From an uncultured Christensenella sp. (lineage in GTDB: Bacteria > Bacillota > Clostridia > Christensenellales > Borkfalkiaceae), in the NCBI GenBank assembly GCA_949878495.1, contig CATLAR010000003.1:1-48710 (forward strand): a DNA stretch of 48,710 nucleotides, read 5' to 3'. The position numbers were made by a program, and so were the translations under genes. Under the pieces are notes generated by a model. That model was not told the origin of the DNA and searched no databases. It saw only the letters and a list, made by a program, of their open reading frames with translations. Of this stretch, positions 1 to 48,710 are shown one piece after another (within the stretch, counting starts at the first letter, position 1; the number at the start of each line of letters is the position of its first letter).

Positions 1-642
1 TACAGCATATTGCGGGGGCAATCGTAATAAACGCCGATTTCGCCGAGTTTCGCGTTTACACCGACGAACGAACCGCCGTCCATAATAACGCTTGCATAAC
101 CGTCAAGTTTGAAGTTCTCAAAAGCAAGCGAAATATCAAGGGACACACCTTCGTTAAGTATATCGGTATAACCGTTGAGGTCGGGGAGCGGGTGCTTTTC
201 GTTTGAAAGAGCTGCCGAAAGCGTGAGCGTTTTACCGAAGATCGTTACGTCCGCACCGAGGGAAATTCCGCCGACGAGATTCACGCCGAGCGCGGCGGTC
301 ACCGTTTGTTCGAGAATTTCAAGCGTCGCAGAAGCGGTTATTTTACCGTCGCCTGCGGTCAAGCCCGCAAGTAAACCGCCCAAATCGAGCCCGCCTAAAA
401 GCGACGAAATATCCGTTTCGCCAACGAAAACTTTATTTAATTCAAGATAATATTTTACGTTGCCGTCCGTTAAATACAGCATATTGCGGGGGCAATCGTA
501 ATAAACGCCGATTTCGCCGAGTTTCGCGTTTACGCCGACGAACGAACCGCCGTCCATAATAACGCTTGCGTAACCGTCGAGTTTTAGGTTCTCAAAAGCA
601 AGCGTAATATCGAGGGACACCCCTTCGTTAAGTATATCCGTA
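1..642 (-). repeat. Two copies of a 474-bp period coding repeat
   Basis: Bases 1-168 and 475-642 align without gaps with about nine differences (roughly 95% identity), then both diverge. The right copy is followed by unique sequence and the left copy runs to the window edge, so more copies may lie outside. The repeats are in frame with the surface protein and encode its module. Confidence 0.9.
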
Positions 643-2279
643 TAACCGCCGAAATCGTCGGGTTTTGCGGGAATATCGCTTTCCGTACCGTATGCGGCGC
701 GCGCCTTCAACGTCTTGCCGCCGAAGGGAATTTCCGCGTAAATACTGCCGAGGCCGATTTTTCCGTCCGTCGTTTCAAAGTCGAAAGTAAGGGACATATC
801 CAGTCCGAACAGCGAAAGCGTGGAGCAAAGCCGCGCGCTATCTTCGGTCACCGTGAACTCTCCGCCTGTCAGCTGTTCGATAAGCGCGGCGGTGTCGAGC
901 GTTGCCGCCCCATCTCCGTCCTCGGCGGAAACCGCGGGAGTAAGCGCGCCGATATCTAGCTTGAATTTCGACTTACCGTCGTTGAGATAGAGAACGGTGT
1001 TTTCGTCGATAAATACCGAAATATCGCCGATAGCGATTCTCACGTCAGACAGCACGCCGTCGTTGAGTTCGACGTACGCCGCGCCGCTAAGTTCGAGCGC
1101 GTCGAAAGCGAGGTCGAGATTGAGCACCGCGCCGCCCTGTAAAATGGGCGTGAACGCCGCCGTTATGTAGTCGAGCGGTTTGGGCTCGGACACGGCGGGC
1201 GCGTCGTTTTTAATGAAGTTGTTTTCGTAATTTTTGAAGTAGTCGTTATAATACGAATTTTCGGCTTTCTCCCTTGCGTAGTCGAAAACCGTGTTGGTTT
1301 CCGACGAACAGGGAACGCCGCCGAGCGCGGTGTATTCGTCGCTGATTTTAAAGCTGAGCACCTGCCACGCCGCGTTGAAAACGTAGGTCACGCTCGTTTT
1401 GGTGATAACGGGCTTGGTACTTAAATCGCCCGTAATCATCATCTGCTGTCTGTAATAGTATTCCGCGGAATGCTCGTCGTCGGTGTTGACGCTGAGTTCC
1501 AGAGTCATTGCAAACGTGCCGTCGCCGTTGTCTGTAACGGCGTATTCCGCGCCGTTAAGCACGGTGTTTTCATTGAGAACGTAAACGGAAAATTCCGAGG
1601 GCGGGAAGCCGCGTTTTTCGCGGAACTCGTTTATCGTACAGCCTTCGGCGCTGCCTTCCGACCATTTGGTGTTGATTCCGTCAAACTTCTTGGTCGCCGA
1701 GGGTCGCCATAAAACGACGCCCGCTTCCTTAACCACGCAGAACTGGTTGGCTTTTTGCGAGAAACCTTCCGCAATGTCCACGGAAATTAAAACGCCTTCG
1801 TAATACTGTTTATAGTTCTGAACGGACTGTTTAAAACCCGCGGCATTTACCGTTGAACCCATCTCCGAGTACCAGAACTCCTGATTCTGCAACGTGTAAT
1901 TGAGGTAACCGATATTTTCAAGAATGGTGTGACTGACGGGTGAAGAACCGTCTTTGGGAGTTTCGTAACAAACCGTATTGAAGATTTTATCCGTCGTGGA
2001 ATTGTCTTTATTCATAAAGAAACCCGCGCCGACGATTCCCAACGTGCCTACGCAGATACAGGAAAAAGCCGTAGCGGCAATACGCTTGCCCCGCCTTACG
2101 TGCTTTAAAGTGAGCGGCTTGCGGCGCTTGATACGCGCCTCGCCCGTCCTCGCCTTTTTATCCCGCAATCCCGCGCGGCGGTTGACGTTTTTTTCTTTTT
2201 TATTTTCAACGAACCCGGCTCCCTCAATTTCCTTGAGGCGGGTGTGCAGACCCTCCACGGGCTTTTTCTTTACTTTCAT
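1..2279 (-). CDS. Membrane-anchored surface protein with tandem repeats (partial, C-terminus outside window)
   Basis: Reads leftward off the left edge; 759 codons are open without a stop. The ATG at 2279 begins a Lys/Arg-rich cytoplasmic head (about residues 1-65), then one hydrophobic segment (about 66-87) and a long polar outer part, the layout of a signal-anchored surface protein. From about residue 383 the chain consists of modules with the pattern LDLAFDxLxLxGxAxVxxxDG followed by a short Y/F-rich strand. Two modules (residues about 546-602 and 704-759) are almost identical with a 158-residue period; an earlier one near 383-450 is diverged. No enzyme motif is seen. No Shine-Dalgarno precedes the start, and the promoter lies so close that the mRNA may be leaderless. 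Function unknown; adhesin or cell-envelope scaffold is inference from architecture only. Confidence 0.8.
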   Translation of the reverse strand, partial: MKVKKKPVEGLHTRLKEIEGAGFVENKKEKNVNRRAGLRDKKARTGEARIKRRKPLTLKHVRRGKRIAATAFSCICVGTLGIVGAGFFMNKDNSTTDKIFNTVCYETPKDGSSPVSHTILENIGYLNYTLQNQEFWYSEMGSTVNAAGFKQSVQNYKQYYEGVLISVDIAEGFSQKANQFCVVKEAGVVLWRPSATKKFDGINTKWSEGSAEGCTINEFREKRGFPPSEFSVYVLNENTVLNGAEYAVTDNGDGTFAMTLELSVNTDDEHSAEYYYRQQMMITGDLSTKPVITKTSVTYVFNAAWQVLSFKISDEYTALGGVPCSSETNTVFDYAREKAENSYYNDYFKNYENNFIKNDAPAVSEPKPLDYITAAFTPILQGGAVLNLDLAFDALELSGAAYVELNDGVLSDVRIAIGDISVFIDENTVLYLNDGKSKFKLDIGALTPAVSAEDGDGAATLDTAALIEQLTGGEFTVTEDSARLCSTLSLFGLDMSLTFDFETTDGKIGLGSIYAEIPFGGKTLKARAAYGTESDIPAKPDDFGGYTDILNEGVSLDITLAFENLKLDGYASVIMDGGSFVGVNAKLGEIGVYYDCPRNMLYLTDGNVKYYLELNKVFVGETDISSLLGGLDLGGLLAGLTAGDGKITASATLEILEQTVTAALGVNLVGGISLGADVTIFGKTLTLSAALSNEKHPLPDLNGYTDILNEGVSLDISLAFENFKLDGYASVIMDGGSFVGVNAKLGEIGVYYDCPRNML

Positions 2280-2287
2280 ATGATAAC

Positions 2288-2316
2288 AGTGTATTACTTT
2301 TATGACAGAATGTCAA
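2288..2316 (-). promoter_or_regulatory. Promoter of the repeat surface protein, with overlapping inverted repeat
   Basis: On the minus strand TTGACA (2311-2316), a 17-bp spacer and TACACT (2288-2293). The -10 ends only 8 bases before the ATG. The -35 overlaps TGACA-GAA-TGTCA (2303-2315), a candidate operator. Confidence 0.6.
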
Positions 2317-2415
2317 GTTTGTAATGTAAAAATATGATAAAATTTTGGTATTTAGTAATGTTTTTTGCTAAAACGCCCTTAAAACCTGTGTTTTACCGTA
2401 AAATCGGCTGATTTT

Positions 2416-2442
2416 TGTCATAATATTATATGACAACTGTCA
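2416..2442. promoter_or_regulatory. Cluster of TGTCA/TGACA inverted repeats
   Basis: TGTCATA (2416-2422) pairs with TATGACA (2429-2435) across 6 bases, and TGACA (2431-2435) pairs with TGTCA (2438-2442) across 2 bases. The same half-site recurs at 2303-2315. The pattern suggests binding sites for one dimeric regulator between two divergent genes. The rest of 2280-2591 holds only the two promoters. Confidence 0.45.
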
Positions 2443-2512
2443 TACGAACGTCACAAGAGTACGATGCGGCAAGTAAAGATATGCCGAAGGACAAGAGAAT
2501 TGGCGCGAATAC

Positions 2513-2541
2513 TTGACTTTTTATTTTCCTAATAATATAAT
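2513..2541 (+). promoter_or_regulatory. Sigma-A promoter of the O-antigen-ligase-like gene
   Basis: TTGACT (2513-2518), 17-bp spacer, TATAAT (2536-2541). The predicted transcript start is near 2548, giving a leader of about 45-55 bases. Confidence 0.75.
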
Positions 2542-2591
2542 AAGTGCGTGTAAGCGGGTAAAAAATCTCAGCCGCGCACAAAATAACCTAA

Positions 2592-4052
2592 GTGAAGTTT
2601 ACGATGAGCAGCGCAATCATAAAACAAAAAAGCCCGGTACTCGACACGGTAAGAGGCGTACTATGCAACAGATTTTTCCCGTTTGCAACGGCAACGCTGG
2701 TGACGGCTTGCTATTACTCGGGTTTGGATATGGTTTCGCTGTATTACCTCGTGTTCGTAGCCGCGGCAATGGCGTTTTTACTCGACGACCTTACGCCGCT
2801 CGTTCCGCATCTGGCGTTTTTGAATATTTTCGTGTCGATGCAGAACTGTCCGCTCAACTTCGGCGAAATGGTCGGTTCGGACTTTTACACCCGGACGGGC
2901 AACCTTGTTCAGATAGTAATTCTGATATTCGTGCTTGCCGGCTCTATGATAACACGTCTGGTTTTCACGCTCAAAGAAAAGGGCTTTAAACCCGATTTGA
3001 CTTTCTGGGGCTTAGTTGCCGTTGCCGCGCTCTTTTTGTTAAACGGCGTTGGCAGTAAGGCGTACGTAATCTCCGACACTCTGTACGGCGCGCTGTTGGC
3101 GTTTCTGTTTTTGGGCGTGTTCGTGCTGATTTCCAATACCGTGAAGCTCACCGACGAAAACTATATGAATCTTGTTTGGGGCTTTATCGCTTTTTCTGCG
3201 GTTCTGGTGCTCGAACTCGGCGTTCTTTACGCCGAACGCCACGACGTGATAATAGTCGGCGGACACATAATCAAACAACAGGTTATACTCGGCTGGGGCG
3301 TCTGGAACAGCATCGGAACGCTTTTCTGTATCTGCATTCCCCCCGTTTGCCTTGCAGCCGCGAAATCAAAATACGGCTACGCTTTCTTATTGTACGCCGC
3401 GCTGCTCACCGCGTGCGCGTTCCTCACGGGCAGCCGTCAGGCAATGCTCGGCTCGACTTTCGCGTTCGGGGCGTGCTCGGTCGCGCTTATAGTCAAAAGC
3501 CGCACGCGGCTTATAAACGCAATTATAATAGGCGCAATAGCGTTGGTTGCGATAATCGTAGTCGCGGTTAAATGGGATAAAGTCCTCTCTTCGATAGAAT
3601 ATATTTTAAACGGAATTTTCAACGACGACGGCTCGTATTCGGGCGGCGGCAGACACCGTCTTATGATGCTTGCCATCAACTATTTCAAAGCCGACCCCGT
3701 GTTCGGCGGCGGGTTCTTTATCGGATTCGAGTCTTTCGAGCTGACGGGAATTACGGGCACGCTTTTGCCGACTTTCGCGCATTGCACGATTTTCGAACTG
3801 CTTGCTACGTGCGGAATACTCGGACTGATTGCATATATCGGGCATCGGGTCACCACCGTGATAGCGTTTGCGAAAAAGCCTACGCTCAACAAATTTTATA
3901 TGGCGACTTGCATTGCCACCCTGCTCTTGATTTGCCTTTTCGACAACTATATTTTCTATCTGTTGCCGACGCTGATTTACAGTTCGGTTTTGCCATTTGC
4001 AACGGGCAAGCCGGAGCCCGAAACTTTAACACGCGCCAAAATAAAATTTTAA
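2592..4052 (+). CDS. Polytopic membrane protein of the O-antigen ligase/polymerase (Wzy/WaaL-like) type
   Basis: 486 residues dominated by about a dozen hydrophobic helices, with a longer polar loop around residues 335-385 that carries a Gly/Arg-rich stretch (GGGRHRLMMLAINYF) followed by PVFGGGFFIGF. That loop near the C-terminal half, in a protein of this size and helix count, is typical of the Wzy_C family, whose members join or polymerise lipid-linked glycans outside the membrane. The GTG at 2592 gives the longest reading; the ATG at 2604 is equally possible because neither has a convincing ribosome site. It stands alone under its own promoter and ends at a strong terminator. Family assignment rests on architecture, not on an alignment; substrate unknown. 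Confidence 0.65.
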   Translation: MKFTMSSAIIKQKSPVLDTVRGVLCNRFFPFATATLVTACYYSGLDMVSLYYLVFVAAAMAFLLDDLTPLVPHLAFLNIFVSMQNCPLNFGEMVGSDFYTRTGNLVQIVILIFVLAGSMITRLVFTLKEKGFKPDLTFWGLVAVAALFLLNGVGSKAYVISDTLYGALLAFLFLGVFVLISNTVKLTDENYMNLVWGFIAFSAVLVLELGVLYAERHDVIIVGGHIIKQQVILGWGVWNSIGTLFCICIPPVCLAAAKSKYGYAFLLYAALLTACAFLTGSRQAMLGSTFAFGACSVALIVKSRTRLINAIIIGAIALVAIIVVAVKWDKVLSSIEYILNGIFNDDGSYSGGGRHRLMMLAINYFKADPVFGGGFFIGFESFELTGITGTLLPTFAHCTIFELLATCGILGLIAYIGHRVTTVIAFAKKPTLNKFYMATCIATLLLICLFDNYIFYLLPTLIYSSVLPFATGKPEPETLTRAKIKF

Positions 4053-4060
4053 TACACGAT

Positions 4061-4092
4061 AAAAGCCGTACCCGAAAGGTACGGCTTTTTTT
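4061..4092. terminator. Bidirectional intrinsic terminator
   Basis: AAAAGCCGTACC, a CGAAA loop, then GGTACGGCTTTTTTT. The A-run on one side and T-run on the other allow it to serve both the ligase-like gene and the convergent beta-helix gene. Confidence 0.85.
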
Positions 4093-4747
4093 ACGTTCTT
4101 TTTACTATATTTTGCGCCGACTTGTAAATACTGTCGGGCGGCACTTCGCCGCGCACGGACGAGAGCGGATAAACGCTCGACCTCGCGCCAACTACGGCGG
4201 CGGGATTAAGCACGCAATTACAGCCTATTTCAGCGTAATCGCCGAGCACCGCGCCCAGCTTTTTCAAGCCCGTTACAACGTTTACCCCGCATATATGCGC
4301 CGTTATAGGCGATTTATCAGACTTTACGTTGGACGTAACCGCACCCGCGCCCATATGCGATTTATAGCCGAGAATACTGTCGCCGACGTAGTTAAAATGC
4401 GGCGTTTGAACGCCGTCGAAGAGCACGGAATTTTTTATTTCCGAAGAATTTCCGACTACGCAGTTTTCGCCTACGACGGCATTGCCGCGGATAAAAGCGC
4501 CCTGTCTTACGACCGAGCCGGCGCCGACGATAACGTTTTCGCCCAAATACGCCCACGGCGAAACGACCGCGCTTTCGTGCACCCATACGCTCGGCGAAAC
4601 CAACGCATACTCGTGACCGAGGGCGCGCCCCGTACCGGATATAAACCCGCCCAAACCCTTGAAAATTTCAAAATAATAATTAAAACTTCTTAGGTATCTT
4701 TCGGCGATAGTGTGCGTTAAATCAAGCATATTAAGGGGGTAATTCAT
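4091..4747 (-). CDS. Left-handed beta-helix (hexapeptide repeat) protein, GlmU C-terminal-like
   Basis: 218 residues. From about residue 50 to 195 the chain shows the hexapeptide pattern [V/I]-G-x-x-x-x typical of LbH acyltransferases (VIVGAG, VVGENC, AVVGAR). The segment HFNYVGDSILG followed by GAGAVTSN closely resembles the acetyl-CoA binding half of GlmU, which acetylates glucosamine-1-phosphate. The pyrophosphorylase domain is absent, so it is a stand-alone LbH protein, a form commonly annotated as sugar-phosphate acyl- or nucleotidyltransferase-related. The first 45 residues are helical and unlike GlmU. An alternative ATG lies at 4729; neither start has a ribosome site. Family is well supported, substrate is not. 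Confidence 0.75.
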   Translation of the reverse strand: MNYPLNMLDLTHTIAERYLRSFNYYFEIFKGLGGFISGTGRALGHEYALVSPSVWVHESAVVSPWAYLGENVIVGAGSVVRQGAFIRGNAVVGENCVVGNSSEIKNSVLFDGVQTPHFNYVGDSILGYKSHMGAGAVTSNVKSDKSPITAHICGVNVVTGLKKLGAVLGDYAEIGCNCVLNPAAVVGARSSVYPLSSVRGEVPPDSIYKSAQNIVKRT

Positions 4748-4785
4748 ATATTTAATATATTATGCACCCGCCGCGGATATGACCG

Positions 4786-4992
4786 TCAACGCTCGTTTTC
4801 GTCGTCGTTTTTCCTGTTTTTGCGGATAATAAGAAAAGTGCGCACGGCGGTTATAATACATACCCCGCCCACGATTAAAAACACCGCGCCGTTACCCACG
4901 GCGTCCTTTACGAGATAGCTTATCCCGAAGCCGATGCAAATGAGTCCGCACACCGCTTCCATAATAAGCATTACGAGATTAAAGTTCTTCAT
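4786..4992 (-). CDS. Small two-helix membrane protein, function unknown
   Basis: 68 residues with two hydrophobic segments (about 5-27 and 34-55) joined by a short Asp/Gly/Asn turn, and a very polar tail rich in Lys, Asn, Asp and Glu. It starts 10 bases after the stop of the ABC exporter and has the same direction, so the two are almost certainly co-transcribed. It could be an accessory subunit of that exporter, but no known family is recognised. Confidence 0.6.
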   Translation of the reverse strand: MKNFNLVMLIMEAVCGLICIGFGISYLVKDAVGNGAVFLIVGGVCIITAVRTFLIIRKNRKNDDENER

Positions 4993-5002
4993 AGTCCTCC
5001 TT

Positions 5003-8000
5003 TTAAAGCGCCCTTATACTGTCCACGGGCTTTTTGCGAGCCGCGAGATAGACGGGCAGGAACGTTGATGCGAACGCCACCACTACCGCCGAAGCAACAA
5101 GCACGGCTATAGGTCCCGCACCGAACACAAACAGCGAAACGGCGAGTCCGAGGTCGCGGATTATAATTCCGTTGAGCACGGCGCACATAACCGCAGTGCC
5201 GATCAACGCAAGTACCGTACAAATACCTACGATTATGCCCGATTCGGCAAAAAATATTTTGAAAACGTCCACGCCGCGCGCGCCTACCGCACGCAGTATA
5301 CCTATTTCTTTGCGCTTATTCGAGATAGATACCGAAATGAAATTAAACAAAAGCAAGCAGGCGAACACCGCGAGAACGATACCGATAATAAGGAACATAA
5401 GCGACAGCTCCTCCACCATCGCGTCGGCGCTGTAAACGGCTTCGCAAACGCTGTTGTGCATCATAATAAACGAATCGTCGGCGAGAATACGCTCGATACC
5501 GACGGTTGCAAGCAATTTGCGAATAGCGCCCGCCGAGCCGACTAAATCGACAATAATTCCGTCGTAAATCTCGTCCCCTGACGGAACGTAATTCGTTTCG
5601 CCCGCGGAATCTTTATCTTTATCGTCTTCCTTCATTATACCCGATACAACTTTATCGAAAAATTGCCGGGAAGCAATAACGCCGTCCCGCGTATAAAAGA
5701 AAGTTTCAGGCGTGTCGTAATAGTAAAACCCGACGACTTTTGCTTCGGCGTTATTATCGCCGCAAAAAGTCACCGTTGGCGGTTCGATAGCTCCAAGCAC
5801 GGACAACACGGCGTTAAGCGCATTCTGCCGCTCCCGATAACTGCATTTTATGAGATTACCGTTGCCGTCGCCGTAATAACCTTGGAAATATTTATCAACG
5901 TTCGTCTGAAACTTCTGTTTTTTTAAGTAAGCGGAAGTTTCGTCGGCTCCTTCGGGCAGATTTTCAAGGTAATAATTTAAAACGATGTCCTCGACAAACT
6001 GTCCTTCGTAGGCAAGATTCAACCCTAGAATTATTTCGTCGTCGGCAAGCTCCTCTCTCGCACCACCCAAAAAGCCGATCGCAGGCCGGTCCTCTTTCCC
6101 GAACACCTTTACTTTTTCGGAAGAAACAATACTATAATCTCTGCCCCACTGATCTTTGTAAGTAATATCATAACTACCACCGAACATAATCGCAGTATCG
6201 AAAACGTCTATGAATTCAGAAAATTTAGAAAAATATTGCTCGTTGTCGATATAAAAATCGCGGCTGACGAGCACGGTTTGGTGCATTCCGTCCTGTAAAT
6301 AAGTTCTGAAATTATATTGCAAGGTATAATCCACTTTCTTGCTGTCGCGCATTTGCGTAAACTTTTCGGGTATTTTCCCCGAATCGAACACACCCGTTAT
6401 TTTAAGCGGAAAAATCGACTGAGAAGTCGCAACGTACTGCCCTATCAGATCTTCCGCTGAAGTAACCGTTATCTGCTCGCCGGAAACCTGCACGCCGTCC
6501 TCGCCCCGCATTTCGATTTTAAAAAACTTGTTTTTTATAGCCGTTTCAAGGAAATAAGTCGAAACGCAGATTTCGTCGGAATTTTGGGGATATTCGCCCG
6601 TTATCGTCCCGCGCAACGGATTATCCTCGCCCAAAACCGCAAATTTTGCGGCGTTCGGCTGATAATACCCGTTTACGTCGCTCATAGGATTAATCAACAA
6701 ATTTTTGAAATCAGCTTCGGCGTCCCAATACCCGTAACTGCCGCTGCCGTAAGCCTCTTTGTACTCGTCAACCTCGGCGGCGGTAAAACGCTGATGCGTG
6801 TCGGTCGTATACGACAGCTCGTCGCCGTCGTAAAAGCGGTTTTGGCTGTATTTTCGGACGGAAACGGAATTTACACCGCTCGCCGTAAGGGAATTTAACA
6901 TTACCGAATCGCCGTTATACATCATCATAGTCGAAGCAAGCCCGAACATAATGAACGCCACCACGGCGAGAAATATCGTAAACACGAGGCGCACGGGCTT
7001 GAGTTTAAGACTGCTCGCGCCTATTTTCAACGCCTTTGCCGCAGGCAGTTTCGAGCGGATAAAAGCCGACTGTTCGGCGGTGTACTCCCGCGTTTCAACG
7101 CTTTCGGTCGCGCCGAATTTTTCCGCCGCGCCGTCGTCAGAAATGCGGGTCGCCTTTTTGAACGCGCCGATTTCGCTTTCGCCGCGGGTAATTATAACGT
7201 CGCCGTCGGCGCTTGAAATGAACTTTTGAATAGCGGCAAAGTTATCCGCCGTCAACGCCGCGCCGCTCTTGACGGACAACGTGTTGCCGCCCACCACGCG
7301 CACGTTAGAGTCAATCTCTTCGGGGGGCACGTGCGTTTTGGTTACGTCGGAAATGATTTTTCCGTCCTTTAATTCGACTATTCTGTCGCCGTAAATTTCG
7401 GCGAACTCCCTGTCGTGAGAAACCACGAGAACGAGCCGCGTTTCCGACAGTTTTTTAAGCGTTTCGAGCACCTGTCTGCCCGTAGCCGAATCGAGCGCGC
7501 CCGTCGGCTCGTCCGCCATAATTATCTGAGGGTCTTTGACGAGTGCGCGGGCGATCGCAATTCGCTGCTTTTGCCCGCCGGAAAGCGTGTTCGGCTTGCG
7601 CTTGGCAAAGGTTTCAAGCTCCACGTCGCGAAGTATGGACTGTATCCGCTCCTTATCTTTGGGCTTGCCCTGCAATTCGAGCGCGAGCGCGACGTTGTCC
7701 TCCACGTTGAACTCGTCCAGAATATTGTATTCCTGAAATATGAAGCCGACGAACGTGTTACGGTAACTGTCGAAGTCGCTTCCCGTAAAAGAAGCCGAAC
7801 TTTTGCTTTTGACGATAACCTCGCCTTCGGTCGGTTCGTCCAGCCCGCCCGCAACGTTTAAAAGCGTGGACTTGCCCGACCCCGATTTGCCGAGCAGGAA
7901 AACCAGACCCGTTTCGGCAAATTTTATGGAAACGCCGTCCAGCGCCTTAGTGCTTACGCCGCCGCGACCGCTGTATATTTTAGTAAGATTTTTGATTTCG

Positions 8001-8005
8001 AGCAT
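5003..8005 (-). CDS. ABC exporter, ATPase fused to FtsX/MacB-type permease
   Basis: 1000 residues. The ATPase domain (1-220) has Walker A GKSGSGKS (39-46), Q-loop around Q91, signature LSGGQ (141-145), Walker B IIMADEP (161-167) and the switch His at 197. A first transmembrane helix follows near 346-366, then a large extracytoplasmic domain of about 500 residues, then three C-terminal helices (about 865-890, 915-940, 955-985) of the FtsX fold, ending in a typical permease tail. This is the MacB/LolCDE-like group, which couples ATP hydrolysis to work on the outer face of the membrane rather than classical transport. Substrate unknown. Start is supported by CGGAGG just upstream. The small membrane protein at 4786 lies in the same unit. 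Confidence 0.88.
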   Translation of the reverse strand: MLEIKNLTKIYSGRGGVSTKALDGVSIKFAETGLVFLLGKSGSGKSTLLNVAGGLDEPTEGEVIVKSKSSASFTGSDFDSYRNTFVGFIFQEYNILDEFNVEDNVALALELQGKPKDKERIQSILRDVELETFAKRKPNTLSGGQKQRIAIARALVKDPQIIMADEPTGALDSATGRQVLETLKKLSETRLVLVVSHDREFAEIYGDRIVELKDGKIISDVTKTHVPPEEIDSNVRVVGGNTLSVKSGAALTADNFAAIQKFISSADGDVIITRGESEIGAFKKATRISDDGAAEKFGATESVETREYTAEQSAFIRSKLPAAKALKIGASSLKLKPVRLVFTIFLAVVAFIMFGLASTMMMYNGDSVMLNSLTASGVNSVSVRKYSQNRFYDGDELSYTTDTHQRFTAAEVDEYKEAYGSGSYGYWDAEADFKNLLINPMSDVNGYYQPNAAKFAVLGEDNPLRGTITGEYPQNSDEICVSTYFLETAIKNKFFKIEMRGEDGVQVSGEQITVTSAEDLIGQYVATSQSIFPLKITGVFDSGKIPEKFTQMRDSKKVDYTLQYNFRTYLQDGMHQTVLVSRDFYIDNEQYFSKFSEFIDVFDTAIMFGGSYDITYKDQWGRDYSIVSSEKVKVFGKEDRPAIGFLGGAREELADDEIILGLNLAYEGQFVEDIVLNYYLENLPEGADETSAYLKKQKFQTNVDKYFQGYYGDGNGNLIKCSYRERQNALNAVLSVLGAIEPPTVTFCGDNNAEAKVVGFYYYDTPETFFYTRDGVIASRQFFDKVVSGIMKEDDKDKDSAGETNYVPSGDEIYDGIIVDLVGSAGAIRKLLATVGIERILADDSFIMMHNSVCEAVYSADAMVEELSLMFLIIGIVLAVFACLLLFNFISVSISNKRKEIGILRAVGARGVDVFKIFFAESGIIVGICTVLALIGTAVMCAVLNGIIIRDLGLAVSLFVFGAGPIAVLVASAVVVAFASTFLPVYLAARKKPVDSIRAL

Positions 8006-8028
8006 TCAGCCTCCGTTGAACGCTTTAT

Positions 8029-8057
8029 ATTATAACACACTATTTTGAAAAATTAAA
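8029..8057 (-). promoter_or_regulatory. Probable promoter of the ABC exporter operon
   Basis: Minus strand TTTAAT (8052-8057), 17 bp, TATAAT (8029-8034). The -35 is weak; the -10 is perfect. Confidence 0.5.
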
Positions 8058-8095
8058 GGATTTTAGATAAAATAAAACCAACGCCTTTATTAGCG

Positions 8096-8124
8096 TTGAC
8101 TTTGACCGTAAGTTAATATAAAAT
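8096..8124 (+). promoter_or_regulatory. Promoter of yggS
   Basis: TTGACT (8096-8101), 17 bp, TAAAAT (8119-8124). GGAAGG (8132-8137) is the ribosome site. Confidence 0.6.
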
Positions 8125-8144
8125 CGTATACGGAAGGTAGAAAA

Positions 8145-8816
8145 ATGATTGAAGAAAACGCAAAAAAAATTCTTGAAGAAATACCCGCGCAAAACCCTTA
8201 CAGCGAGAAAATAACGCTGGTTGCGGCGGTAAAAATGCAGACTCCCGAAGCCATTAACCGCGCCATATGCGGGGGTATAACGGATATAGGCGACAATCAC
8301 GTGCAGGAATTCCGCGATAAATATGCGCTGATAGAGGGCAACCCGAAACGCCATTTTATAGGACGTTTGCAGACCAACAAAATTAAATATCTGTTAGGAA
8401 AAACCGACCTCTACCATTCGGTGGACAGATACGGTTTAGCCGAGGAACTTTCCAAAAAAAGCGCGGCGGCAGGCATAACTTCAAATATTTTAATTCAGAT
8501 AAACGCGGGCGACGAGCCTACGAAAGGCGGCTTTACCTTTGCCGAGGCGCAAGCCGCTTACGAAAAAATAAGAGCTTTGCCGGCATTGAAAGTCGAGGGA
8601 CTGATGGCAATGCTGCCCGACACGGACGATATGAAAACGCTTGAACGCCTTGCGCGGAGAATGCGCGAAATTTACGATACTTTTAAGCGCGGCGACGAAA
8701 ACATAAAATATCTTTCGATGGGAATGAGCGGCGACTGGAAATTATGCGTTGAAGCGGGAAGTAATATGATACGGCTGGGAACGGCGATTTTCGGGGCAAG
8801 AAATTACGACAAATAA
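8145..8816 (+). CDS. yggS: YggS-family pyridoxal-phosphate homeostasis protein
   Basis: 223 residues, single-domain TIM-barrel protein of the alanine-racemase N-terminal fold. Lys30 in LVAAVKMQ is the expected PLP-binding lysine, followed by GDNHVQEF (family GENxVQE), HFIGRLQTNKIK, and the late SMGMSGDWKLCVEAGSNMIRLG motif with RLGTAIFG. The family buffers free PLP and influences amino-acid metabolism without known turnover of its own. In many Firmicutes this gene sits in the division cluster next to sepF; here it is monocistronic between its own promoter and terminator. Ile-rich and slightly short, but all key residues are present. Confidence 0.92.
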   Translation: MIEENAKKILEEIPAQNPYSEKITLVAAVKMQTPEAINRAICGGITDIGDNHVQEFRDKYALIEGNPKRHFIGRLQTNKIKYLLGKTDLYHSVDRYGLAEELSKKSAAAGITSNILIQINAGDEPTKGGFTFAEAQAAYEKIRALPALKVEGLMAMLPDTDDMKTLERLARRMREIYDTFKRGDENIKYLSMGMSGDWKLCVEAGSNMIRLGTAIFGARNYDK

Positions 8817-8848
8817 AAAAACGGTTGCGGTAAACGCAACCGTTTTTA
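8815..8848. terminator. Bidirectional intrinsic terminator
   Basis: AAAAACGGTTGCG, loop GTAAA, CGCAACCGTTTTT. It overlaps the yggS stop codon and also lies just past the end of rpsR on the other strand. Confidence 0.9.
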
Positions 8849-8856
8849 TTATTAAA

Positions 8857-9111
8857 TTAGTCGGCTTTGAAAGGAAGCAGAGCCGCAACGCGTGCGCGCT
8901 TGATTGCCTTAGAAAGCTCCCTCTGGTGTTTAGCGCAGGTGCCGCTCATTCTGCGGGGAAGCATTTTGCCGCCCTCGCTGACGAATTTCTTTAAGCGGGC
9001 TACGTCTTTATAATCGATAACCTCTATTTTTTCCTGACAGAAAACGCAAACCTTTTTGCGGGGTGTTCTCTTATACGCCTTTTTTACGGGTGCCGTCTTA
9101 TTTTCTTCCAT
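8857..9111 (-). CDS. rpsR: 30S ribosomal protein S18
   Basis: 84 residues with the S18 core: KVCVFC near the N-terminus, [28 protein letters not shown] and a basic helix ending [10 protein letters not shown]18 binds the 30S platform together with S6. It is the last gene of rpsF-ssb-rpsR, 19 bases after ssb. The CxxC (CVFC) at the start is the zinc-site type remnant seen in some Firmicutes S18 proteins. Confidence 0.97.
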
Positions 9112-9130
9112 AATATTATCTCCTTATTAC

Positions 9131-9550
9131 TCAGAAGGGAATATCCGTGTCGTCGTCGAAAGGTTGAAGCTGAGGCTTGGAACCTCTTGAAGACGAGGGC
9201 GCGGGCGCGTCGTTAAAGTCGTCGCCGTTGCCGCCGCGCGGGGTAAGGAACTCCACGTCCTGCGCAACGATGTCAACGCCCGTGCGCTTAATGCCCTGAC
9301 TGTCCTCGTAATTACGAAGCTCGATAGAGCCGATAACAGCGACTTTAATGCCCTTTCTCGTATAGCGGGCAACAGTGTCCGCCAGATTACGCCAAGCGAC
9401 GCAGTTGAAAAAGTCAGTCTTTCTCTCGCCGTCGGAACCCGAATAATTTCTGTTTACGGCAATCGCAAAACGGCAGACTTTGATGCCGCCCGAAGTTTCC
9501 GTAAGCTCGGGGTCGCGCGTTAAATTCCCAATTAAAAATACCTTATTCAT
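9131..9550 (-). CDS. ssb: Single-stranded DNA-binding protein
   Basis: 139 residues. An OB-fold (1-105) begins MNKVFLIGNLTRDPEL and carries FAIAVNR, FFNCVAWR and KGIKVAVIGSIE, all hallmarks of SSB. A flexible Asp/Pro/Ser linker leads to the acidic tip DDDTDIPF, the conserved tail that recruits replication and repair proteins. Position between rpsF and rpsR is the standard bacterial arrangement. The start is 9 bases after the rpsF stop. Confidence 0.97.
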   Translation of the reverse strand: MNKVFLIGNLTRDPELTETSGGIKVCRFAIAVNRNYSGSDGERKTDFFNCVAWRNLADTVARYTRKGIKVAVIGSIELRNYEDSQGIKRTGVDIVAQDVEFLTPRGGNGDDFNDAPAPSSSRGSKPQLQPFDDDTDIPF

Positions 9551-9559
9551 ATACTTATC

Positions 9560-9844
9560 CTATGCTTTAACCGTTATCATTCTTCTCAAAACCTCGACTG
9601 ACAGGTCGGAAATTCTTTCGATTTCCTTAACCGCCGAGCCGTCGGCTTCGAAAGTCATTACGCTGTAATCGCCGTCGGTCTTGTAGTTGATGGGATATGC
9701 GAGTTTTTTAACGCCCCATTTGTCTACCGAAACCACTTTGCCGCCCTTGGACGTTATAACGTCTTCGAACTTTTTGCCGAACGCTTCTTTTGCTTCGTCT
9801 GCAAGCGACGCGTCAAGCACGTAAATCATTTCGTAAGTTTTCAT
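9560..9844 (-). CDS. rpsF: 30S ribosomal protein S6
   Basis: 94 residues with KTYEMIYVLDASL at the N-terminus, WGVKKLAYPINYKTDGDY in the middle and DLSVEVLRRMITVKA at the end, the normal S6 layout. S6 pairs with S18 on the platform of the small subunit. First gene of the operon; a strong GGGAGGTG ribosome site precedes it. A hairpin in the leader may be the S6:S18 autoregulatory site. Confidence 0.97.
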   Translation of the reverse strand: MKTYEMIYVLDASLADEAKEAFGKKFEDVITSKGGKVVSVDKWGVKKLAYPINYKTDGDYSVMTFEADGSAVKEIERISDLSVEVLRRMITVKA

Positions 9845-9870
9845 AATTTTTCACCTCCCGGACTTAATCG

Positions 9871-9891
9871 GCATACCGTCGCGCGGTATGC
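9871..9891 (-). promoter_or_regulatory. Hairpin in the rpsF leader, possible S6:S18 binding site
   Basis: An 8-bp stem GCATACCG/CGGTATGC with loop TCGCG lies about 27 bases before the rpsF start. Autoregulatory S6:S18 leader RNAs with a conserved CCG are known upstream of rpsF in many bacteria; the stem and the ACCG/CCG content fit, but the exact bulge was not established here. Confidence 0.4.
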
Positions 9892-9899
9892 AAGGCTTT

Positions 9900-9915
9900 G
9901 CGCGGAATTCCGCGC
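9900..9915. repeat. Perfect 16-bp palindrome in the rpsF leader
   Basis: GCGCGGAATTCCGCGC is completely self-complementary and lies between the promoter and the leader hairpin, near the transcript 5' end. Confidence 0.7.
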
Positions 9916-9921
9916 TAAATT

Positions 9922-9950
9922 ATATTACATTATTTTAAATGCATTGTCAA
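9922..9950 (-). promoter_or_regulatory. Promoter of rpsF-ssb-rpsR
   Basis: Minus strand TTGACA (9945-9950), 17 bp, TAATAT (9922-9927). A TATAAT overlaps it at 9919-9924 with a 20-bp spacer. Confidence 0.65.
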
Positions 9951-9978
9951 GCGTTTTAGCTTCCGCCCGCCGCCGTTA

Positions 9979-12414
9979 TTACCCCAAATCGGGTAAATTT
10001 TCGGCTTTTTCCAACAGCGCGGCGAACTTTGAAATAGCTTCGGTAAGTTTAAGGTTGCCAAGCAGCACCACGTCGTCGCCGTTTTTCTCGACTATTCTGT
10101 TAAGGTCGTCGGGGTTGGTGAATACGAGAAGCTCGTTTTCGTGTAAATCGTAGAGCGTGGCGTTCGACATATTCAGCGAAACGTTGCCCATCATATCCGT
10201 AAGACTGTTGAGAGTGTACGCCTTTTCGCCGAGCGGCGTTAAAGTTCCGTCCGCCTGTTTCTCGTTCGTATACAGAAGCATTTTCCACATCCCCTGCGCT
10301 TCGCCGTAAGTGTAATAGGTTCTGCCGTCGTTGGGGAACGCCGTAAGTTTGCCTGCGTTCTCGCCGCCTTTGTTTACAAGCTCAGGCTTGCCGTTATTGT
10401 CAACGTAATAGATATAATCGGAATTAAAATTTTCCGCGGTGACCGTAATAAGATTCGCCGAGCCTTCCGTGCCGTCGCCGTAAATACTGTCCGCGTACAA
10501 ATCGTTGAGAGTCAGCGCCAGCAACGCGTCGGGCAGTTCGTTTATCGTCGTGTCGGCAAGGTTCTTCAAAAGGAAGTTGTTTTCAATACCGTCGACCATC
10601 TCGCCGAGCGTGAGCGTGTCGATTTTACCAGCAAGCGCGTTTACGGGAGTATCTTTGAGGCTCTGCAACAGCGCGTCCGAAGTTTCGTCGATATCGAGAA
10701 TGTCGCCGAGCTTAAGCGTGTTAATGCCGTCGCCCAGACTGATTACGGTATAATCGCCGAGCGCGTTCAAAATTTTATTGTCCGTTTTAACCAGCTCTTT
10801 GATTTTGAGTTTATAGGTCAGCGTATTGATTTTATCGTTAATTTCGTTTACCGCCGTGCCGCCGATAACGGTTTTTTCGCCGTCCTTGAGATAGTAAACG
10901 GAGGATATTATTTCTTTGCCGCCTACTTCGTTTACGGTTACGAAACATTCCACCTCGTCGGGATTAGCCGTGTCGCGTGAGAAATCGTATTTAGCCGTAT
11001 AAGCGTATTCCCCACCTTCCGCGGGCTGCAAATCGTAAATTCCGTACGCGAGATAAGCCATTATCGCTTCGTCGGGGTGAATATCCATCAGATTATCGAC
11101 GGTCATATCCTTCATAATCTCGTCGGTATCGAGTCCGTTCATAAGGTCGGCAACCGAGATAGACGGGAAATCGACCTGCGTTTCGCCGTCCGCATAGTAT
11201 GTGCGGATTACCTTGCCTTCCTCGTCGGTTTCTATAAAGCAAGGTTTTTCCACCGTGGTTTCACCGTCGGTATACTTATACGTTCCCGTATGCGAATAGG
11301 TCTGACCGACCGCCGCGGAAACGCCGTTTATTTTGTAAACGAGGCTCATCATAACCCCGTCGTTTGCGGCTACGGCAATCAGATCGGACAGCGGCAGATT
11401 GGAAAGGGTAGCCTCGAAGTCGAGTTTGCCGCTCATTATATCGCCGAGCGAGATTCCCGCAAGCACTTTTCTTGCAAGTTCATTTTCCTCGCCTTCGGTA
11501 AGCAAAGTGTCGAGATACACGCCCGCGAGCGTTTCCGAAACGTTGTTGAACGACCCCAAAGTAATGGGCGTAACGATTATTTTTTCGCCGTTTTCGACGT
11601 AGTAGTTACCCGAAAGGCTGGAAAATTCCTCGCTGTAAAGCGAGTAAACCGCGCCGTTCGCAACGCGCGCCTGAGGCTGAACGAAAGTATATTCGCCGTC
11701 GGTCACGTAACACGTTTCGCCTATGAAATAGTAGTTGAGTCTGTAATTTTCGCCGCTTTGGACGAGGTTTTCCACGTACTCCGCGGGAAGCGCGGAGTTA
11801 TCGCCCGAACGCAGATACGCACCGTCGGAAAGAACGTACGTATCGTAATAAACGGGATACTTTTCCTCGCCGTTGATAACGTATTTTGCTTCCGCGCCGA
11901 AGAACACCGCCTTGAATACGGGGTTTTCAAGCGATTCGCCCATACCGAACGAGTCCATCAGAGAAGCGGGCTGGATGAGCATTACTTTTTCCTGAACGAA
12001 CGTGCCGAAGTCCGCGAACTTGACCCCGACCATTTCCGAGCGGTCGAGTTCGATATATTTCGCCACGGCACCGTAAACGCCGTCAACCATACCGCGCACC
12101 GCGGGAACGAGCGTTTCGACCTCGCCTACGCTGAGGTTGTCGAAGTCGGAAAACATCGTGCCGAACTTAGTGAACAGTTCGAGAAGGTTGCCTACGCCGC
12201 CGTTTTCGGGGTCGGTATTGATTATGGGCTGGTCGCCGTTTTCGTCCTTTGAGTTGTCTACGCCGATTATTCCCAAAACGTTGTCGATATCGGCGCTAAG
12301 CGCGAAATACGCCACGCCCGCAATCGAACCCACGAGAAATATTATTCCGAAAAGAAAGCCGAGAAAAAACGATAAAAAGGAAAAACCCTTTTTGCGCGGC
12401 TGTGTTTTTTGCAT
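9979..12414 (-). CDS. Large membrane-anchored protein with short internal repeats, function unknown
   Basis: 811 residues from the ATG at 12414, chosen because AGGAGG lies 6 bases upstream; a longer reading from 12450 has no such site and would cover the leader hairpin. A Lys/Arg head is followed by a Phe-rich hydrophobic helix (about residues 12-37), leaving the rest outside the membrane. The middle contains paired beta-rich stretches with YTYGEA/YKYTDGET-like strands; the C-terminal third has imperfect units of about 33-35 residues of the form LxLGDxLD...LLxxLxDTxxNxLxxxIDT. No catalytic motif is visible. Single gene with its own promoter inside the end of cca. Likely an envelope protein; no family recognised. 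Confidence 0.75.
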   Translation of the reverse strand: MQKTQPRKKGFSFLSFFLGFLFGIIFLVGSIAGVAYFALSADIDNVLGIIGVDNSKDENGDQPIINTDPENGGVGNLLELFTKFGTMFSDFDNLSVGEVETLVPAVRGMVDGVYGAVAKYIELDRSEMVGVKFADFGTFVQEKVMLIQPASLMDSFGMGESLENPVFKAVFFGAEAKYVINGEEKYPVYYDTYVLSDGAYLRSGDNSALPAEYVENLVQSGENYRLNYYFIGETCYVTDGEYTFVQPQARVANGAVYSLYSEEFSSLSGNYYVENGEKIIVTPITLGSFNNVSETLAGVYLDTLLTEGEENELARKVLAGISLGDIMSGKLDFEATLSNLPLSDLIAVAANDGVMMSLVYKINGVSAAVGQTYSHTGTYKYTDGETTVEKPCFIETDEEGKVIRTYYADGETQVDFPSISVADLMNGLDTDEIMKDMTVDNLMDIHPDEAIMAYLAYGIYDLQPAEGGEYAYTAKYDFSRDTANPDEVECFVTVNEVGGKEIISSVYYLKDGEKTVIGGTAVNEINDKINTLTYKLKIKELVKTDNKILNALGDYTVISLGDGINTLKLGDILDIDETSDALLQSLKDTPVNALAGKIDTLTLGEMVDGIENNFLLKNLADTTINELPDALLALTLNDLYADSIYGDGTEGSANLITVTAENFNSDYIYYVDNNGKPELVNKGGENAGKLTAFPNDGRTYYTYGEAQGMWKMLLYTNEKQADGTLTPLGEKAYTLNSLTDMMGNVSLNMSNATLYDLHENELLVFTNPDDLNRIVEKNGDDVVLLGNLKLTEAISKFAALLEKAENLPDLG

Positions 12415-12428
12415 AATTACCTCCTGCA

Positions 12429-12447
12429 CGGAAAGCGGCGCTTTCCG
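12429..12447 (-). other. Leader hairpin next to the ribosome site
   Basis: CGGAAAGC, loop GGC, GCTTTCCG lies 2 bases upstream of the AGGAGG of the 811-residue protein. It could protect the 5' end or tune initiation. No T-run follows, so it is not a terminator. Confidence 0.5.
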
Positions 12448-12455
12448 CATTCATC

Positions 12456-12484
12456 ATTATATAACAATCAAAACGTAAATGCAA
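12456..12484 (-). promoter_or_regulatory. Promoter of the 811-residue protein
   Basis: Minus strand TTGCAT (12479-12484), 17 bp, TATAAT (12456-12461). The -35 overlaps the last codons of cca. Confidence 0.65.
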
Positions 12485-13817
12485 CCTTTGCGGCGTATTT
12501 TACGAGTTTATCATTGACGTTTTCCACGTTTTTTATAGCGCAATTTAACAAAAGTCCTTTAAGACACGCCGCCGTAAGCTCCTTGGGACAGCCCGCCGCG
12601 ATAAGCTCGTCGCCGCGGACGGCAAGCTCCTTTACGGTTAGCGGAAGCCCCTCTTCTCTCATTTTTTCAAGCACGCCGCGCATTTTTACGACCGTAGGCG
12701 CGGGCGAGAAATCGTCCTTGCACGCCGAAAAATCGGCTTGTTTCAAGAGCATTAAATCGTCGAAATACTCGTAATTCCGGACAATAAATCTGCGCACTTT
12801 GTTCTCTCCCGCGCGGCAGTCCAGATCGTACATATGCAGTTTTATAAGCGTTGCCGTGCGCTCGGCAAGTTTCTTTGGAACGCATAAACGCAGGCATATA
12901 TCGCGGGCAATCGCCTCGCCCCACTCGTCGTGACCGTGATATTTGCCGAAAGTATTCATACAGTAGGGCTTGCCCACGTCGTGCAAAAGCGCGGCGAGCC
13001 GCACCCTTTTATCGGCGTAAGCGGCGGCGCGGACAGAGTGTTCAAGAACGTCGTATTTATGGAAGTCCGCGCGCTGAAGCATACCCTCGCCCGCGGCAAG
13101 CTCGCCGAGAATTCGGGCAAGCACCCGCGTTTTCCTCAGAATATCCAGCCCGCGGTATACGGCGTGCTCAGCTCCGTATTTTTCGTCCGCATGCAAAATA
13201 GCGTTCAGTTCGGCGTAAATACGCTCGGGCGCGACGTCGGTAATCAGCCCGTCGTTCTCCCGCGCGCCTTCGATACATTCTTCCGACGGCGTAAAGCCCG
13301 TCTGCGCGGCGATACGCGCCAGACGCATTAATCGCAGTCCGTCCTCGCCGAAAACCTTGCGCGCGCCGTCGACCGTGGTCATTCTTTTGGCGTTAATATC
13401 GGCAATTCCGCCGAGCGGGTCGACGAATTGCCCCCCTGATATGTCGTAGTAAACGGCGTTGCATTTAAAATCGCGCCGTTTCGCGTCGAGCGTTATATCG
13501 TCGGTAAAATAGGTTTTTACGGGGCGGTGTGCGCCGCGGACGTACTCGTCCGAGCGGAAACAAGTAAACTCGTAATCTTCGCCGAAGCCGGTGAATTTGA
13601 CCGTGCCCGTGTTCTTGTAGACGGCGTTTACGGTAAACCCCGCCGCCTCCGCGCGCGCGATAAAATCATCGGTATCGGCGGGCGCGCAAATATCGTTGTC
13701 GGGCTTTTCGCATTTTAAACCTGCGAGAAAGTCGCGGCAACGTCCGCCTACGACGTAGAGCGGATACGGGCATTTTTCCGCAAGGTAAATTAAATTTTCA
13801 GGAAGTGTTTTTTTCAT
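12468..13817 (-). CDS. cca: CCA tRNA nucleotidyltransferase with HD domain
   Basis: 449 residues. Adds or repairs the CCA tail of tRNAs. The nucleotidyltransferase head shows VVGGRCRD (GG at 24-25), the metal-binding pair in PDNDIC (D40, D42), RRDFKCNAVYYD, and GEDGLRLMRLARIAAQTGF for RNA binding. The C-terminal half has an HD phosphohydrolase signature (H..ALLHDVGKP and later HGHDEWG). The combination is the usual class II CCA enzyme form with HD domain. GGGAG precedes the ATG. The nearby tRNA genes already encode CCA, so repair is likely its main duty for them. Confidence 0.93.
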   Translation of the reverse strand: MKKTLPENLIYLAEKCPYPLYVVGGRCRDFLAGLKCEKPDNDICAPADTDDFIARAEAAGFTVNAVYKNTGTVKFTGFGEDYEFTCFRSDEYVRGAHRPVKTYFTDDITLDAKRRDFKCNAVYYDISGGQFVDPLGGIADINAKRMTTVDGARKVFGEDGLRLMRLARIAAQTGFTPSEECIEGARENDGLITDVAPERIYAELNAILHADEKYGAEHAVYRGLDILRKTRVLARILGELAAGEGMLQRADFHKYDVLEHSVRAAAYADKRVRLAALLHDVGKPYCMNTFGKYHGHDEWGEAIARDICLRLCVPKKLAERTATLIKLHMYDLDCRAGENKVRRFIVRNYEYFDDLMLLKQADFSACKDDFSPAPTVVKMRGVLEKMREEGLPLTVKELAVRGDELIAAGCPKELTAACLKGLLLNCAIKNVENVNDKLVKYAAKVAFTF

Positions 13818-13871
13818 ACTGTTCTCCCGTTTTCAAACGCGCAAAATCAAAAAACAAATTCTGCGAACTTT

Positions 13872-13900
13872 ATTATAGCATATTTTCAAAAATATTGCAA
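13872..13900 (-). promoter_or_regulatory. Promoter of cca
   Basis: Minus strand TTGCAA (13895-13900), 17 bp, TATAAT (13872-13877). The hexamer TTGCAA is self-complementary and is shared with the opposite promoter. Confidence 0.7.
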
Positions 13901-13923
13901 TTCCCGAATTAATATTGTATAAT
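13895..13923 (+). promoter_or_regulatory. Promoter of the lipid kinase/phosphatase unit
   Basis: TTGCAA (13895-13900), 17 bp, TATAAT (13918-13923). Uses the same hexamer as the cca promoter on the other strand. Confidence 0.7.
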
Positions 13924-13981
13924 AATAGCAAAACGAGCGGCGGAAGGTTTTCCGCGGCGACTTACGAGAGAGGGAAAAGCC

Positions 13982-14857
13982 GTGCATTACATTCTGGTCA
14001 ACGAAACACACTTGAACCGCAAGGGGCACAGAAAGCTGGAGCTGGTCAAAAAAATCTTAACGCGGGCGGGGCTGGAATTTACCGTGCTTAAAACGCGCAA
14101 AGAGGGCGACGCAAAGGAATACACGCGCAAAATCACCTCCGACGGCGAGCGTAACGTCATAGTGGCGATGGGCGGCGACGGCACTTTACACGACGTTATA
14201 AACGGTTTCGCCGACTTTGACAAATGCTCGCTGGGACTCATACCGTTCGGCACGGGCAACGACTTTGCCGCTTCCGCGAAGATCCCCAAAAACGTTAAAA
14301 AAGCCGCCGCGCTGATAGTTAACGACAGTCCGCGCAAAATGGACTTTATCGAACTTTCGTCGGGACTGCGTTCCATAAACTCGGTGGGAATGGGCATCGA
14401 CGTAGACCTTCTGAAGCACGTTTACGAGCAGAACAAGAAAGGTAAAGGCAAGTACCTGCGCGCGCTTATTCATTCGTTGAAGCATTTCGAAAGCTGTAAA
14501 TTTACCGTTAGATACGACGGTAAGGAAGAACGGCATTTCGGGCTTATCGCGGCGATTGGCAACGCCAAGTACTGCGGCGGGGGCATAAAGCTCTTCCCCG
14601 AAGCCGAAATAGACGACGGATATCTCGACCTTCTGATAGTAGACTACATATCCCGCCCGAAGATACTCGGCGCGTTTATAAAGCTGGTGCTCGGCAAGGT
14701 CAATAAAGTAAAAAAAGTTACTTTCGTAAAGACCAAGGCCGCCGAATTTTTGTGCGAAGCCGAGAATTATACTATTCAGGCGGAGGGGGAATTATACGAT
14801 AATATCCCCGTAAAAGCGCACATAGTATCGGGGCAATTAAAATTTTACCTACCTTAA
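13982..14857 (+). CDS. Diacylglycerol kinase-family lipid kinase (DagK/YegS type)
   Basis: 291 residues from a GTG with GAGGG upstream. The nucleotide-binding loop GGDGT (64-68) followed by LHDVINGF and the PFGTGNDFA motif (88-96) are diagnostic for the DAGK catalytic family. CGGGIKLFPEAEIDDGYLDL is the conserved late motif. Such enzymes phosphorylate diacylglycerol or related lipids at the membrane and recycle lipid released by lipoteichoic acid synthesis. Followed after 15 bases by the PAS/PP2C gene, so the two are probably co-transcribed. Substrate cannot be told from sequence. Confidence 0.9.
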   Translation: MHYILVNETHLNRKGHRKLELVKKILTRAGLEFTVLKTRKEGDAKEYTRKITSDGERNVIVAMGGDGTLHDVINGFADFDKCSLGLIPFGTGNDFAASAKIPKNVKKAAALIVNDSPRKMDFIELSSGLRSINSVGMGIDVDLLKHVYEQNKKGKGKYLRALIHSLKHFESCKFTVRYDGKEERHFGLIAAIGNAKYCGGGIKLFPEAEIDDGYLDLLIVDYISRPKILGAFIKLVLGKVNKVKKVTFVKTKAAEFLCEAENYTIQAEGELYDNIPVKAHIVSGQLKFYLP

Positions 14858-14872
14858 AGGCTTTTATAATTT

Positions 14873-15943
14873 ATGTTGGAAAAATACCTCAGGCGAATTA
14901 TCGACAACGTTAAAACCGCGGTCGTGGTCGCCGACCAAAACTTAAAAGTAACGCTGTGCAACCGCGCTTTCCGCAACCTTTTTCAGGGCGGCGGACAGAG
15001 AGGCAAACTCGGCAACGTCGTGTGCTGTACGGAAAACGTGCAAAAATGCGGCTACGACGGTGGGTGCCGCGGGTGCGCGCTTGCGGGCGCGTTCGAGGAC
15101 GCGTTTCTATCGAACAAGGAGATTTCGCGCAGAGTGTTCCAACGCGTTAAAAGCGGCGACAGCGTGCGCGAAATAGCGTTTACCGTGACGGTGACCCCGC
15201 TCGGCGGCGGGCTGTGTATGGGCAGCGTGGACGACGCGTTCGAAATGGAGATTGCACGCGAACTGCAGACGGCGAAAAACATTCAGCAACGTCTGTTGCC
15301 CGCGGGTAAATGGGCGGGCGGCAAAAAATACTCGTATATGTACATTCCCTGCCGCGACATAGGCGGCGACCTGCCCGACGTGTTCACTCAGGGCGACGAC
15401 GCGTGCGGCGTGATTGCCGACGTTTCGGGCAAAGGCATTTCCGCGGGAATGCTTTCGGCGTTCGTCAAAGCCGCTTACGACAAGACCGCGCCCTCGCCCG
15501 CGGCGGCGATTAAAACTCTCGGCGCGAAGTTCAGGGAACTCAACCTTGACGAGCGCAACTACGTTACCGTAGCCGCGGTTAAAATAGACAACGCGAACAT
15601 TACCTATTCTATGGCGGGACACAACGTGCCCCTGCTTTTAAAATCGGGCGGCGGCATTACGCGGATAATGCTCAATTCCCCTCCCGTTTCCAACTGGTTT
15701 GACAACCCGTCATATTTCGACGACGTTATACCATACAAAAAAGGGGATATTTTAGTGCTTCTGACGGACGGCGTGACGGAATGCAAAAACTGGAAGGGCG
15801 AAATGTTCGGCGTGGACAAGGTGGCAAGAACGCTTTCAACCGCGCGGACGGCGGACGATTTTATCAAGTCGCTGGAAAGCAACCTGCGCGATTTCTGCAA
15901 CGACCTTAACGACGATATAACGGCTATAGCTTTCGACCTGTAA
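14873..15943 (+). CDS. PAS-SpoIIE (PP2C-type) serine phosphatase with Cys-rich PAS
   Basis: 356 residues. The N-terminal PAS-like domain (1-120) contains a cysteine cluster C51, C52, C59, C65, C68 in a CxxxxxGCxGC-like arrangement, similar to Cys-bearing PAS domains in anaerobes that may hold a metal or sense redox state. A helical linker (ELQTAKNIQQRLLP) leads to the SpoIIE/RsbU phosphatase domain with DIGGD (162-166), DVSGKG (183-188) and LTDGVTE near 304. These positions coordinate Mn/Mg in the family, which dephosphorylates anti-anti-sigma factors or other phosphoproteins. No partner switch genes (rsbV/rsbW-like) are in the window. Ends at a strong terminator. Confidence 0.87.
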   Translation: MLEKYLRRIIDNVKTAVVVADQNLKVTLCNRAFRNLFQGGGQRGKLGNVVCCTENVQKCGYDGGCRGCALAGAFEDAFLSNKEISRRVFQRVKSGDSVREIAFTVTVTPLGGGLCMGSVDDAFEMEIARELQTAKNIQQRLLPAGKWAGGKKYSYMYIPCRDIGGDLPDVFTQGDDACGVIADVSGKGISAGMLSAFVKAAYDKTAPSPAAAIKTLGAKFRELNLDERNYVTVAAVKIDNANITYSMAGHNVPLLLKSGGGITRIMLNSPPVSNWFDNPSYFDDVIPYKKGDILVLLTDGVTECKNWKGEMFGVDKVARTLSTARTADDFIKSLESNLRDFCNDLNDDITAIAFDL

Positions 15944-15949
15944 ATACGG

Positions 15950-15984
15950 GCGGCGCTTGCAAATTGCAAGCGCCGCTTTCGTTT
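15950..15984. terminator. Bidirectional intrinsic terminator
   Basis: GCGGCGCTTGCAA (15950-15962) pairs perfectly with TTGCAAGCGCCGC (15964-15976) across one base, then T-rich sequence. Lies between convergent genes. Confidence 0.85.
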
Positions 15985-16623
15985 TTAAATATTTCTTTTG
16001 ATTTTTTCGACTGCGGAAGCTCTGCCGTCCACGCCGAGTTTGAGATATATCGAGCTGATATAATTTCTCGCCGTACCGTCGGTAAGTTTGAGCGCGGAAG
16101 CAATCTGTCTGTTCGTGAACCCGTCGTAGAGCATAAGCGCGATTTCGATTTCCCTCTCGGAGAGATTGAACGCCTTTTTGAGTTTGTATTCCTTATCGGT
16201 TGAAACCATCGCCGCCGCGTCCGTTATCTTTTTGGCTATTTTCGCGGGCAGTATCGTATCCCCGTCGTAGGCGTTTTTTATGGCGTCGATAAGCGCGGTC
16301 GCGCCGATGTCCTTTAAAAGATATCCGCTCGCACCGTTGTTTATCGCGCTTAAAATATAGTCGCTGTCGTCGAAGGTCGTTAAAATTATTATTTTAATCC
16401 GTTCGTCAAGCTCTTTTATCTTCTTGGTGGCGACTACGCCGTTCATATTCGGCATTCTTATGTCCATAAGCACGACGTCGGGTTTGAGCTTGCCGCACAT
16501 ATCCAGCGCGATTGCGCCGTCGGAAGCAATGCCCACGACCTCGACTTCGTCCGAAGTATGCAAAACCGACTTTATCCCCTCGGCAAGTATCTGTTGGTCG
16601 TCAACGAGTAAAACTCTTATCAT
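15985..16623 (-). CDS. NarL/LuxR-family response regulator
   Basis: 212 residues. Receiver domain with the acidic pair DD (8-9), phospho-acceptor Asp54 in VVLMDIRMP, conserved Thr in IIILTTFDD and Lys in GYLLKD. The C-terminal LuxR helix-turn-helix (about 148-210) has LSEREIEIALMLYDGFTNRQIASAL and ends in NYISSIYLKLGVDGRASAV. Overlaps the kinase gene by 4 bases, so it forms a pair with it. Target genes are not evident; the divergent peptidase unit is a neighbour candidate only. Confidence 0.93.
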   Translation of the reverse strand: MIRVLLVDDQQILAEGIKSVLHTSDEVEVVGIASDGAIALDMCGKLKPDVVLMDIRMPNMNGVVATKKIKELDERIKIIILTTFDDSDYILSAINNGASGYLLKDIGATALIDAIKNAYDGDTILPAKIAKKITDAAAMVSTDKEYKLKKAFNLSEREIEIALMLYDGFTNRQIASALKLTDGTARNYISSIYLKLGVDGRASAVEKIKRNI

Positions 16624-17864
16624 TCCGCTACCCCCTCATCGCTGTTGATAAATATATGCGCTTCGAAGCCCTCTCCGTCCTCGCTTGTAAAATTGCATGT
16701 TCCGCCCAGCTTTTCGGCGTTTTCGCGTATGCCGCGCAGTCCGAAACCCTCTTTAACGTCGTCCGACACTCCCCCGCCGTTATCCGAAACGAGCAGGCTT
16801 ATACCGTCGCCGCCTTTAAGCTCTACGTAAAACGCCGTGGCTTTGCCGTGACGGATGCCGTTCGAAAGCAGTTCTTTCAGGCTGTTTACGATAAACCGAT
16901 AAACTTCCGCCGACGGGTGCACGTCGTCGAGGTCGAACCGCGCTTTTAAGTCGGTGCCGTCGATGGTCGCCGCGATAATTTCCTCCACCTCGTCCTTCAA
17001 GGGCTTGGTCTGAACCCTGCCCGCAAGCAAATGCACGCTCTCGCGCATTTGTTCGAGCGCGTTGCGCGCCTGAACGTTCGCCGAAATAATTCTGTTTTTG
17101 GCTTCGGCGGGGTCGTCGTCGATAAGCAGTTTCGCCGCCTCCGTCTGCATTATAACGGTTGTCATAGAATGTCCCGCCGTGTCGTGGATTTCGCGGGCGA
17201 TACGGTTGCGCTCCTCGAAAACCTTGGTCTGCGTAAGCTCTTCGTAAACGTTTTTTAACTTGGCGCGACTTTCGCCCGCCTCTTTTAGCGCGGCGGTAAG
17301 CGCAAGGTTGGTCTTGTAGAATTTGAGCAGAAACACGCATACTATATAGTCGATTACAAGCGCGAGAAGCCCGAAAAGCAGACCCGTTATGACGTCCAGC
17401 TCGCTTATATTCTGGGAATTGATTATACAGCCGACAATAAACGAAACCGAAAATATACCGCAGCTTACGCCGAACAGTATTGTTTTATCCCTGAATTTTT
17501 CCACGGAAATATAACATTGTGTCAACACTATGCAATAGATAGTCGACATAAACGAGTTGCCCGTAAGCACGCAGATTGCGAGGATAAGCGCCGAATCCAA
17601 GCCGTAAAAGACCATCTTGGCAACGAATTTGGTTATTACGAACGCGTTGACGATTTCCATACCCGTCAGAGCCACGCAACACGCGACGGTAATAAAAAAC
17701 GTGTAGTCGGAAATAAGATTACCGAAAGTCTGCGCGCAGATTACCGCCTCGATAATAACGAGCGTTACTATAAGAAATATTTTGATATATTTGATTATTT
17801 TCCGAGAGCCTATCTCGATTTTAACGCCGCCGTCCATACTTGCCGTTATTTTGTCAATTTTCAT
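16620..17864 (-). CDS. Sensor histidine kinase, HisKA_3 (NarL-type partner)
   Basis: 414 residues. About six hydrophobic helices between residues 27 and 180 leave almost no extracellular domain, implying an intramembrane-type sensor. The dimerisation/phospho-acceptor motif RNRIAREIHDTAGHSMTTVI puts the phosphorylated His at 227, followed by the ATPase motifs ELLSNGIRHG and SDNGGGVSDDVKEGFGLRGIRENAEKL. This is the HisKA_3 family that pairs with LuxR-type regulators such as the one overlapping its 3' end. Signal unknown. Confidence 0.92.
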   Translation of the reverse strand: MKIDKITASMDGGVKIEIGSRKIIKYIKIFLIVTLVIIEAVICAQTFGNLISDYTFFITVACCVALTGMEIVNAFVITKFVAKMVFYGLDSALILAICVLTGNSFMSTIYCIVLTQCYISVEKFRDKTILFGVSCGIFSVSFIVGCIINSQNISELDVITGLLFGLLALVIDYIVCVFLLKFYKTNLALTAALKEAGESRAKLKNVYEELTQTKVFEERNRIAREIHDTAGHSMTTVIMQTEAAKLLIDDDPAEAKNRIISANVQARNALEQMRESVHLLAGRVQTKPLKDEVEEIIAATIDGTDLKARFDLDDVHPSAEVYRFIVNSLKELLSNGIRHGKATAFYVELKGGDGISLLVSDNGGGVSDDVKEGFGLRGIRENAEKLGGTCNFTSEDGEGFEAHIFINSDEGVAE

Positions 17865-17885
17865 TTATTTTCCCGCTTAATTCAT

Positions 17886-17914
17886 TTTACCATAAATAAA
17901 AAAAAGTGTATAAT
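17886..17914 (+). promoter_or_regulatory. Promoter of the PepV-like peptidase unit
   Basis: TTTACC (17886-17891), 17 bp, TATAAT (17909-17914). Confidence 0.55.
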
Positions 17915-17947
17915 GATTTTAACAACTTTTTTTGATAACGGTACGCT

Positions 17948-19183
17948 ATGTTTGAAAATTTATTGAAAGATTTATCGCAAATAATCAAATTCGACTCCTC
18001 GCAAGCCCCCGCGGAAGAGGGCGCGCCCTTCGGAAAGGGCGCGCGGCTTACCCTTGACTACTTTCTTAAACTTGCCGCGTCGTTCGGCTTTGAAACGCGC
18101 GACTACGACGGGTATGCGGGCGAAGTAATATTCGGCGAGGGCGAAGAATTCGCCATACTCGCGCATCTGGACGTGGTTCCCGCGGGCAGCGGCTGGACTC
18201 ACGACCCCTTCGGCGGCGAGATCGACCGCGCGAACGAACGCGTTTGGGGCAGGGGCGCGATGGACGACAAGGGTCCCGCGATAATCACTCTTTACGCTAT
18301 GAAAGCGCTCAAAGACGAGGGGTTCGTGCCGCGCAGAAAAATCAAGCTCATCGTGGGCTGTAACGAAGAAAACGGCTGGGGTTGCATCGACTACTATACC
18401 AAGCACGCGCATATGCCCGACGAAGGGTTCTCGCCCGACGCGGACTTCCCCGTCATTTACGCCGAAAAGGGCATTCTGCATATAAAAGCGCGCTTTGACG
18501 CGGACGGCAATTTCAGCGGACTGCGCGGCGGCGAGCGCGCGAATATGGTCTGCGATTATTGCGAAGTAACCGCGGACTACGACGCGGCGCGGACGAAGAA
18601 ATACGGTCTGGCGACAGAAAACGGAAAGCTTTACGCGCGCGGAAAATCGGCGCACGGCTCCACTCCCGACGAGGGCGTGAACGCTATCGAGCCCGTTTTG
18701 AGATACCTCGGGTTGGACGGCGTTGCAGACGTTCTGTTCAGGGACGCGTTCGGGCTTAAAGAAATGCGCGACGAAACGGGCGCGCTGACTTTTTCGCCAA
18801 ACGTTATAGAGCAATCGGGGAGTTCCATATTCGTAACCTGCGATATAAGATATCCCGCAACGCGTTCGCGGGAGGATATATTGGGGGCAATTACCCTTCC
18901 TTACGAAATTTTATCCGAACAGGCGCCCCTGTATAACGACGCGAACGGCGCGCTTATCAAGACGCTTTGCGGCGTTTACAACGAGGTTACGGGGAAAAAT
19001 CTCAAACCCGTTGCCATAGGCGGCGGGACTTACGCGCGGGCGCTTAAATGCGGCGCGGCATTCGGTCCCGAAGAAGAGGGCGAAGAAAACACGATACATC
19101 AGGCGAACGAGTATATTACTTTCAAAAAGATAAAGACCTGCTTTGAAATTTACAGAAAAGCTATAGAAAAACTTACGCGTTAA
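17948..19183 (+). CDS. pepV: M20 family dipeptidase (PepV/Sapep-like)
   Basis: 411 residues. Two-zinc M20 peptidase: H73 and D75 in ILAHLDVVPAG, bridging D106 in RGAMDDKGP, catalytic/ligand Glu140-Glu141 in GCNEENGWG, a later Asp in SPDADFPV and a final His in ENTIHQANEY. The order and wording match PepV/Sapep dipeptidases, which cleave di- and some tripeptides in the cytoplasm. Shorter than typical PepV (about 465) mainly in the lid domain. No clear ribosome site before the ATG. It leads a four-gene run, with 14 bases to the next gene. Confidence 0.88.
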   Translation: MFENLLKDLSQIIKFDSSQAPAEEGAPFGKGARLTLDYFLKLAASFGFETRDYDGYAGEVIFGEGEEFAILAHLDVVPAGSGWTHDPFGGEIDRANERVWGRGAMDDKGPAIITLYAMKALKDEGFVPRRKIKLIVGCNEENGWGCIDYYTKHAHMPDEGFSPDADFPVIYAEKGILHIKARFDADGNFSGLRGGERANMVCDYCEVTADYDAARTKKYGLATENGKLYARGKSAHGSTPDEGVNAIEPVLRYLGLDGVADVLFRDAFGLKEMRDETGALTFSPNVIEQSGSSIFVTCDIRYPATRSREDILGAITLPYEILSEQAPLYNDANGALIKTLCGVYNEVTGKNLKPVAIGGGTYARALKCGAAFGPEEEGEENTIHQANEYITFKKIKTCFEIYRKAIEKLTR

Positions 19184-19197
19184 CGGCGGTAAAAATT

Positions 19198-20052
19198 ATG
19201 GGCAAGACTAAAAGACTGTCGAAAAGAATAATCGCCCTTATAGTCTGCGCGAGCATTCTCGGCGCGATTCTTTTTACTGCGCTCGGATTCTGGATAGCTT
19301 TCGAGGAAGCCGACAAAATCCAATGCTACTCGCCCGACTACGACAAAATAGATCTTACGGAAATTCTGGACAAGCCCGAACTGTCAGACGAAGATTACCA
19401 AACGCTGTACAGACAGACGGGGCTGACGAAAACGGGCGTTGACCGCGCGCTTGAAAAGGGCGAGCAGGGAAAAACGAAAATCAAAACCATACAAAACAAT
19501 CTGTTCGAAAAACACGACGTGCATAACGCGCTGTTCGCGCCCTTCGTATGCACGGACTATCTTGCGGACGGAAAACAGGTTGCGGCGATTTATCTGGAGA
19601 CGGGCGACGTGCTGGTATCCTCCTCCACCCATATTTCGGGGTTCAGGATAGGACACGCGGGGCTGGTTACCGACGGCGCGCGCGGCGAGATTTTGCAGGC
19701 GATGGCTTACGGCGCGCCCACTTTTACGGGACGGGTAAGCGATTTCACCAAGCGCGTGAATTTTATGGTGCTTTCTCCCAAGACCGACGCCGACACGAAA
19801 AAACAGGTTGCGGAGTACGCCCTTGAAACTTTTAAAGGCACTCCCTACGAGGGCACGATAGGCGTTTTTTCAAAGAAGGACAGACTCGATAAGACGCAAT
19901 GCGCGCACCTCGTCTGGCAGTCGTACCGCAAATTCGGGCTTGACCTTGACCACAACGGCGGCGCGCTGGTTACGCCGAAAGATTTTGCCAACTCGCCCGA
20001 AGTAGATATAGTTCAGGTTTTCGGGTTCGACCTTGATAACCTGTGGAAATAG
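19198..20052 (+). CDS. Signal-anchored permuted NlpC/P60-like (YiiX/papain-like) hydrolase
   Basis: 284 residues. Hydrophobic anchor at about residues 10-33, then a helical spacer and a domain starting with GDVLVSS (136-142). H153 in RIGHAGLV and C235 in KTQCAHLVWQSYRKFGLDL stand in the His-before-Cys order of circularly permuted NlpC/P60 proteins (YiiX, YebB, LRAT-like). This fold cleaves amide or ester bonds; in bacteria cell-wall peptide or lipid substrates are common. Its position after a cytoplasmic dipeptidase gene suggests peptide recycling from the wall, which is inference. The DK preceding TQCAH also resembles classical NlpC/P60 Cys loops. Confidence 0.75.
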   Translation: MGKTKRLSKRIIALIVCASILGAILFTALGFWIAFEEADKIQCYSPDYDKIDLTEILDKPELSDEDYQTLYRQTGLTKTGVDRALEKGEQGKTKIKTIQNNLFEKHDVHNALFAPFVCTDYLADGKQVAAIYLETGDVLVSSSTHISGFRIGHAGLVTDGARGEILQAMAYGAPTFTGRVSDFTKRVNFMVLSPKTDADTKKQVAEYALETFKGTPYEGTIGVFSKKDRLDKTQCAHLVWQSYRKFGLDLDHNGGALVTPKDFANSPEVDIVQVFGFDLDNLWK

Positions 20053-20068
20053 GGTTTCGGGGGTGAAT

Positions 20069-20872
20069 ATGAAAATCAATAAATCGGTTCTGCGCGTTGC
20101 GCGCATTATTTCGCTCGCCGTACTCTTGGCGGGACTTTTGGGAATATACGCGGGTTACACGAAAGAGATAGATATTTTGCTTATAATTTCTATTGCATTG
20201 GCGGTTTTGGGAGCATTAGCGCTGATATTGACGGGAGTGTTGCTCGCTTTGCCCGACAAAGAAATAAAAGACCGGCAAAGGTATCTTGCGCTCGCCGCGG
20301 CGGATAAAGACGGCGACAACGCGTTACAAAACTTTGATTACGCCGCCGCGCTTACGCAAATAAGACGAAATTACGCCGATGACGACGCTCCGAAGAAAAA
20401 CCGCTTCCATATCTCCCTCTCTGGCTTTTCAAAGGACTTTTCCGTGCTCGGCAGCGGGAAAATACGATACGGCTGTCTGGTAGAGGCGAACGACAAACTG
20501 TTCCGTCCCGTGCGCAACGAGAACGAAGTCGTTCCCGCGGTGTTCGTATATTCGACGGACTGGTACTTTGACGAAAACCCCGAAGAACTCAGGGATATTG
20601 CGAACACGGTCTATAACGACAGAGAGCACAATTTCCTTAAAAACGAGAAAAAATATTTCTTCAACGTGCGCCTGCCCGAGGAAATCTGCGACGGGAAAAG
20701 CGTTTACGCTACGGTAGTCGCCGTTTACAGACGGCACGTGCCGCTGGGTACGTTCTCTGGCGGGGATATAGTGCCGTTAATAGCCGACCCCGACCGCAAC
20801 GACGAAGCGTTTATAATAGACGCCAAGTATTGGAACGAGGAATTTATAGTAAAATTTATAAAAAATCTTTGA
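20069..20872 (+). CDS. Membrane protein with two N-terminal helices and a soluble domain, function unknown
   Basis: 267 residues from the ATG at 20069, chosen for the GGGGGTGA just upstream; a longer frame from 20033 has no such site. Two hydrophobic helices (about 9-27 and 33-60) are followed by a roughly 200-residue cytoplasmic-type domain rich in Asp, Asn and aromatic residues with beta-strand spacing. No recognised motif. It follows the hydrolase by 16 bases and precedes the 100-residue gene by 14 bases, so it belongs to the same transcript. Confidence 0.65.
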   Translation: MKINKSVLRVARIISLAVLLAGLLGIYAGYTKEIDILLIISIALAVLGALALILTGVLLALPDKEIKDRQRYLALAAADKDGDNALQNFDYAAALTQIRRNYADDDAPKKNRFHISLSGFSKDFSVLGSGKIRYGCLVEANDKLFRPVRNENEVVPAVFVYSTDWYFDENPEELRDIANTVYNDREHNFLKNEKKYFFNVRLPEEICDGKSVYATVVAVYRRHVPLGTFSGGDIVPLIADPDRNDEAFIIDAKYWNEEFIVKFIKNL

Positions 20873-20886
20873 TAAAGGAGCTATAT

Positions 20887-21189
20887 ATGAGAAAACTCAA
20901 CGTAAAAAGGAAATGGAGCATTATCGAGTGCGGCTCGCGCATTACGCTGTACGTCGAATGCCCCGCAGAGGAAGCCACCAACAAAATCGACGGCAAACCG
21001 TTCAAAGCCTATCCGCTTAAAAACGGTAAAACGGTTTCCGTTGAAATCGGCGACGAGCCCACCCTCGTAATCGTCGATTCCAGCACGATGTCGGTTTCCT
21101 ACACCGTCCCCGCGGGCACGGACGAGGTAAACCTGACCGCTGCGCCCCGTTACAACCCCGCGCAAGGCAATCCCTTCACTATCGGCTGA
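20887..21189 (+). CDS. Small beta-rich protein, function unknown
   Basis: 100 residues from the ATG at 20887 with AAAGGAG in front. No signal peptide or membrane segment. Alternating hydrophobic residues (ITLYVEC, TVSVEIG, TLVIVDSS, SVSYTVPAG) suggest an all-beta fold. Contains two Cys. Last gene before a strong terminator in the unit starting at 17948. Not assigned to a family. Confidence 0.65.
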   Translation: MRKLNVKRKWSIIECGSRITLYVECPAEEATNKIDGKPFKAYPLKNGKTVSVEIGDEPTLVIVDSSTMSVSYTVPAGTDEVNLTAAPRYNPAQGNPFTIG

Positions 21190-21195
21190 CGCTCG

Positions 21196-21230
21196 AAAAA
21201 TACCGCCGCGTTAAACGGCGGTATTTTTTT
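21196..21230 (+). terminator. Intrinsic terminator
   Basis: AAAATACCGCCG, loop, CGGCGGTATTTTTTT closes the peptidase unit. Confidence 0.9.
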
Positions 21231-21240
21231 ATGCAAATTT

Positions 21241-21312
21241 TTGTTGATTTGTCAACAAATTAATTTGACAGAATAAAATATTTATTGTATTATCAACTTA
21301 TTGATTAATCAA
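21241..21312 (+). promoter_or_regulatory. marR promoter flanked by inverted repeats
   Basis: TTGACA (21265-21270), 17 bp, TATTAT (21288-21293). Upstream is TTGTTGA-TTTG-TCAACAA (21241-21258); downstream ATCAA-CTTA-TTGAT (21292-21305) runs into the perfect palindrome TTGATTAATCAA (21301-21312). All contain TTGAT/TCAAC half-sites, the style of MarR operators, so autoregulation is likely. Confidence 0.7.
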
Positions 21313-21325
21313 CGACGGGGGCGGA

Positions 21326-21763
21326 ATGGAAAAGATATTCGAAACGTTTACGGTGACGATACTTAAAATCAATAAACTCGTAAACAAAATAAAACTCTTC
21401 GAAATGCAGGAATTCGACCTTAAAAGCGTGCACGTAATGTGCGTTTATTACCTCAACGAAAGCCGCGGCGGGCTGACTGCAAGCGAACTTATGAGGTTGA
21501 CGCTTGAGGACAAAGCGGCGATATCGCGCGCTTTGAAAACGCTTTCCGACAAAGGATATATCAGTTATAACGCCAATACGTACAACGCGGAAATAACGCT
21601 TACGGAAGAGGGCGTTAAAATTGCGGAGGCGATAAACGGAAAAGCGGCGCGGGCTGTTGCCGCGGGAAGCGCGGATTTTTCGGAGGAAGAACGGCTGTTT
21701 TTCTATCAATCGCTGAAAAAAATAGCCGATAATCTTGAAAATTATTATAGAAAATTATATTAA
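21326..21763 (+). CDS. MarR-family transcriptional regulator
   Basis: 145 residues. A helical N-terminus, a winged helix from about 30 to 100 with LTASELMRLTLEDKAAISRALKTLSDKGYI and a wing NAEITLTEEG, and a C-terminal dimerisation helix. MarR proteins bind palindromes and release them on ligand binding or oxidation. It is 23 bases upstream of the anchored hydrolase gene and flanked by palindromes, so it probably controls both genes. Only one Cys (residue 39), in the DNA-binding domain. Confidence 0.9.
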   Translation: MEKIFETFTVTILKINKLVNKIKLFEMQEFDLKSVHVMCVYYLNESRGGLTASELMRLTLEDKAAISRALKTLSDKGYISYNANTYNAEITLTEEGVKIAEAINGKAARAVAAGSADFSEEERLFFYQSLKKIADNLENYYRKLY

Positions 21764-21786
21764 AAACTTATTTTAAAGGAGCTTAT

Positions 21787-23070
21787 ATGCAAAAAATCAA
21801 AGATTTATGGAGCAAACTGTGGTTCAGAATACTCAGCGTCACGCTTGCCGTGCTGTTCGTGATTATTCTTGCGCTGGGCATTACGGTGGGTTGTCTTTGG
21901 GGCGACGTCATTTCCTCGGTTTCGAGCATTAAACTTTTACAGACGAGAAACGACGAAAATAACGAGGGCTCGGTTTACCGTATGGACGTGAAAGGCGGAT
22001 TCTACTTCGACAAGTTCCTTAAACAGGGCGGCGCGTCGAACGATACGGAACTCATTAAGTTCATAACTTCGAACATAACGAAGGGGCTTATCGACGTCAA
22101 CATAGGCGAATCGGACGTGAACTGCTCGGCGTTTATGGCGAAAACGCCCGAAAACGACGTGCTCTTTGCGCGGAACTACGATTTCAAGAAAACCAACGTA
22201 TGTATGACGATTTGCAACAACCCCGGCAAAGGCAGGTATAAGTCCTTTTCCACGGTCGACCTCAACTACGTAGGCATTGCGCCCGACGAGGAAGTCGAAA
22301 GTCTTATGGACAGAATAACCTGTTTTGCCGCGCCCTTCGCGCCGCTTGACGGTATGAACGAAGTCGGGCTGAGCTGCGGTATTTTTATGTCTTATCAGGG
22401 CAACGATCTGAGCCTGAACGACAGCGGCACGGTTGCAACCGACCAGAAAGACGAAAACAAAAAGAACATCACCTCCACCACTATGCAGAGAATGATTCTC
22501 GACTACTGCGCGACGGTTGACGAAGCGGTAGAAATGATTGAGGGTTTTAATCTGCACGATTCGGCTAAGTCGTCCTTCCACTATATGATAGCCGACGCAA
22601 CGGGCAAGAGCGCGATTTTAGAATGGCTGCCCGAGAACGGCACCGATTTGACGGATAACGACGGCTCGGCAAGAACGCTTAAAGTTATCTACAACACCGA
22701 CGAGAGGTACGACGAACTGAGAAACGGCGACGGGTTCAAGTATCAGTGGATAACGAACTTTATCGTCAACGACCACGATAGTTATTACGAGAATGACGAC
22801 GCAAAACCCGGCTGGGACAGATACGAGCATATTTACAACCGTCTGCACGATAGCGACGGCGTGCTTGCCGACGAGAATGCGGCGATGGATATACTCGCGG
22901 AGGTCGGCAGACGGACGTGGAAACCCAACGGAACGGCGGTCACCGTTCACAGCGTGGTGTATAATCTGACCGACAAAACCGTGCTTTGGGTCGCAAACGA
23001 GAACTTCGACGACAAAACCGCAACGTACAGCTATTCGTTTGAAACGGGTAAGCTGACGGCGTTAGCTTAA
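21787..23070 (+). CDS. Membrane-anchored choloylglycine hydrolase/penicillin acylase-like (linear amide hydrolase)
   Basis: 427 residues. Signal-anchor helix at about 12-37, a 70-residue spacer, then the enzyme. VNCSAFMAKTPENDVLFARNYDF places a probable catalytic Cys at 113 and matches the family start C-x-x-F...G/NDVLFxRNxDF. DGMNEVGLSCGIF, and late SVVYNLTDKTVLWV with the W/N-rich end, fit Ntn-hydrolases that open amide bonds of bile salts, penicillins, N-acyl amino acids or acyl-homoserine lactones. In this subfamily the Cys is not at the chain start, so maturation by cleavage before Cys113 is expected. AAAGGAG precedes the ATG. Substrate cannot be deduced. Confidence 0.8.
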   Translation: MQKIKDLWSKLWFRILSVTLAVLFVIILALGITVGCLWGDVISSVSSIKLLQTRNDENNEGSVYRMDVKGGFYFDKFLKQGGASNDTELIKFITSNITKGLIDVNIGESDVNCSAFMAKTPENDVLFARNYDFKKTNVCMTICNNPGKGRYKSFSTVDLNYVGIAPDEEVESLMDRITCFAAPFAPLDGMNEVGLSCGIFMSYQGNDLSLNDSGTVATDQKDENKKNITSTTMQRMILDYCATVDEAVEMIEGFNLHDSAKSSFHYMIADATGKSAILEWLPENGTDLTDNDGSARTLKVIYNTDERYDELRNGDGFKYQWITNFIVNDHDSYYENDDAKPGWDRYEHIYNRLHDSDGVLADENAAMDILAEVGRRTWKPNGTAVTVHSVVYNLTDKTVLWVANENFDDKTATYSYSFETGKLTALA

Positions 23071-23079
23071 ATTCAAAGA

Positions 23080-23107
23080 AGCCGAGTGAATCACTCGGCT
23101 TTTTTTA
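23080..23107. terminator. Bidirectional intrinsic terminator
   Basis: AGCCGAGTGA and TCACTCGGCT around one base, followed by a T-run. The stop codon of the opposite GNAT gene lies inside the stem. Confidence 0.85.
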
Positions 23108-23546
23108 TTTTTAGCATAAAATAATTTTTTAACTTAACGCCATAACGCTCCGCCTCCTGCTCCCTTACAACGCAATAACCGCGTTTTTCAAAGAACGATT
23201 TTGCGGTAACCGACGCATACGTAGTTATCTTTGAAAAAGGTTTCTCAAGCTCGTCGCATAACGCCGTGGCAACGCCTTGGTTCTGATAATCTTTATGCAC
23301 GTAAAGAAAATCCAGATAACCGCAGTTATCCATACTTGCAAAACCGACGGTAACGCCGCCTATTTCGGCAATTAAAGTATTTTGTCTGAGTAAATCGGCG
23401 CGGCGCGGACTCAGTACGTCCGCGCTCTTTGCCCAGGCGTTAAGCTGCTCCAAGTTGTAGTCTTTTGCGTTGACGGCGTGAACCGTTTCATATAATAATT
23501 TTGCCGCCGCACCGAAATCGCAGTCATTATATCGCCGTAAAATCAT
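23091..23546 (-). CDS. GNAT family N-acetyltransferase
   Basis: 151 residues, single GNAT domain. The acetyl-CoA pyrophosphate loop is LYVHKDYQNQGVATAL (motif A, Q/R-x-x-G-x-A), preceded by the beta strand GYLDFLYV and followed by the late FFEKRGYCVV motif. Transfers an acetyl group to an amine; acceptor unknown. Its start overlaps the stop of the P-loop kinase gene by 4 bases, so it is translated in a coupled unit with that gene and the upstream transporter. Confidence 0.87.
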   Translation of the reverse strand: MILRRYNDCDFGAAAKLLYETVHAVNAKDYNLEQLNAWAKSADVLSPRRADLLRQNTLIAEIGGVTVGFASMDNCGYLDFLYVHKDYQNQGVATALCDELEKPFSKITTYASVTAKSFFEKRGYCVVREQEAERYGVKLKNYFMLKIKKAE

Positions 23547-24052
23547 AATTCAATATCCACGCGGTAGTTTTTGTCGATAAGCACGTAATTAAGGTTGTAT
23601 TTTTTGCATTGCGATAAGTTGTAAAGATTATCTTTTATCAGCTCGGTCTTATCCGCGCCGCCCTCGATACGCTTTTCAATAACGCTTTCAAACTTTATTA
23701 TTTCGTCGAAATTATCGTTAATATATCCGGCGGTCATAATAAGACAGTAAAATTTAATTTCGGGCAAATACTTTTCGTCGAAATCTTTTTGCCAATCAAA
23801 GGGAATATAGCACCCCTCCACGATAAGATGCTGACCGTTTTCCACCGCCGTTTTTATCATTTCCCTTACTATCGCCCAAAGATAGGGCGTGAGCTTTTCG
23901 TCGTCGTTTACGGTAAGCGAGGTCTGCCCGCTTCTTATCAGTCCCATCTTTAAATGGTCGATAGAAAAATACGGCAATGAATACTTTTCCGTTAACCGTT
24001 GCGCCAACGCGGTTTTGCCCGTATGCGACGCGCCCGAAATCAAAACTATCAT
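23543..24052 (-). CDS. P-loop NTPase, small-molecule kinase-like (AAA/adenylate-kinase type)
   Basis: 169 residues. Walker A GASHTGKT (7-14) follows the first strand MIVLIS; HLIVEGCYIPFDW in the middle is the Walker B-like strand with acidic Glu, and helical lid residues follow (IEKRIEGGADKTELIKDN). This is the pattern of small P-loop kinases annotated as adenylate kinase-like or 2-phosphoglycerate-kinase-like. No specific substrate is recognised. GGAGGG is in front of the ATG, 12 bases after the transporter gene. Confidence 0.7.
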   Translation of the reverse strand: MIVLISGASHTGKTALAQRLTEKYSLPYFSIDHLKMGLIRSGQTSLTVNDDEKLTPYLWAIVREMIKTAVENGQHLIVEGCYIPFDWQKDFDEKYLPEIKFYCLIMTAGYINDNFDEIIKFESVIEKRIEGGADKTELIKDNLYNLSQCKKYNLNYVLIDKNYRVDIEL

Positions 24053-24064
24053 TTATCCCTCCAC

Positions 24065-25051
24065 TCAGAAATCGTATTTATCGTCTATTTCGCCGACCAA
24101 TTCTTCCAAAATATCTTCCATAGAAATAAGCCCGGTGATAACGCCGTTATCCTTTACTATCGCTTGCGGAACCTGCTGTTCCTGCAAAAGTTCAAACGTA
24201 TCCGATATTACGGCGTCGGATGTTATGTACAGCACGGGTTTTAAAATTTTGGTTAAGTCCGATTTATTGCCGAGCAACATTTCGTAAAAGTCGGCGCGGT
24301 ATAAAATGCCTATGATATCCCGCTTGTTTTCGTCGTAAACGGGAACCCTTGAAAAATTGCTCTCGACGAAAACTTTTTTGATTGATTTAAAACCGTCGGT
24401 TATACAAACCGCAGTTATGTCTTCGGCTTTCGTCATTACCTTTTCTACTTTGGTTTCGTCAAACTTTATCGTGTTTTGTATTATTTCCGCTTCCGAATCG
24501 GCAAGCACGCCTTCGGCGGCTATGTTGTCAACCATTAACGCAAATTCTTCTTCCGTCATCGTCGGTCTTTTCTTATCAAGACGAAAAACCTTGTTGACGA
24601 GTTTTTTCCAGCCTTCGAAAATCAAAGTAAGCGGCGTGAAAATAATTTCAAAGAAATAAAGTATTCTCACCGAAAACATTGCAAATTCTTCGGGGCGTTC
24701 TTTCGCAATACTTTTAGGCGTAATTTCCCCGAAAGTCAGTACCAGCACCGTCATTACAACGGTTGACAAGGTTACGCCCAAATCTCCGAACCAAAACGTA
24801 AATACTATGGTTGCTATAGAAGCCGAAGCAATGTTTACGATATTGTTGCCTATAAGCAAAGTGGATAAAAGTTTATTATAATTTTCGCTCATTTTCAAAA
24901 CGAGCTTCGCCGATTTTTTCGTGCGCGACAGACTTTTGACTCTGACTTGCGATATACTCGTAAACGCCGTTTCCGAAGCCGAGAAGAACGCCGAAAATAC
25001 GAGCAGAATACATAAAACTATAATAAGCGCTATTGCGGTGCCTAAGTTCAT
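24065..25051 (-). CDS. CNNM/CorC-type (DUF21-CBS) transporter, lacking the CorC C-terminal domain
   Basis: 328 residues. DUF21 membrane domain (about 1-145) with FFSASETAFTSIS and GNNIVNIASASIAT, three to four helices, and FGEITPKSIAK, all typical of the family. Two CBS domains follow (about 195-315; FSRVPVYDENKRDIIGILYRAD and PQAIVKDNGVITGLISMEDILEELVGEI). It ends right after the second CBS pair and lacks the usual CorC_HlyC cytoplasmic domain. Relatives such as MpfA mediate Mg2+ export and resistance. GGAGG at 25059-25063 is the ribosome site. The gene is preceded by a roughly 200-base leader with its own terminator and short ORF. Confidence 0.88.
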   Translation of the reverse strand: MNLGTAIALIIVLCILLVFSAFFSASETAFTSISQVRVKSLSRTKKSAKLVLKMSENYNKLLSTLLIGNNIVNIASASIATIVFTFWFGDLGVTLSTVVMTVLVLTFGEITPKSIAKERPEEFAMFSVRILYFFEIIFTPLTLIFEGWKKLVNKVFRLDKKRPTMTEEEFALMVDNIAAEGVLADSEAEIIQNTIKFDETKVEKVMTKAEDITAVCITDGFKSIKKVFVESNFSRVPVYDENKRDIIGILYRADFYEMLLGNKSDLTKILKPVLYITSDAVISDTFELLQEQQVPQAIVKDNGVITGLISMEDILEELVGEIDDKYDF

Positions 25052-25098
25052 AAATAAACCTCCGAATTTAAAATTTTATTTTTAAATAAAGATGAGTA

Positions 25099-25227
25099 TT
25101 ACACGCCCGTAAACCTCCGCAAAAAAGCAAAAAAACACAGTCCGCATTTTCCGTGCAGACTATGTTTAATCGGTTTATAGTGAAATAACGTTTTATCAGT
25201 GGCGACGCAACTTGGGTCGTCAACCAT
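25099..25227 (-). CDS. Candidate 42-residue leader ORF overlapping a terminator
   Basis: ATG at 25227 with AAGGAG 10 bases upstream; stop at 25099. The peptide begins MVDDPSCVATDKTLFHYKP and later has three Cys and a Phe-rich, basic end. The reading frame passes straight through the terminator hairpin (25133-25167) and ends 48 bases before the transporter start. A real gene product would not carry an intrinsic terminator in its middle, so a regulatory leader peptide is the simplest reading. The acidic/proline N-terminus resembles that of MgtL leaders. No homologue is known to me; chance ORF remains possible. Confidence 0.5.
   Translation of the reverse strand: MVDDPSCVATDKTLFHYKPIKHSLHGKCGLCFFAFLRRFTGV
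25121..25167 (-). terminator. Attenuator-type intrinsic terminator in the CNNM-like leader
   Basis: On the minus strand AAACATAGTCTGCA (25167-25154) pairs along all 14 positions (two G-U) with TGCGGACTGTGTTT (25146-25133), then a T-rich run interrupted by GC (25132-25121). It sits between the promoter and the transporter gene. Confidence 0.8.
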
Positions 25228-25257
25228 ATTTAAGTAACTCCTTAAAAAGATAAATCT

Positions 25258-25286
25258 ATATTATCATATTCTATGCTTATCGTCAA
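25258..25286 (-). promoter_or_regulatory. Promoter of the CNNM-like transporter leader
   Basis: Minus strand TTGACG (25281-25286), 17 bp, TAATAT (25258-25263). Predicted start near 25251, about 24 bases before the leader ORF. Confidence 0.65.
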
Positions 25287-25352
25287 GTATTTAGATAAAG
25301 CGGTTTTTTAATCTGTTTAGGCACGACTTTAACGCAATACTATTATTAATAA

Positions 25353-25565
25353 TCAATAAATATCTTTTAAGCCAAGCAGATAATCAGCGCTAACATTAAA
25401 ATATTCGGCAATTAAATATACGTTCTCAGCCGTTGGAAGAATTTTTCCCGTCGACCAATCCGAAATACTCGTTGCAGATACTCCTATTTTCTTTGCAAGC
25501 TCTCTTTTTGAAATTTCATTTTCAATAAGCAATTCATTTAATCTTAATGCAAATTTATTCTTCAC
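25353..25565 (-). CDS. XRE-family helix-turn-helix regulator (single domain)
   Basis: 70 residues from a GTG. The whole chain is one Cro/C1 domain: RLNELLIENEISKRELAKKIGVSATSISDWSTGKILPTAENVYLIAEYFNVSADYLLG. The ending EYFNVSADYLLGL matches both halves of the tandem regulator at 25891, so they are paralogues. Two 16-bp boxes just upstream are candidate operators for autoregulation. No partner toxin gene is seen. Confidence 0.85.
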   Translation of the reverse strand: MKNKFALRLNELLIENEISKRELAKKIGVSATSISDWSTGKILPTAENVYLIAEYFNVSADYLLGLKDIY

Positions 25566-25574
25566 AAAAATATT

Positions 25575-25620
25575 GTAAGATATATTTTACAAAAACCACT
25601 TGACGTAAGATATGTCTTAC
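25575..25620. promoter_or_regulatory. Two operator-like boxes GTAAGATAT..TTAC
   Basis: GTAAGATATATTTTAC (25575-25590) and GTAAGATATGTCTTAC (25605-25620) agree at 14 of 16 bases, are near-palindromic and have centres 30 bp apart. The right box lies inside the spacer of a plus-strand promoter (TTGACG 25600-25605, 18 bp, TATAAT 25624-25629) directed into the next XRE gene in antisense. Confidence 0.65.
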
Positions 25621-25630
25621 ACTTATAATA

Positions 25631-25870
25631 TTAATCAGTTAATTCGTTCATATCAAAATACGGAGAATTAAAAAACTCGCTTAAAGATATATTCAAACCA
25701 GCACAAATTCCGTAAATGAATTTAATTTGTATAGATGTGTTATTAGCTTTTACTATATCGCAGAGTGTTGAATTTGCAACGCCCGTTTTAAGGCTCAATC
25801 CGTGAACGGTTAAATTATTTTCATCACACAATTCCTGCACACGTTTTGCAATACTATCTTTTAATTTCAT
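25631..25870 (-). CDS. XRE-family helix-turn-helix regulator
   Basis: 79 residues. One HTH_3 domain: KRVQELCDENNLTVHGLSLKTGVANSTLCDIVKANNTSIQIKFIYGICAGLNISLSEFFNSPYFD. The ending SLSEFFNxPxFD and overall length match the regulator at 39224, making the two paralogues of one subfamily. GGAG lies 5-8 bases before the ATG. It is 20 bases downstream of the tandem regulator and so is probably in its transcript. Confidence 0.87.
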   Translation of the reverse strand: MKLKDSIAKRVQELCDENNLTVHGLSLKTGVANSTLCDIVKANNTSIQIKFIYGICAGLNISLSEFFNSPYFDMNELTD

Positions 25871-25890
25871 TTTAACACTCCATTACCTGT

Positions 25891-26349
25891 TTAATTGTAA
25901 GGCGTTTTATCGTCAGTTCTGCCAAGTAAATAATCTATTGATACTTTGAAATAGTCGCTTAGCGATTCCAGAAATTCCAATGACGGTAAATAGTTTTTGT
26001 TTAGCCAACGCGTAACGTAACTTTGGTCAAAATGTAAATCTTTACATACCTTGTATTGAGTAACATTCTTTTCTTTACACAAAAGAATAAAACGAGTTTT
26101 GAAATCGCTTTTTATTTTTGCTTGATTAAAATATTCGTCGTCGGAAGTTCCGAGTAAATATTTTATAGATACGTTAAAATAATCCGCAATGCGAATTAAA
26201 ATTCTCGGCGTTGGAACGATACCGTACTTTAAAGCGTTGGATAAAGAACGATAATCTATGCCGATTATATTCGGTAAATCAGATTTATTAACTCCGCATT
26301 CCTCTACTAATTCGGTTATGCTGTTCTGAAAAGCGTTTGAAATAGCCAT
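25891..26349 (-). CDS. Regulator with two tandem XRE helix-turn-helix domains
   Basis: 152 residues holding two Cro/C1 domains, about 8-68 (ITELVEECGVNKSDLPNIIG...DYFNVSIKYLLG) and 80-148 (FILLCKEKNVTQYKVCKDLH...DYFKVSIDYLLGR). Two DNA-binding domains in one chain could let a monomer recognise two half-sites. No sensor or protease domain follows. The upstream region shared with the 51-residue gene contains repeated AAACTACAA and a 20-bp palindrome. First gene of a two-gene unit. Confidence 0.87.
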   Translation of the reverse strand: MAISNAFQNSITELVEECGVNKSDLPNIIGIDYRSLSNALKYGIVPTPRILIRIADYFNVSIKYLLGTSDDEYFNQAKIKSDFKTRFILLCKEKNVTQYKVCKDLHFDQSYVTRWLNKNYLPSLEFLESLSDYFKVSIDYLLGRTDDKTPYN

Positions 26350-26363
26350 ATTTATCCTTACGG

Positions 26364-26392
26364 TTAATAGTTGTATTAAAGCTAAACTACAA
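26364..26392 (-). promoter_or_regulatory. Promoter of the tandem-XRE unit
   Basis: Minus strand TTGTAG (26387-26392), 17 bp, TATTAA (26364-26369). The -35 is part of an AAACTACAA repeat (26384-26392) that recurs exactly at 26444-26452. Confidence 0.5.
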
Positions 26393-26430
26393 CCATAAGA
26401 AAATTTTATGTTATTATTTAATTAATATGC

Positions 26431-26471
26431 TTGCATAAAAACCAAACTACAATTACAATATTTATTGTAAT
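26431..26471 (+). promoter_or_regulatory. Promoter and 20-bp palindromic operator of the 51-residue gene
   Basis: TTGCAT (26431-26436), 17 bp, TACAAT (26454-26459). ATTACAATA-TT-TATTGTAAT (26452-26471) is a perfect inverted repeat covering the -10 and ending at the base before the ATG. An AAACTACAA box (26444-26452) abuts it. Confidence 0.65.
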
Positions 26472-26627
26472 ATGGATAAAAAAGATTTAAAAATTTTATT
26501 AATTTGCGTTTCGGTATACGTTGCAATAGCAGTGATTAATCTTTGTTGCATTTATGCTTGGCAAGGCGAAAACTTTTGGAATTATCTTAAAGAGTGTTGG
26601 GATTGGTACAAAAAATTATTTATTTAA
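26472..26627 (+). CDS. 51-residue single-helix membrane peptide
   Basis: ATG at 26472, stop TAA at 26625. The chain starts MDKKDLK, has one hydrophobic helix (about residues 8-30, ILLICVSVYVAIAVINLCCIYAW) and ends in an amphipathic Trp/Lys-rich segment (FWNYLKECWDWYKKLF). No ribosome site, but a promoter and a perfect operator directly precede it. Divergent from the tandem-XRE gene. Small membrane peptides next to XRE repressors include type I toxins, phage superinfection proteins and peptide signals; nothing here decides among them. Confidence 0.55.
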   Translation: MDKKDLKILLICVSVYVAIAVINLCCIYAWQGENFWNYLKECWDWYKKLFI

Positions 26628-26648
26628 TTGGGTTAGGGCAAAACCCAA
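26628..26648 (+). other. Hairpin after the 51-residue gene
   Basis: TTGGGTT, 7-base loop, AACCCAA immediately follows the stop. No T-run, so a weak terminator at best. Confidence 0.35.
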
Positions 26649-26701
26649 AACGTCGCTACGCTCGCGCGAATCGTAGAGTTTCGAAAGGACTTACCGTTTA
26701 A

Positions 26702-26742
26702 CAGCAAAAAGAGAGGTGAAAAATTCACCTCTCTTTTTGCTG
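26702..26742 (-). terminator. Terminator of the tRNA-Arg transcript
   Basis: CAGCAAAAAGAGAGGTGAA (26702-26720) pairs perfectly with the 19 bases at 26724-26742. On the minus strand the T-run is CTCTCTTTTTGCTG. It overlaps the last two bases of the encoded CCA. Confidence 0.85.
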
Positions 26743-26817
26743 GTGCACCGTAAGGAATTCGAATCCCTAGCCTTTGGTTCCGTAGACCAACGCTCTATCC
26801 AGTTGAGCTAACGGTGC
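26741..26817 (-). tRNA. tRNA-Arg (anticodon ACG)
   Basis: 77 bases including encoded CCA. Acceptor stem GCACCGT/ACGGTGC, D-arm GCTCAACTGGATAGAGC, anticodon stem TTGGT/ACCAA with loop CTACGGA, variable AGGCT, T-arm AGGGATTCGAATTCCTT. ACG is the wobble-inosine arginine tRNA reading CGN. Confidence 0.95.
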
Positions 26818-26843
26818 ATATTTATTAAATTATGTTTTTAAAC

Positions 26844-26863
26844 CAAAGGCTATTGAGCCTTTG
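26844..26863. other. Hairpin after the tRNA-Arg fragment
   Basis: CAAAGGCT, loop ATTG, AGCCTTTG. It follows the fragment at 26878 in its reading direction and precedes the intact tRNA. Confidence 0.6.
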
Positions 26864-26877
26864 TCGCAGTTTTCTAA

Positions 26878-26911
26878 AGACCAACGCTCTATCCAGTTGA
26901 GCTAACGGTGC
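26878..26911 (-). pseudogene. 5' fragment of tRNA-Arg
   Basis: Bases 26878-26913 are identical to 26784-26819, i.e. the first 34 bases of the tRNA-Arg plus two upstream bases. Identity stops within the anticodon loop; no T-arm or acceptor partner follows. It stands first behind the only visible promoter of the tRNA transcript. Confidence 0.85.
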
Positions 26912-26949
26912 ATTAAACTTTCCGCGCATAACAATCTGAAAGCTAACTT

Positions 26950-26978
26950 ATTATATTAAATAACAAATTATTTGTCAA
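26950..26978 (-). promoter_or_regulatory. Consensus promoter of the tRNA-Arg transcript
   Basis: Minus strand TTGACA (26973-26978), 17 bp, TATAAT (26950-26955). Confidence 0.85.
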
Positions 26979-27041
26979 TCGTTTTTGCGCGGTTTTTACT
27001 TTTTTCCGAGTTTACTTAGCCTACCGCCAAAGCGCAAAATT

Positions 27042-27662
27042 TTACGCCTTGTTTTTTACTTTCATAAGTCTGATAACCGCCGCGCGCTCGTTTTCGTCGA
27101 GCTTAGACTTTATATATTTTATCGTTTCTTCAAGTTGCGGAATCATAACGTATTCCAGCGCGTTTACGCGCCTTTTGTTGCGTTCGATTTCGTCGGCGAG
27201 CATTCTAACCGTTTTTTCGACTTCGGCAAGTTTAAGCATTTTAGGTATAAGCGCCGCCGCGCGTTCTACGGAAAAATCGGCTTCGCTCGTGATTTCCGAG
27301 TAAGCGTAAGGCAGACCGTCCGCGCGCTTTTCGCTTACAACGGCAACCGACGGTACGTCTACGCCCATAATGCTTTCCGTTGTGCATTCAACGCCGACCG
27401 CAACCGACGGCATAGCGAAAGCCGCCTCCGCCTGATAGGCTGGCGTTACCGAGCGCGCTACGGAAAACTCTTTGAGCGTTGCGGCAAGTTCCTTTTCCAC
27501 CTCGCCGCGCAGCCGCTTGTTTTCTTTTATTATTACGGAAAACCGACGGATCATTTCGTCGGATTTATCCTTTAAAAGTTTATGCCCGCGCGTTGCCGTT
27601 TCAAGGCGCGCTTTGAGCTTTTTCAGCTCCATACGCGTGGGATTGACGTTTAACCTTGCCAT
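27042..27662 (-). CDS. ntpD: V-type ATPase subunit D (central stalk)
   Basis: 206 residues, almost all coiled coil. Starts MARLNVNPTRMELKKLKARLETATRGHKLLKDKSDEM, the conserved V/A-type subunit D opening, and ends with a second long helix (ALEYVMIPQLEETIKYIKSKLDENERA). D is the rotor shaft inside the A3B3 ring. Last gene of the nine-gene V-ATPase operon, 33 bases after ntpB. No clear terminator follows, so transcripts may run toward the tRNA region. Confidence 0.95.
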   Translation of the reverse strand: MARLNVNPTRMELKKLKARLETATRGHKLLKDKSDEMIRRFSVIIKENKRLRGEVEKELAATLKEFSVARSVTPAYQAEAAFAMPSVAVGVECTTESIMGVDVPSVAVVSEKRADGLPYAYSEITSEADFSVERAAALIPKMLKLAEVEKTVRMLADEIERNKRRVNALEYVMIPQLEETIKYIKSKLDENERAAVIRLMKVKNKA

Positions 27663-27695
27663 AAAGCCTCTTCACCGAATACCGATTGTTTGCCC

Positions 27696-29066
27696 TTAGT
27701 CTTTCAAATACTTTTCGATAAGATTTTTTTTGATACGCTTAAGCTCCGTTACGGGCAGTATCTTCAGAAGCTCCCAGCCGATATCGAGCGTTTCCTCTAT
27801 CGACCTGTCAGCCGTAAAACCTTGATTTATATACACCTGCTCGAACCTCTCGGCAAACTTTGCGTAAAGTTTATCAACGTCCGAGAGCGCGGCTTCGCCT
27901 AAAATAGCCGAAAGTTCTTTGCTCTCCTTGCCGCTTGCGTACGCCGCGAAAAGTTGGTTCATAGTTCCCGCGTGGTCCTCGCGCGTTTTACCGTCGCCGA
28001 TGCCCTTGTCTTTGAGCCTCGAAAGGGACGGAAGCACGTCAATGGGCGGGTTAATGCCTTTTTTGTACAAGTCGCGCGACAAAATAATCTGCCCTTCCGT
28101 AATGTATCCCGTAAGGTCGGGAATAGGGTGGGTTTTGTCGTCCTCGGGCATCGTCAGAATGGGTATCTGCGTAATAGAGCCTTCGCATCCCCTTATTCTG
28201 CCCGCGCGCTCGTACATAGTGGCGAGGTCGGTATACAGATAACCGGGGTAACCGCGTCTGCCGGGAACTTCGCGGCGGGCGGCGGAAACTTCGCGCAGAG
28301 CTTCGGCATAGTTGGTAATATCGGTGAGAATGACGAGAACGTGCATTCCGCATTCAAACGCGAGATATTCCGCGCAGGTGAGCGCCATTCTCGGGGTTGC
28401 GATACGCTCTACGGCGGGGTCGTTGGCAAGGTTGGTGAAAAGCACCGTGCGTTCGATTGCGCCCGTGCGCTTGAAGTCTTCGACGAAGTATTGCGCTTCC
28501 TCGAAGGTAATACCTATCGCGGCGAAAACTACCGCGAACTTACTGTCGCCGCCGCGCACCTTCGCCTGTCTTGCAATCTGCGCGGCAAGCTCGGCGTGCG
28601 GAAGTCCGCTCATAGAGAATACGGGCAGTTTCTGACCCCTTACGAGAGTGTTAAGCCCGTCTATCGCCGAAATACCCGTCTGAATGAACTCGTCGGGATA
28701 ATCGCGGGCGGCGGGATTTATAGGCTCGCCGTTTATATCCAGCATTTTATCGGGAATAACGGGCGCGCCGCCGTCGCGAGGGTTGCCCATACCGTCGAAC
28801 ACCCTGCCGAGCATATCTTTCGAAACGGCAAGCTGCTGGCTGTGCCCTAAAAACTTAGCCTTTGCCGTGGTCAGCTGCAAGCCCTGCGAATTTTCAAAGA
28901 GCTGAACTACGGCTTTGTCGCGGTTGATTTCTAGAACTTTGCCCTTTCGGATACTGCCGTCCGAGCAAACTATATCGACTAATTCGTTATAAGTAACGCC
29001 CTCCACGCCCTCTACGAGCATCAAAGGTCCGACTACTTCGCGTATGGTCTTGTATTCTTTAAACAT
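27696..29066 (-). CDS. ntpB: V-type ATPase subunit B
   Basis: 456 residues, normal length. Non-catalytic nucleotide-site subunit alternating with A. Starts [21 protein letters not shown]; carries [17 protein letters not shown] in place of a Walker A loop, which is the rule for B subunits, and the conserved segment [27 protein letters not shown] with the arginine that reaches the catalytic site. Lies 12 bases after ntpA. Confidence 0.97.
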
Positions 29067-29078
29067 TTAGCACCTGCC

Positions 29079-30836
29079 TTACTCTTCTCCGCCCTGCGCA
29101 AGCGCGGTAAGCTCCGCGTTCATAGCCTTTAAAATCTCGTCGAACTCGTCAAGATTGCTTTCGGGGATATACTTCGCCCTGCCTATGCGCTCTTTACACG
29201 ATGTGGCGAGCACGGCGTTCATATCCGCGTAGTTTCCTATGGCTTCGCGGGCGCGGGCGTCGAACTCGTAGATAAGTTTGAGCATTAAATACTGCTTTTT
29301 CATCGACGTATAAGTGTCCACGTCGTCGAAAGCGTTCTGGTGCAGATAGTCCTCGCGGATAATCTTCGCCGTTTCCATAGTCAGCCTGTCGTCAGATGAA
29401 AGCGCGTCCATTCCGACCAGCCTGACTATCTCGTCAAGCGCCGCTTCCTCCTGCAAAACAGTCATTACGAACTGTCTGTAAGCGTAGAAGTCCGCGCCGA
29501 CGTTACCGTCAAACCAATCCTTCATTCTGTCGGCGTAAAGCGAATAGCTGATAAGCCAGTCGATAGCGGGGAAATGGCGTTTGTACGCAAGCGAAGCCGA
29601 AAGCCCCCAGAACACTTTGACTATTCGCAAAGTCGCCTGAGAAACGGGCTCGCTGAGATCTCCGCCCGGAGGCGAAACCGCGCCGATTGCCGTGACAGAA
29701 CCCGTGCGCTCTTTGCCGCCTAAAATGCGGACGATGCCCGCGCGCTCGTAGAACTCGGCAAGTCGGCTGGATAAGTACGCGGGATAGCCCTCGTCGCCGG
29801 GCATTTCTTCAAGACGACCGCTCATTTCGCGCAGAGCCTCCGCCCAGCGCGACGTGGAATCCGCCATTATTGCTACGTTATATCCCATATCGCGGAAGTA
29901 TTCGGCAATGGTTATACCCGTATAAATGCTGGCTTCGCGCGCGGCTACGGGCATATCCGAGGTGTTTGCTATAAGCACGGTGCGCTTCATAATCGGCTCG
30001 CCCGTTTTAGGGTCTTTCAGTGCGGGGAATTCGTTTAAAACGTCCGTCATTTCGTTGCCGCGCTCGCCGCAGCCTACGTATACTATAATGTCGGCTTCAG
30101 CCCATTTCGCGAGCTGATGCTGAACGACCGTTTTGCCGCTTCCGAACGGACCGGGAACGGCGGCAACGCCGCCGCGGGCTATGGGAAACAGCGTGTCCAC
30201 AACGCGCTGACCCGTGACCATAGGCGTGGACGGCGACAGTTTTTCTTTATAAGGTCTGCCCTTGCGGACGGGCCATTTGCGCAGCATACAGACGGGTTTT
30301 TTGCCGCCGTCCGTACGGATAACGGCTACGGTGTCCTCTACGGTATAGTCGCCCTCTTCCACGGACTCGACCTTGCCCGAAACGCCGTTGGGAACCATAA
30401 TGCGGTGTTCGATAAGCTCGGTTTCCCGCACAGTGCCGAGCACGTCGCCCTCGCCCACCTCGTCGCCGACTTTAACGCACGGCACGAACCGCCATTTCTT
30501 TTCGCGGTCGATATTATTTACCGAAACGCCGCGGGAAATTCTTGACCCGTATTGGAAGTAAAGCGCGGTCAAGGGGCGCTGTATACCGTCGAATATGCCC
30601 GAAATAAGCCCCGGCGCAAGCTCTGCCGAAAGCGGCGCGCCCGTGGAAATTACGTCCTCGCCGGGACCCAGCCCCGAGGTTTCTTCATAGACCTGAACGG
30701 AGGCTTTGTCCCCCCTAAGTTCGATTATTTCGCCGATAAGCCCCTTGTCGGAAACGCGGACAACGTCGTAAAGTTTGCTGTCCGCCATACCCTCGGCGAT
30801 AATCAAAGGTCCCGAAATTTTTACTGTCTTACCCAT
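29079..30836 (-). CDS. ntpA: V-type ATPase catalytic subunit A
   Basis: 585 residues from the ATG at 30836 (AGAGGA just upstream); a reading from 30860 is possible but adds residues foreign to the family. Walker A is GPFGSGKT (229-236), the catalytic Glu lies in [16 protein letters not shown], and [27 protein letters not shown] is the conserved late motif. The long N-terminal non-homologous region (about 110-190) that separates V/A-type A subunits from F-type beta is present. Upstream in the operon the 176-bp MITE-like element separates it from ntpG. Confidence 0.97.
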
Positions 30837-30886
30837 AAAATCCTCTTTAACAAAAATCACGGTTTGCGCCGTTAATTATTTTGAAA

Positions 30887-31062
30887 CACCTCATCGGTCT
30901 GCATTGCAAAAAGCGCCGTTTTTGCTCGCGCCGAAAGCGTTTGAAAATACCTCTTGGCTTCCCCTCGCGCGAGCGAAGCGACGCTTTGCACACTTTAATG
31001 TAAAAAGTTTCAGATTATATTGTGCAAAGGGGAAGCTGTCTGCCAAGCAGACTGATGAGGTG
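30887..31062. mobile_element. 176-bp MITE-like palindromic element
   Basis: Ends are CACCTCATCGGTCTGC (30887-30902) and GCAGACTGATGAGGTG (31047-31062), inverted repeats with one mismatch. Inside, GGCTTCCCC pairs with GGGGAAGC and CTTTGCACA with TGTGCAAAG, so the whole element can fold as nested hairpins. No ORF. Elements with this TTCCCCT/AGGGGAA and CTCATC/GATGAG wording are frequent between genes in gut Firmicutes. It ends 2 bases from the ntpG stop. Confidence 0.75.
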
Positions 31063-31064
31063 AC

Positions 31065-31370
31065 TTATATTATAATGCCCAGCGCGCGTTCCATTGCGCT
31101 TTTGAGCATTTCCTCGCCGTAGCCCGTACTGCCGTTTTTGGACGGTATAGTCAGAATTACGGGAAAAGGCTCTTCGTCAAACCGCTTTAAAAACTGCGCG
31201 TTACCGCGCGAAAGTTCTTCCGTAAGGAATATAATTTTGTATTCTTTGGCGATTTTTCTTATAATTTCACGGGCTTTGTTTTCGTCCTCTGCGGGAAAAG
31301 CGTCCACGCCCGCCGCTTTGAAAACCGTGATACTTTCGCCGTCGCCGACGATTGCCATTTTACCTTGCAT
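31065..31370 (-). CDS. ntpG: V-type ATPase subunit F (NtpG)
   Basis: 101 residues from the ATG at 31370, the family length; MAIVGDGESITVFKAAGVDAF is the standard beginning, so the ATG at 31358 is another option. GGAGGAG lies 14 bases before 31370. A Rossmann-like small domain that binds subunit D on the rotor. FLTEELSRGNAQFLKRF and PVILTIPSKNG are conserved. The end LKSAMERALGI is normal, although the MITE sits 2 bases beyond the stop. Confidence 0.92.
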   Translation of the reverse strand: MQGKMAIVGDGESITVFKAAGVDAFPAEDENKAREIIRKIAKEYKIIFLTEELSRGNAQFLKRFDEEPFPVILTIPSKNGSTGYGEEMLKSAMERALGIII

Positions 31371-31393
31371 AAAAAATTTACCTACTCCTCCGA

Positions 31394-32365
31394 TTAAACG
31401 GCGCGGAGACGCGATTTTATATAACTTTCGTCCATACCCACAAGCAGACAAACGAAAATTATCCTCAGGTTGGCGTTTTCCGCGCGCCGCCGAAAAACGT
31501 AGTAAATAAACGGTTGGCGGCGCTTAAGCTCGAACCTGCGCTCGGACAGATACTTGCTCTCCATACTTTGAAGCGCTTTTTCCGCCGCGGTGAACGGCGC
31601 GTTCTCTTCCTTTGCCGCAAAACAGTCTTTGACGAACTCCGCATACGGAGTTTTTGCAAAGCGCTCGGCGGACTTTTGAGCGTCGCCGCAGAATAAAACT
31701 TCCAGATCTTCCGCCTTTAATTTTCCCGCGCCGATATAGTTTGTTGCGGCATATTCGGGGGTCTGCGAACGCATTGCCGTTAAAATATCCGTCATATCCG
31801 CGCGCGCTACGGCAAACTTTTTCAAAAGTCCGTTGCCCTTGCACGCCGTTAAAAGGCGCTTAAACGCCGCCTTTTCAAACAGCGCGCCTATCTCCGCGCC
31901 CGAAACCACGTTTTCGCCTGAAAACGCCTTTTCGGCAAGCGAAATCGCCTCCGAAAGTTCGGGATACAGCGGCGAGCAGTCGCCGCTTTGAATGCATTCG
32001 TCTATCTCGCCGACGGTAAAAAGCCCGTCGGGCGCAAGCATTGGCGCAAGTTCCGCGCCCGTATATTTTGCTTTGATAATCGCTTTTGCGTTGTGAAAGT
32101 CGCGCGGCGAAAGAAAGTACGCCTTTTCAGCTTTAGTCGGCGCATATTCGCGAATGAACGCGTCGATATCCCGCGCGTCTGCGGCGAGAACTTTCTCGTA
32201 TTCGTGCACGGAAAGCGCGTCAGCGCCCCGCCCGAAACCGCTCTCCGTCAGGCTTCTGAAAGCGTCCTCCGCGCTCATTTCGCACAACTTTAAAATTTTA
32301 CCGCCGAGCAGGGAAGTTTCCCGCGCCGCAATAACGCCGTTCGTATATAAAACGTCCTTTGCCAT
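31394..32365 (-). CDS. ntpC: V-type ATPase subunit C (V1/Vo coupling)
   Basis: 323 residues, helical, matches the bacterial V-type C (d-like) subunit that caps the membrane ring and holds the central stalk. Recognised from position, length and patterns such as YTNGVIAARETSLLGGKIL at the start and LREYAPTKAEKAYFLSPRDFHNAKAIIKAKYTG, with late RRAENANLRIIFVCLLVGMDESYIKSRLR. Lies 2 bases after ntpE. Confidence 0.92.
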   Translation of the reverse strand: MAKDVLYTNGVIAARETSLLGGKILKLCEMSAEDAFRSLTESGFGRGADALSVHEYEKVLAADARDIDAFIREYAPTKAEKAYFLSPRDFHNAKAIIKAKYTGAELAPMLAPDGLFTVGEIDECIQSGDCSPLYPELSEAISLAEKAFSGENVVSGAEIGALFEKAAFKRLLTACKGNGLLKKFAVARADMTDILTAMRSQTPEYAATNYIGAGKLKAEDLEVLFCGDAQKSAERFAKTPYAEFVKDCFAAKEENAPFTAAEKALQSMESKYLSERRFELKRRQPFIYYVFRRRAENANLRIIFVCLLVGMDESYIKSRLRAV

Positions 32366-32367
32366 AA

Positions 32368-32940
32368 TTAACCCGTTATAAACAGCCCGTTCGCCACGAT
32401 TGAAATATTCTCCTCGCGGTCGGCGGACAGCAACGCGGTATAGGAAACGTCCTTGTCCGCGCTCTCGCCCTTTAAGACGAACCCGCCGTAATTTGCGCCC
32501 TTGTCAGAGAGTTTCAATTCCTTTTCGGCTACGACGGAAAGCTTAGCCACGTCGGCTTTGTATTTATAGTCGGCGGAAAAAACTATCTCGTCACCCTTTT
32601 CCGCGTAGTCTTTGAGCAGTCTTTCGGCAAGAGCAAGCGCGGCGGGCTTTTCAAGATTATTCAGCTTTTTATACGCTTCCGCATAGACCGCGTCCACGGC
32701 GCGCCGTTTTTCGGCAAGCTCGCATTTCGCCGAGTCGAGCCTCGCCGTAGCCGCCTTGCCGTCGAGAATGGCTTTCACGCGCGCTTCGACTTCGGCAAGC
32801 GCGCCTTTCATAGCGCGCCCGCACCGTTCGTTGGCTTCGGCAAGCGTTTTCGCCGCCTTTTCCTCGGCTTGCGCGATAATCTCTTCGGCTTCGCGGCGCG
32901 CGTCGTCCATTATGCGCTCTACGATGTTCTCCGCGCCCAT
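32368..32940 (-). CDS. ntpE: V-type ATPase subunit E (peripheral stalk)
   Basis: 190 residues from the ATG at 32940, 1 base after the ntpK stop; a TTG at 32955 would overlap ntpK. The N-terminal half is a long Ala/Glu/Lys coiled coil (MDDARREAEEIIAQAEEKAAKTLAEANERC) that pairs with the NtpF helix as the peripheral stalk; the C-terminal half is the globular head. No strong ribosome site, so translational coupling to ntpK is likely. Confidence 0.93.
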   Translation of the reverse strand: MGAENIVERIMDDARREAEEIIAQAEEKAAKTLAEANERCGRAMKGALAEVEARVKAILDGKAATARLDSAKCELAEKRRAVDAVYAEAYKKLNNLEKPAALALAERLLKDYAEKGDEIVFSADYKYKADVAKLSVVAEKELKLSDKGANYGGFVLKGESADKDVSYTALLSADREENISIVANGLFITG

Positions 32941-32941
32941 T

Positions 32942-33400
32942 TTAAGCGATACCAAGCCCCGCGACGAGCATTATGGAGATAATAAGTCCCAGAATTGCGT
33001 AGAATTCGATCATTGCGGGGTAAATAATGAGTTTACCGCCGAGCGAGTCCTGCTTGCCGACGGCGTAAATGCAGTTGACCGCGGACTTACCCTGAAAAAT
33101 ACCCGTGATAAGTCCGGACAAAGCCATAGGCATTACCGCGCCGAGCATCGACCAACCCTGCGCCGTTTCGACGATACCCGCGAGCGAACTCGAAGCGATG
33201 ATACCGATAATAAAGCCGTAAATACCCTGCGTTGCGGGAAGAAGCACGAGAACGAGCACTTTACCGAACTTTTTGGGGTTCTCGCCGAGTACTCCCGCCG
33301 CCGCGCTGCCCGTCTTGTAGAGTCCGAGAGCCGAACCCACGCCGCAAAGCAGTACGCAAAGCGCAATTCCTATGATACCTATTACGTATCCCGTTGTCAT
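32942..33400 (-). CDS. ntpK: V-type ATPase subunit K, Na+-type membrane rotor
   Basis: 152 residues, four transmembrane helices in two hairpins. Residues equivalent to the Enterococcus NtpK Na+ site are all here at a constant shift of 7: Leu54, Thr57, Gln58 (LPATQG), Gln103 (FQGK) and Glu132 (PAMIEFYAILG). This strongly suggests that the complex moves Na+ rather than H+. The ring of K subunits rotates against NtpI. Lies 45 bases after ntpI. Confidence 0.96.
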   Translation of the reverse strand: MTTGYVIGIIGIALCVLLCGVGSALGLYKTGSAAAGVLGENPKKFGKVLVLVLLPATQGIYGFIIGIIASSSLAGIVETAQGWSMLGAVMPMALSGLITGIFQGKSAVNCIYAVGKQDSLGGKLIIYPAMIEFYAILGLIISIMLVAGLGIA

Positions 33401-33445
33401 AAATATATATCCTCCGAAGACAATAAATTTTAATTTTTTATTCTG

Positions 33446-35479
33446 TTAATTAACCGCCGTGCTCTGCGCGGAAGCTATGCCCGAGCCCGCGTCGGCTTTG
33501 ATTCGAATGAACTTTCTGACCGAGCCGACGGGAGTGAAGATTTCGCCCTCGCCCTCGTAGAACCTGCCGTAAAACTCGACGTACTGCAAGCGCGCGTCGT
33601 GAATGTACGCGCCGAGCAAACCTATCGCAAGGTTGAAAGCGTGACCCACGACCATCAGCACGACGCCGAGCGCTATCAGAAGGGGATTTCCGCTGAAAAG
33701 GAAACCTACGCCCTCCATATCCATTATCGCGGGATTGACTACGTACGCCGAAACGATTTGCGCGATAACCGCGCCCGAGAGCATCAGCCCGTAAAGCCTT
33801 GCGTAACTGAGAATGTCCGAAGCGTAGTTGATAATTCCGTAAGCAGCGCCGAAGCCCTTGGTGAATTTACCTAAAAGTTTTTCCTTTCTTCCCGCCGTGA
33901 GCATTGCTATTACGAGGCTTACACCCGCAATCCCCCCGCCTATATATGCGAGTAACGGCATTCCCACTTCGTCGATAAGCCCGACGACGGCGAGCGCCAC
34001 GCCCACCGAAAACACCGTCCAGACCAGCCCGTCGAACACGCCGTCCCAGAAATATCCGCGGCGCATACACTGAATCGCCTTACACACGTAGCCCGTCATA
34101 AGATGAATAATTCCGATAATAAGCGCGATAATTAGCACCGCGGGCACGGAAATACCCATAAAACTCCACATATCGCTCTGCGCGTCTGGCATCAGCGCGG
34201 GCATAAACGGCAAAGGTATGCCGAACACCGAATTAAACAGCAGACCCCATACTATGGCGCAAATACCGCCCACGGCGAACACGCCCGACAACCTTTTCAG
34301 ACCGCTGTCCTCATGCCGGCGTTTCATATATATGAACCCGCCGCCGAGCAGCATTAACAGCCCGTAACCAACGTCGCCCATTATAAAGCCGAGGAATATA
34401 CTGTAAAACACGGACATTATCGCGTTGGGATCGAACTCGCGCGAGTTGACGGGCGAATACATATTCGTTATAGTTTCGAAGTTTTTGACTACCTCGTTAT
34501 TCTCGTACAGAGTGGGCGGGATCTCGTCATCGGACGGCTCGCTGAAATTCAGCCACAGCGCGCCCGTCACGCTTTTAAGCTCTTCCGTAACCCGCGCTTC
34601 CGCGTTTTTGGGGACGTACGCTTCGAGAAGAAACGTGCGTTGAGTGCCGAGCATTTTATCCGAAAGCTCCAGCTTTTCCACCTCGAACCCCACAAGATCG
34701 CAGTAAATTTTAAGCGATTTTACGCTCTTGCCCAACGCGTAAATTTCCCTCTTTATCTCTTCCAGCCGCGCGTCAATTTCCGCCGCGCGCGTTTTAAGCG
34801 AATTATAAACGCTCTCGCCCGTGCCCTCTTTATAAGGACACGCGGCAAACCCCGCCGCCGACAGCACTCCTTCTCCGTCGAAAGACTTGTGCCAGACGCA
34901 AAGCACGAGCGAACTTTCGTCCGTGCGGTAAAGCTCGTTGAAAGCGCAAAGCCCGTCCGATACAGAAAGCAGTTCTTCCTTGCCCGCCGCAGGCACCGTT
35001 CCGAGGCGCACCCTCGCGCTTTTAGTGTCCGAAAACTTTTCGAACGGCTCGCAAACCTCAGAATAAATTTCCGCCGTTTTCAACTCGCGTTCGATTTTCG
35101 CCTTTTCGGAGTTTAAAGACTTCCGCTCGGCCTCGTAGCCGTAAATCTTATCGGTAAGCTCGTCCGCGGCGGCTTTGAAATCTGCCGCACCCACGAACTC
35201 CGAATACGACACGGCAAATCCGTCTTTAAGCTCGTCCGATTTTATTTTATTGTCTTTATTATAACCGTCAACCTCTTCGGAAAGAACTCCGAGCGCGTTT
35301 TCGACGCGGGCAAGATAACTTTTGAGTTCGCCGCTGTCCGTTGAAAGCGGGTGCGCGGAGGGCGTTTCGCAATGCTTTTTAATTTCCGCCGCTCCCGACC
35401 GCTGCAACGCGTTCAGAATCCCGTCCCTGTCGTAAGACATTGCCGCGAGATTGAGTTTGAGCATTTCAGCGACTGCCAC
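33446..35479 (-). CDS. ntpI: V-type ATPase subunit I (stator membrane subunit a)
   Basis: 677 residues from a GTG that has GGAGG 7 bases upstream; overlaps ntpF by 14 bases. The cytoplasmic N-terminal half is helical and coiled; the C-terminal half (from about 365) has eight hydrophobic helices. The segments FLGFIMGDVGYGLLM, NYASDILSYARLYGLMLSGAVIAQI and LGAYIHDARLQYVEFYGRFYEGEG are conserved, with the Arg of SYARLYGL needed for ion passage. Forms the static half-channels beside the K ring. Confidence 0.96.
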   Translation of the reverse strand: MAVAEMLKLNLAAMSYDRDGILNALQRSGAAEIKKHCETPSAHPLSTDSGELKSYLARVENALGVLSEEVDGYNKDNKIKSDELKDGFAVSYSEFVGAADFKAAADELTDKIYGYEAERKSLNSEKAKIERELKTAEIYSEVCEPFEKFSDTKSARVRLGTVPAAGKEELLSVSDGLCAFNELYRTDESSLVLCVWHKSFDGEGVLSAAGFAACPYKEGTGESVYNSLKTRAAEIDARLEEIKREIYALGKSVKSLKIYCDLVGFEVEKLELSDKMLGTQRTFLLEAYVPKNAEARVTEELKSVTGALWLNFSEPSDDEIPPTLYENNEVVKNFETITNMYSPVNSREFDPNAIMSVFYSIFLGFIMGDVGYGLLMLLGGGFIYMKRRHEDSGLKRLSGVFAVGGICAIVWGLLFNSVFGIPLPFMPALMPDAQSDMWSFMGISVPAVLIIALIIGIIHLMTGYVCKAIQCMRRGYFWDGVFDGLVWTVFSVGVALAVVGLIDEVGMPLLAYIGGGIAGVSLVIAMLTAGRKEKLLGKFTKGFGAAYGIINYASDILSYARLYGLMLSGAVIAQIVSAYVVNPAIMDMEGVGFLFSGNPLLIALGVVLMVVGHAFNLAIGLLGAYIHDARLQYVEFYGRFYEGEGEIFTPVGSVRKFIRIKADAGSGIASAQSTAVN

Positions 35480-35783
35480 TCGTTATCCTCCATACGACGT
35501 CCGCGGCAACGCCGTCGGCTTTTTTTATAACCCCGTCGGCGTAGGCTTTGGCGGTGGCGCGCGTTTTCGCAAGCGCTTCCGCATACCTCTTTTCGCCCTC
35601 CGCTTCAGCCTGCTTCAAAGACCTTTCGCGGTAGAGGCGTATTTCACTTTCGCTGCGCTTTGAAATAAGCTCGGCTTCGTCGGCGGCTTTCGCCGCGATT
35701 TGCTCTGCTTTTTTCAACGCCTCTTCCCTGATATTCAAAGCCCTTTCTTCGGCTCGGGTTATGGACTCGATTATTTCTTCCAT
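35466..35783 (-). CDS. ntpF: V-type ATPase subunit G/H-like peripheral stalk (NtpF)
   Basis: 105 residues, a continuous Ala/Glu/Lys coiled coil from end to end (MEEIIESITRAEERALNIREEALKKAEQIAAKAADE). This is the usual first gene of bacterial V-ATPase operons and pairs with NtpE as the peripheral stalk. GGGAG precedes the ATG. Sequence alone is low in specificity; position in the operon and length make the call. Confidence 0.88.
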   Translation of the reverse strand: MEEIIESITRAEERALNIREEALKKAEQIAAKAADEAELISKRSESEIRLYRERSLKQAEAEGEKRYAEALAKTRATAKAYADGVIKKADGVAADVVWRITSGSR

Positions 35784-35816
35784 TGCGTTCTCCCAAGAGA
35801 AATTTCAATACGCCTA

Positions 35817-35845
35817 ATTATAACACGCGGTGAAAACTTTTGCAA
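35817..35845 (-). promoter_or_regulatory. Promoter of the V-ATPase operon
   Basis: Minus strand TTGCAA (35840-35845), 17 bp, TATAAT (35817-35822). The remainder of 35846-35980 is A/T-rich with nothing clear in it. Confidence 0.65.
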
Positions 35846-35980
35846 TAGCTTAACAAAAATTGTTACCGTTTTTACATAATTATTAAAATTTCCCCAAAAT
35901 TTTCATTTTGTTAATTTTGCCCGCCGATTGGAAATTTATTCACAAAAATGTAAAAATATAAATTTTGTACCCCAATTTGC

Positions 35981-36009
35981 TTGCATTATTTTTTCGGGGG
36001 TGGTATGAT
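35981..36009 (+). promoter_or_regulatory. Promoter of the amino-acid ABC importer
   Basis: TTGCAT (35981-35986), 17 bp, TATGAT (36004-36009). Confidence 0.6.
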
Positions 36010-36045
36010 AAAATCACGAAACGAAAAAATTCAGAGGTGAAAGAT

Positions 36046-36903
36046 ATGAAAAAACTTATTACGGTTGCGGCTTCGGCTTCGCTTGCGGCGGTGTGCGCGC
36101 TTTCGGCAACTGCCTGCAGCGGCAACGACACGATAGAAGTGGACACGAACGCGTTCTTCGCGCCCTTCGAATACTACGACGACAATCTTAATATCGTGGG
36201 CGTCGACGTGGATATTATGGAGCTTGTGGGAAAGAAGCTAGGCAAAAAAGTCAACTTCACGAATACGGAATTCGACCTGATAATCGACAACGTGGCTTCC
36301 GGCAAACAGTTCGACTGCGGAGCGGCGGGCATTACCGTTACCGAAGAACGCAAGGCGCAAGTGGATTTCTCGATACCCTACTACACCTCCGTTCAGTACG
36401 TCATTTACAAGACGGGCGAAATGACGGTCGACGGCACGGCTACGGGCGATATTTCCTATATATTATGGGAGCAATTACAGGGCAAGAAGATCGGCGTTCA
36501 GCGTAACACCACGGGCGATATTTACGTGGACGGCGAAATGTCCACGGGCGAAAACGAACAGGGCGAAACGACCTACGGCGCGCTTTGCGACCCCGCCACG
36601 GGCGAAGCATACGCGGGCACCGAACTCGTTAAATACTCCAGCGCGCCCGTTGCGGTGTCCGCGCTCGGCTCGAATATAGACGTAATCGTCGTGGACGAAC
36701 TCCCCGCAAAATATCTCGTCAAGCAAAATTCGGGGCTATCCTGCGCCGCCCTCTACTACGACGCCGAAACGGCTACCGAGGAAGAATACGCCATTTGCGT
36801 TACCAAGGGCAACACAGAACTTCTGAACGCAATCAACGAAGTTCTTACCGAACTCGGCAAAAACGGCGTGAACGAACTCGTACAAGAGCATTTGGGACTT
36901 TAA
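36046..36903 (+). CDS. Polar amino-acid ABC importer, substrate-binding lipoprotein
   Basis: 285 residues from the ATG at 36046 (AGAGGTG upstream). Signal sequence with lipobox LSATAC, lipidated Cys24. The rest is the SBP_bac_3 family: FAPFEYYDDNLNIVGVDVDIMELVGKKLGKKV near the start, FDCGAAGITVTEERKAQVDFSIPYYTS, an inserted Gly/Glu-rich loop (about 155-185), and LSALYYDAE...EEEYAICVTKGNTELLNAINEVLTEL. Captures a polar amino acid outside the membrane. A 9-bp hairpin separates it from the permease gene, as often seen when the binding protein is made in excess. Confidence 0.93.
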   Translation: MKKLITVAASASLAAVCALSATACSGNDTIEVDTNAFFAPFEYYDDNLNIVGVDVDIMELVGKKLGKKVNFTNTEFDLIIDNVASGKQFDCGAAGITVTEERKAQVDFSIPYYTSVQYVIYKTGEMTVDGTATGDISYILWEQLQGKKIGVQRNTTGDIYVDGEMSTGENEQGETTYGALCDPATGEAYAGTELVKYSSAPVAVSALGSNIDVIVVDELPAKYLVKQNSGLSCAALYYDAETATEEEYAICVTKGNTELLNAINEVLTELGKNGVNELVQEHLGL

Positions 36904-36928
36904 CCGTCCGCACGCATTACAAATAACG

Positions 36929-36950
36929 AAGCGCCCGCACGCGGGCGCTT
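36929..36950 (+). other. Intercistronic hairpin
   Basis: AAGCGCCCG, CACG loop, CGGGCGCTT between binding-protein and permease genes. No T-run directly after; may stabilise the upstream mRNA or lower downstream expression. Confidence 0.7.
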
Positions 36951-36971
36951 AACGCATTTTAAGGGAGAATT

Positions 36972-37682
36972 ATGGTACGCTTTTTATCCGCCGGTTTTTT
37001 GGAAAATATTCAAAAAATATTCACTAGCGGCGCTTTTATGGGAATGATATGGAAGGGACTTCAAATGACCCTGATTATTTCCGTAGGCGCGGCGGCGCTG
37101 GGAATGCTGATAGGCACTGCTATCGCGCTGATAAAACTTCAGCCAAAAACGCGCGCGTTCATTGCACCCAAGGCAATTTGCGACGTTTACGTAACCGTTA
37201 TCCGCGGCACGCCTATGGCTTTGCAACTTTTTATAATGGCTTTCGTCGTATTCGCCATACGCGGCTTCCCGCAGGTAGTTACGGCGATTATCGCGTTCGG
37301 TCTGAACAGCGGCGCGTACGTTTCCGAGAATATCCGCGCGGGCATTTTATCTGTCGATAAAGGTCAGTCGGAAGCCTGCCGCGCGCTGGGAATGTCGTCG
37401 GCGTTCACTATGCTGCGCATAGTCGTGCCGCAGGGAATGAAAAACGTTATTCCCGCAATCGGTAACGAGCTGGTCGCGCTGATTAAGGAAACTTCGATAG
37501 TCAGTATGATAGGAATGTTTGATTTGACTATGGCGGCAAACGTAATAGGCTCCGGACAGCACCTTGCCAATTACGCCGCGCCTATGTTTGTGGTCGCGCT
37601 GTTCTACCTCGCCATAGTTTACCTGCTCACGCTCGGGATAAAACTTATTGAAAGGAGGCTGAGAAAGAGTGAAAAGAAATAA
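36972..37682 (+). CDS. Polar amino-acid ABC importer, permease
   Basis: 236 residues with five to six hydrophobic helices of the HisM/GlnP type. The EAA loop that contacts the ATPase is [28 protein letters not shown], and the late [15 protein letters not shown] is the family signature. GGGAG precedes the ATG. Overlaps the ATPase gene by 14 bases. One permease gene is present, so a homodimer is expected. Confidence 0.94.
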
Positions 37683-38571
37683 AAAACCAAGATATATCAC
37701 GCACAAGCCCACCCCCGTTGAACCGCTTGACCCCGACGCGCTTATAGAAGTACAGCATTTATCAAAGCGTTACGGCGAATTGCAGGTTTTAAACGACGTT
37801 TCCGACAAGATTTACCAAGGCGATAAAATAGCAATTATAGGCCCGTCGGGCAGCGGCAAAAGCACTTTTTTAAGATGTCTAAATATGCTCGAGGACCCCA
37901 CCGACGGTTACGTTTTTTTCGAGGGCAACAACCTTTGCGATCTGAACGTAGACATAAACGTACAGCGCAGGCGTATGGGTATGGTCTTTCAGCAGTTCAA
38001 CCTTTTCGGGAATATGAGCGTGCTGAAAAACATTACGCTCGCGCCCGTGCACGTCGGCTTGCAGGAACTTAAACGCGCCAAGCGCGAAAATCTTAAAAAC
38101 AAGTTCTTGAATCTTTTCAGGGGTAAAGACTCCAAAATGCCCGCACAACACGTGCAGACCACGAAAAAACAGATTATAAGCGACGCGCAAGAAAACGCAT
38201 TGCGGCTTTTGAAGCGCATCGGTCTTGAAAGCAAGGCAAACGCATACCCCTCTACCCTCTCGGGCGGGCAACGGCAGAGAATTGCGATAGTCCGCGCTCT
38301 GGCTATGAACCCGAAAGTAATGCTCTTCGACGAGCCGACCTCCGCGCTCGACCCCGAGATGGTCGGCGAAGTGCTGCAACTTATAAAAGAGCTTGCGACC
38401 GAGGGAATGACGATGGTTATCGTCACCCACGAAATGGGGTTTGCCCGTGAAGTGGCAACCCGCGTGCTGTTTATGGACGGCGGAAAAATAGTCGAACAAG
38501 GCGCGCCCGAAAAGGTGTTCGGCGCACCCGAGAACGACAGATTGAAGGACTTTTTATCCAAGGTGTTATAA
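37669..38571 (+). CDS. glnQ: Polar amino-acid ABC importer, ATPase, with extra loop
   Basis: 300 residues instead of the usual about 240. A 25-residue basic/proline head precedes the domain. Walker [10 protein letters not shown] (58-66), Q-loop VFQQFNLF (107-114), signature LSGGQ (197-201), Walker B VMLFDEP (217-223), then the switch His in VIVTHEMGF. Between PVHV and the ALRLL helix sits an additional basic segment of about 30-35 residues (roughly 131-176; [18 protein letters not shown]). GTG start within the permease gene. Ends at a strong terminator. Confidence 0.93.
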
Positions 38572-38575
38572 GAGA

Positions 38576-38608
38576 AACGCCCCGCGGCATAAAGCCGCGG
38601 GGTGTTTT
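38576..38608. terminator. Intrinsic terminator
   Basis: CCCCGCGGC, loop ATAAA, GCCGCGGGG, then TGTTTTT. Closes the importer operon and meets the end of the convergent SLOG gene. Confidence 0.9.
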
Positions 38609-39099
38609 TACAAGTCTATAATTTCTGTCTGAACGTTCTTATTTTTAGCGTATTTAATAGTGTACCAGGTGCCGCCCTTTTCCTCTCCGTTGAAAACGGC
38701 TATAACCATCTGACTTTTATCCACCATATAGCGGTTTCTCTTAAACATACAGCCGCCGTCATAACGTTCGGAAAGAACGTTTACCTCGTCCGCCTGCCTG
38801 ATTATTTCTTTGCAACGGAAGATATCTTTCAAAGACCAACTACTATTATGACCGGGACAAGGCACGGCGCATTCCAAAGTAACGTTGCAGGTCTTTTTGA
38901 GCTTTAAAACGTATTCCGCGAAGTCGAGGTCAACCCCCAACGCCATTCCCGAAATGAAATGCGTTGCGCCCAGACTCACGGCGTAATCGATTTTATCGTG
39001 CAATTTTTGTAAATAAGCGTTGAATTCCTCGCTGTCTTTACCGTATTCAAAAGGAAATTTTTGCGGTCTGTGACCCGTACAACAACAAACTTTTATCAT
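38608..39099 (-). CDS. SLOG-family (DUF1273/YpsA-like) protein
   Basis: 163 residues. CCCTGHRPQKF at the N-terminus and the strand-loop ATHFISGMALGVDLDFAEYVL are the SLOG/DprA-like Rossmann signatures, and DGGCMFKRNRYMVDKSQMVIAVFNGEEKGGTWYTIKYA matches DUF1273. Such proteins bind nucleotide-derived ligands; in defence contexts they sense signal molecules, otherwise the role is open. Shares a divergent control region with the XRE gene at 39224; an operator lies 2 bases from its -35. Confidence 0.85.
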   Translation of the reverse strand: MIKVCCCTGHRPQKFPFEYGKDSEEFNAYLQKLHDKIDYAVSLGATHFISGMALGVDLDFAEYVLKLKKTCNVTLECAVPCPGHNSSWSLKDIFRCKEIIRQADEVNVLSERYDGGCMFKRNRYMVDKSQMVIAVFNGEEKGGTWYTIKYAKNKNVQTEIIDL

Positions 39100-39108
39100 A
39101 ACCCAATC

Positions 39109-39137
39109 AGTTTACACCAAGAAACCGCCATTGTCAA
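39109..39137 (-). promoter_or_regulatory. Promoter of the SLOG gene
   Basis: Minus strand TTGACA (39132-39137), 17 bp, TAAACT (39109-39114). Only 9 bases separate the -10 from the ATG. Confidence 0.65.
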
Positions 39138-39139
39138 GC

Positions 39140-39209
39140 GTTCTCGAGCGAGAACTGATAAAATTTATTAAACTTGTATAATCTATTTGTAAGGTTCTTA
39201 ATTGAGAAC
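39140..39209. promoter_or_regulatory. Twin GTTCT..AGAAC operators around the XRE promoter
   Basis: GTTCTCGAGCGAGAAC (39140-39155; 7-bp arms) and GTTCTTAATTGAGAAC (39194-39209; 5-bp arms) have centres 54 bp apart and flank TATAAT (39177-39182), the -10 of the XRE gene. The first also abuts the SLOG promoter. Confidence 0.75.
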
Positions 39210-39223
39210 GGGAGTACATTTAG

Positions 39224-39457
39224 ATGAGTTTGGCAGAAGCCGTAACTTTACGCATTCAGGCGTTAATGAAAGAAAAAAATTTTTCGCAATACGATTTTTA
39301 TACGAAGGGCGGAATTGCAAAATCAACGGTGTCGCAAGTACTTAACCGCACGAGGGAAAACGTTGCAGTTAAAACCGTGTATGAAATGGTAACCACAATG
39401 GGTGTTTCGTTATCCGAGTTTTTTAACGACCCGATATTCGACGAGATAAGCGACTGA
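39224..39457 (+). CDS. XRE-family helix-turn-helix regulator
   Basis: 77 residues, one HTH_3 domain: RIQALMKEKNFSQYDFYTKGGIAKSTVSQVLNRTRENVAVKTVYEMVTTMGVSLSEFFNDPIFD. Paralogue of the regulator at 25631. GGGAG lies about 9 bases before the ATG. It probably represses itself and the divergent SLOG gene through the twin operators. A long-armed terminator follows. Confidence 0.9.
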   Translation: MSLAEAVTLRIQALMKEKNFSQYDFYTKGGIAKSTVSQVLNRTRENVAVKTVYEMVTTMGVSLSEFFNDPIFDEISD

Positions 39458-39468
39458 ATTAAAAATAT

Positions 39469-39507
39469 AATCGGTTATGATTTTTCAATCATAACCGATT
39501 TTTTTGT
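39469..39507. terminator. Intrinsic terminator
   Basis: AATCGGTTATGATT (39469-39482), loop, AATCATAACCGATT (39487-39500), T-run. Overlaps the last codons of the opposite membrane-protein gene. Confidence 0.85.
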
Positions 39508-40157
39508 ACCGTAAATATTTTTTTGAAAAGTTTACCGCCGAACGCGCGGTCCGTGAGATACGCTATAAAAAACAGACACGAGCCGAGTATCGTGACGAGC
39601 AGATCCTGCATAGTATCCCAAAGCGGGTTGATTACCTTATCGCCGCCCGCTGCGAGAATTTTATCCACCGCCGCCCACACGTTTTGCGGGTCCTCGTTGA
39701 AAAACATTCCGCAGAAATATTCAACCAACTCCCACGCCGCGCCAAGACCGAGCACTGCAAGCACTACTATTATAATCATACCCGCCGGTTTGAGCTTGTC
39801 GCCGCCCCAGCAGACCAACAGCGTGTATACGAGCGCCGCTCCGACGAACCCGAAGTTGGTATGCAAAACTTTATCGTAATGTGGAACGTAAACGTAGAAA
39901 TTTGCGGCTTTGCCGAGGTGGATACCGAAAAACACCAGACAGCCGACTATGACGGCAAGCACGGGCGGAACGCGCTTTTTGGTGAGTGCTCCCCACACGG
40001 GGAATACGAACGGCGCGACCGCGCCGCCTAAAAGCTGTAAGTACACGGTGTAAACTTTTTCGCCCGGAATACACGCGTAGACCACGCCGAAAACGAGCGC
40101 AAGCGCCGCAAACACGACCGACGGCAACCAATCCGCCGCAAACCTGTTACCCCTCAT
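39489..40157 (-). CDS. YjdF-like (DUF2238) membrane protein
   Basis: 222 residues, six to seven hydrophobic helices. The motif set YDKVLHTNFGFVGA, AAWELVEYFCGMFF and DTMQDLLVTILG reproduces the (D-K-x-x-H, W-E-x-x-E, D-T-x-x-D) pattern of DUF2238/YjdF membrane proteins, whose function is unknown. Its extra CxxDK/acidic positions could bind metal. It follows the MATE gene by 11 bases and is probably in the same transcript. Confidence 0.75.
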   Translation of the reverse strand: MRGNRFAADWLPSVVFAALALVFGVVYACIPGEKVYTVYLQLLGGAVAPFVFPVWGALTKKRVPPVLAVIVGCLVFFGIHLGKAANFYVYVPHYDKVLHTNFGFVGAALVYTLLVCWGGDKLKPAGMIIIVVLAVLGLGAAWELVEYFCGMFFNEDPQNVWAAVDKILAAGGDKVINPLWDTMQDLLVTILGSCLFFIAYLTDRAFGGKLFKKIFTVQKNRL

Positions 40158-40168
40158 ATATCCTCCGT

Positions 40169-41551
40169 TTAAACGTTTTCAGTGCCCGTCGCGGGCGCGC
40201 TTAAAGGCTCTTCTATCTTTCCGTAATAGCCGTACCGCTTATGCAGGATTATAATGAAAACCGCCGTGACGATAAGCGACAGAATATCCGAGAAAACTCC
40301 CGCAGACCACACACCGTCAAGCCCCCAGAACAGCGGCAGAACCATAACCGCCGTAACCTGAAAGGCTATCGTTCTCAGGAACGAAACGAGCGCAGACACC
40401 AGCCCGTTGTTGAGCGAAGTAAACAGCGACGAGCCGTACATGTTGAACCCGACGGTGACGAAAACTACGGCGTAAATTCTGAACCCGCGCAAAGCCATTT
40501 GATAAAGCTCCTCGCTGTAACCGAACATTCGGATAAACGACGAGGCGAGAGCTTCCGACAGCCCGAACATCAGAACGCCCGTAACCGTCATAATTATAAT
40601 GCTCTTTTTAAACAGGTTTTGCATTTCGCGCTTGTTCTGCGCGCCGTAATTGTAGCCCATAAGCGGCGCGCTGCCCACCGCGTAGCCCATAAATATCGAA
40701 AAGAAAATCATTCCGATATAGCCGATAGAGCCGTAAGCCGCCACGCCGCCGTCCCCTACCAGCAAGCGGATCTGATAGTTATAGAGTATAATTACGAACG
40801 CCGACGAAACGTTTGAGAAAAACTCCGAAGAGCCGTTCGTGCACGATTTAAGCAGCGCTTTACCGTAAAACTTGGTTACCGTCAGCCGCAGAAGGCTGGA
40901 ATTTTTACACGAAAAATATATAAGCGGGAACACGCCGCCGAATATCTGACTTACGGCGGTGGCAATCGCCGCTCCCGTAAGCCCCAACCCGAAGCCCGCG
41001 ACGAGAACCGCGTCGAGAATTATATTCAGCACGCCCGCGGAAGCCGTTGCAATCAGACCCAGACGGGGTTTTTCGGCAACGACGAAGAAGCTCTGGAAAA
41101 TGTTCTGCAAAATAAAGAAGGGCTGTGTTGCAAGCAGAATGCGCGCGTAAAGCACGCAATAGCCGTAAATAGGCTCCTCCTTCGCGCCCAGAAGCACGGC
41201 GAGCGACGGCACGGCAAACTGACCCGCGACGGCGATAAACACGCCTATGCCGGCGGTAACGTAGACGAGCATTGAAAAGTATCTGTTTGCTTTGACCTTG
41301 TCGCCCTCGCCCAACGTTTTGGAAACGAGCGCGCTGCCGCCCGCGCCTATCATAAAGCCGATAGAGCCGAAAACCATAAAAATCGGGTAAATATAATTAA
41401 TGGCGGCAACCGCCGCCTCGCCCGCGAAATTAGATACGAAAAGCCCGTCGACCACCGAATATATGCTTGTGAACACCATCATTATAACGGACGGCAGAAC
41501 GAATATAAGCAGTTTTTTATAAGTAAAATGATCTGACAGCTGAATTTTCAT
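40169..41551 (-). CDS. MATE family multidrug/toxin efflux protein
   Basis: 460 residues, twelve transmembrane helices in two related halves. IYSVVDGLFVSNFAGEAAVAAINYIYPIF and GGSALVSKTLGEGDKVKANRYFS in the first half, PLMGYNYGAQNKREMQNLFKKS in the second, are the MatE signatures. Uses a Na+ or H+ gradient to export drugs or metabolites; the Na+ V-ATPase in this window could supply it. A consensus promoter stands very close to the ATG. First gene of a pair with the YjdF-like protein. Confidence 0.93.
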   Translation of the reverse strand: MKIQLSDHFTYKKLLIFVLPSVIMMVFTSIYSVVDGLFVSNFAGEAAVAAINYIYPIFMVFGSIGFMIGAGGSALVSKTLGEGDKVKANRYFSMLVYVTAGIGVFIAVAGQFAVPSLAVLLGAKEEPIYGYCVLYARILLATQPFFILQNIFQSFFVVAEKPRLGLIATASAGVLNIILDAVLVAGFGLGLTGAAIATAVSQIFGGVFPLIYFSCKNSSLLRLTVTKFYGKALLKSCTNGSSEFFSNVSSAFVIILYNYQIRLLVGDGGVAAYGSIGYIGMIFFSIFMGYAVGSAPLMGYNYGAQNKREMQNLFKKSIIIMTVTGVLMFGLSEALASSFIRMFGYSEELYQMALRGFRIYAVVFVTVGFNMYGSSLFTSLNNGLVSALVSFLRTIAFQVTAVMVLPLFWGLDGVWSAGVFSDILSLIVTAVFIIILHKRYGYYGKIEEPLSAPATGTENV

Positions 41552-41561
41552 AGTATCAAGA

Positions 41562-41590
41562 ATTATAAGTGAATAATATATTTATGTCAA
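41562..41590 (-). promoter_or_regulatory. Consensus promoter of the MATE unit
   Basis: Minus strand TTGACA (41585-41590), 17 bp, TATAAT (41562-41567); 10 bases separate the -10 from the ATG at 41551. Confidence 0.8.
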
Positions 41591-41621
41591 ACGTATTTGT
41601 GTGAAATTCTTGTAAAATAAC

Positions 41622-41650
41622 TTGAAAACAACCCCGTTTTATAGTATAAT
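41622..41650 (+). promoter_or_regulatory. Promoter of the DUF3737 gene
   Basis: TTGAAA (41622-41627), 17 bp, TATAAT (41645-41650); 6 bases separate the -10 from the ATG at 41657. Confidence 0.75.
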
Positions 41651-41656
41651 TAACTT

Positions 41657-42514
41657 ATGAATAACCAAAGAAAAACGGTAATAGAAAACAGGAACTTCGA
41701 CGAGGAACGCGCGCTTTACGGCAGCGTGAACACCGACGTTATCAACTGTACTTTCGCAGGTCCAGCCGACGGGGAATCGGTATTGAAAGAGTGCCGCGGC
41801 GTAAACGTCGCGGGGTGTTCCTTTTCACTGCGCTACCCCCTCTGGCACGTGGAAAACTTCAATCTTACGGACTGCAAAATGGACGAGCTGACCCGCGCCG
41901 CATTGTGGTACAGTAAAAACGGATATATCGGCAAAAGCACGCTCGGCGGAATTAAGGCTTTGCGCGAATGCAGGGGCGTTACGCTTGAAAACTCAAACAT
42001 AGTTTCGCCCGAATTCGGTTGGCGGTGCGATAAAGTAACTATGAACGACTGCTCGGTAACCAGCGAATACTTTATGTTCGAGAGCAAAAACCTGCGCCTG
42101 AAAAACGTCAATTTTACGGGCAAATATTCCTTCCAATACGTAAAAAACGCCGTCATAGAGGACAGCGATTTCTCAACCAAGGACGCGTTCTGGCATTCAA
42201 AGAACGTTACAGTAAAAAACACCCGCCTCAAAGGCGAGTATCTCGGCTGGTATTCCGAGGGGCTTACACTCATTAACTGCGTAATATCCGGCACCCAACC
42301 CCTTTGCTATTGCAAAAACCTGAAACTTATAGACTGCCGCACGGAGGGCTGCGACCTGTCTTTCGAGTACTCCGACGTCAAAGCCGATATTATAGGTGAA
42401 GTGCTTTCCGTCAAAAACCCCAAAAGCGGTAAAATAGTCGCCGACGGTTACGGAAAGATAATTTTCGCCGACAATAACGTACCCTGCAAGGGCAAAGTGA
42501 TTAAACGCAGTTAA
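41657..42514 (+). CDS. DUF3737 right-handed beta-helix protein
   Basis: 285 residues. Matches DUF3737: a ladder of short strands with repeated Cys, Asn and Asp at turn positions (VINCTF, VNVAGCSF, FNLTDCKM, VTLENSNI, VTMNDCSV, LTLINCVI, LKLIDCRT), the fold of pectin-lyase-like solenoids. No signal peptide, so cytoplasmic. Catalysis unproven for the family. The transcript is predicted to begin at or within a base or two of the ATG and no ribosome site is seen, suggesting a leaderless mRNA. Confidence 0.88.
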   Translation: MNNQRKTVIENRNFDEERALYGSVNTDVINCTFAGPADGESVLKECRGVNVAGCSFSLRYPLWHVENFNLTDCKMDELTRAALWYSKNGYIGKSTLGGIKALRECRGVTLENSNIVSPEFGWRCDKVTMNDCSVTSEYFMFESKNLRLKNVNFTGKYSFQYVKNAVIEDSDFSTKDAFWHSKNVTVKNTRLKGEYLGWYSEGLTLINCVISGTQPLCYCKNLKLIDCRTEGCDLSFEYSDVKADIIGEVLSVKNPKSGKIVADGYGKIIFADNNVPCKGKVIKRS

Positions 42515-42526
42515 AAATATGCGTAT

Positions 42527-42733
42527 TGTGGATAACTTTTATGCATAAAAACAAACATTTTGTCGAAAAAGCACGGAATATCCCTCTGTTTTGATAGTTT
42601 GTCAATAGAATGTGGATAACTTTTATACATATTTGCATTTTTTAAGTTAATAAACAAAAAAATGTGTACAACTTTCGGTGGATAACCGACCGCGAATATA
42701 TGCGAAACAAGCGTTTGCGGGAAGTTATCCACA
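42527..42733. promoter_or_regulatory. Cluster of DnaA boxes in an A/T-rich gene-free stretch
   Basis: Perfect TTATCCACA boxes: 42527-42535 and 42611-42619 (as TGTGGATAA) and 42725-42733 (direct). A one-mismatch box GGTGGATAA lies at 42677-42685 and a weaker TGTGTACAA at 42663-42671. The first two share TGTGGATAACTTTTAT and further bases (20 of 21) at a distance of 84 bp. The interval 42515-42777 holds no gene. Could be a DnaA-titrating/initiation-control locus or part of an origin. Confidence 0.7.
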
Positions 42734-42736
42734 ATA

Positions 42737-42780
42737 TAATATATAACGCGGCAAGTTTGAACTTGCCGCGTTATATATTA
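42737..42780. terminator. Perfect 21-bp inverted repeat at the end of dnaJ
   Basis: Bases 42737-42757 pair perfectly with 42760-42780 over a 2-base loop; the core is CGCGGCAAGTT. It includes the dnaJ stop codon and abuts the DnaA boxes. The ends are A/T alternating rather than a T-run. Confidence 0.7.
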
Positions 42781-43914
42781 CTGTTTTTCGATTTTTTTGC
42801 CGTATATTGCCGAAACGCTGTTTGCGAATTTGCTCATCTTGTCGCACGACTTCAAGGATACGCTGTCCTCGAATTCGTTGAGCTTTTTAGTCTGTTCGCG
42901 GGAAAGTTTGGCGGGGACTTCGATTTCCACCTTTACGTAGAGATTGCCCGTGCCGTGCACCGTTTTAACGCCCTTGCCGCGCACGCAGAACTGCGTTCCC
43001 GACGGCGTGCATTCGGGCACGTTCATTTCAAACGTGTCGTCGATGCCGGGCACCTGAATTTTGCCGCCCTCCACCGCCGTTCTGTACGAGATGGGAACGG
43101 TAACGTACAAATCCCTGTCGTCGCGGCGCAGAAGCCTGTGCGGTTCTATGCGGAAATTAATATAGAGGTCGCCGCATTCGCCACCCTCGATTGCCTGACC
43201 GAAGCGAGGCTTTCTGAGCGAACTGTCCACGTCCACGCCCGCGGGGATATTGATCGTGATTTTAGTTTCTTTGCGCTGGTAGCCTTTACCCTTGCATTCG
43301 GGACACCTGTCTAAAATCTTTTTGCCTGTGCCGCCGCAGTCGGGACACGCGCCGACCTGTATCGTACGCCCGAAAATGGTGTCCTGCTGGAACTTGACGC
43401 GCCCGCGCCCGCCGCAACGGGAACACGATTGGTACGCCGTGCCGCCTTTCGCGCCCGTGCCGTTACAGGAAGAACAGGGCTCGTTGCGGGTGTAGCTGAC
43501 CGTCTTGGTACAGCCTTTGATAGCGTCGAGGAAGGACAGATTGACGGTCTGCTGAATATCCGCGCCGCGCCGCGCCGTCTGCGCTTCGCCGCCGAAGCCG
43601 CCCGTAAACATATTGAATATGTCCTCGAAACCGCCCATCCCGCCACTGAAACCGCCGAACCCGCCGAAGGGGTTGCCGCCCTGCCCCATACCGGGGTGCT
43701 CAAGCTCGAAATCGTACTGTTTGCGTTTATTTTCGTCGGACAGAACTTCGTTAGCCTCGTTGATTTCCTTAAATTTTTCTGCGGCGGAAGCGTCGCCGGG
43801 GTGGAAATCGGGGTGATATTGCTTGGCTAATTTTCGGTATGCGGATTTTATTTCGTCCTGTGAAGCCGTTTTGGAAACGCCCAAAACGTCGTAAAAATTC
43901 TTTTTGTCAGCCAT
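42778..43914 (-). CDS. dnaJ: Chaperone DnaJ (Hsp40)
   Basis: 378 residues, full class I DnaJ. J-domain with HPD in [12 protein letters not shown] (about 33-35), Gly/Phe-rich linker ([17 protein letters not shown]), four zinc motifs CxxCxGxG ([32 protein letters not shown]) around residues 145-210, and C-terminal substrate domains. Delivers unfolded proteins to DnaK. Third gene of grpE-dnaK-dnaJ, 138 bases after dnaK with a hairpin between. Confidence 0.97.
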
Positions 43915-44005
43915 AAAAAGTAAATTAATTCTAAATAATCAAGGTCGTCAAGCAAAAAACATAATTTTTGCTTGCGCAGTTAAATATTTGATTTAAACGC
44001 GATCA

Positions 44006-44042
44006 GCCTTGAAAAGCCGCAGGCTTTTCAAGGCTTTCTTTT
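44006..44042. other. Hairpin between dnaK and dnaJ
   Basis: GCCTTGAAAAGCC (44006-44018), loop GCA, GGCTTTTCAAGGC (44022-44034). The T-rich tail TTTCTTTT is on the plus side, opposite to the genes, so it is more likely an mRNA processing/stability element than a terminator for dnaK. Confidence 0.6.
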
Positions 44043-44052
44043 ATCGCTTAAA

Positions 44053-45846
44053 TTATTTATGTTGTTTAAACTCGGTGTCGCCGCCCATATCCGCGCCGCC
44101 GTCGTTGCCGCCCTGCGTCTGCTGATAAATCTTGGCGATTACAGGCTGAATTTCGTTTGCAAGCGTGTCCGTCGCCGCTTTAATACGGTCGTTATCGCCA
44201 GACTCAAGTTCGGTTTTTGCCTTTGCTATAGCGTCCTCGACGATTTTCTTATCGTCGTCGGTGAGCTTGTCGCCCGCGTCTTTGAGCGTTTTTTCAAGAC
44301 CGTCTATCATGCTTTCAAGGTTGTTCTTGTTATCGACAGCCTCTTTGCGCTTTTTATCCTCTTCCGCGTACTTCTCCGCGTCCTTGACCGCCTTGTCGAT
44401 GTCCTCTTCGGAAAGGTTGGTAGAAGCGGTAATCGTAATGTTCGTGCTCTTGTTCGTGCCGAGGTCCTTCGCCGTTACGTTTACGATACCGTTCGCGTCG
44501 ACGTCGAAAGTGACTTCTATCTGGGGCACGCCGCGGGGTGCGGGGGGAATGTCGGTCAGCATAAACTTACCGAGCGACTTGTTGTCGCGGGCAAACTTTC
44601 TTTCGCCCTGCAGAACGTTGATTTCAACGCCGGGCTGGTTGTCTGCCGCCGTGGAGAAAATCTGACTCTTTTTAACGGGTATCGTCGTGTTTCTCTCGAT
44701 AAGCGGGGTGGATACGCCGCCGAGCGTTTCGATACCGAGCGTTAAGGGCATTACGTCGAGAAGCAGAACGTCCTTGACTTCACCCGAAAGCACACCGCCC
44801 TGTATAGCCGCGCCGATAGCCACGCATTCGTCGGGGTTAATGCCCTTGAAAGGCTCTTTGCCCGTTACCTGCTTTACTTTATCGAATACGGCGGGGATAC
44901 GCGTAGAACCGCCGACCATTATTACCTTGGAAATATCGCCGTAGGACAGCCCCGCGTCGTTCATCGCCTTGCGCATAGGCTCGACGGTGCGCTCTACGAG
45001 GTCGCTCGTCAGCATATCGAATTTCTGCTTGGACAGGTCGATATCGAGGTGCTGGGGCTCGCCGTCAACCACAGTTATGAAGGGCAGGTTGATATTCGTC
45101 GAGGACATACCCGAAAGCTCGATTTTTGCTTTCTCCGCCGCCTCTTTGAGTCTTTGAAGGGCTTTCTTGTCCTTGGAAAGATCTACGCCCGTCTCTTTTT
45201 TGAAGCTGTCTACGAGGAAGTCTATAATCTTGTTGTCGAAGTCGTCGCCGCCGAGACGTGTGTCGCCGTTGGTTGCAAGAACTTCGAACACGCCGTCGCC
45301 GATTTCGAGAATGGAAACGTCGAACGTGCCGCCGCCGAGGTCGTAAATCATTACCTTCTGGCTGCCTTCCTGCTTATCGAGCCCGTAAGCAAGCGCCGCC
45401 GCCGTGGGTTCGTTAATGATACGCAGAACGTTGAGTCCCGCGATTTTGCCAGCGTCTTTGGTAGCCTGTCTCTGGCTGTCGTTAAAGTATGCGGGGCAGG
45501 TGATTACGGCTTCGGTAACCTCGCAGCCGAGATAGCTCTCCGCGTCGGTTTTGAGCTTGGTGAGCACCATAGCCGAAATTTCCTGCGGCGAATAGCCGTG
45601 ATCGATATCGACTTTGTAAGCCTCGCCCATATGCCTTTTAATGGATATAACCGTTTTATCGGGCTGAGCTACGGCAAGTCTTTTCGCCGCCTGTCCAACG
45701 ATACGGCTGCCGTCGTTTTTGAAAGATACGACGGAGGGCGTAGTTCTGTTGCCTTCGCTGTTTGCAATGACTACGGGCTCGCCGCCTTCCATAACGGCTA
45801 CGCACGAGTTAGTAGTTCCCAAATCTATTCCTATTACCTTTCCCAT
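44053..45846 (-). CDS. dnaK: Chaperone DnaK (Hsp70)
   Basis: 597 residues, slightly short in the C-terminal tail. [28 protein letters not shown] and [10 protein letters not shown] are the ATPase signatures; the substrate domain begins near [17 protein letters not shown]. The 24-residue insert of Gram-negative DnaK after KRHMGE is absent, as in Gram-positives. The Gln/Gly-rich tail ends TEFKQHK rather than the usual EEVK/EEVDK acidic end. Between grpE (34 bases upstream) and dnaJ. Confidence 0.98.
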
Positions 45847-45880
45847 AAATGTTTACCTCACTTTTTTCACGAATATGAAT

Positions 45881-46390
45881 TTACACAGTTACCGCGACCT
45901 GTGCGAAACGAATAACTTTTCCGTCCTTCGCGCGGTAACCCTTTTTAAGTATCTGCTTTACGCTGTTCGCCTTTTCGCCGTCCTCGCAGGGGAAGTCGAG
46001 CACCGCCTCCATTACCTGTTCGTCGAACTCGTCGCCGACGGATATTTCGATAGGCTCGACGCCGAGCGAACCGATTATCGAGTTAAAACTCTTAATAACC
46101 TTTTCGATGCCCGCCTTCGTATTTTCGTCGGAAGCGCCGTCGAGCGCGTAACCGAAGTTATCGGCGACGGGCAACAGTTTAAGTATCGCCTCTGCTGCGC
46201 CGTCCGCATACGCCTTGGATACCGCCGATTGGTTGCGCTTTCTGTAATTTTCGTACTCGGCTGTCACCGAATACCACTTGCGTTTATAATCTTCGGCAAG
46301 AGCGAGCGTCTTTTCAAGCTCTGAAGCCTTGGAAGCTTCTTTCAGCTCTTCCTCTTTTATTTCATTGGTTTGTTCTTTCTTCTTAGCCAT
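45881..46390 (-). CDS. grpE: Nucleotide exchange factor GrpE
   Basis: 169 residues. Charged coiled-coil start, YKRKWYSVTAEYENYRKRNQSAVSKAYADGAAEAILKLLPVADNFGYAL is the diagnostic helix region, and the beta wing has DEQVMEAV, KGYRAKDGKVIRFAQVAV. Releases ADP from DnaK. It is the first gene of the unit; no hrcA is upstream and no CIRCE element (TTAGCACTC-N9-GAGTGCTAA) is visible in 46391-46554. TATAAT (46411-46416 region, minus strand) occurs but has no clear -35. Confidence 0.96.
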   Translation of the reverse strand: MAKKKEQTNEIKEEELKEASKASELEKTLALAEDYKRKWYSVTAEYENYRKRNQSAVSKAYADGAAEAILKLLPVADNFGYALDGASDENTKAGIEKVIKSFNSIIGSLGVEPIEISVGDEFDEQVMEAVLDFPCEDGEKANSVKQILKKGYRAKDGKVIRFAQVAVTV

Positions 46391-46482
46391 ATCCGTTCCT
46401 GTTTTAAATCTACAATTATAATATAAGTCTTAAAATACCGCGTTAAACAAAAAATCACGTTTTTTTAAATAAATTTTTTTCG

Positions 46483-46511
46483 TTGACTTTTCCCGCGCGT
46501 AATATTACAAT
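46483..46511 (+). promoter_or_regulatory. Promoter of the serine dehydratase gene
   Basis: TTGACT (46483-46488), 17 bp, TACAAT (46506-46511). GAGGTG (46544-46549) is the ribosome site. Confidence 0.65.
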
Positions 46512-46554
46512 ATATAAAAGCCGAAACCACGCGGCAAAACCACGAGGTGTTACA

Positions 46555-47778
46555 ATGCATTCGCTTAAAGAATTATACAAAACGGGAACGGGACCGTCCA
46601 GCTCGCACACTATGGGTCCCGAACGCGCGGTCAAAATAATGCGCGCGCTTTTCCCGCAGGCCGACGAGCTGAAAGCTACGCTCTACGGCTCGCTTGCGCT
46701 GACCGGCGACGGACACGGCACGGATAACGTTATTATAAAAACCGCGAAGCCCCTTAAATGCAGCGTCGAACACGACGGAGAAACACCCTGCCCCGTGCAC
46801 CCGAATACTATGGTAATCGCGGCATATTGCGGGGGTAAACTGCTCGCCGAGCGCAAAATTTACAGCGTAGGCGGCGGTTCGGTGGTATTCGACGGAGAGC
46901 CTGCCGACAAATACGAAAAATATGCCGACGACAGCGTTTACCCGCATAATTCGTTTGCGGAAATCGCCGATTACTGCCGTAACAACAACCTGAGGTTGTG
47001 GGAGTACGTCGAGAAGTTCGAAGGCGCGGAAATTTTCGATTTCCTCGCGGATATATGGGTACGAATGAAGGAAACCATACACGAGGGGCTGACCGTCGAC
47101 GGCGTGCTCCCCGGTATACTCGGCACCCAGCGGCGGGCGCAGAAGCTCTACAACCAAAGACATATAGACGAATCCAAGCAGACGCGCGAAAACAGGCTGG
47201 TATGCTCCTACGCTTTCGCTACGAGCGAGCAGAACGCCGCGGGCGGGGTTATAGTTACCGCGCCCACGTGCGGGGCTTGCGGGGTGGTGCCTTCCGTTCT
47301 GAAATATATGCAGGACGAGCGCGGATTTTCCGACGTGCAGATAACGCACGCTCTGGCGGCGGGCGGAATTATCGGAAATTTAATAAAGAAAAACGCCTCG
47401 ATAAGCGGCGCGGAATGCGGCTGTCAGGCGGAAATCGGCTCGGCGTGTTCAATGGCTGCCGCTGCGCTTGCGGAACTGTTTGAGATGGGGCTTGACCAGA
47501 TAGAGTACGCCGCGGAAGTGGCTATGGAGCACCACCTCGGACTGACGTGCGACCCCATAGCGGGGCTCGTGCAGATACCCTGTATAGAGCGCAACGCCGT
47601 TGCCGCAATGCGCGCGATTAACGCGCTTTCGCTTGCAAATTTCCTTGCGGATACGCGAAAAATAAGGTTCGACGTCGTGGTAAAGACTATGTATAACACG
47701 GGCAAAGACCTTTTGAACAGCTACCGCGAAACGTCTTCGGGCGGGCTGGCGAAGTATTACGAACTCAATAAGAAATAA
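46555..47778 (+). CDS. sdaA: L-serine dehydratase, iron-sulfur type, single chain
   Basis: 407 residues from the ATG at 46555 with GAGGTG upstream; a longer frame from 46483 starts inside the promoter. Converts L-serine to pyruvate and ammonia with a 4Fe-4S cluster. The beta-type domain opens KTGTGPSSSHTMGPERA and ends with SVGGGSV; the alpha-type domain begins near residue 205. Cluster cysteines C290 (CGCQAE), C332 (TCDPIAG) and C343 (IPCIERN) keep the 42- and 11-residue spacing of E. coli SdaA C343/C385/C396. Two subunits fused in one chain, unlike the split sdaAA/sdaAB of Bacillus. The cluster is O2-labile, fitting an anaerobe. Confidence 0.94.
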   Translation: MHSLKELYKTGTGPSSSHTMGPERAVKIMRALFPQADELKATLYGSLALTGDGHGTDNVIIKTAKPLKCSVEHDGETPCPVHPNTMVIAAYCGGKLLAERKIYSVGGGSVVFDGEPADKYEKYADDSVYPHNSFAEIADYCRNNNLRLWEYVEKFEGAEIFDFLADIWVRMKETIHEGLTVDGVLPGILGTQRRAQKLYNQRHIDESKQTRENRLVCSYAFATSEQNAAGGVIVTAPTCGACGVVPSVLKYMQDERGFSDVQITHALAAGGIIGNLIKKNASISGAECGCQAEIGSACSMAAAALAELFEMGLDQIEYAAEVAMEHHLGLTCDPIAGLVQIPCIERNAVAAMRAINALSLANFLADTRKIRFDVVVKTMYNTGKDLLNSYRETSSGGLAKYYELNKK

Positions 47779-47780
47779 AA

Positions 47781-47819
47781 AAGCAACCGCGCTGACTTTC
47801 GTCCGCGCGGCGTTTTTTA
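47781..47819. terminator. Bidirectional intrinsic terminator
   Basis: A-run, CCGCGC (47787-47792), 12-base loop, GCGCGG (47805-47810), T-run. Between convergent sdaA and SGNH genes. Confidence 0.75.
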
Positions 47820-48425
47820 CAGTAAATGTTTTCTGATGGCTTTTATGGCTTGGTCGGCGATAAGGCGCGAGCCGCGGTGAGTGGGATGCACTCCGTCGAG
47901 CGAGTACTCGGTATAGGGTATCGTTTCGGTCAAGCCGTTGAACATTTCGTCGTACGCGACGAACTCGTCGGCATATTTGAGCGCGATTTTGTTGACGATT
48001 GCGAGTTCATCGCTGAAGAGTTTGCGCATTCTGAGTTTATCGGGCGCGGGCAAAAGAAAGGGTTCGAGGAAGATTACGACCATCCCCTCCTTTTTCAGCT
48101 TTTTCAAAAGCTCTTTGAAATCGGCTTCGAATTTTTTGAGGTCGAGTTCTTTTTCGTCCTTGTATTTGTGAATGACGTTGTTGATTCCCGCCATTATTAC
48201 CACCGCGTCGGGTTTAAGCGCTATTACGTCGCCGTCGACGCGGGCGAGCAAATCGCTTATCTCGTCGCCCGAAACGCCCTTATTTATTAGTTGTATATCC
48301 GTGTCGGGGTAAATGGGGCGAAGCTTGTCCGCAAGTATCTTTACGAAGCCGTTGCCAAGCGAGTTTATATCCGACCTGTCTCTTTCGCAATCGGTAATCG
48401 AATCGCCTAAGAATACGATTTTCAT
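47817..48425 (-). CDS. SGNH/GDSL family hydrolase
   Basis: 202 residues, whole protein is one SGNH domain. Nucleophile Ser9 in FLGDSITD, oxyanion Gly50 in NKGVSGD, Asn82 in MAGINNV, and the catalytic Asp/His pair in SLDGVHPTHRG near residue 180. No signal peptide, so a cytoplasmic esterase or acetyl-sugar deacetylase is likely; substrate unknown. A GGAGG ribosome site is present. Single gene. Confidence 0.93.
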   Translation of the reverse strand: MKIVFLGDSITDCERDRSDINSLGNGFVKILADKLRPIYPDTDIQLINKGVSGDEISDLLARVDGDVIALKPDAVVIMAGINNVIHKYKDEKELDLKKFEADFKELLKKLKKEGMVVIFLEPFLLPAPDKLRMRKLFSDELAIVNKIALKYADEFVAYDEMFNGLTETIPYTEYSLDGVHPTHRGSRLIADQAIKAIRKHLL

Positions 48426-48527
48426 AAATTTTCCTCCTTATTGATTAGACGCAAACATTTTAACACACGCAAATAGCATTTGCAAGCGCAATGCGAAATT
48501 TTTCGGTAAAAAACAGTCAATAATGTT

Positions 48528-48556
48528 TTGACAAACGCATAAAATTGTGGTATAGT
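48528..48556 (+). promoter_or_regulatory. Promoter of tRNA-Ser
   Basis: TTGACA (48528-48533), 17 bp, TATAGT (48551-48556). Confidence 0.8.
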
Positions 48557-48584
48557 GATTTAGCTTTAAAGCGAAACGATATGA

Positions 48585-48675
48585 GCGGAAGTACCCAAGT
48601 GGCTCAAGGGGCTCCCCTGCTAAGGGAGTAGTACGGGAAACCGTAGCAAGGGTTCAAATCCCTTCTTCCGCGCCA
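48585..48675 (+). tRNA. tRNA-Ser (anticodon GCT)
   Basis: 91 bases with encoded CCA and a long class II variable arm. Acceptor GCGGAAG/CTTCCGC, anticodon stem CTCCC/GGGAG with loop CTGCTAA, variable stem TACGG/CCGTA, T-arm AAGGGTTCAAATCCCTT. Reads AGC/AGU serine codons. Confidence 0.96.
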
Positions 48676-48710
48676 AAAACACGGGCAATTTTGCCTGTAA
48701 TCGGGGGCAT

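Follow-up and report, generated by a model that had tools for sequence, protein, structure and literature searches.

CNNM/CorC proteins occur from bacteria to man, and to our knowledge little is known of how the export of Mg2+ is switched on in bacteria. The locus described here, in a stretch of 48,710 nucleotides from an uncultured Christensenella sp. (the window), raises the question of whether the ribosome might act as that switch: a short upstream open reading frame (uORF), with a terminator inside it, precedes a gene for a transporter of this kind. The original prediction for the locus was an mgtL-like leader peptide with inverted output, placed on an exporter.

The original paper on intrinsic ribosome destabilisation (IRD) is said to be that of Chadani, from 2017. 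As described in the cited sections of two papers, early acidic and proline residues of MgtL impede or abort translation of the uORF and the Mg2+ importer is thereby turned on (PMC11282234, PMC11552253), and the cited section on MgtQ likewise has acidic residues that impede or abort translation, controlling a Mg2+ importer (PMC8092293). In Salmonella, high Mg2+ induces CorC and MgpA, and an IRD N-terminus is given as the likely reason for the induction of CorC (PMC12421838, in the part cited). IRD has been described in E. coli and Salmonella; we found no demonstration from Clostridia in the open-access literature. Among the matches listed from the open-access PMC literature (bioRxiv and most subscription journals lie outside it), no paper dealt with leader peptides of Clostridia CNNM genes.

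The leader and its gene in the window

The following features make up the locus, in the order of transcription:

25258..25286, minus strand: promoter TTGACG-N17-TAATAT (TTGACG at 25286-25281, TAATAT at 25263-25258, 17-nt spacer), 9 of 12 consensus matches
25238..25243, minus strand: Shine-Dalgarno sequence (SD) AAGGAG of the uORF, read from the sequence
25099..25227, minus strand: uORF for a leader peptide, 42 codons, MVDDPSCVA... = MVDDPSCVATDKTLFHYKPIKHSLHGKCGLCFFAFLRRFTGV, ATG at 25227, with counterparts in relatives
25210..25224, minus strand: acidic/proline motif, codons 2-6 (V-D-D-P-S), with the codons CCA AGT
25133..25167, minus strand: intrinsic terminator hairpin, 14 pairs and a loop of 7, inside the uORF from codon 21
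25123..25132, minus strand: U-rich terminator tail TTTTGCTTTT, still within the uORF (consensus scan)
25059..25064, minus strand: SD CGGAGG of the CNNM gene, read from the sequence
24065..25051, minus strand: CNNM (DUF21) and CBS-pair transporter, 328 aa, probable Mg2+ exporter, ATG at 25051

As originally predicted, a promoter, an SD, a 42-codon uORF, a 14-bp terminator inside it and then the transporter gene succeed one another on the minus strand, and the AAGGAG of the uORF can further be placed 10 nt from the ATG. The promoter is one of five 9-of-12 matches between 25000 and 25400, where shuffles average 1.3 (consensus scan). A scan of the same interval for terminators returned exactly one, at 25167-25133 (0.3 in shuffles); it lies wholly within the uORF, whose frame has no stop before the end of the U-rich tail. 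The peptide does begin with Met-Val-Asp-Asp-Pro, of which Val2 is particular to the window copy; its relatives of class A (see below) read MDDDPSC, MDDDPSS and MDDGPSS. The transporter had been called CNNM/CorC-like. Its Pfam matches are to the CNNM transmembrane domain (PF01595, 174.6 bits) and a CBS pair (52.8 bits); the CorC_HlyC C-terminal domain is absent from the matches of the 328-aa protein at E<=0.001.

As to the surroundings, three small ORFs (window 25353-26349, minus strand) lie between a tRNA-Arg gene (26741-26817, minus strand) and the leader. Two of them carry a Cro/C1-type HTH and the third, 25631-25870, has no Pfam match; with the tRNA-Arg region they are perhaps the remnant of a mobile element. 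At L010, a close orthologue, the 500 bases upstream look different from those of the window. The interval 23543-24052 (minus strand), directly 3' of the CNNM gene, encodes a small protein that lacks a Pfam match and opens with the P-loop-like GASHTGKT; since an apparent homologue at L010 starts divergently upstream of the CNNM gene (judged by eye), this protein and CNNM may be functionally linked.

A family of leaders in the genus

A PF01595 search of 93 genomes of the genus gave 53 matches over the cut-off, of which 51 were examined, and a related uORF precedes the CNNM gene at 41 of these 51 loci, in three main paralogue classes and four variants. By rule, an SD is present in 40 of the 41 uORFs, L055 being without one. 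Class A, to which the window belongs, has four loci with CNNM proteins of about 335 aa and the leaders MVDDPSCVA, MDDDPSCVA, MDDDPSSVA and MDDGPSSVA. Class B has 23, with CNNM proteins mostly of about 430 aa; its leaders start MDDPSKPS or MDDPSKRR, with MDDPSRPS, MDDASGPS, MDSSSGPSS, MDSSAGPSN and MDGSAGPST as outliers. Class C (10 loci, about 490-535 aa, GTG start) shows MDDSPSSVP and close variants, and class D (four loci) MDPSNPRNK twice, MSDPSQPS and MSDSSQPS. The ten loci without a leader are eight paralogues of 320-390 aa (L012-L014, L082-L086) and two of about 440 aa (L080, L081). Acidic and proline residues thus stand at the N-terminus of the uORF as they do in MgtL-type leaders, with weak acidity in the last three class B outliers, which have mostly lost their acidic residues and retain P-S together with the SD hairpin described next.

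The 3' part of the uORF meets an element that would turn the exporter off (an OFF element) in all 41 genus leaders, and these elements are of three kinds: a terminator inside the ORF or reached by it (14 leaders, the window's included), a hairpin that takes up the exporter's SD (23) and stop-start coupling (4). The terminator hairpin starts at codon 19-21 in classes A (4/4) and C (10/10), and the terminators of the two classes are homologous (AACATA...TGTGTT); the uORF stop falls within the hairpin in L070 and beyond it in the other class A and C loci. In the alignment of the 14 terminator loci the paired fraction of cells is 93.2%, where slid versions reach 46-64%, with a covariation score of 0.241 against 0.173 in shuffles, and two of five covariation measures are unremarkable (5 double-sided changed pairs, a number reached by 31 of 500 shuffles, and 15 pair types, reached by 254 of 500). 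In this alignment MAFFT misplaces the inner arm in four class A rows, which is a bias against the structure. In class B, at least four of the five SD bases GGAGG pair with the last 36 nt of the uORF in 23 of 23 leaders (local minimum-energy fold), and the duplex averages -14.6 for cognate against -11.0 for non-cognate partners, a value as low being reached by none of 10000 re-pairings. In class D the stop of the uORF and the ATG of the exporter overlap at two loci and are at most 3 nt apart at the other two, and the exporter's SD is located within the uORF.

The three kinds of OFF element imply, as far as the sequences can be read, one common sign: with the uORF finished the exporter would be on, and with the ribosome lost early it would be off. 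That the sign is unchanged in paralogues whose OFF element is SD sequestration or stop-start coupling is what the idea of an inverted mgtL predicts. Start codon, acidic/proline N-terminus, open frame and OFF element co-occur at 41 of the 51 genus loci (three being weakly acidic) and recur in other families, and nowhere in the aligned leaders is the hairpin conserved without the ORF. This co-occurrence, with one sign across the kinds of OFF element, supports the original model, in which an exporter is controlled by an mgtL-like leader of inverted output.

Other structures were seen in two of the classes. All 23 class B uORFs have a second GC hairpin immediately before the CAYTTY of an RAHF-like motif, perhaps a pause site or a weak terminator. 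The class C exporters (L067, L070-L078) have no evident SD, and a GC-rich hairpin lies just before their start codon; RNAalifold draws in this class a stem between a U-rich stretch ending ACTTCCAC and the final codons of the uORF.

Reading frame, codons and RNA

The original prediction had found no antiterminator pairing for the hairpin arm, and for upstream segments this holds in the window, whose best pairing scores -4.7 (shuffles: -7.5), and across 27 terminator-type leaders (14 from the genus, 13 others), none of which has an upstream segment that pairs with the hairpin arm beyond 95% of shuffles. A switch between upstream RNA folds is therefore not supported. An Rfam/Infernal scan of the window leader returned no family at the gathering score and nothing plausible at E<=10, and a riboswitch was rejected on this result together with the lack of an upstream antiterminator in the 27 leaders. 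RNAalifold of the 23 class B leaders gave only a 4-bp stem at the start; as it missed the SD hairpin as well, it says little and was not used as evidence.

The leader could also be an RNA element of a new sort, either a novel riboswitch or a protein-binding leader, with GACGACCCATCTAAG or CCAAGT as part of its conserved sequence and the ORF incidental to it. The motif is conserved at the nucleotide level across paralogues, with CCA retained, and the substitutions of the genus show no clear third-position excess: within codons 2-9, differences at positions 1/2/3 number 4/6/6 in class A, 515/426/544 in class B (where 89 codon differences are synonymous and 758 are not), 9/34/34 in class C and 18/27/17 in class D, and such counts alone do not prove coding there. 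The frame itself tells against an incidental ORF, for it stays open in 41 of 41 genus leaders despite lengths of 25 to 53 codons, the +1 frame being closed in 38 of them and the +2 frame in 40. Moreover, seven leaders from families f59 and f102 do have a third-position excess (34/58/121 differences at positions 1/2/3; 41 codon differences are synonymous and 115 are not, with Asp/Glu swaps among the latter), and the absence of an Rfam match in the window leader and of an upstream antiterminator in 27 leaders points the same way. We regard an RNA element with an incidental ORF as very unlikely. A functional small protein was judged unlikely too, since the middle of the uORF varies in length and sequence and its conserved 3' ends also serve as OFF elements.

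A leader peptide read by the ribosome is thus the reading that we follow, and one of its features had not been foreseen, namely a constraint on the proline codon. Within the motif (codons 2-9), 50 of 60 prolines are CCA, against 53 of 1102 in 116 genes of the genus, the sequences being related; later uORF prolines are CCA in only 8 of 55 cases. Serine is AGT or TCT at 58 of 86 positions in the motif and 330 of 2025 in genes, again in related sequences; with 26 of 61 in the remainder of the uORFs, this bias extends beyond the motif. CCA AGT is kept where acidic residues have been lost (L043, L063, L066), and the same letters are found at the start of some distant CNNM genes (L177 GACGACCCATCT, L128 CCAAGTAGC). 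A purely peptide sensor leaves the CCA constraint unexplained, and codon or RNA sequence may matter as well.

The residues that would destabilise a ribosome might instead hold it: in an arrest peptide, the ribosome would stall at the first uORF codons (e.g. at Asp-Pro) and leave the distal part bare. Acidic runs and Asp-Pro can pause ribosomes, as the cited sections of PMC11282234 and PMC11381351 describe, but the hairpin, which starts at codon 19-21 in classes A and C, lies some 13-19 codons beyond a stall at codons 2-6. With the ribosome stalled there the hairpin would be free, so that the output would be the same as for drop-off, and sequence cannot separate the two; we consider arrest highly improbable.

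Leaders in other families and their specificity

Outside the genus we sampled relatives (11 loci) and 299 genomes of the phylum (90 loci), and 100 of the 101 CNNM upstream regions could be parsed. Acidic uORFs were recognised by eye at ten of the 100 (L022, L132, L150, L155, L160, L164, L166, L168, L170, L174), in eight families (f3, f39, f59, f62, f87, f102, f122, f126); all but L132 and L164 have an SD by rule, and about 90 of the 100 genes have no such leader. Targeted searches found a leader at 7 of 9 parsed loci in f59 (M-D-D-[DN]-[IL]-G-[DE]... and others) and at 7 of 13 in f62 (MEDADPSG, MDEADPDH, MEDADCSA and others, with only MELVPLPK at L232 and L234); the rule finds an SD in 8 of the 14, and three of the 14 are loci already present in the first sample. 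In 13 of the 21 distinct outside leaders the uORF ends within a terminator-like hairpin; those of L205 and L232 extend beyond such a hairpin, and that of L229 stops 4 nt short of one; L022, L166, L170, L199 and L202 have no convincing terminator. At L166 and L170 the uORF's TTTATTATCCTC could pair with GAGGATAATAAA at the exporter's SD. One candidate, L020, read by eye as MDQPPSPRR, is doubtful and was excluded from the counts, since its properly SD-led frame gives MSPWINLPHPDDAGPG. The 18-base motif of class B, searched in 396 genomes of the order, matched twice, both times in the genus and never outside it.

In some distant families it is the CNNM protein that begins with acidic and proline residues (L095, L128, L031, L037, L177; MDDPSS, MDASDGGPSS, MDADPDPD), as if the sensor were built in. 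Acidic exporter N-termini number 11 of 100 outside (p 0.02) and 0 of 51 in the genus, against 16 of 343 in the background, a weak result in which the choice of start codon is uncertain.

How specific such leaders are to CNNM genes was judged by a fixed rule: an SD, an in-frame stop at most 90 nt upstream, and codons 2-9 with at least two Asp/Glu and at least three Asp/Glu/Pro. The rule, set after the genus leaders had been seen and applied to related sequences, is met by 28 of 51 genus CNNM genes, 13 of 115 other CNNM genes and 3 of 342 background genes, and together with a terminator-like hairpin reached by the uORF by 18, 11 and 1. Among outside CNNM genes not chosen on purpose it is met by 7 of 99, against 3 of 342 in the background (p 0.0016); for the version with a hairpin reached, leaving aside L022, L166 and L170 with their unconvincing terminators, the figures are 3 of 99 against 1 of 342 (p 0.04). 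Two loci that pass, L121 and L227, look like chance, and the rule misses L132, L164, L168 and L174. An earlier background test (genus 33/51, others 21/115, background 15/343; reverse complements 1/51 and 3/115) was replaced because its background included starts internal to ORFs as well as the leader of the window itself.

Motif searches point in the same direction. An SD followed by MDDPSK occurs 19 times in 84,980 species genomes, 17 times just upstream of a CNNM gene; the two exceptions are L182, at a contig edge, and L181 (Verrucomicrobiae), with no CNNM gene in its 8-kb locus, and the records other than the Verrucomicrobiae one are Clostridia or Clostridiales MAGs. Of two patterns made from the genus leaders, one gave 16 matches (14 CNNM leaders and two within long ORFs) and the other 12, all CNNM leaders, which makes 26 of 28 together; in the order of f59 (17 genomes) six matches comprised five leaders and one within a long ORF. 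Over all motif searches, which overlap, 48 of 53 matches are CNNM leaders. L295, L262 and L276 match the patterns inside long ORFs and were rejected as leaders.

This distribution bears on a reading that shares the architecture and the sign but has a signal other than Mg2+ itself, in which the N-terminus would report general elongation capacity (EF-P or ABC-F action at Asp-Pro, prolyl-tRNA, decoding of rare codons) and the exporter would be tied to translational activity. The prolines of the motif use the rare codon CCA, YfmR and EF-P resolve Asp-Pro stalls in B. subtilis (PMC11381351, in the section cited), and EttA acts on MgtL (PMC11282234, likewise). A general capacity sensor does not, however, predict leader matches concentrated at CNNM genes, and every pattern match that could be placed lies at a CNNM gene or inside a long ORF, apart from the one without CNNM, a further match being unplaced; several outside leaders, moreover, are rich in Asp/Glu with no early proline (MDDDIGDEGSS, MEDSFGEEGSR). 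We think a report of elongation capacity unlikely.

A model for the switch

Taken together, we think it rather probable that the locus attenuates a CNNM-type transporter, probably an exporter of Mg2+, through a leader peptide whose sign is opposite to that of mgtL. A conserved uORF in frame, conserved OFF elements at its 3' end and their one common sign are supported by the sequences compared. Mg2+ as the signal, and ribosome drop-off as the way in which it is read, we infer by analogy with IRD in E. coli and Salmonella; Mg2+ as the cargo of the exporter is suggested by membership of the family.

The transcript would begin just upstream of an SD-led uORF that encodes an acidic/proline N-terminus. 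At low cellular Mg2+, ribosomes would be destabilised on this N-terminus and drop off, as IRD in E. coli and Salmonella suggests; with no ribosome on the distal uORF the OFF element would form, and in the window the terminator at 25167-25133 would stop transcription before the exporter gene. With ample Mg2+, ribosomes would reach the end of the uORF and cover the hairpin arm, and the exporter would be made. Paralogues would join the same N-terminal module to an SD hairpin formed from the last codons of the uORF, or to a uORF stop coupled with the start of the exporter. Ribosomes in Bacillus are believed to trail behind RNA polymerase; such a lag would count against the model where the switch is a terminator, but not where it is an SD hairpin.

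More tentatively, these leaders could be a widespread and so far undescribed class of Mg2+-sensing leaders in Clostridia and their relatives, in which one acidic module is combined with three interchangeable OFF elements on CNNM exporters, always such that a completed uORF turns the exporter on; sensing would also go through the rare codon CCA (then AGT or TCT), with codon-tRNA or the mRNA in the ribosome as part of the sensor. If this is true, bacteria use the ribosome to gauge Mg2+ for export and not for import alone, the two differing by a simple reversal of polarity, and they do so outside the enterobacteria, where such gauging was found. The leaders offer directly testable sequences, a natural family of variants and a codon-level puzzle about ribosome destabilisation.

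Relation to known systems

The following comparisons draw on the cited sections of each source. With MgtL of mgtA (E. coli, Salmonella; PMC11282234), the leaders share an acidic/proline N-terminus after the start, a short uORF before a Mg2+ transporter gene and premature end of translation as the switch. There the importer is made when the uORF is left unfinished, by way of Rho-dependent termination and alternative RNA conformations; the window and genus leaders precede an exporter-type gene that would be off in that state, to judge by the anatomy of the OFF elements, and they would act through an intrinsic terminator with no upstream alternative pairing, an SD hairpin or coupling. MgtQ of mgtB (Salmonella, PMC8092293) resembles them in its acidic codons 2 and 5 and in a translational output via the SD, but there drop-off frees the SD of an importer, whereas in the CNNM leaders completion would free that of an exporter. 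CorL of corA (PMC11552253) is likewise a uORF before a Mg2+ transporter gene, with expression dependent on Mg2+; it differs in controlling an importer, in the inverse relation, in the use of Rho and in fewer acidic and proline residues. The leaders share with the IRD of CorC (YbeX) and with YoaL-MgpA (PMC12421838) the proposed idea of a Mg2+ efflux protein that rises with Mg2+ by passage of an IRD sequence. These are enterobacterial, with the IRD sequence inside the protein itself or with YoaL overlapping the upstream region of mgpA, whereas the Clostridia CNNM genes have separate leaders with terminators or SD hairpins. By this analogy, the CNNM leaders would be the leader-peptide form of the CorC/MgpA logic on exporters.
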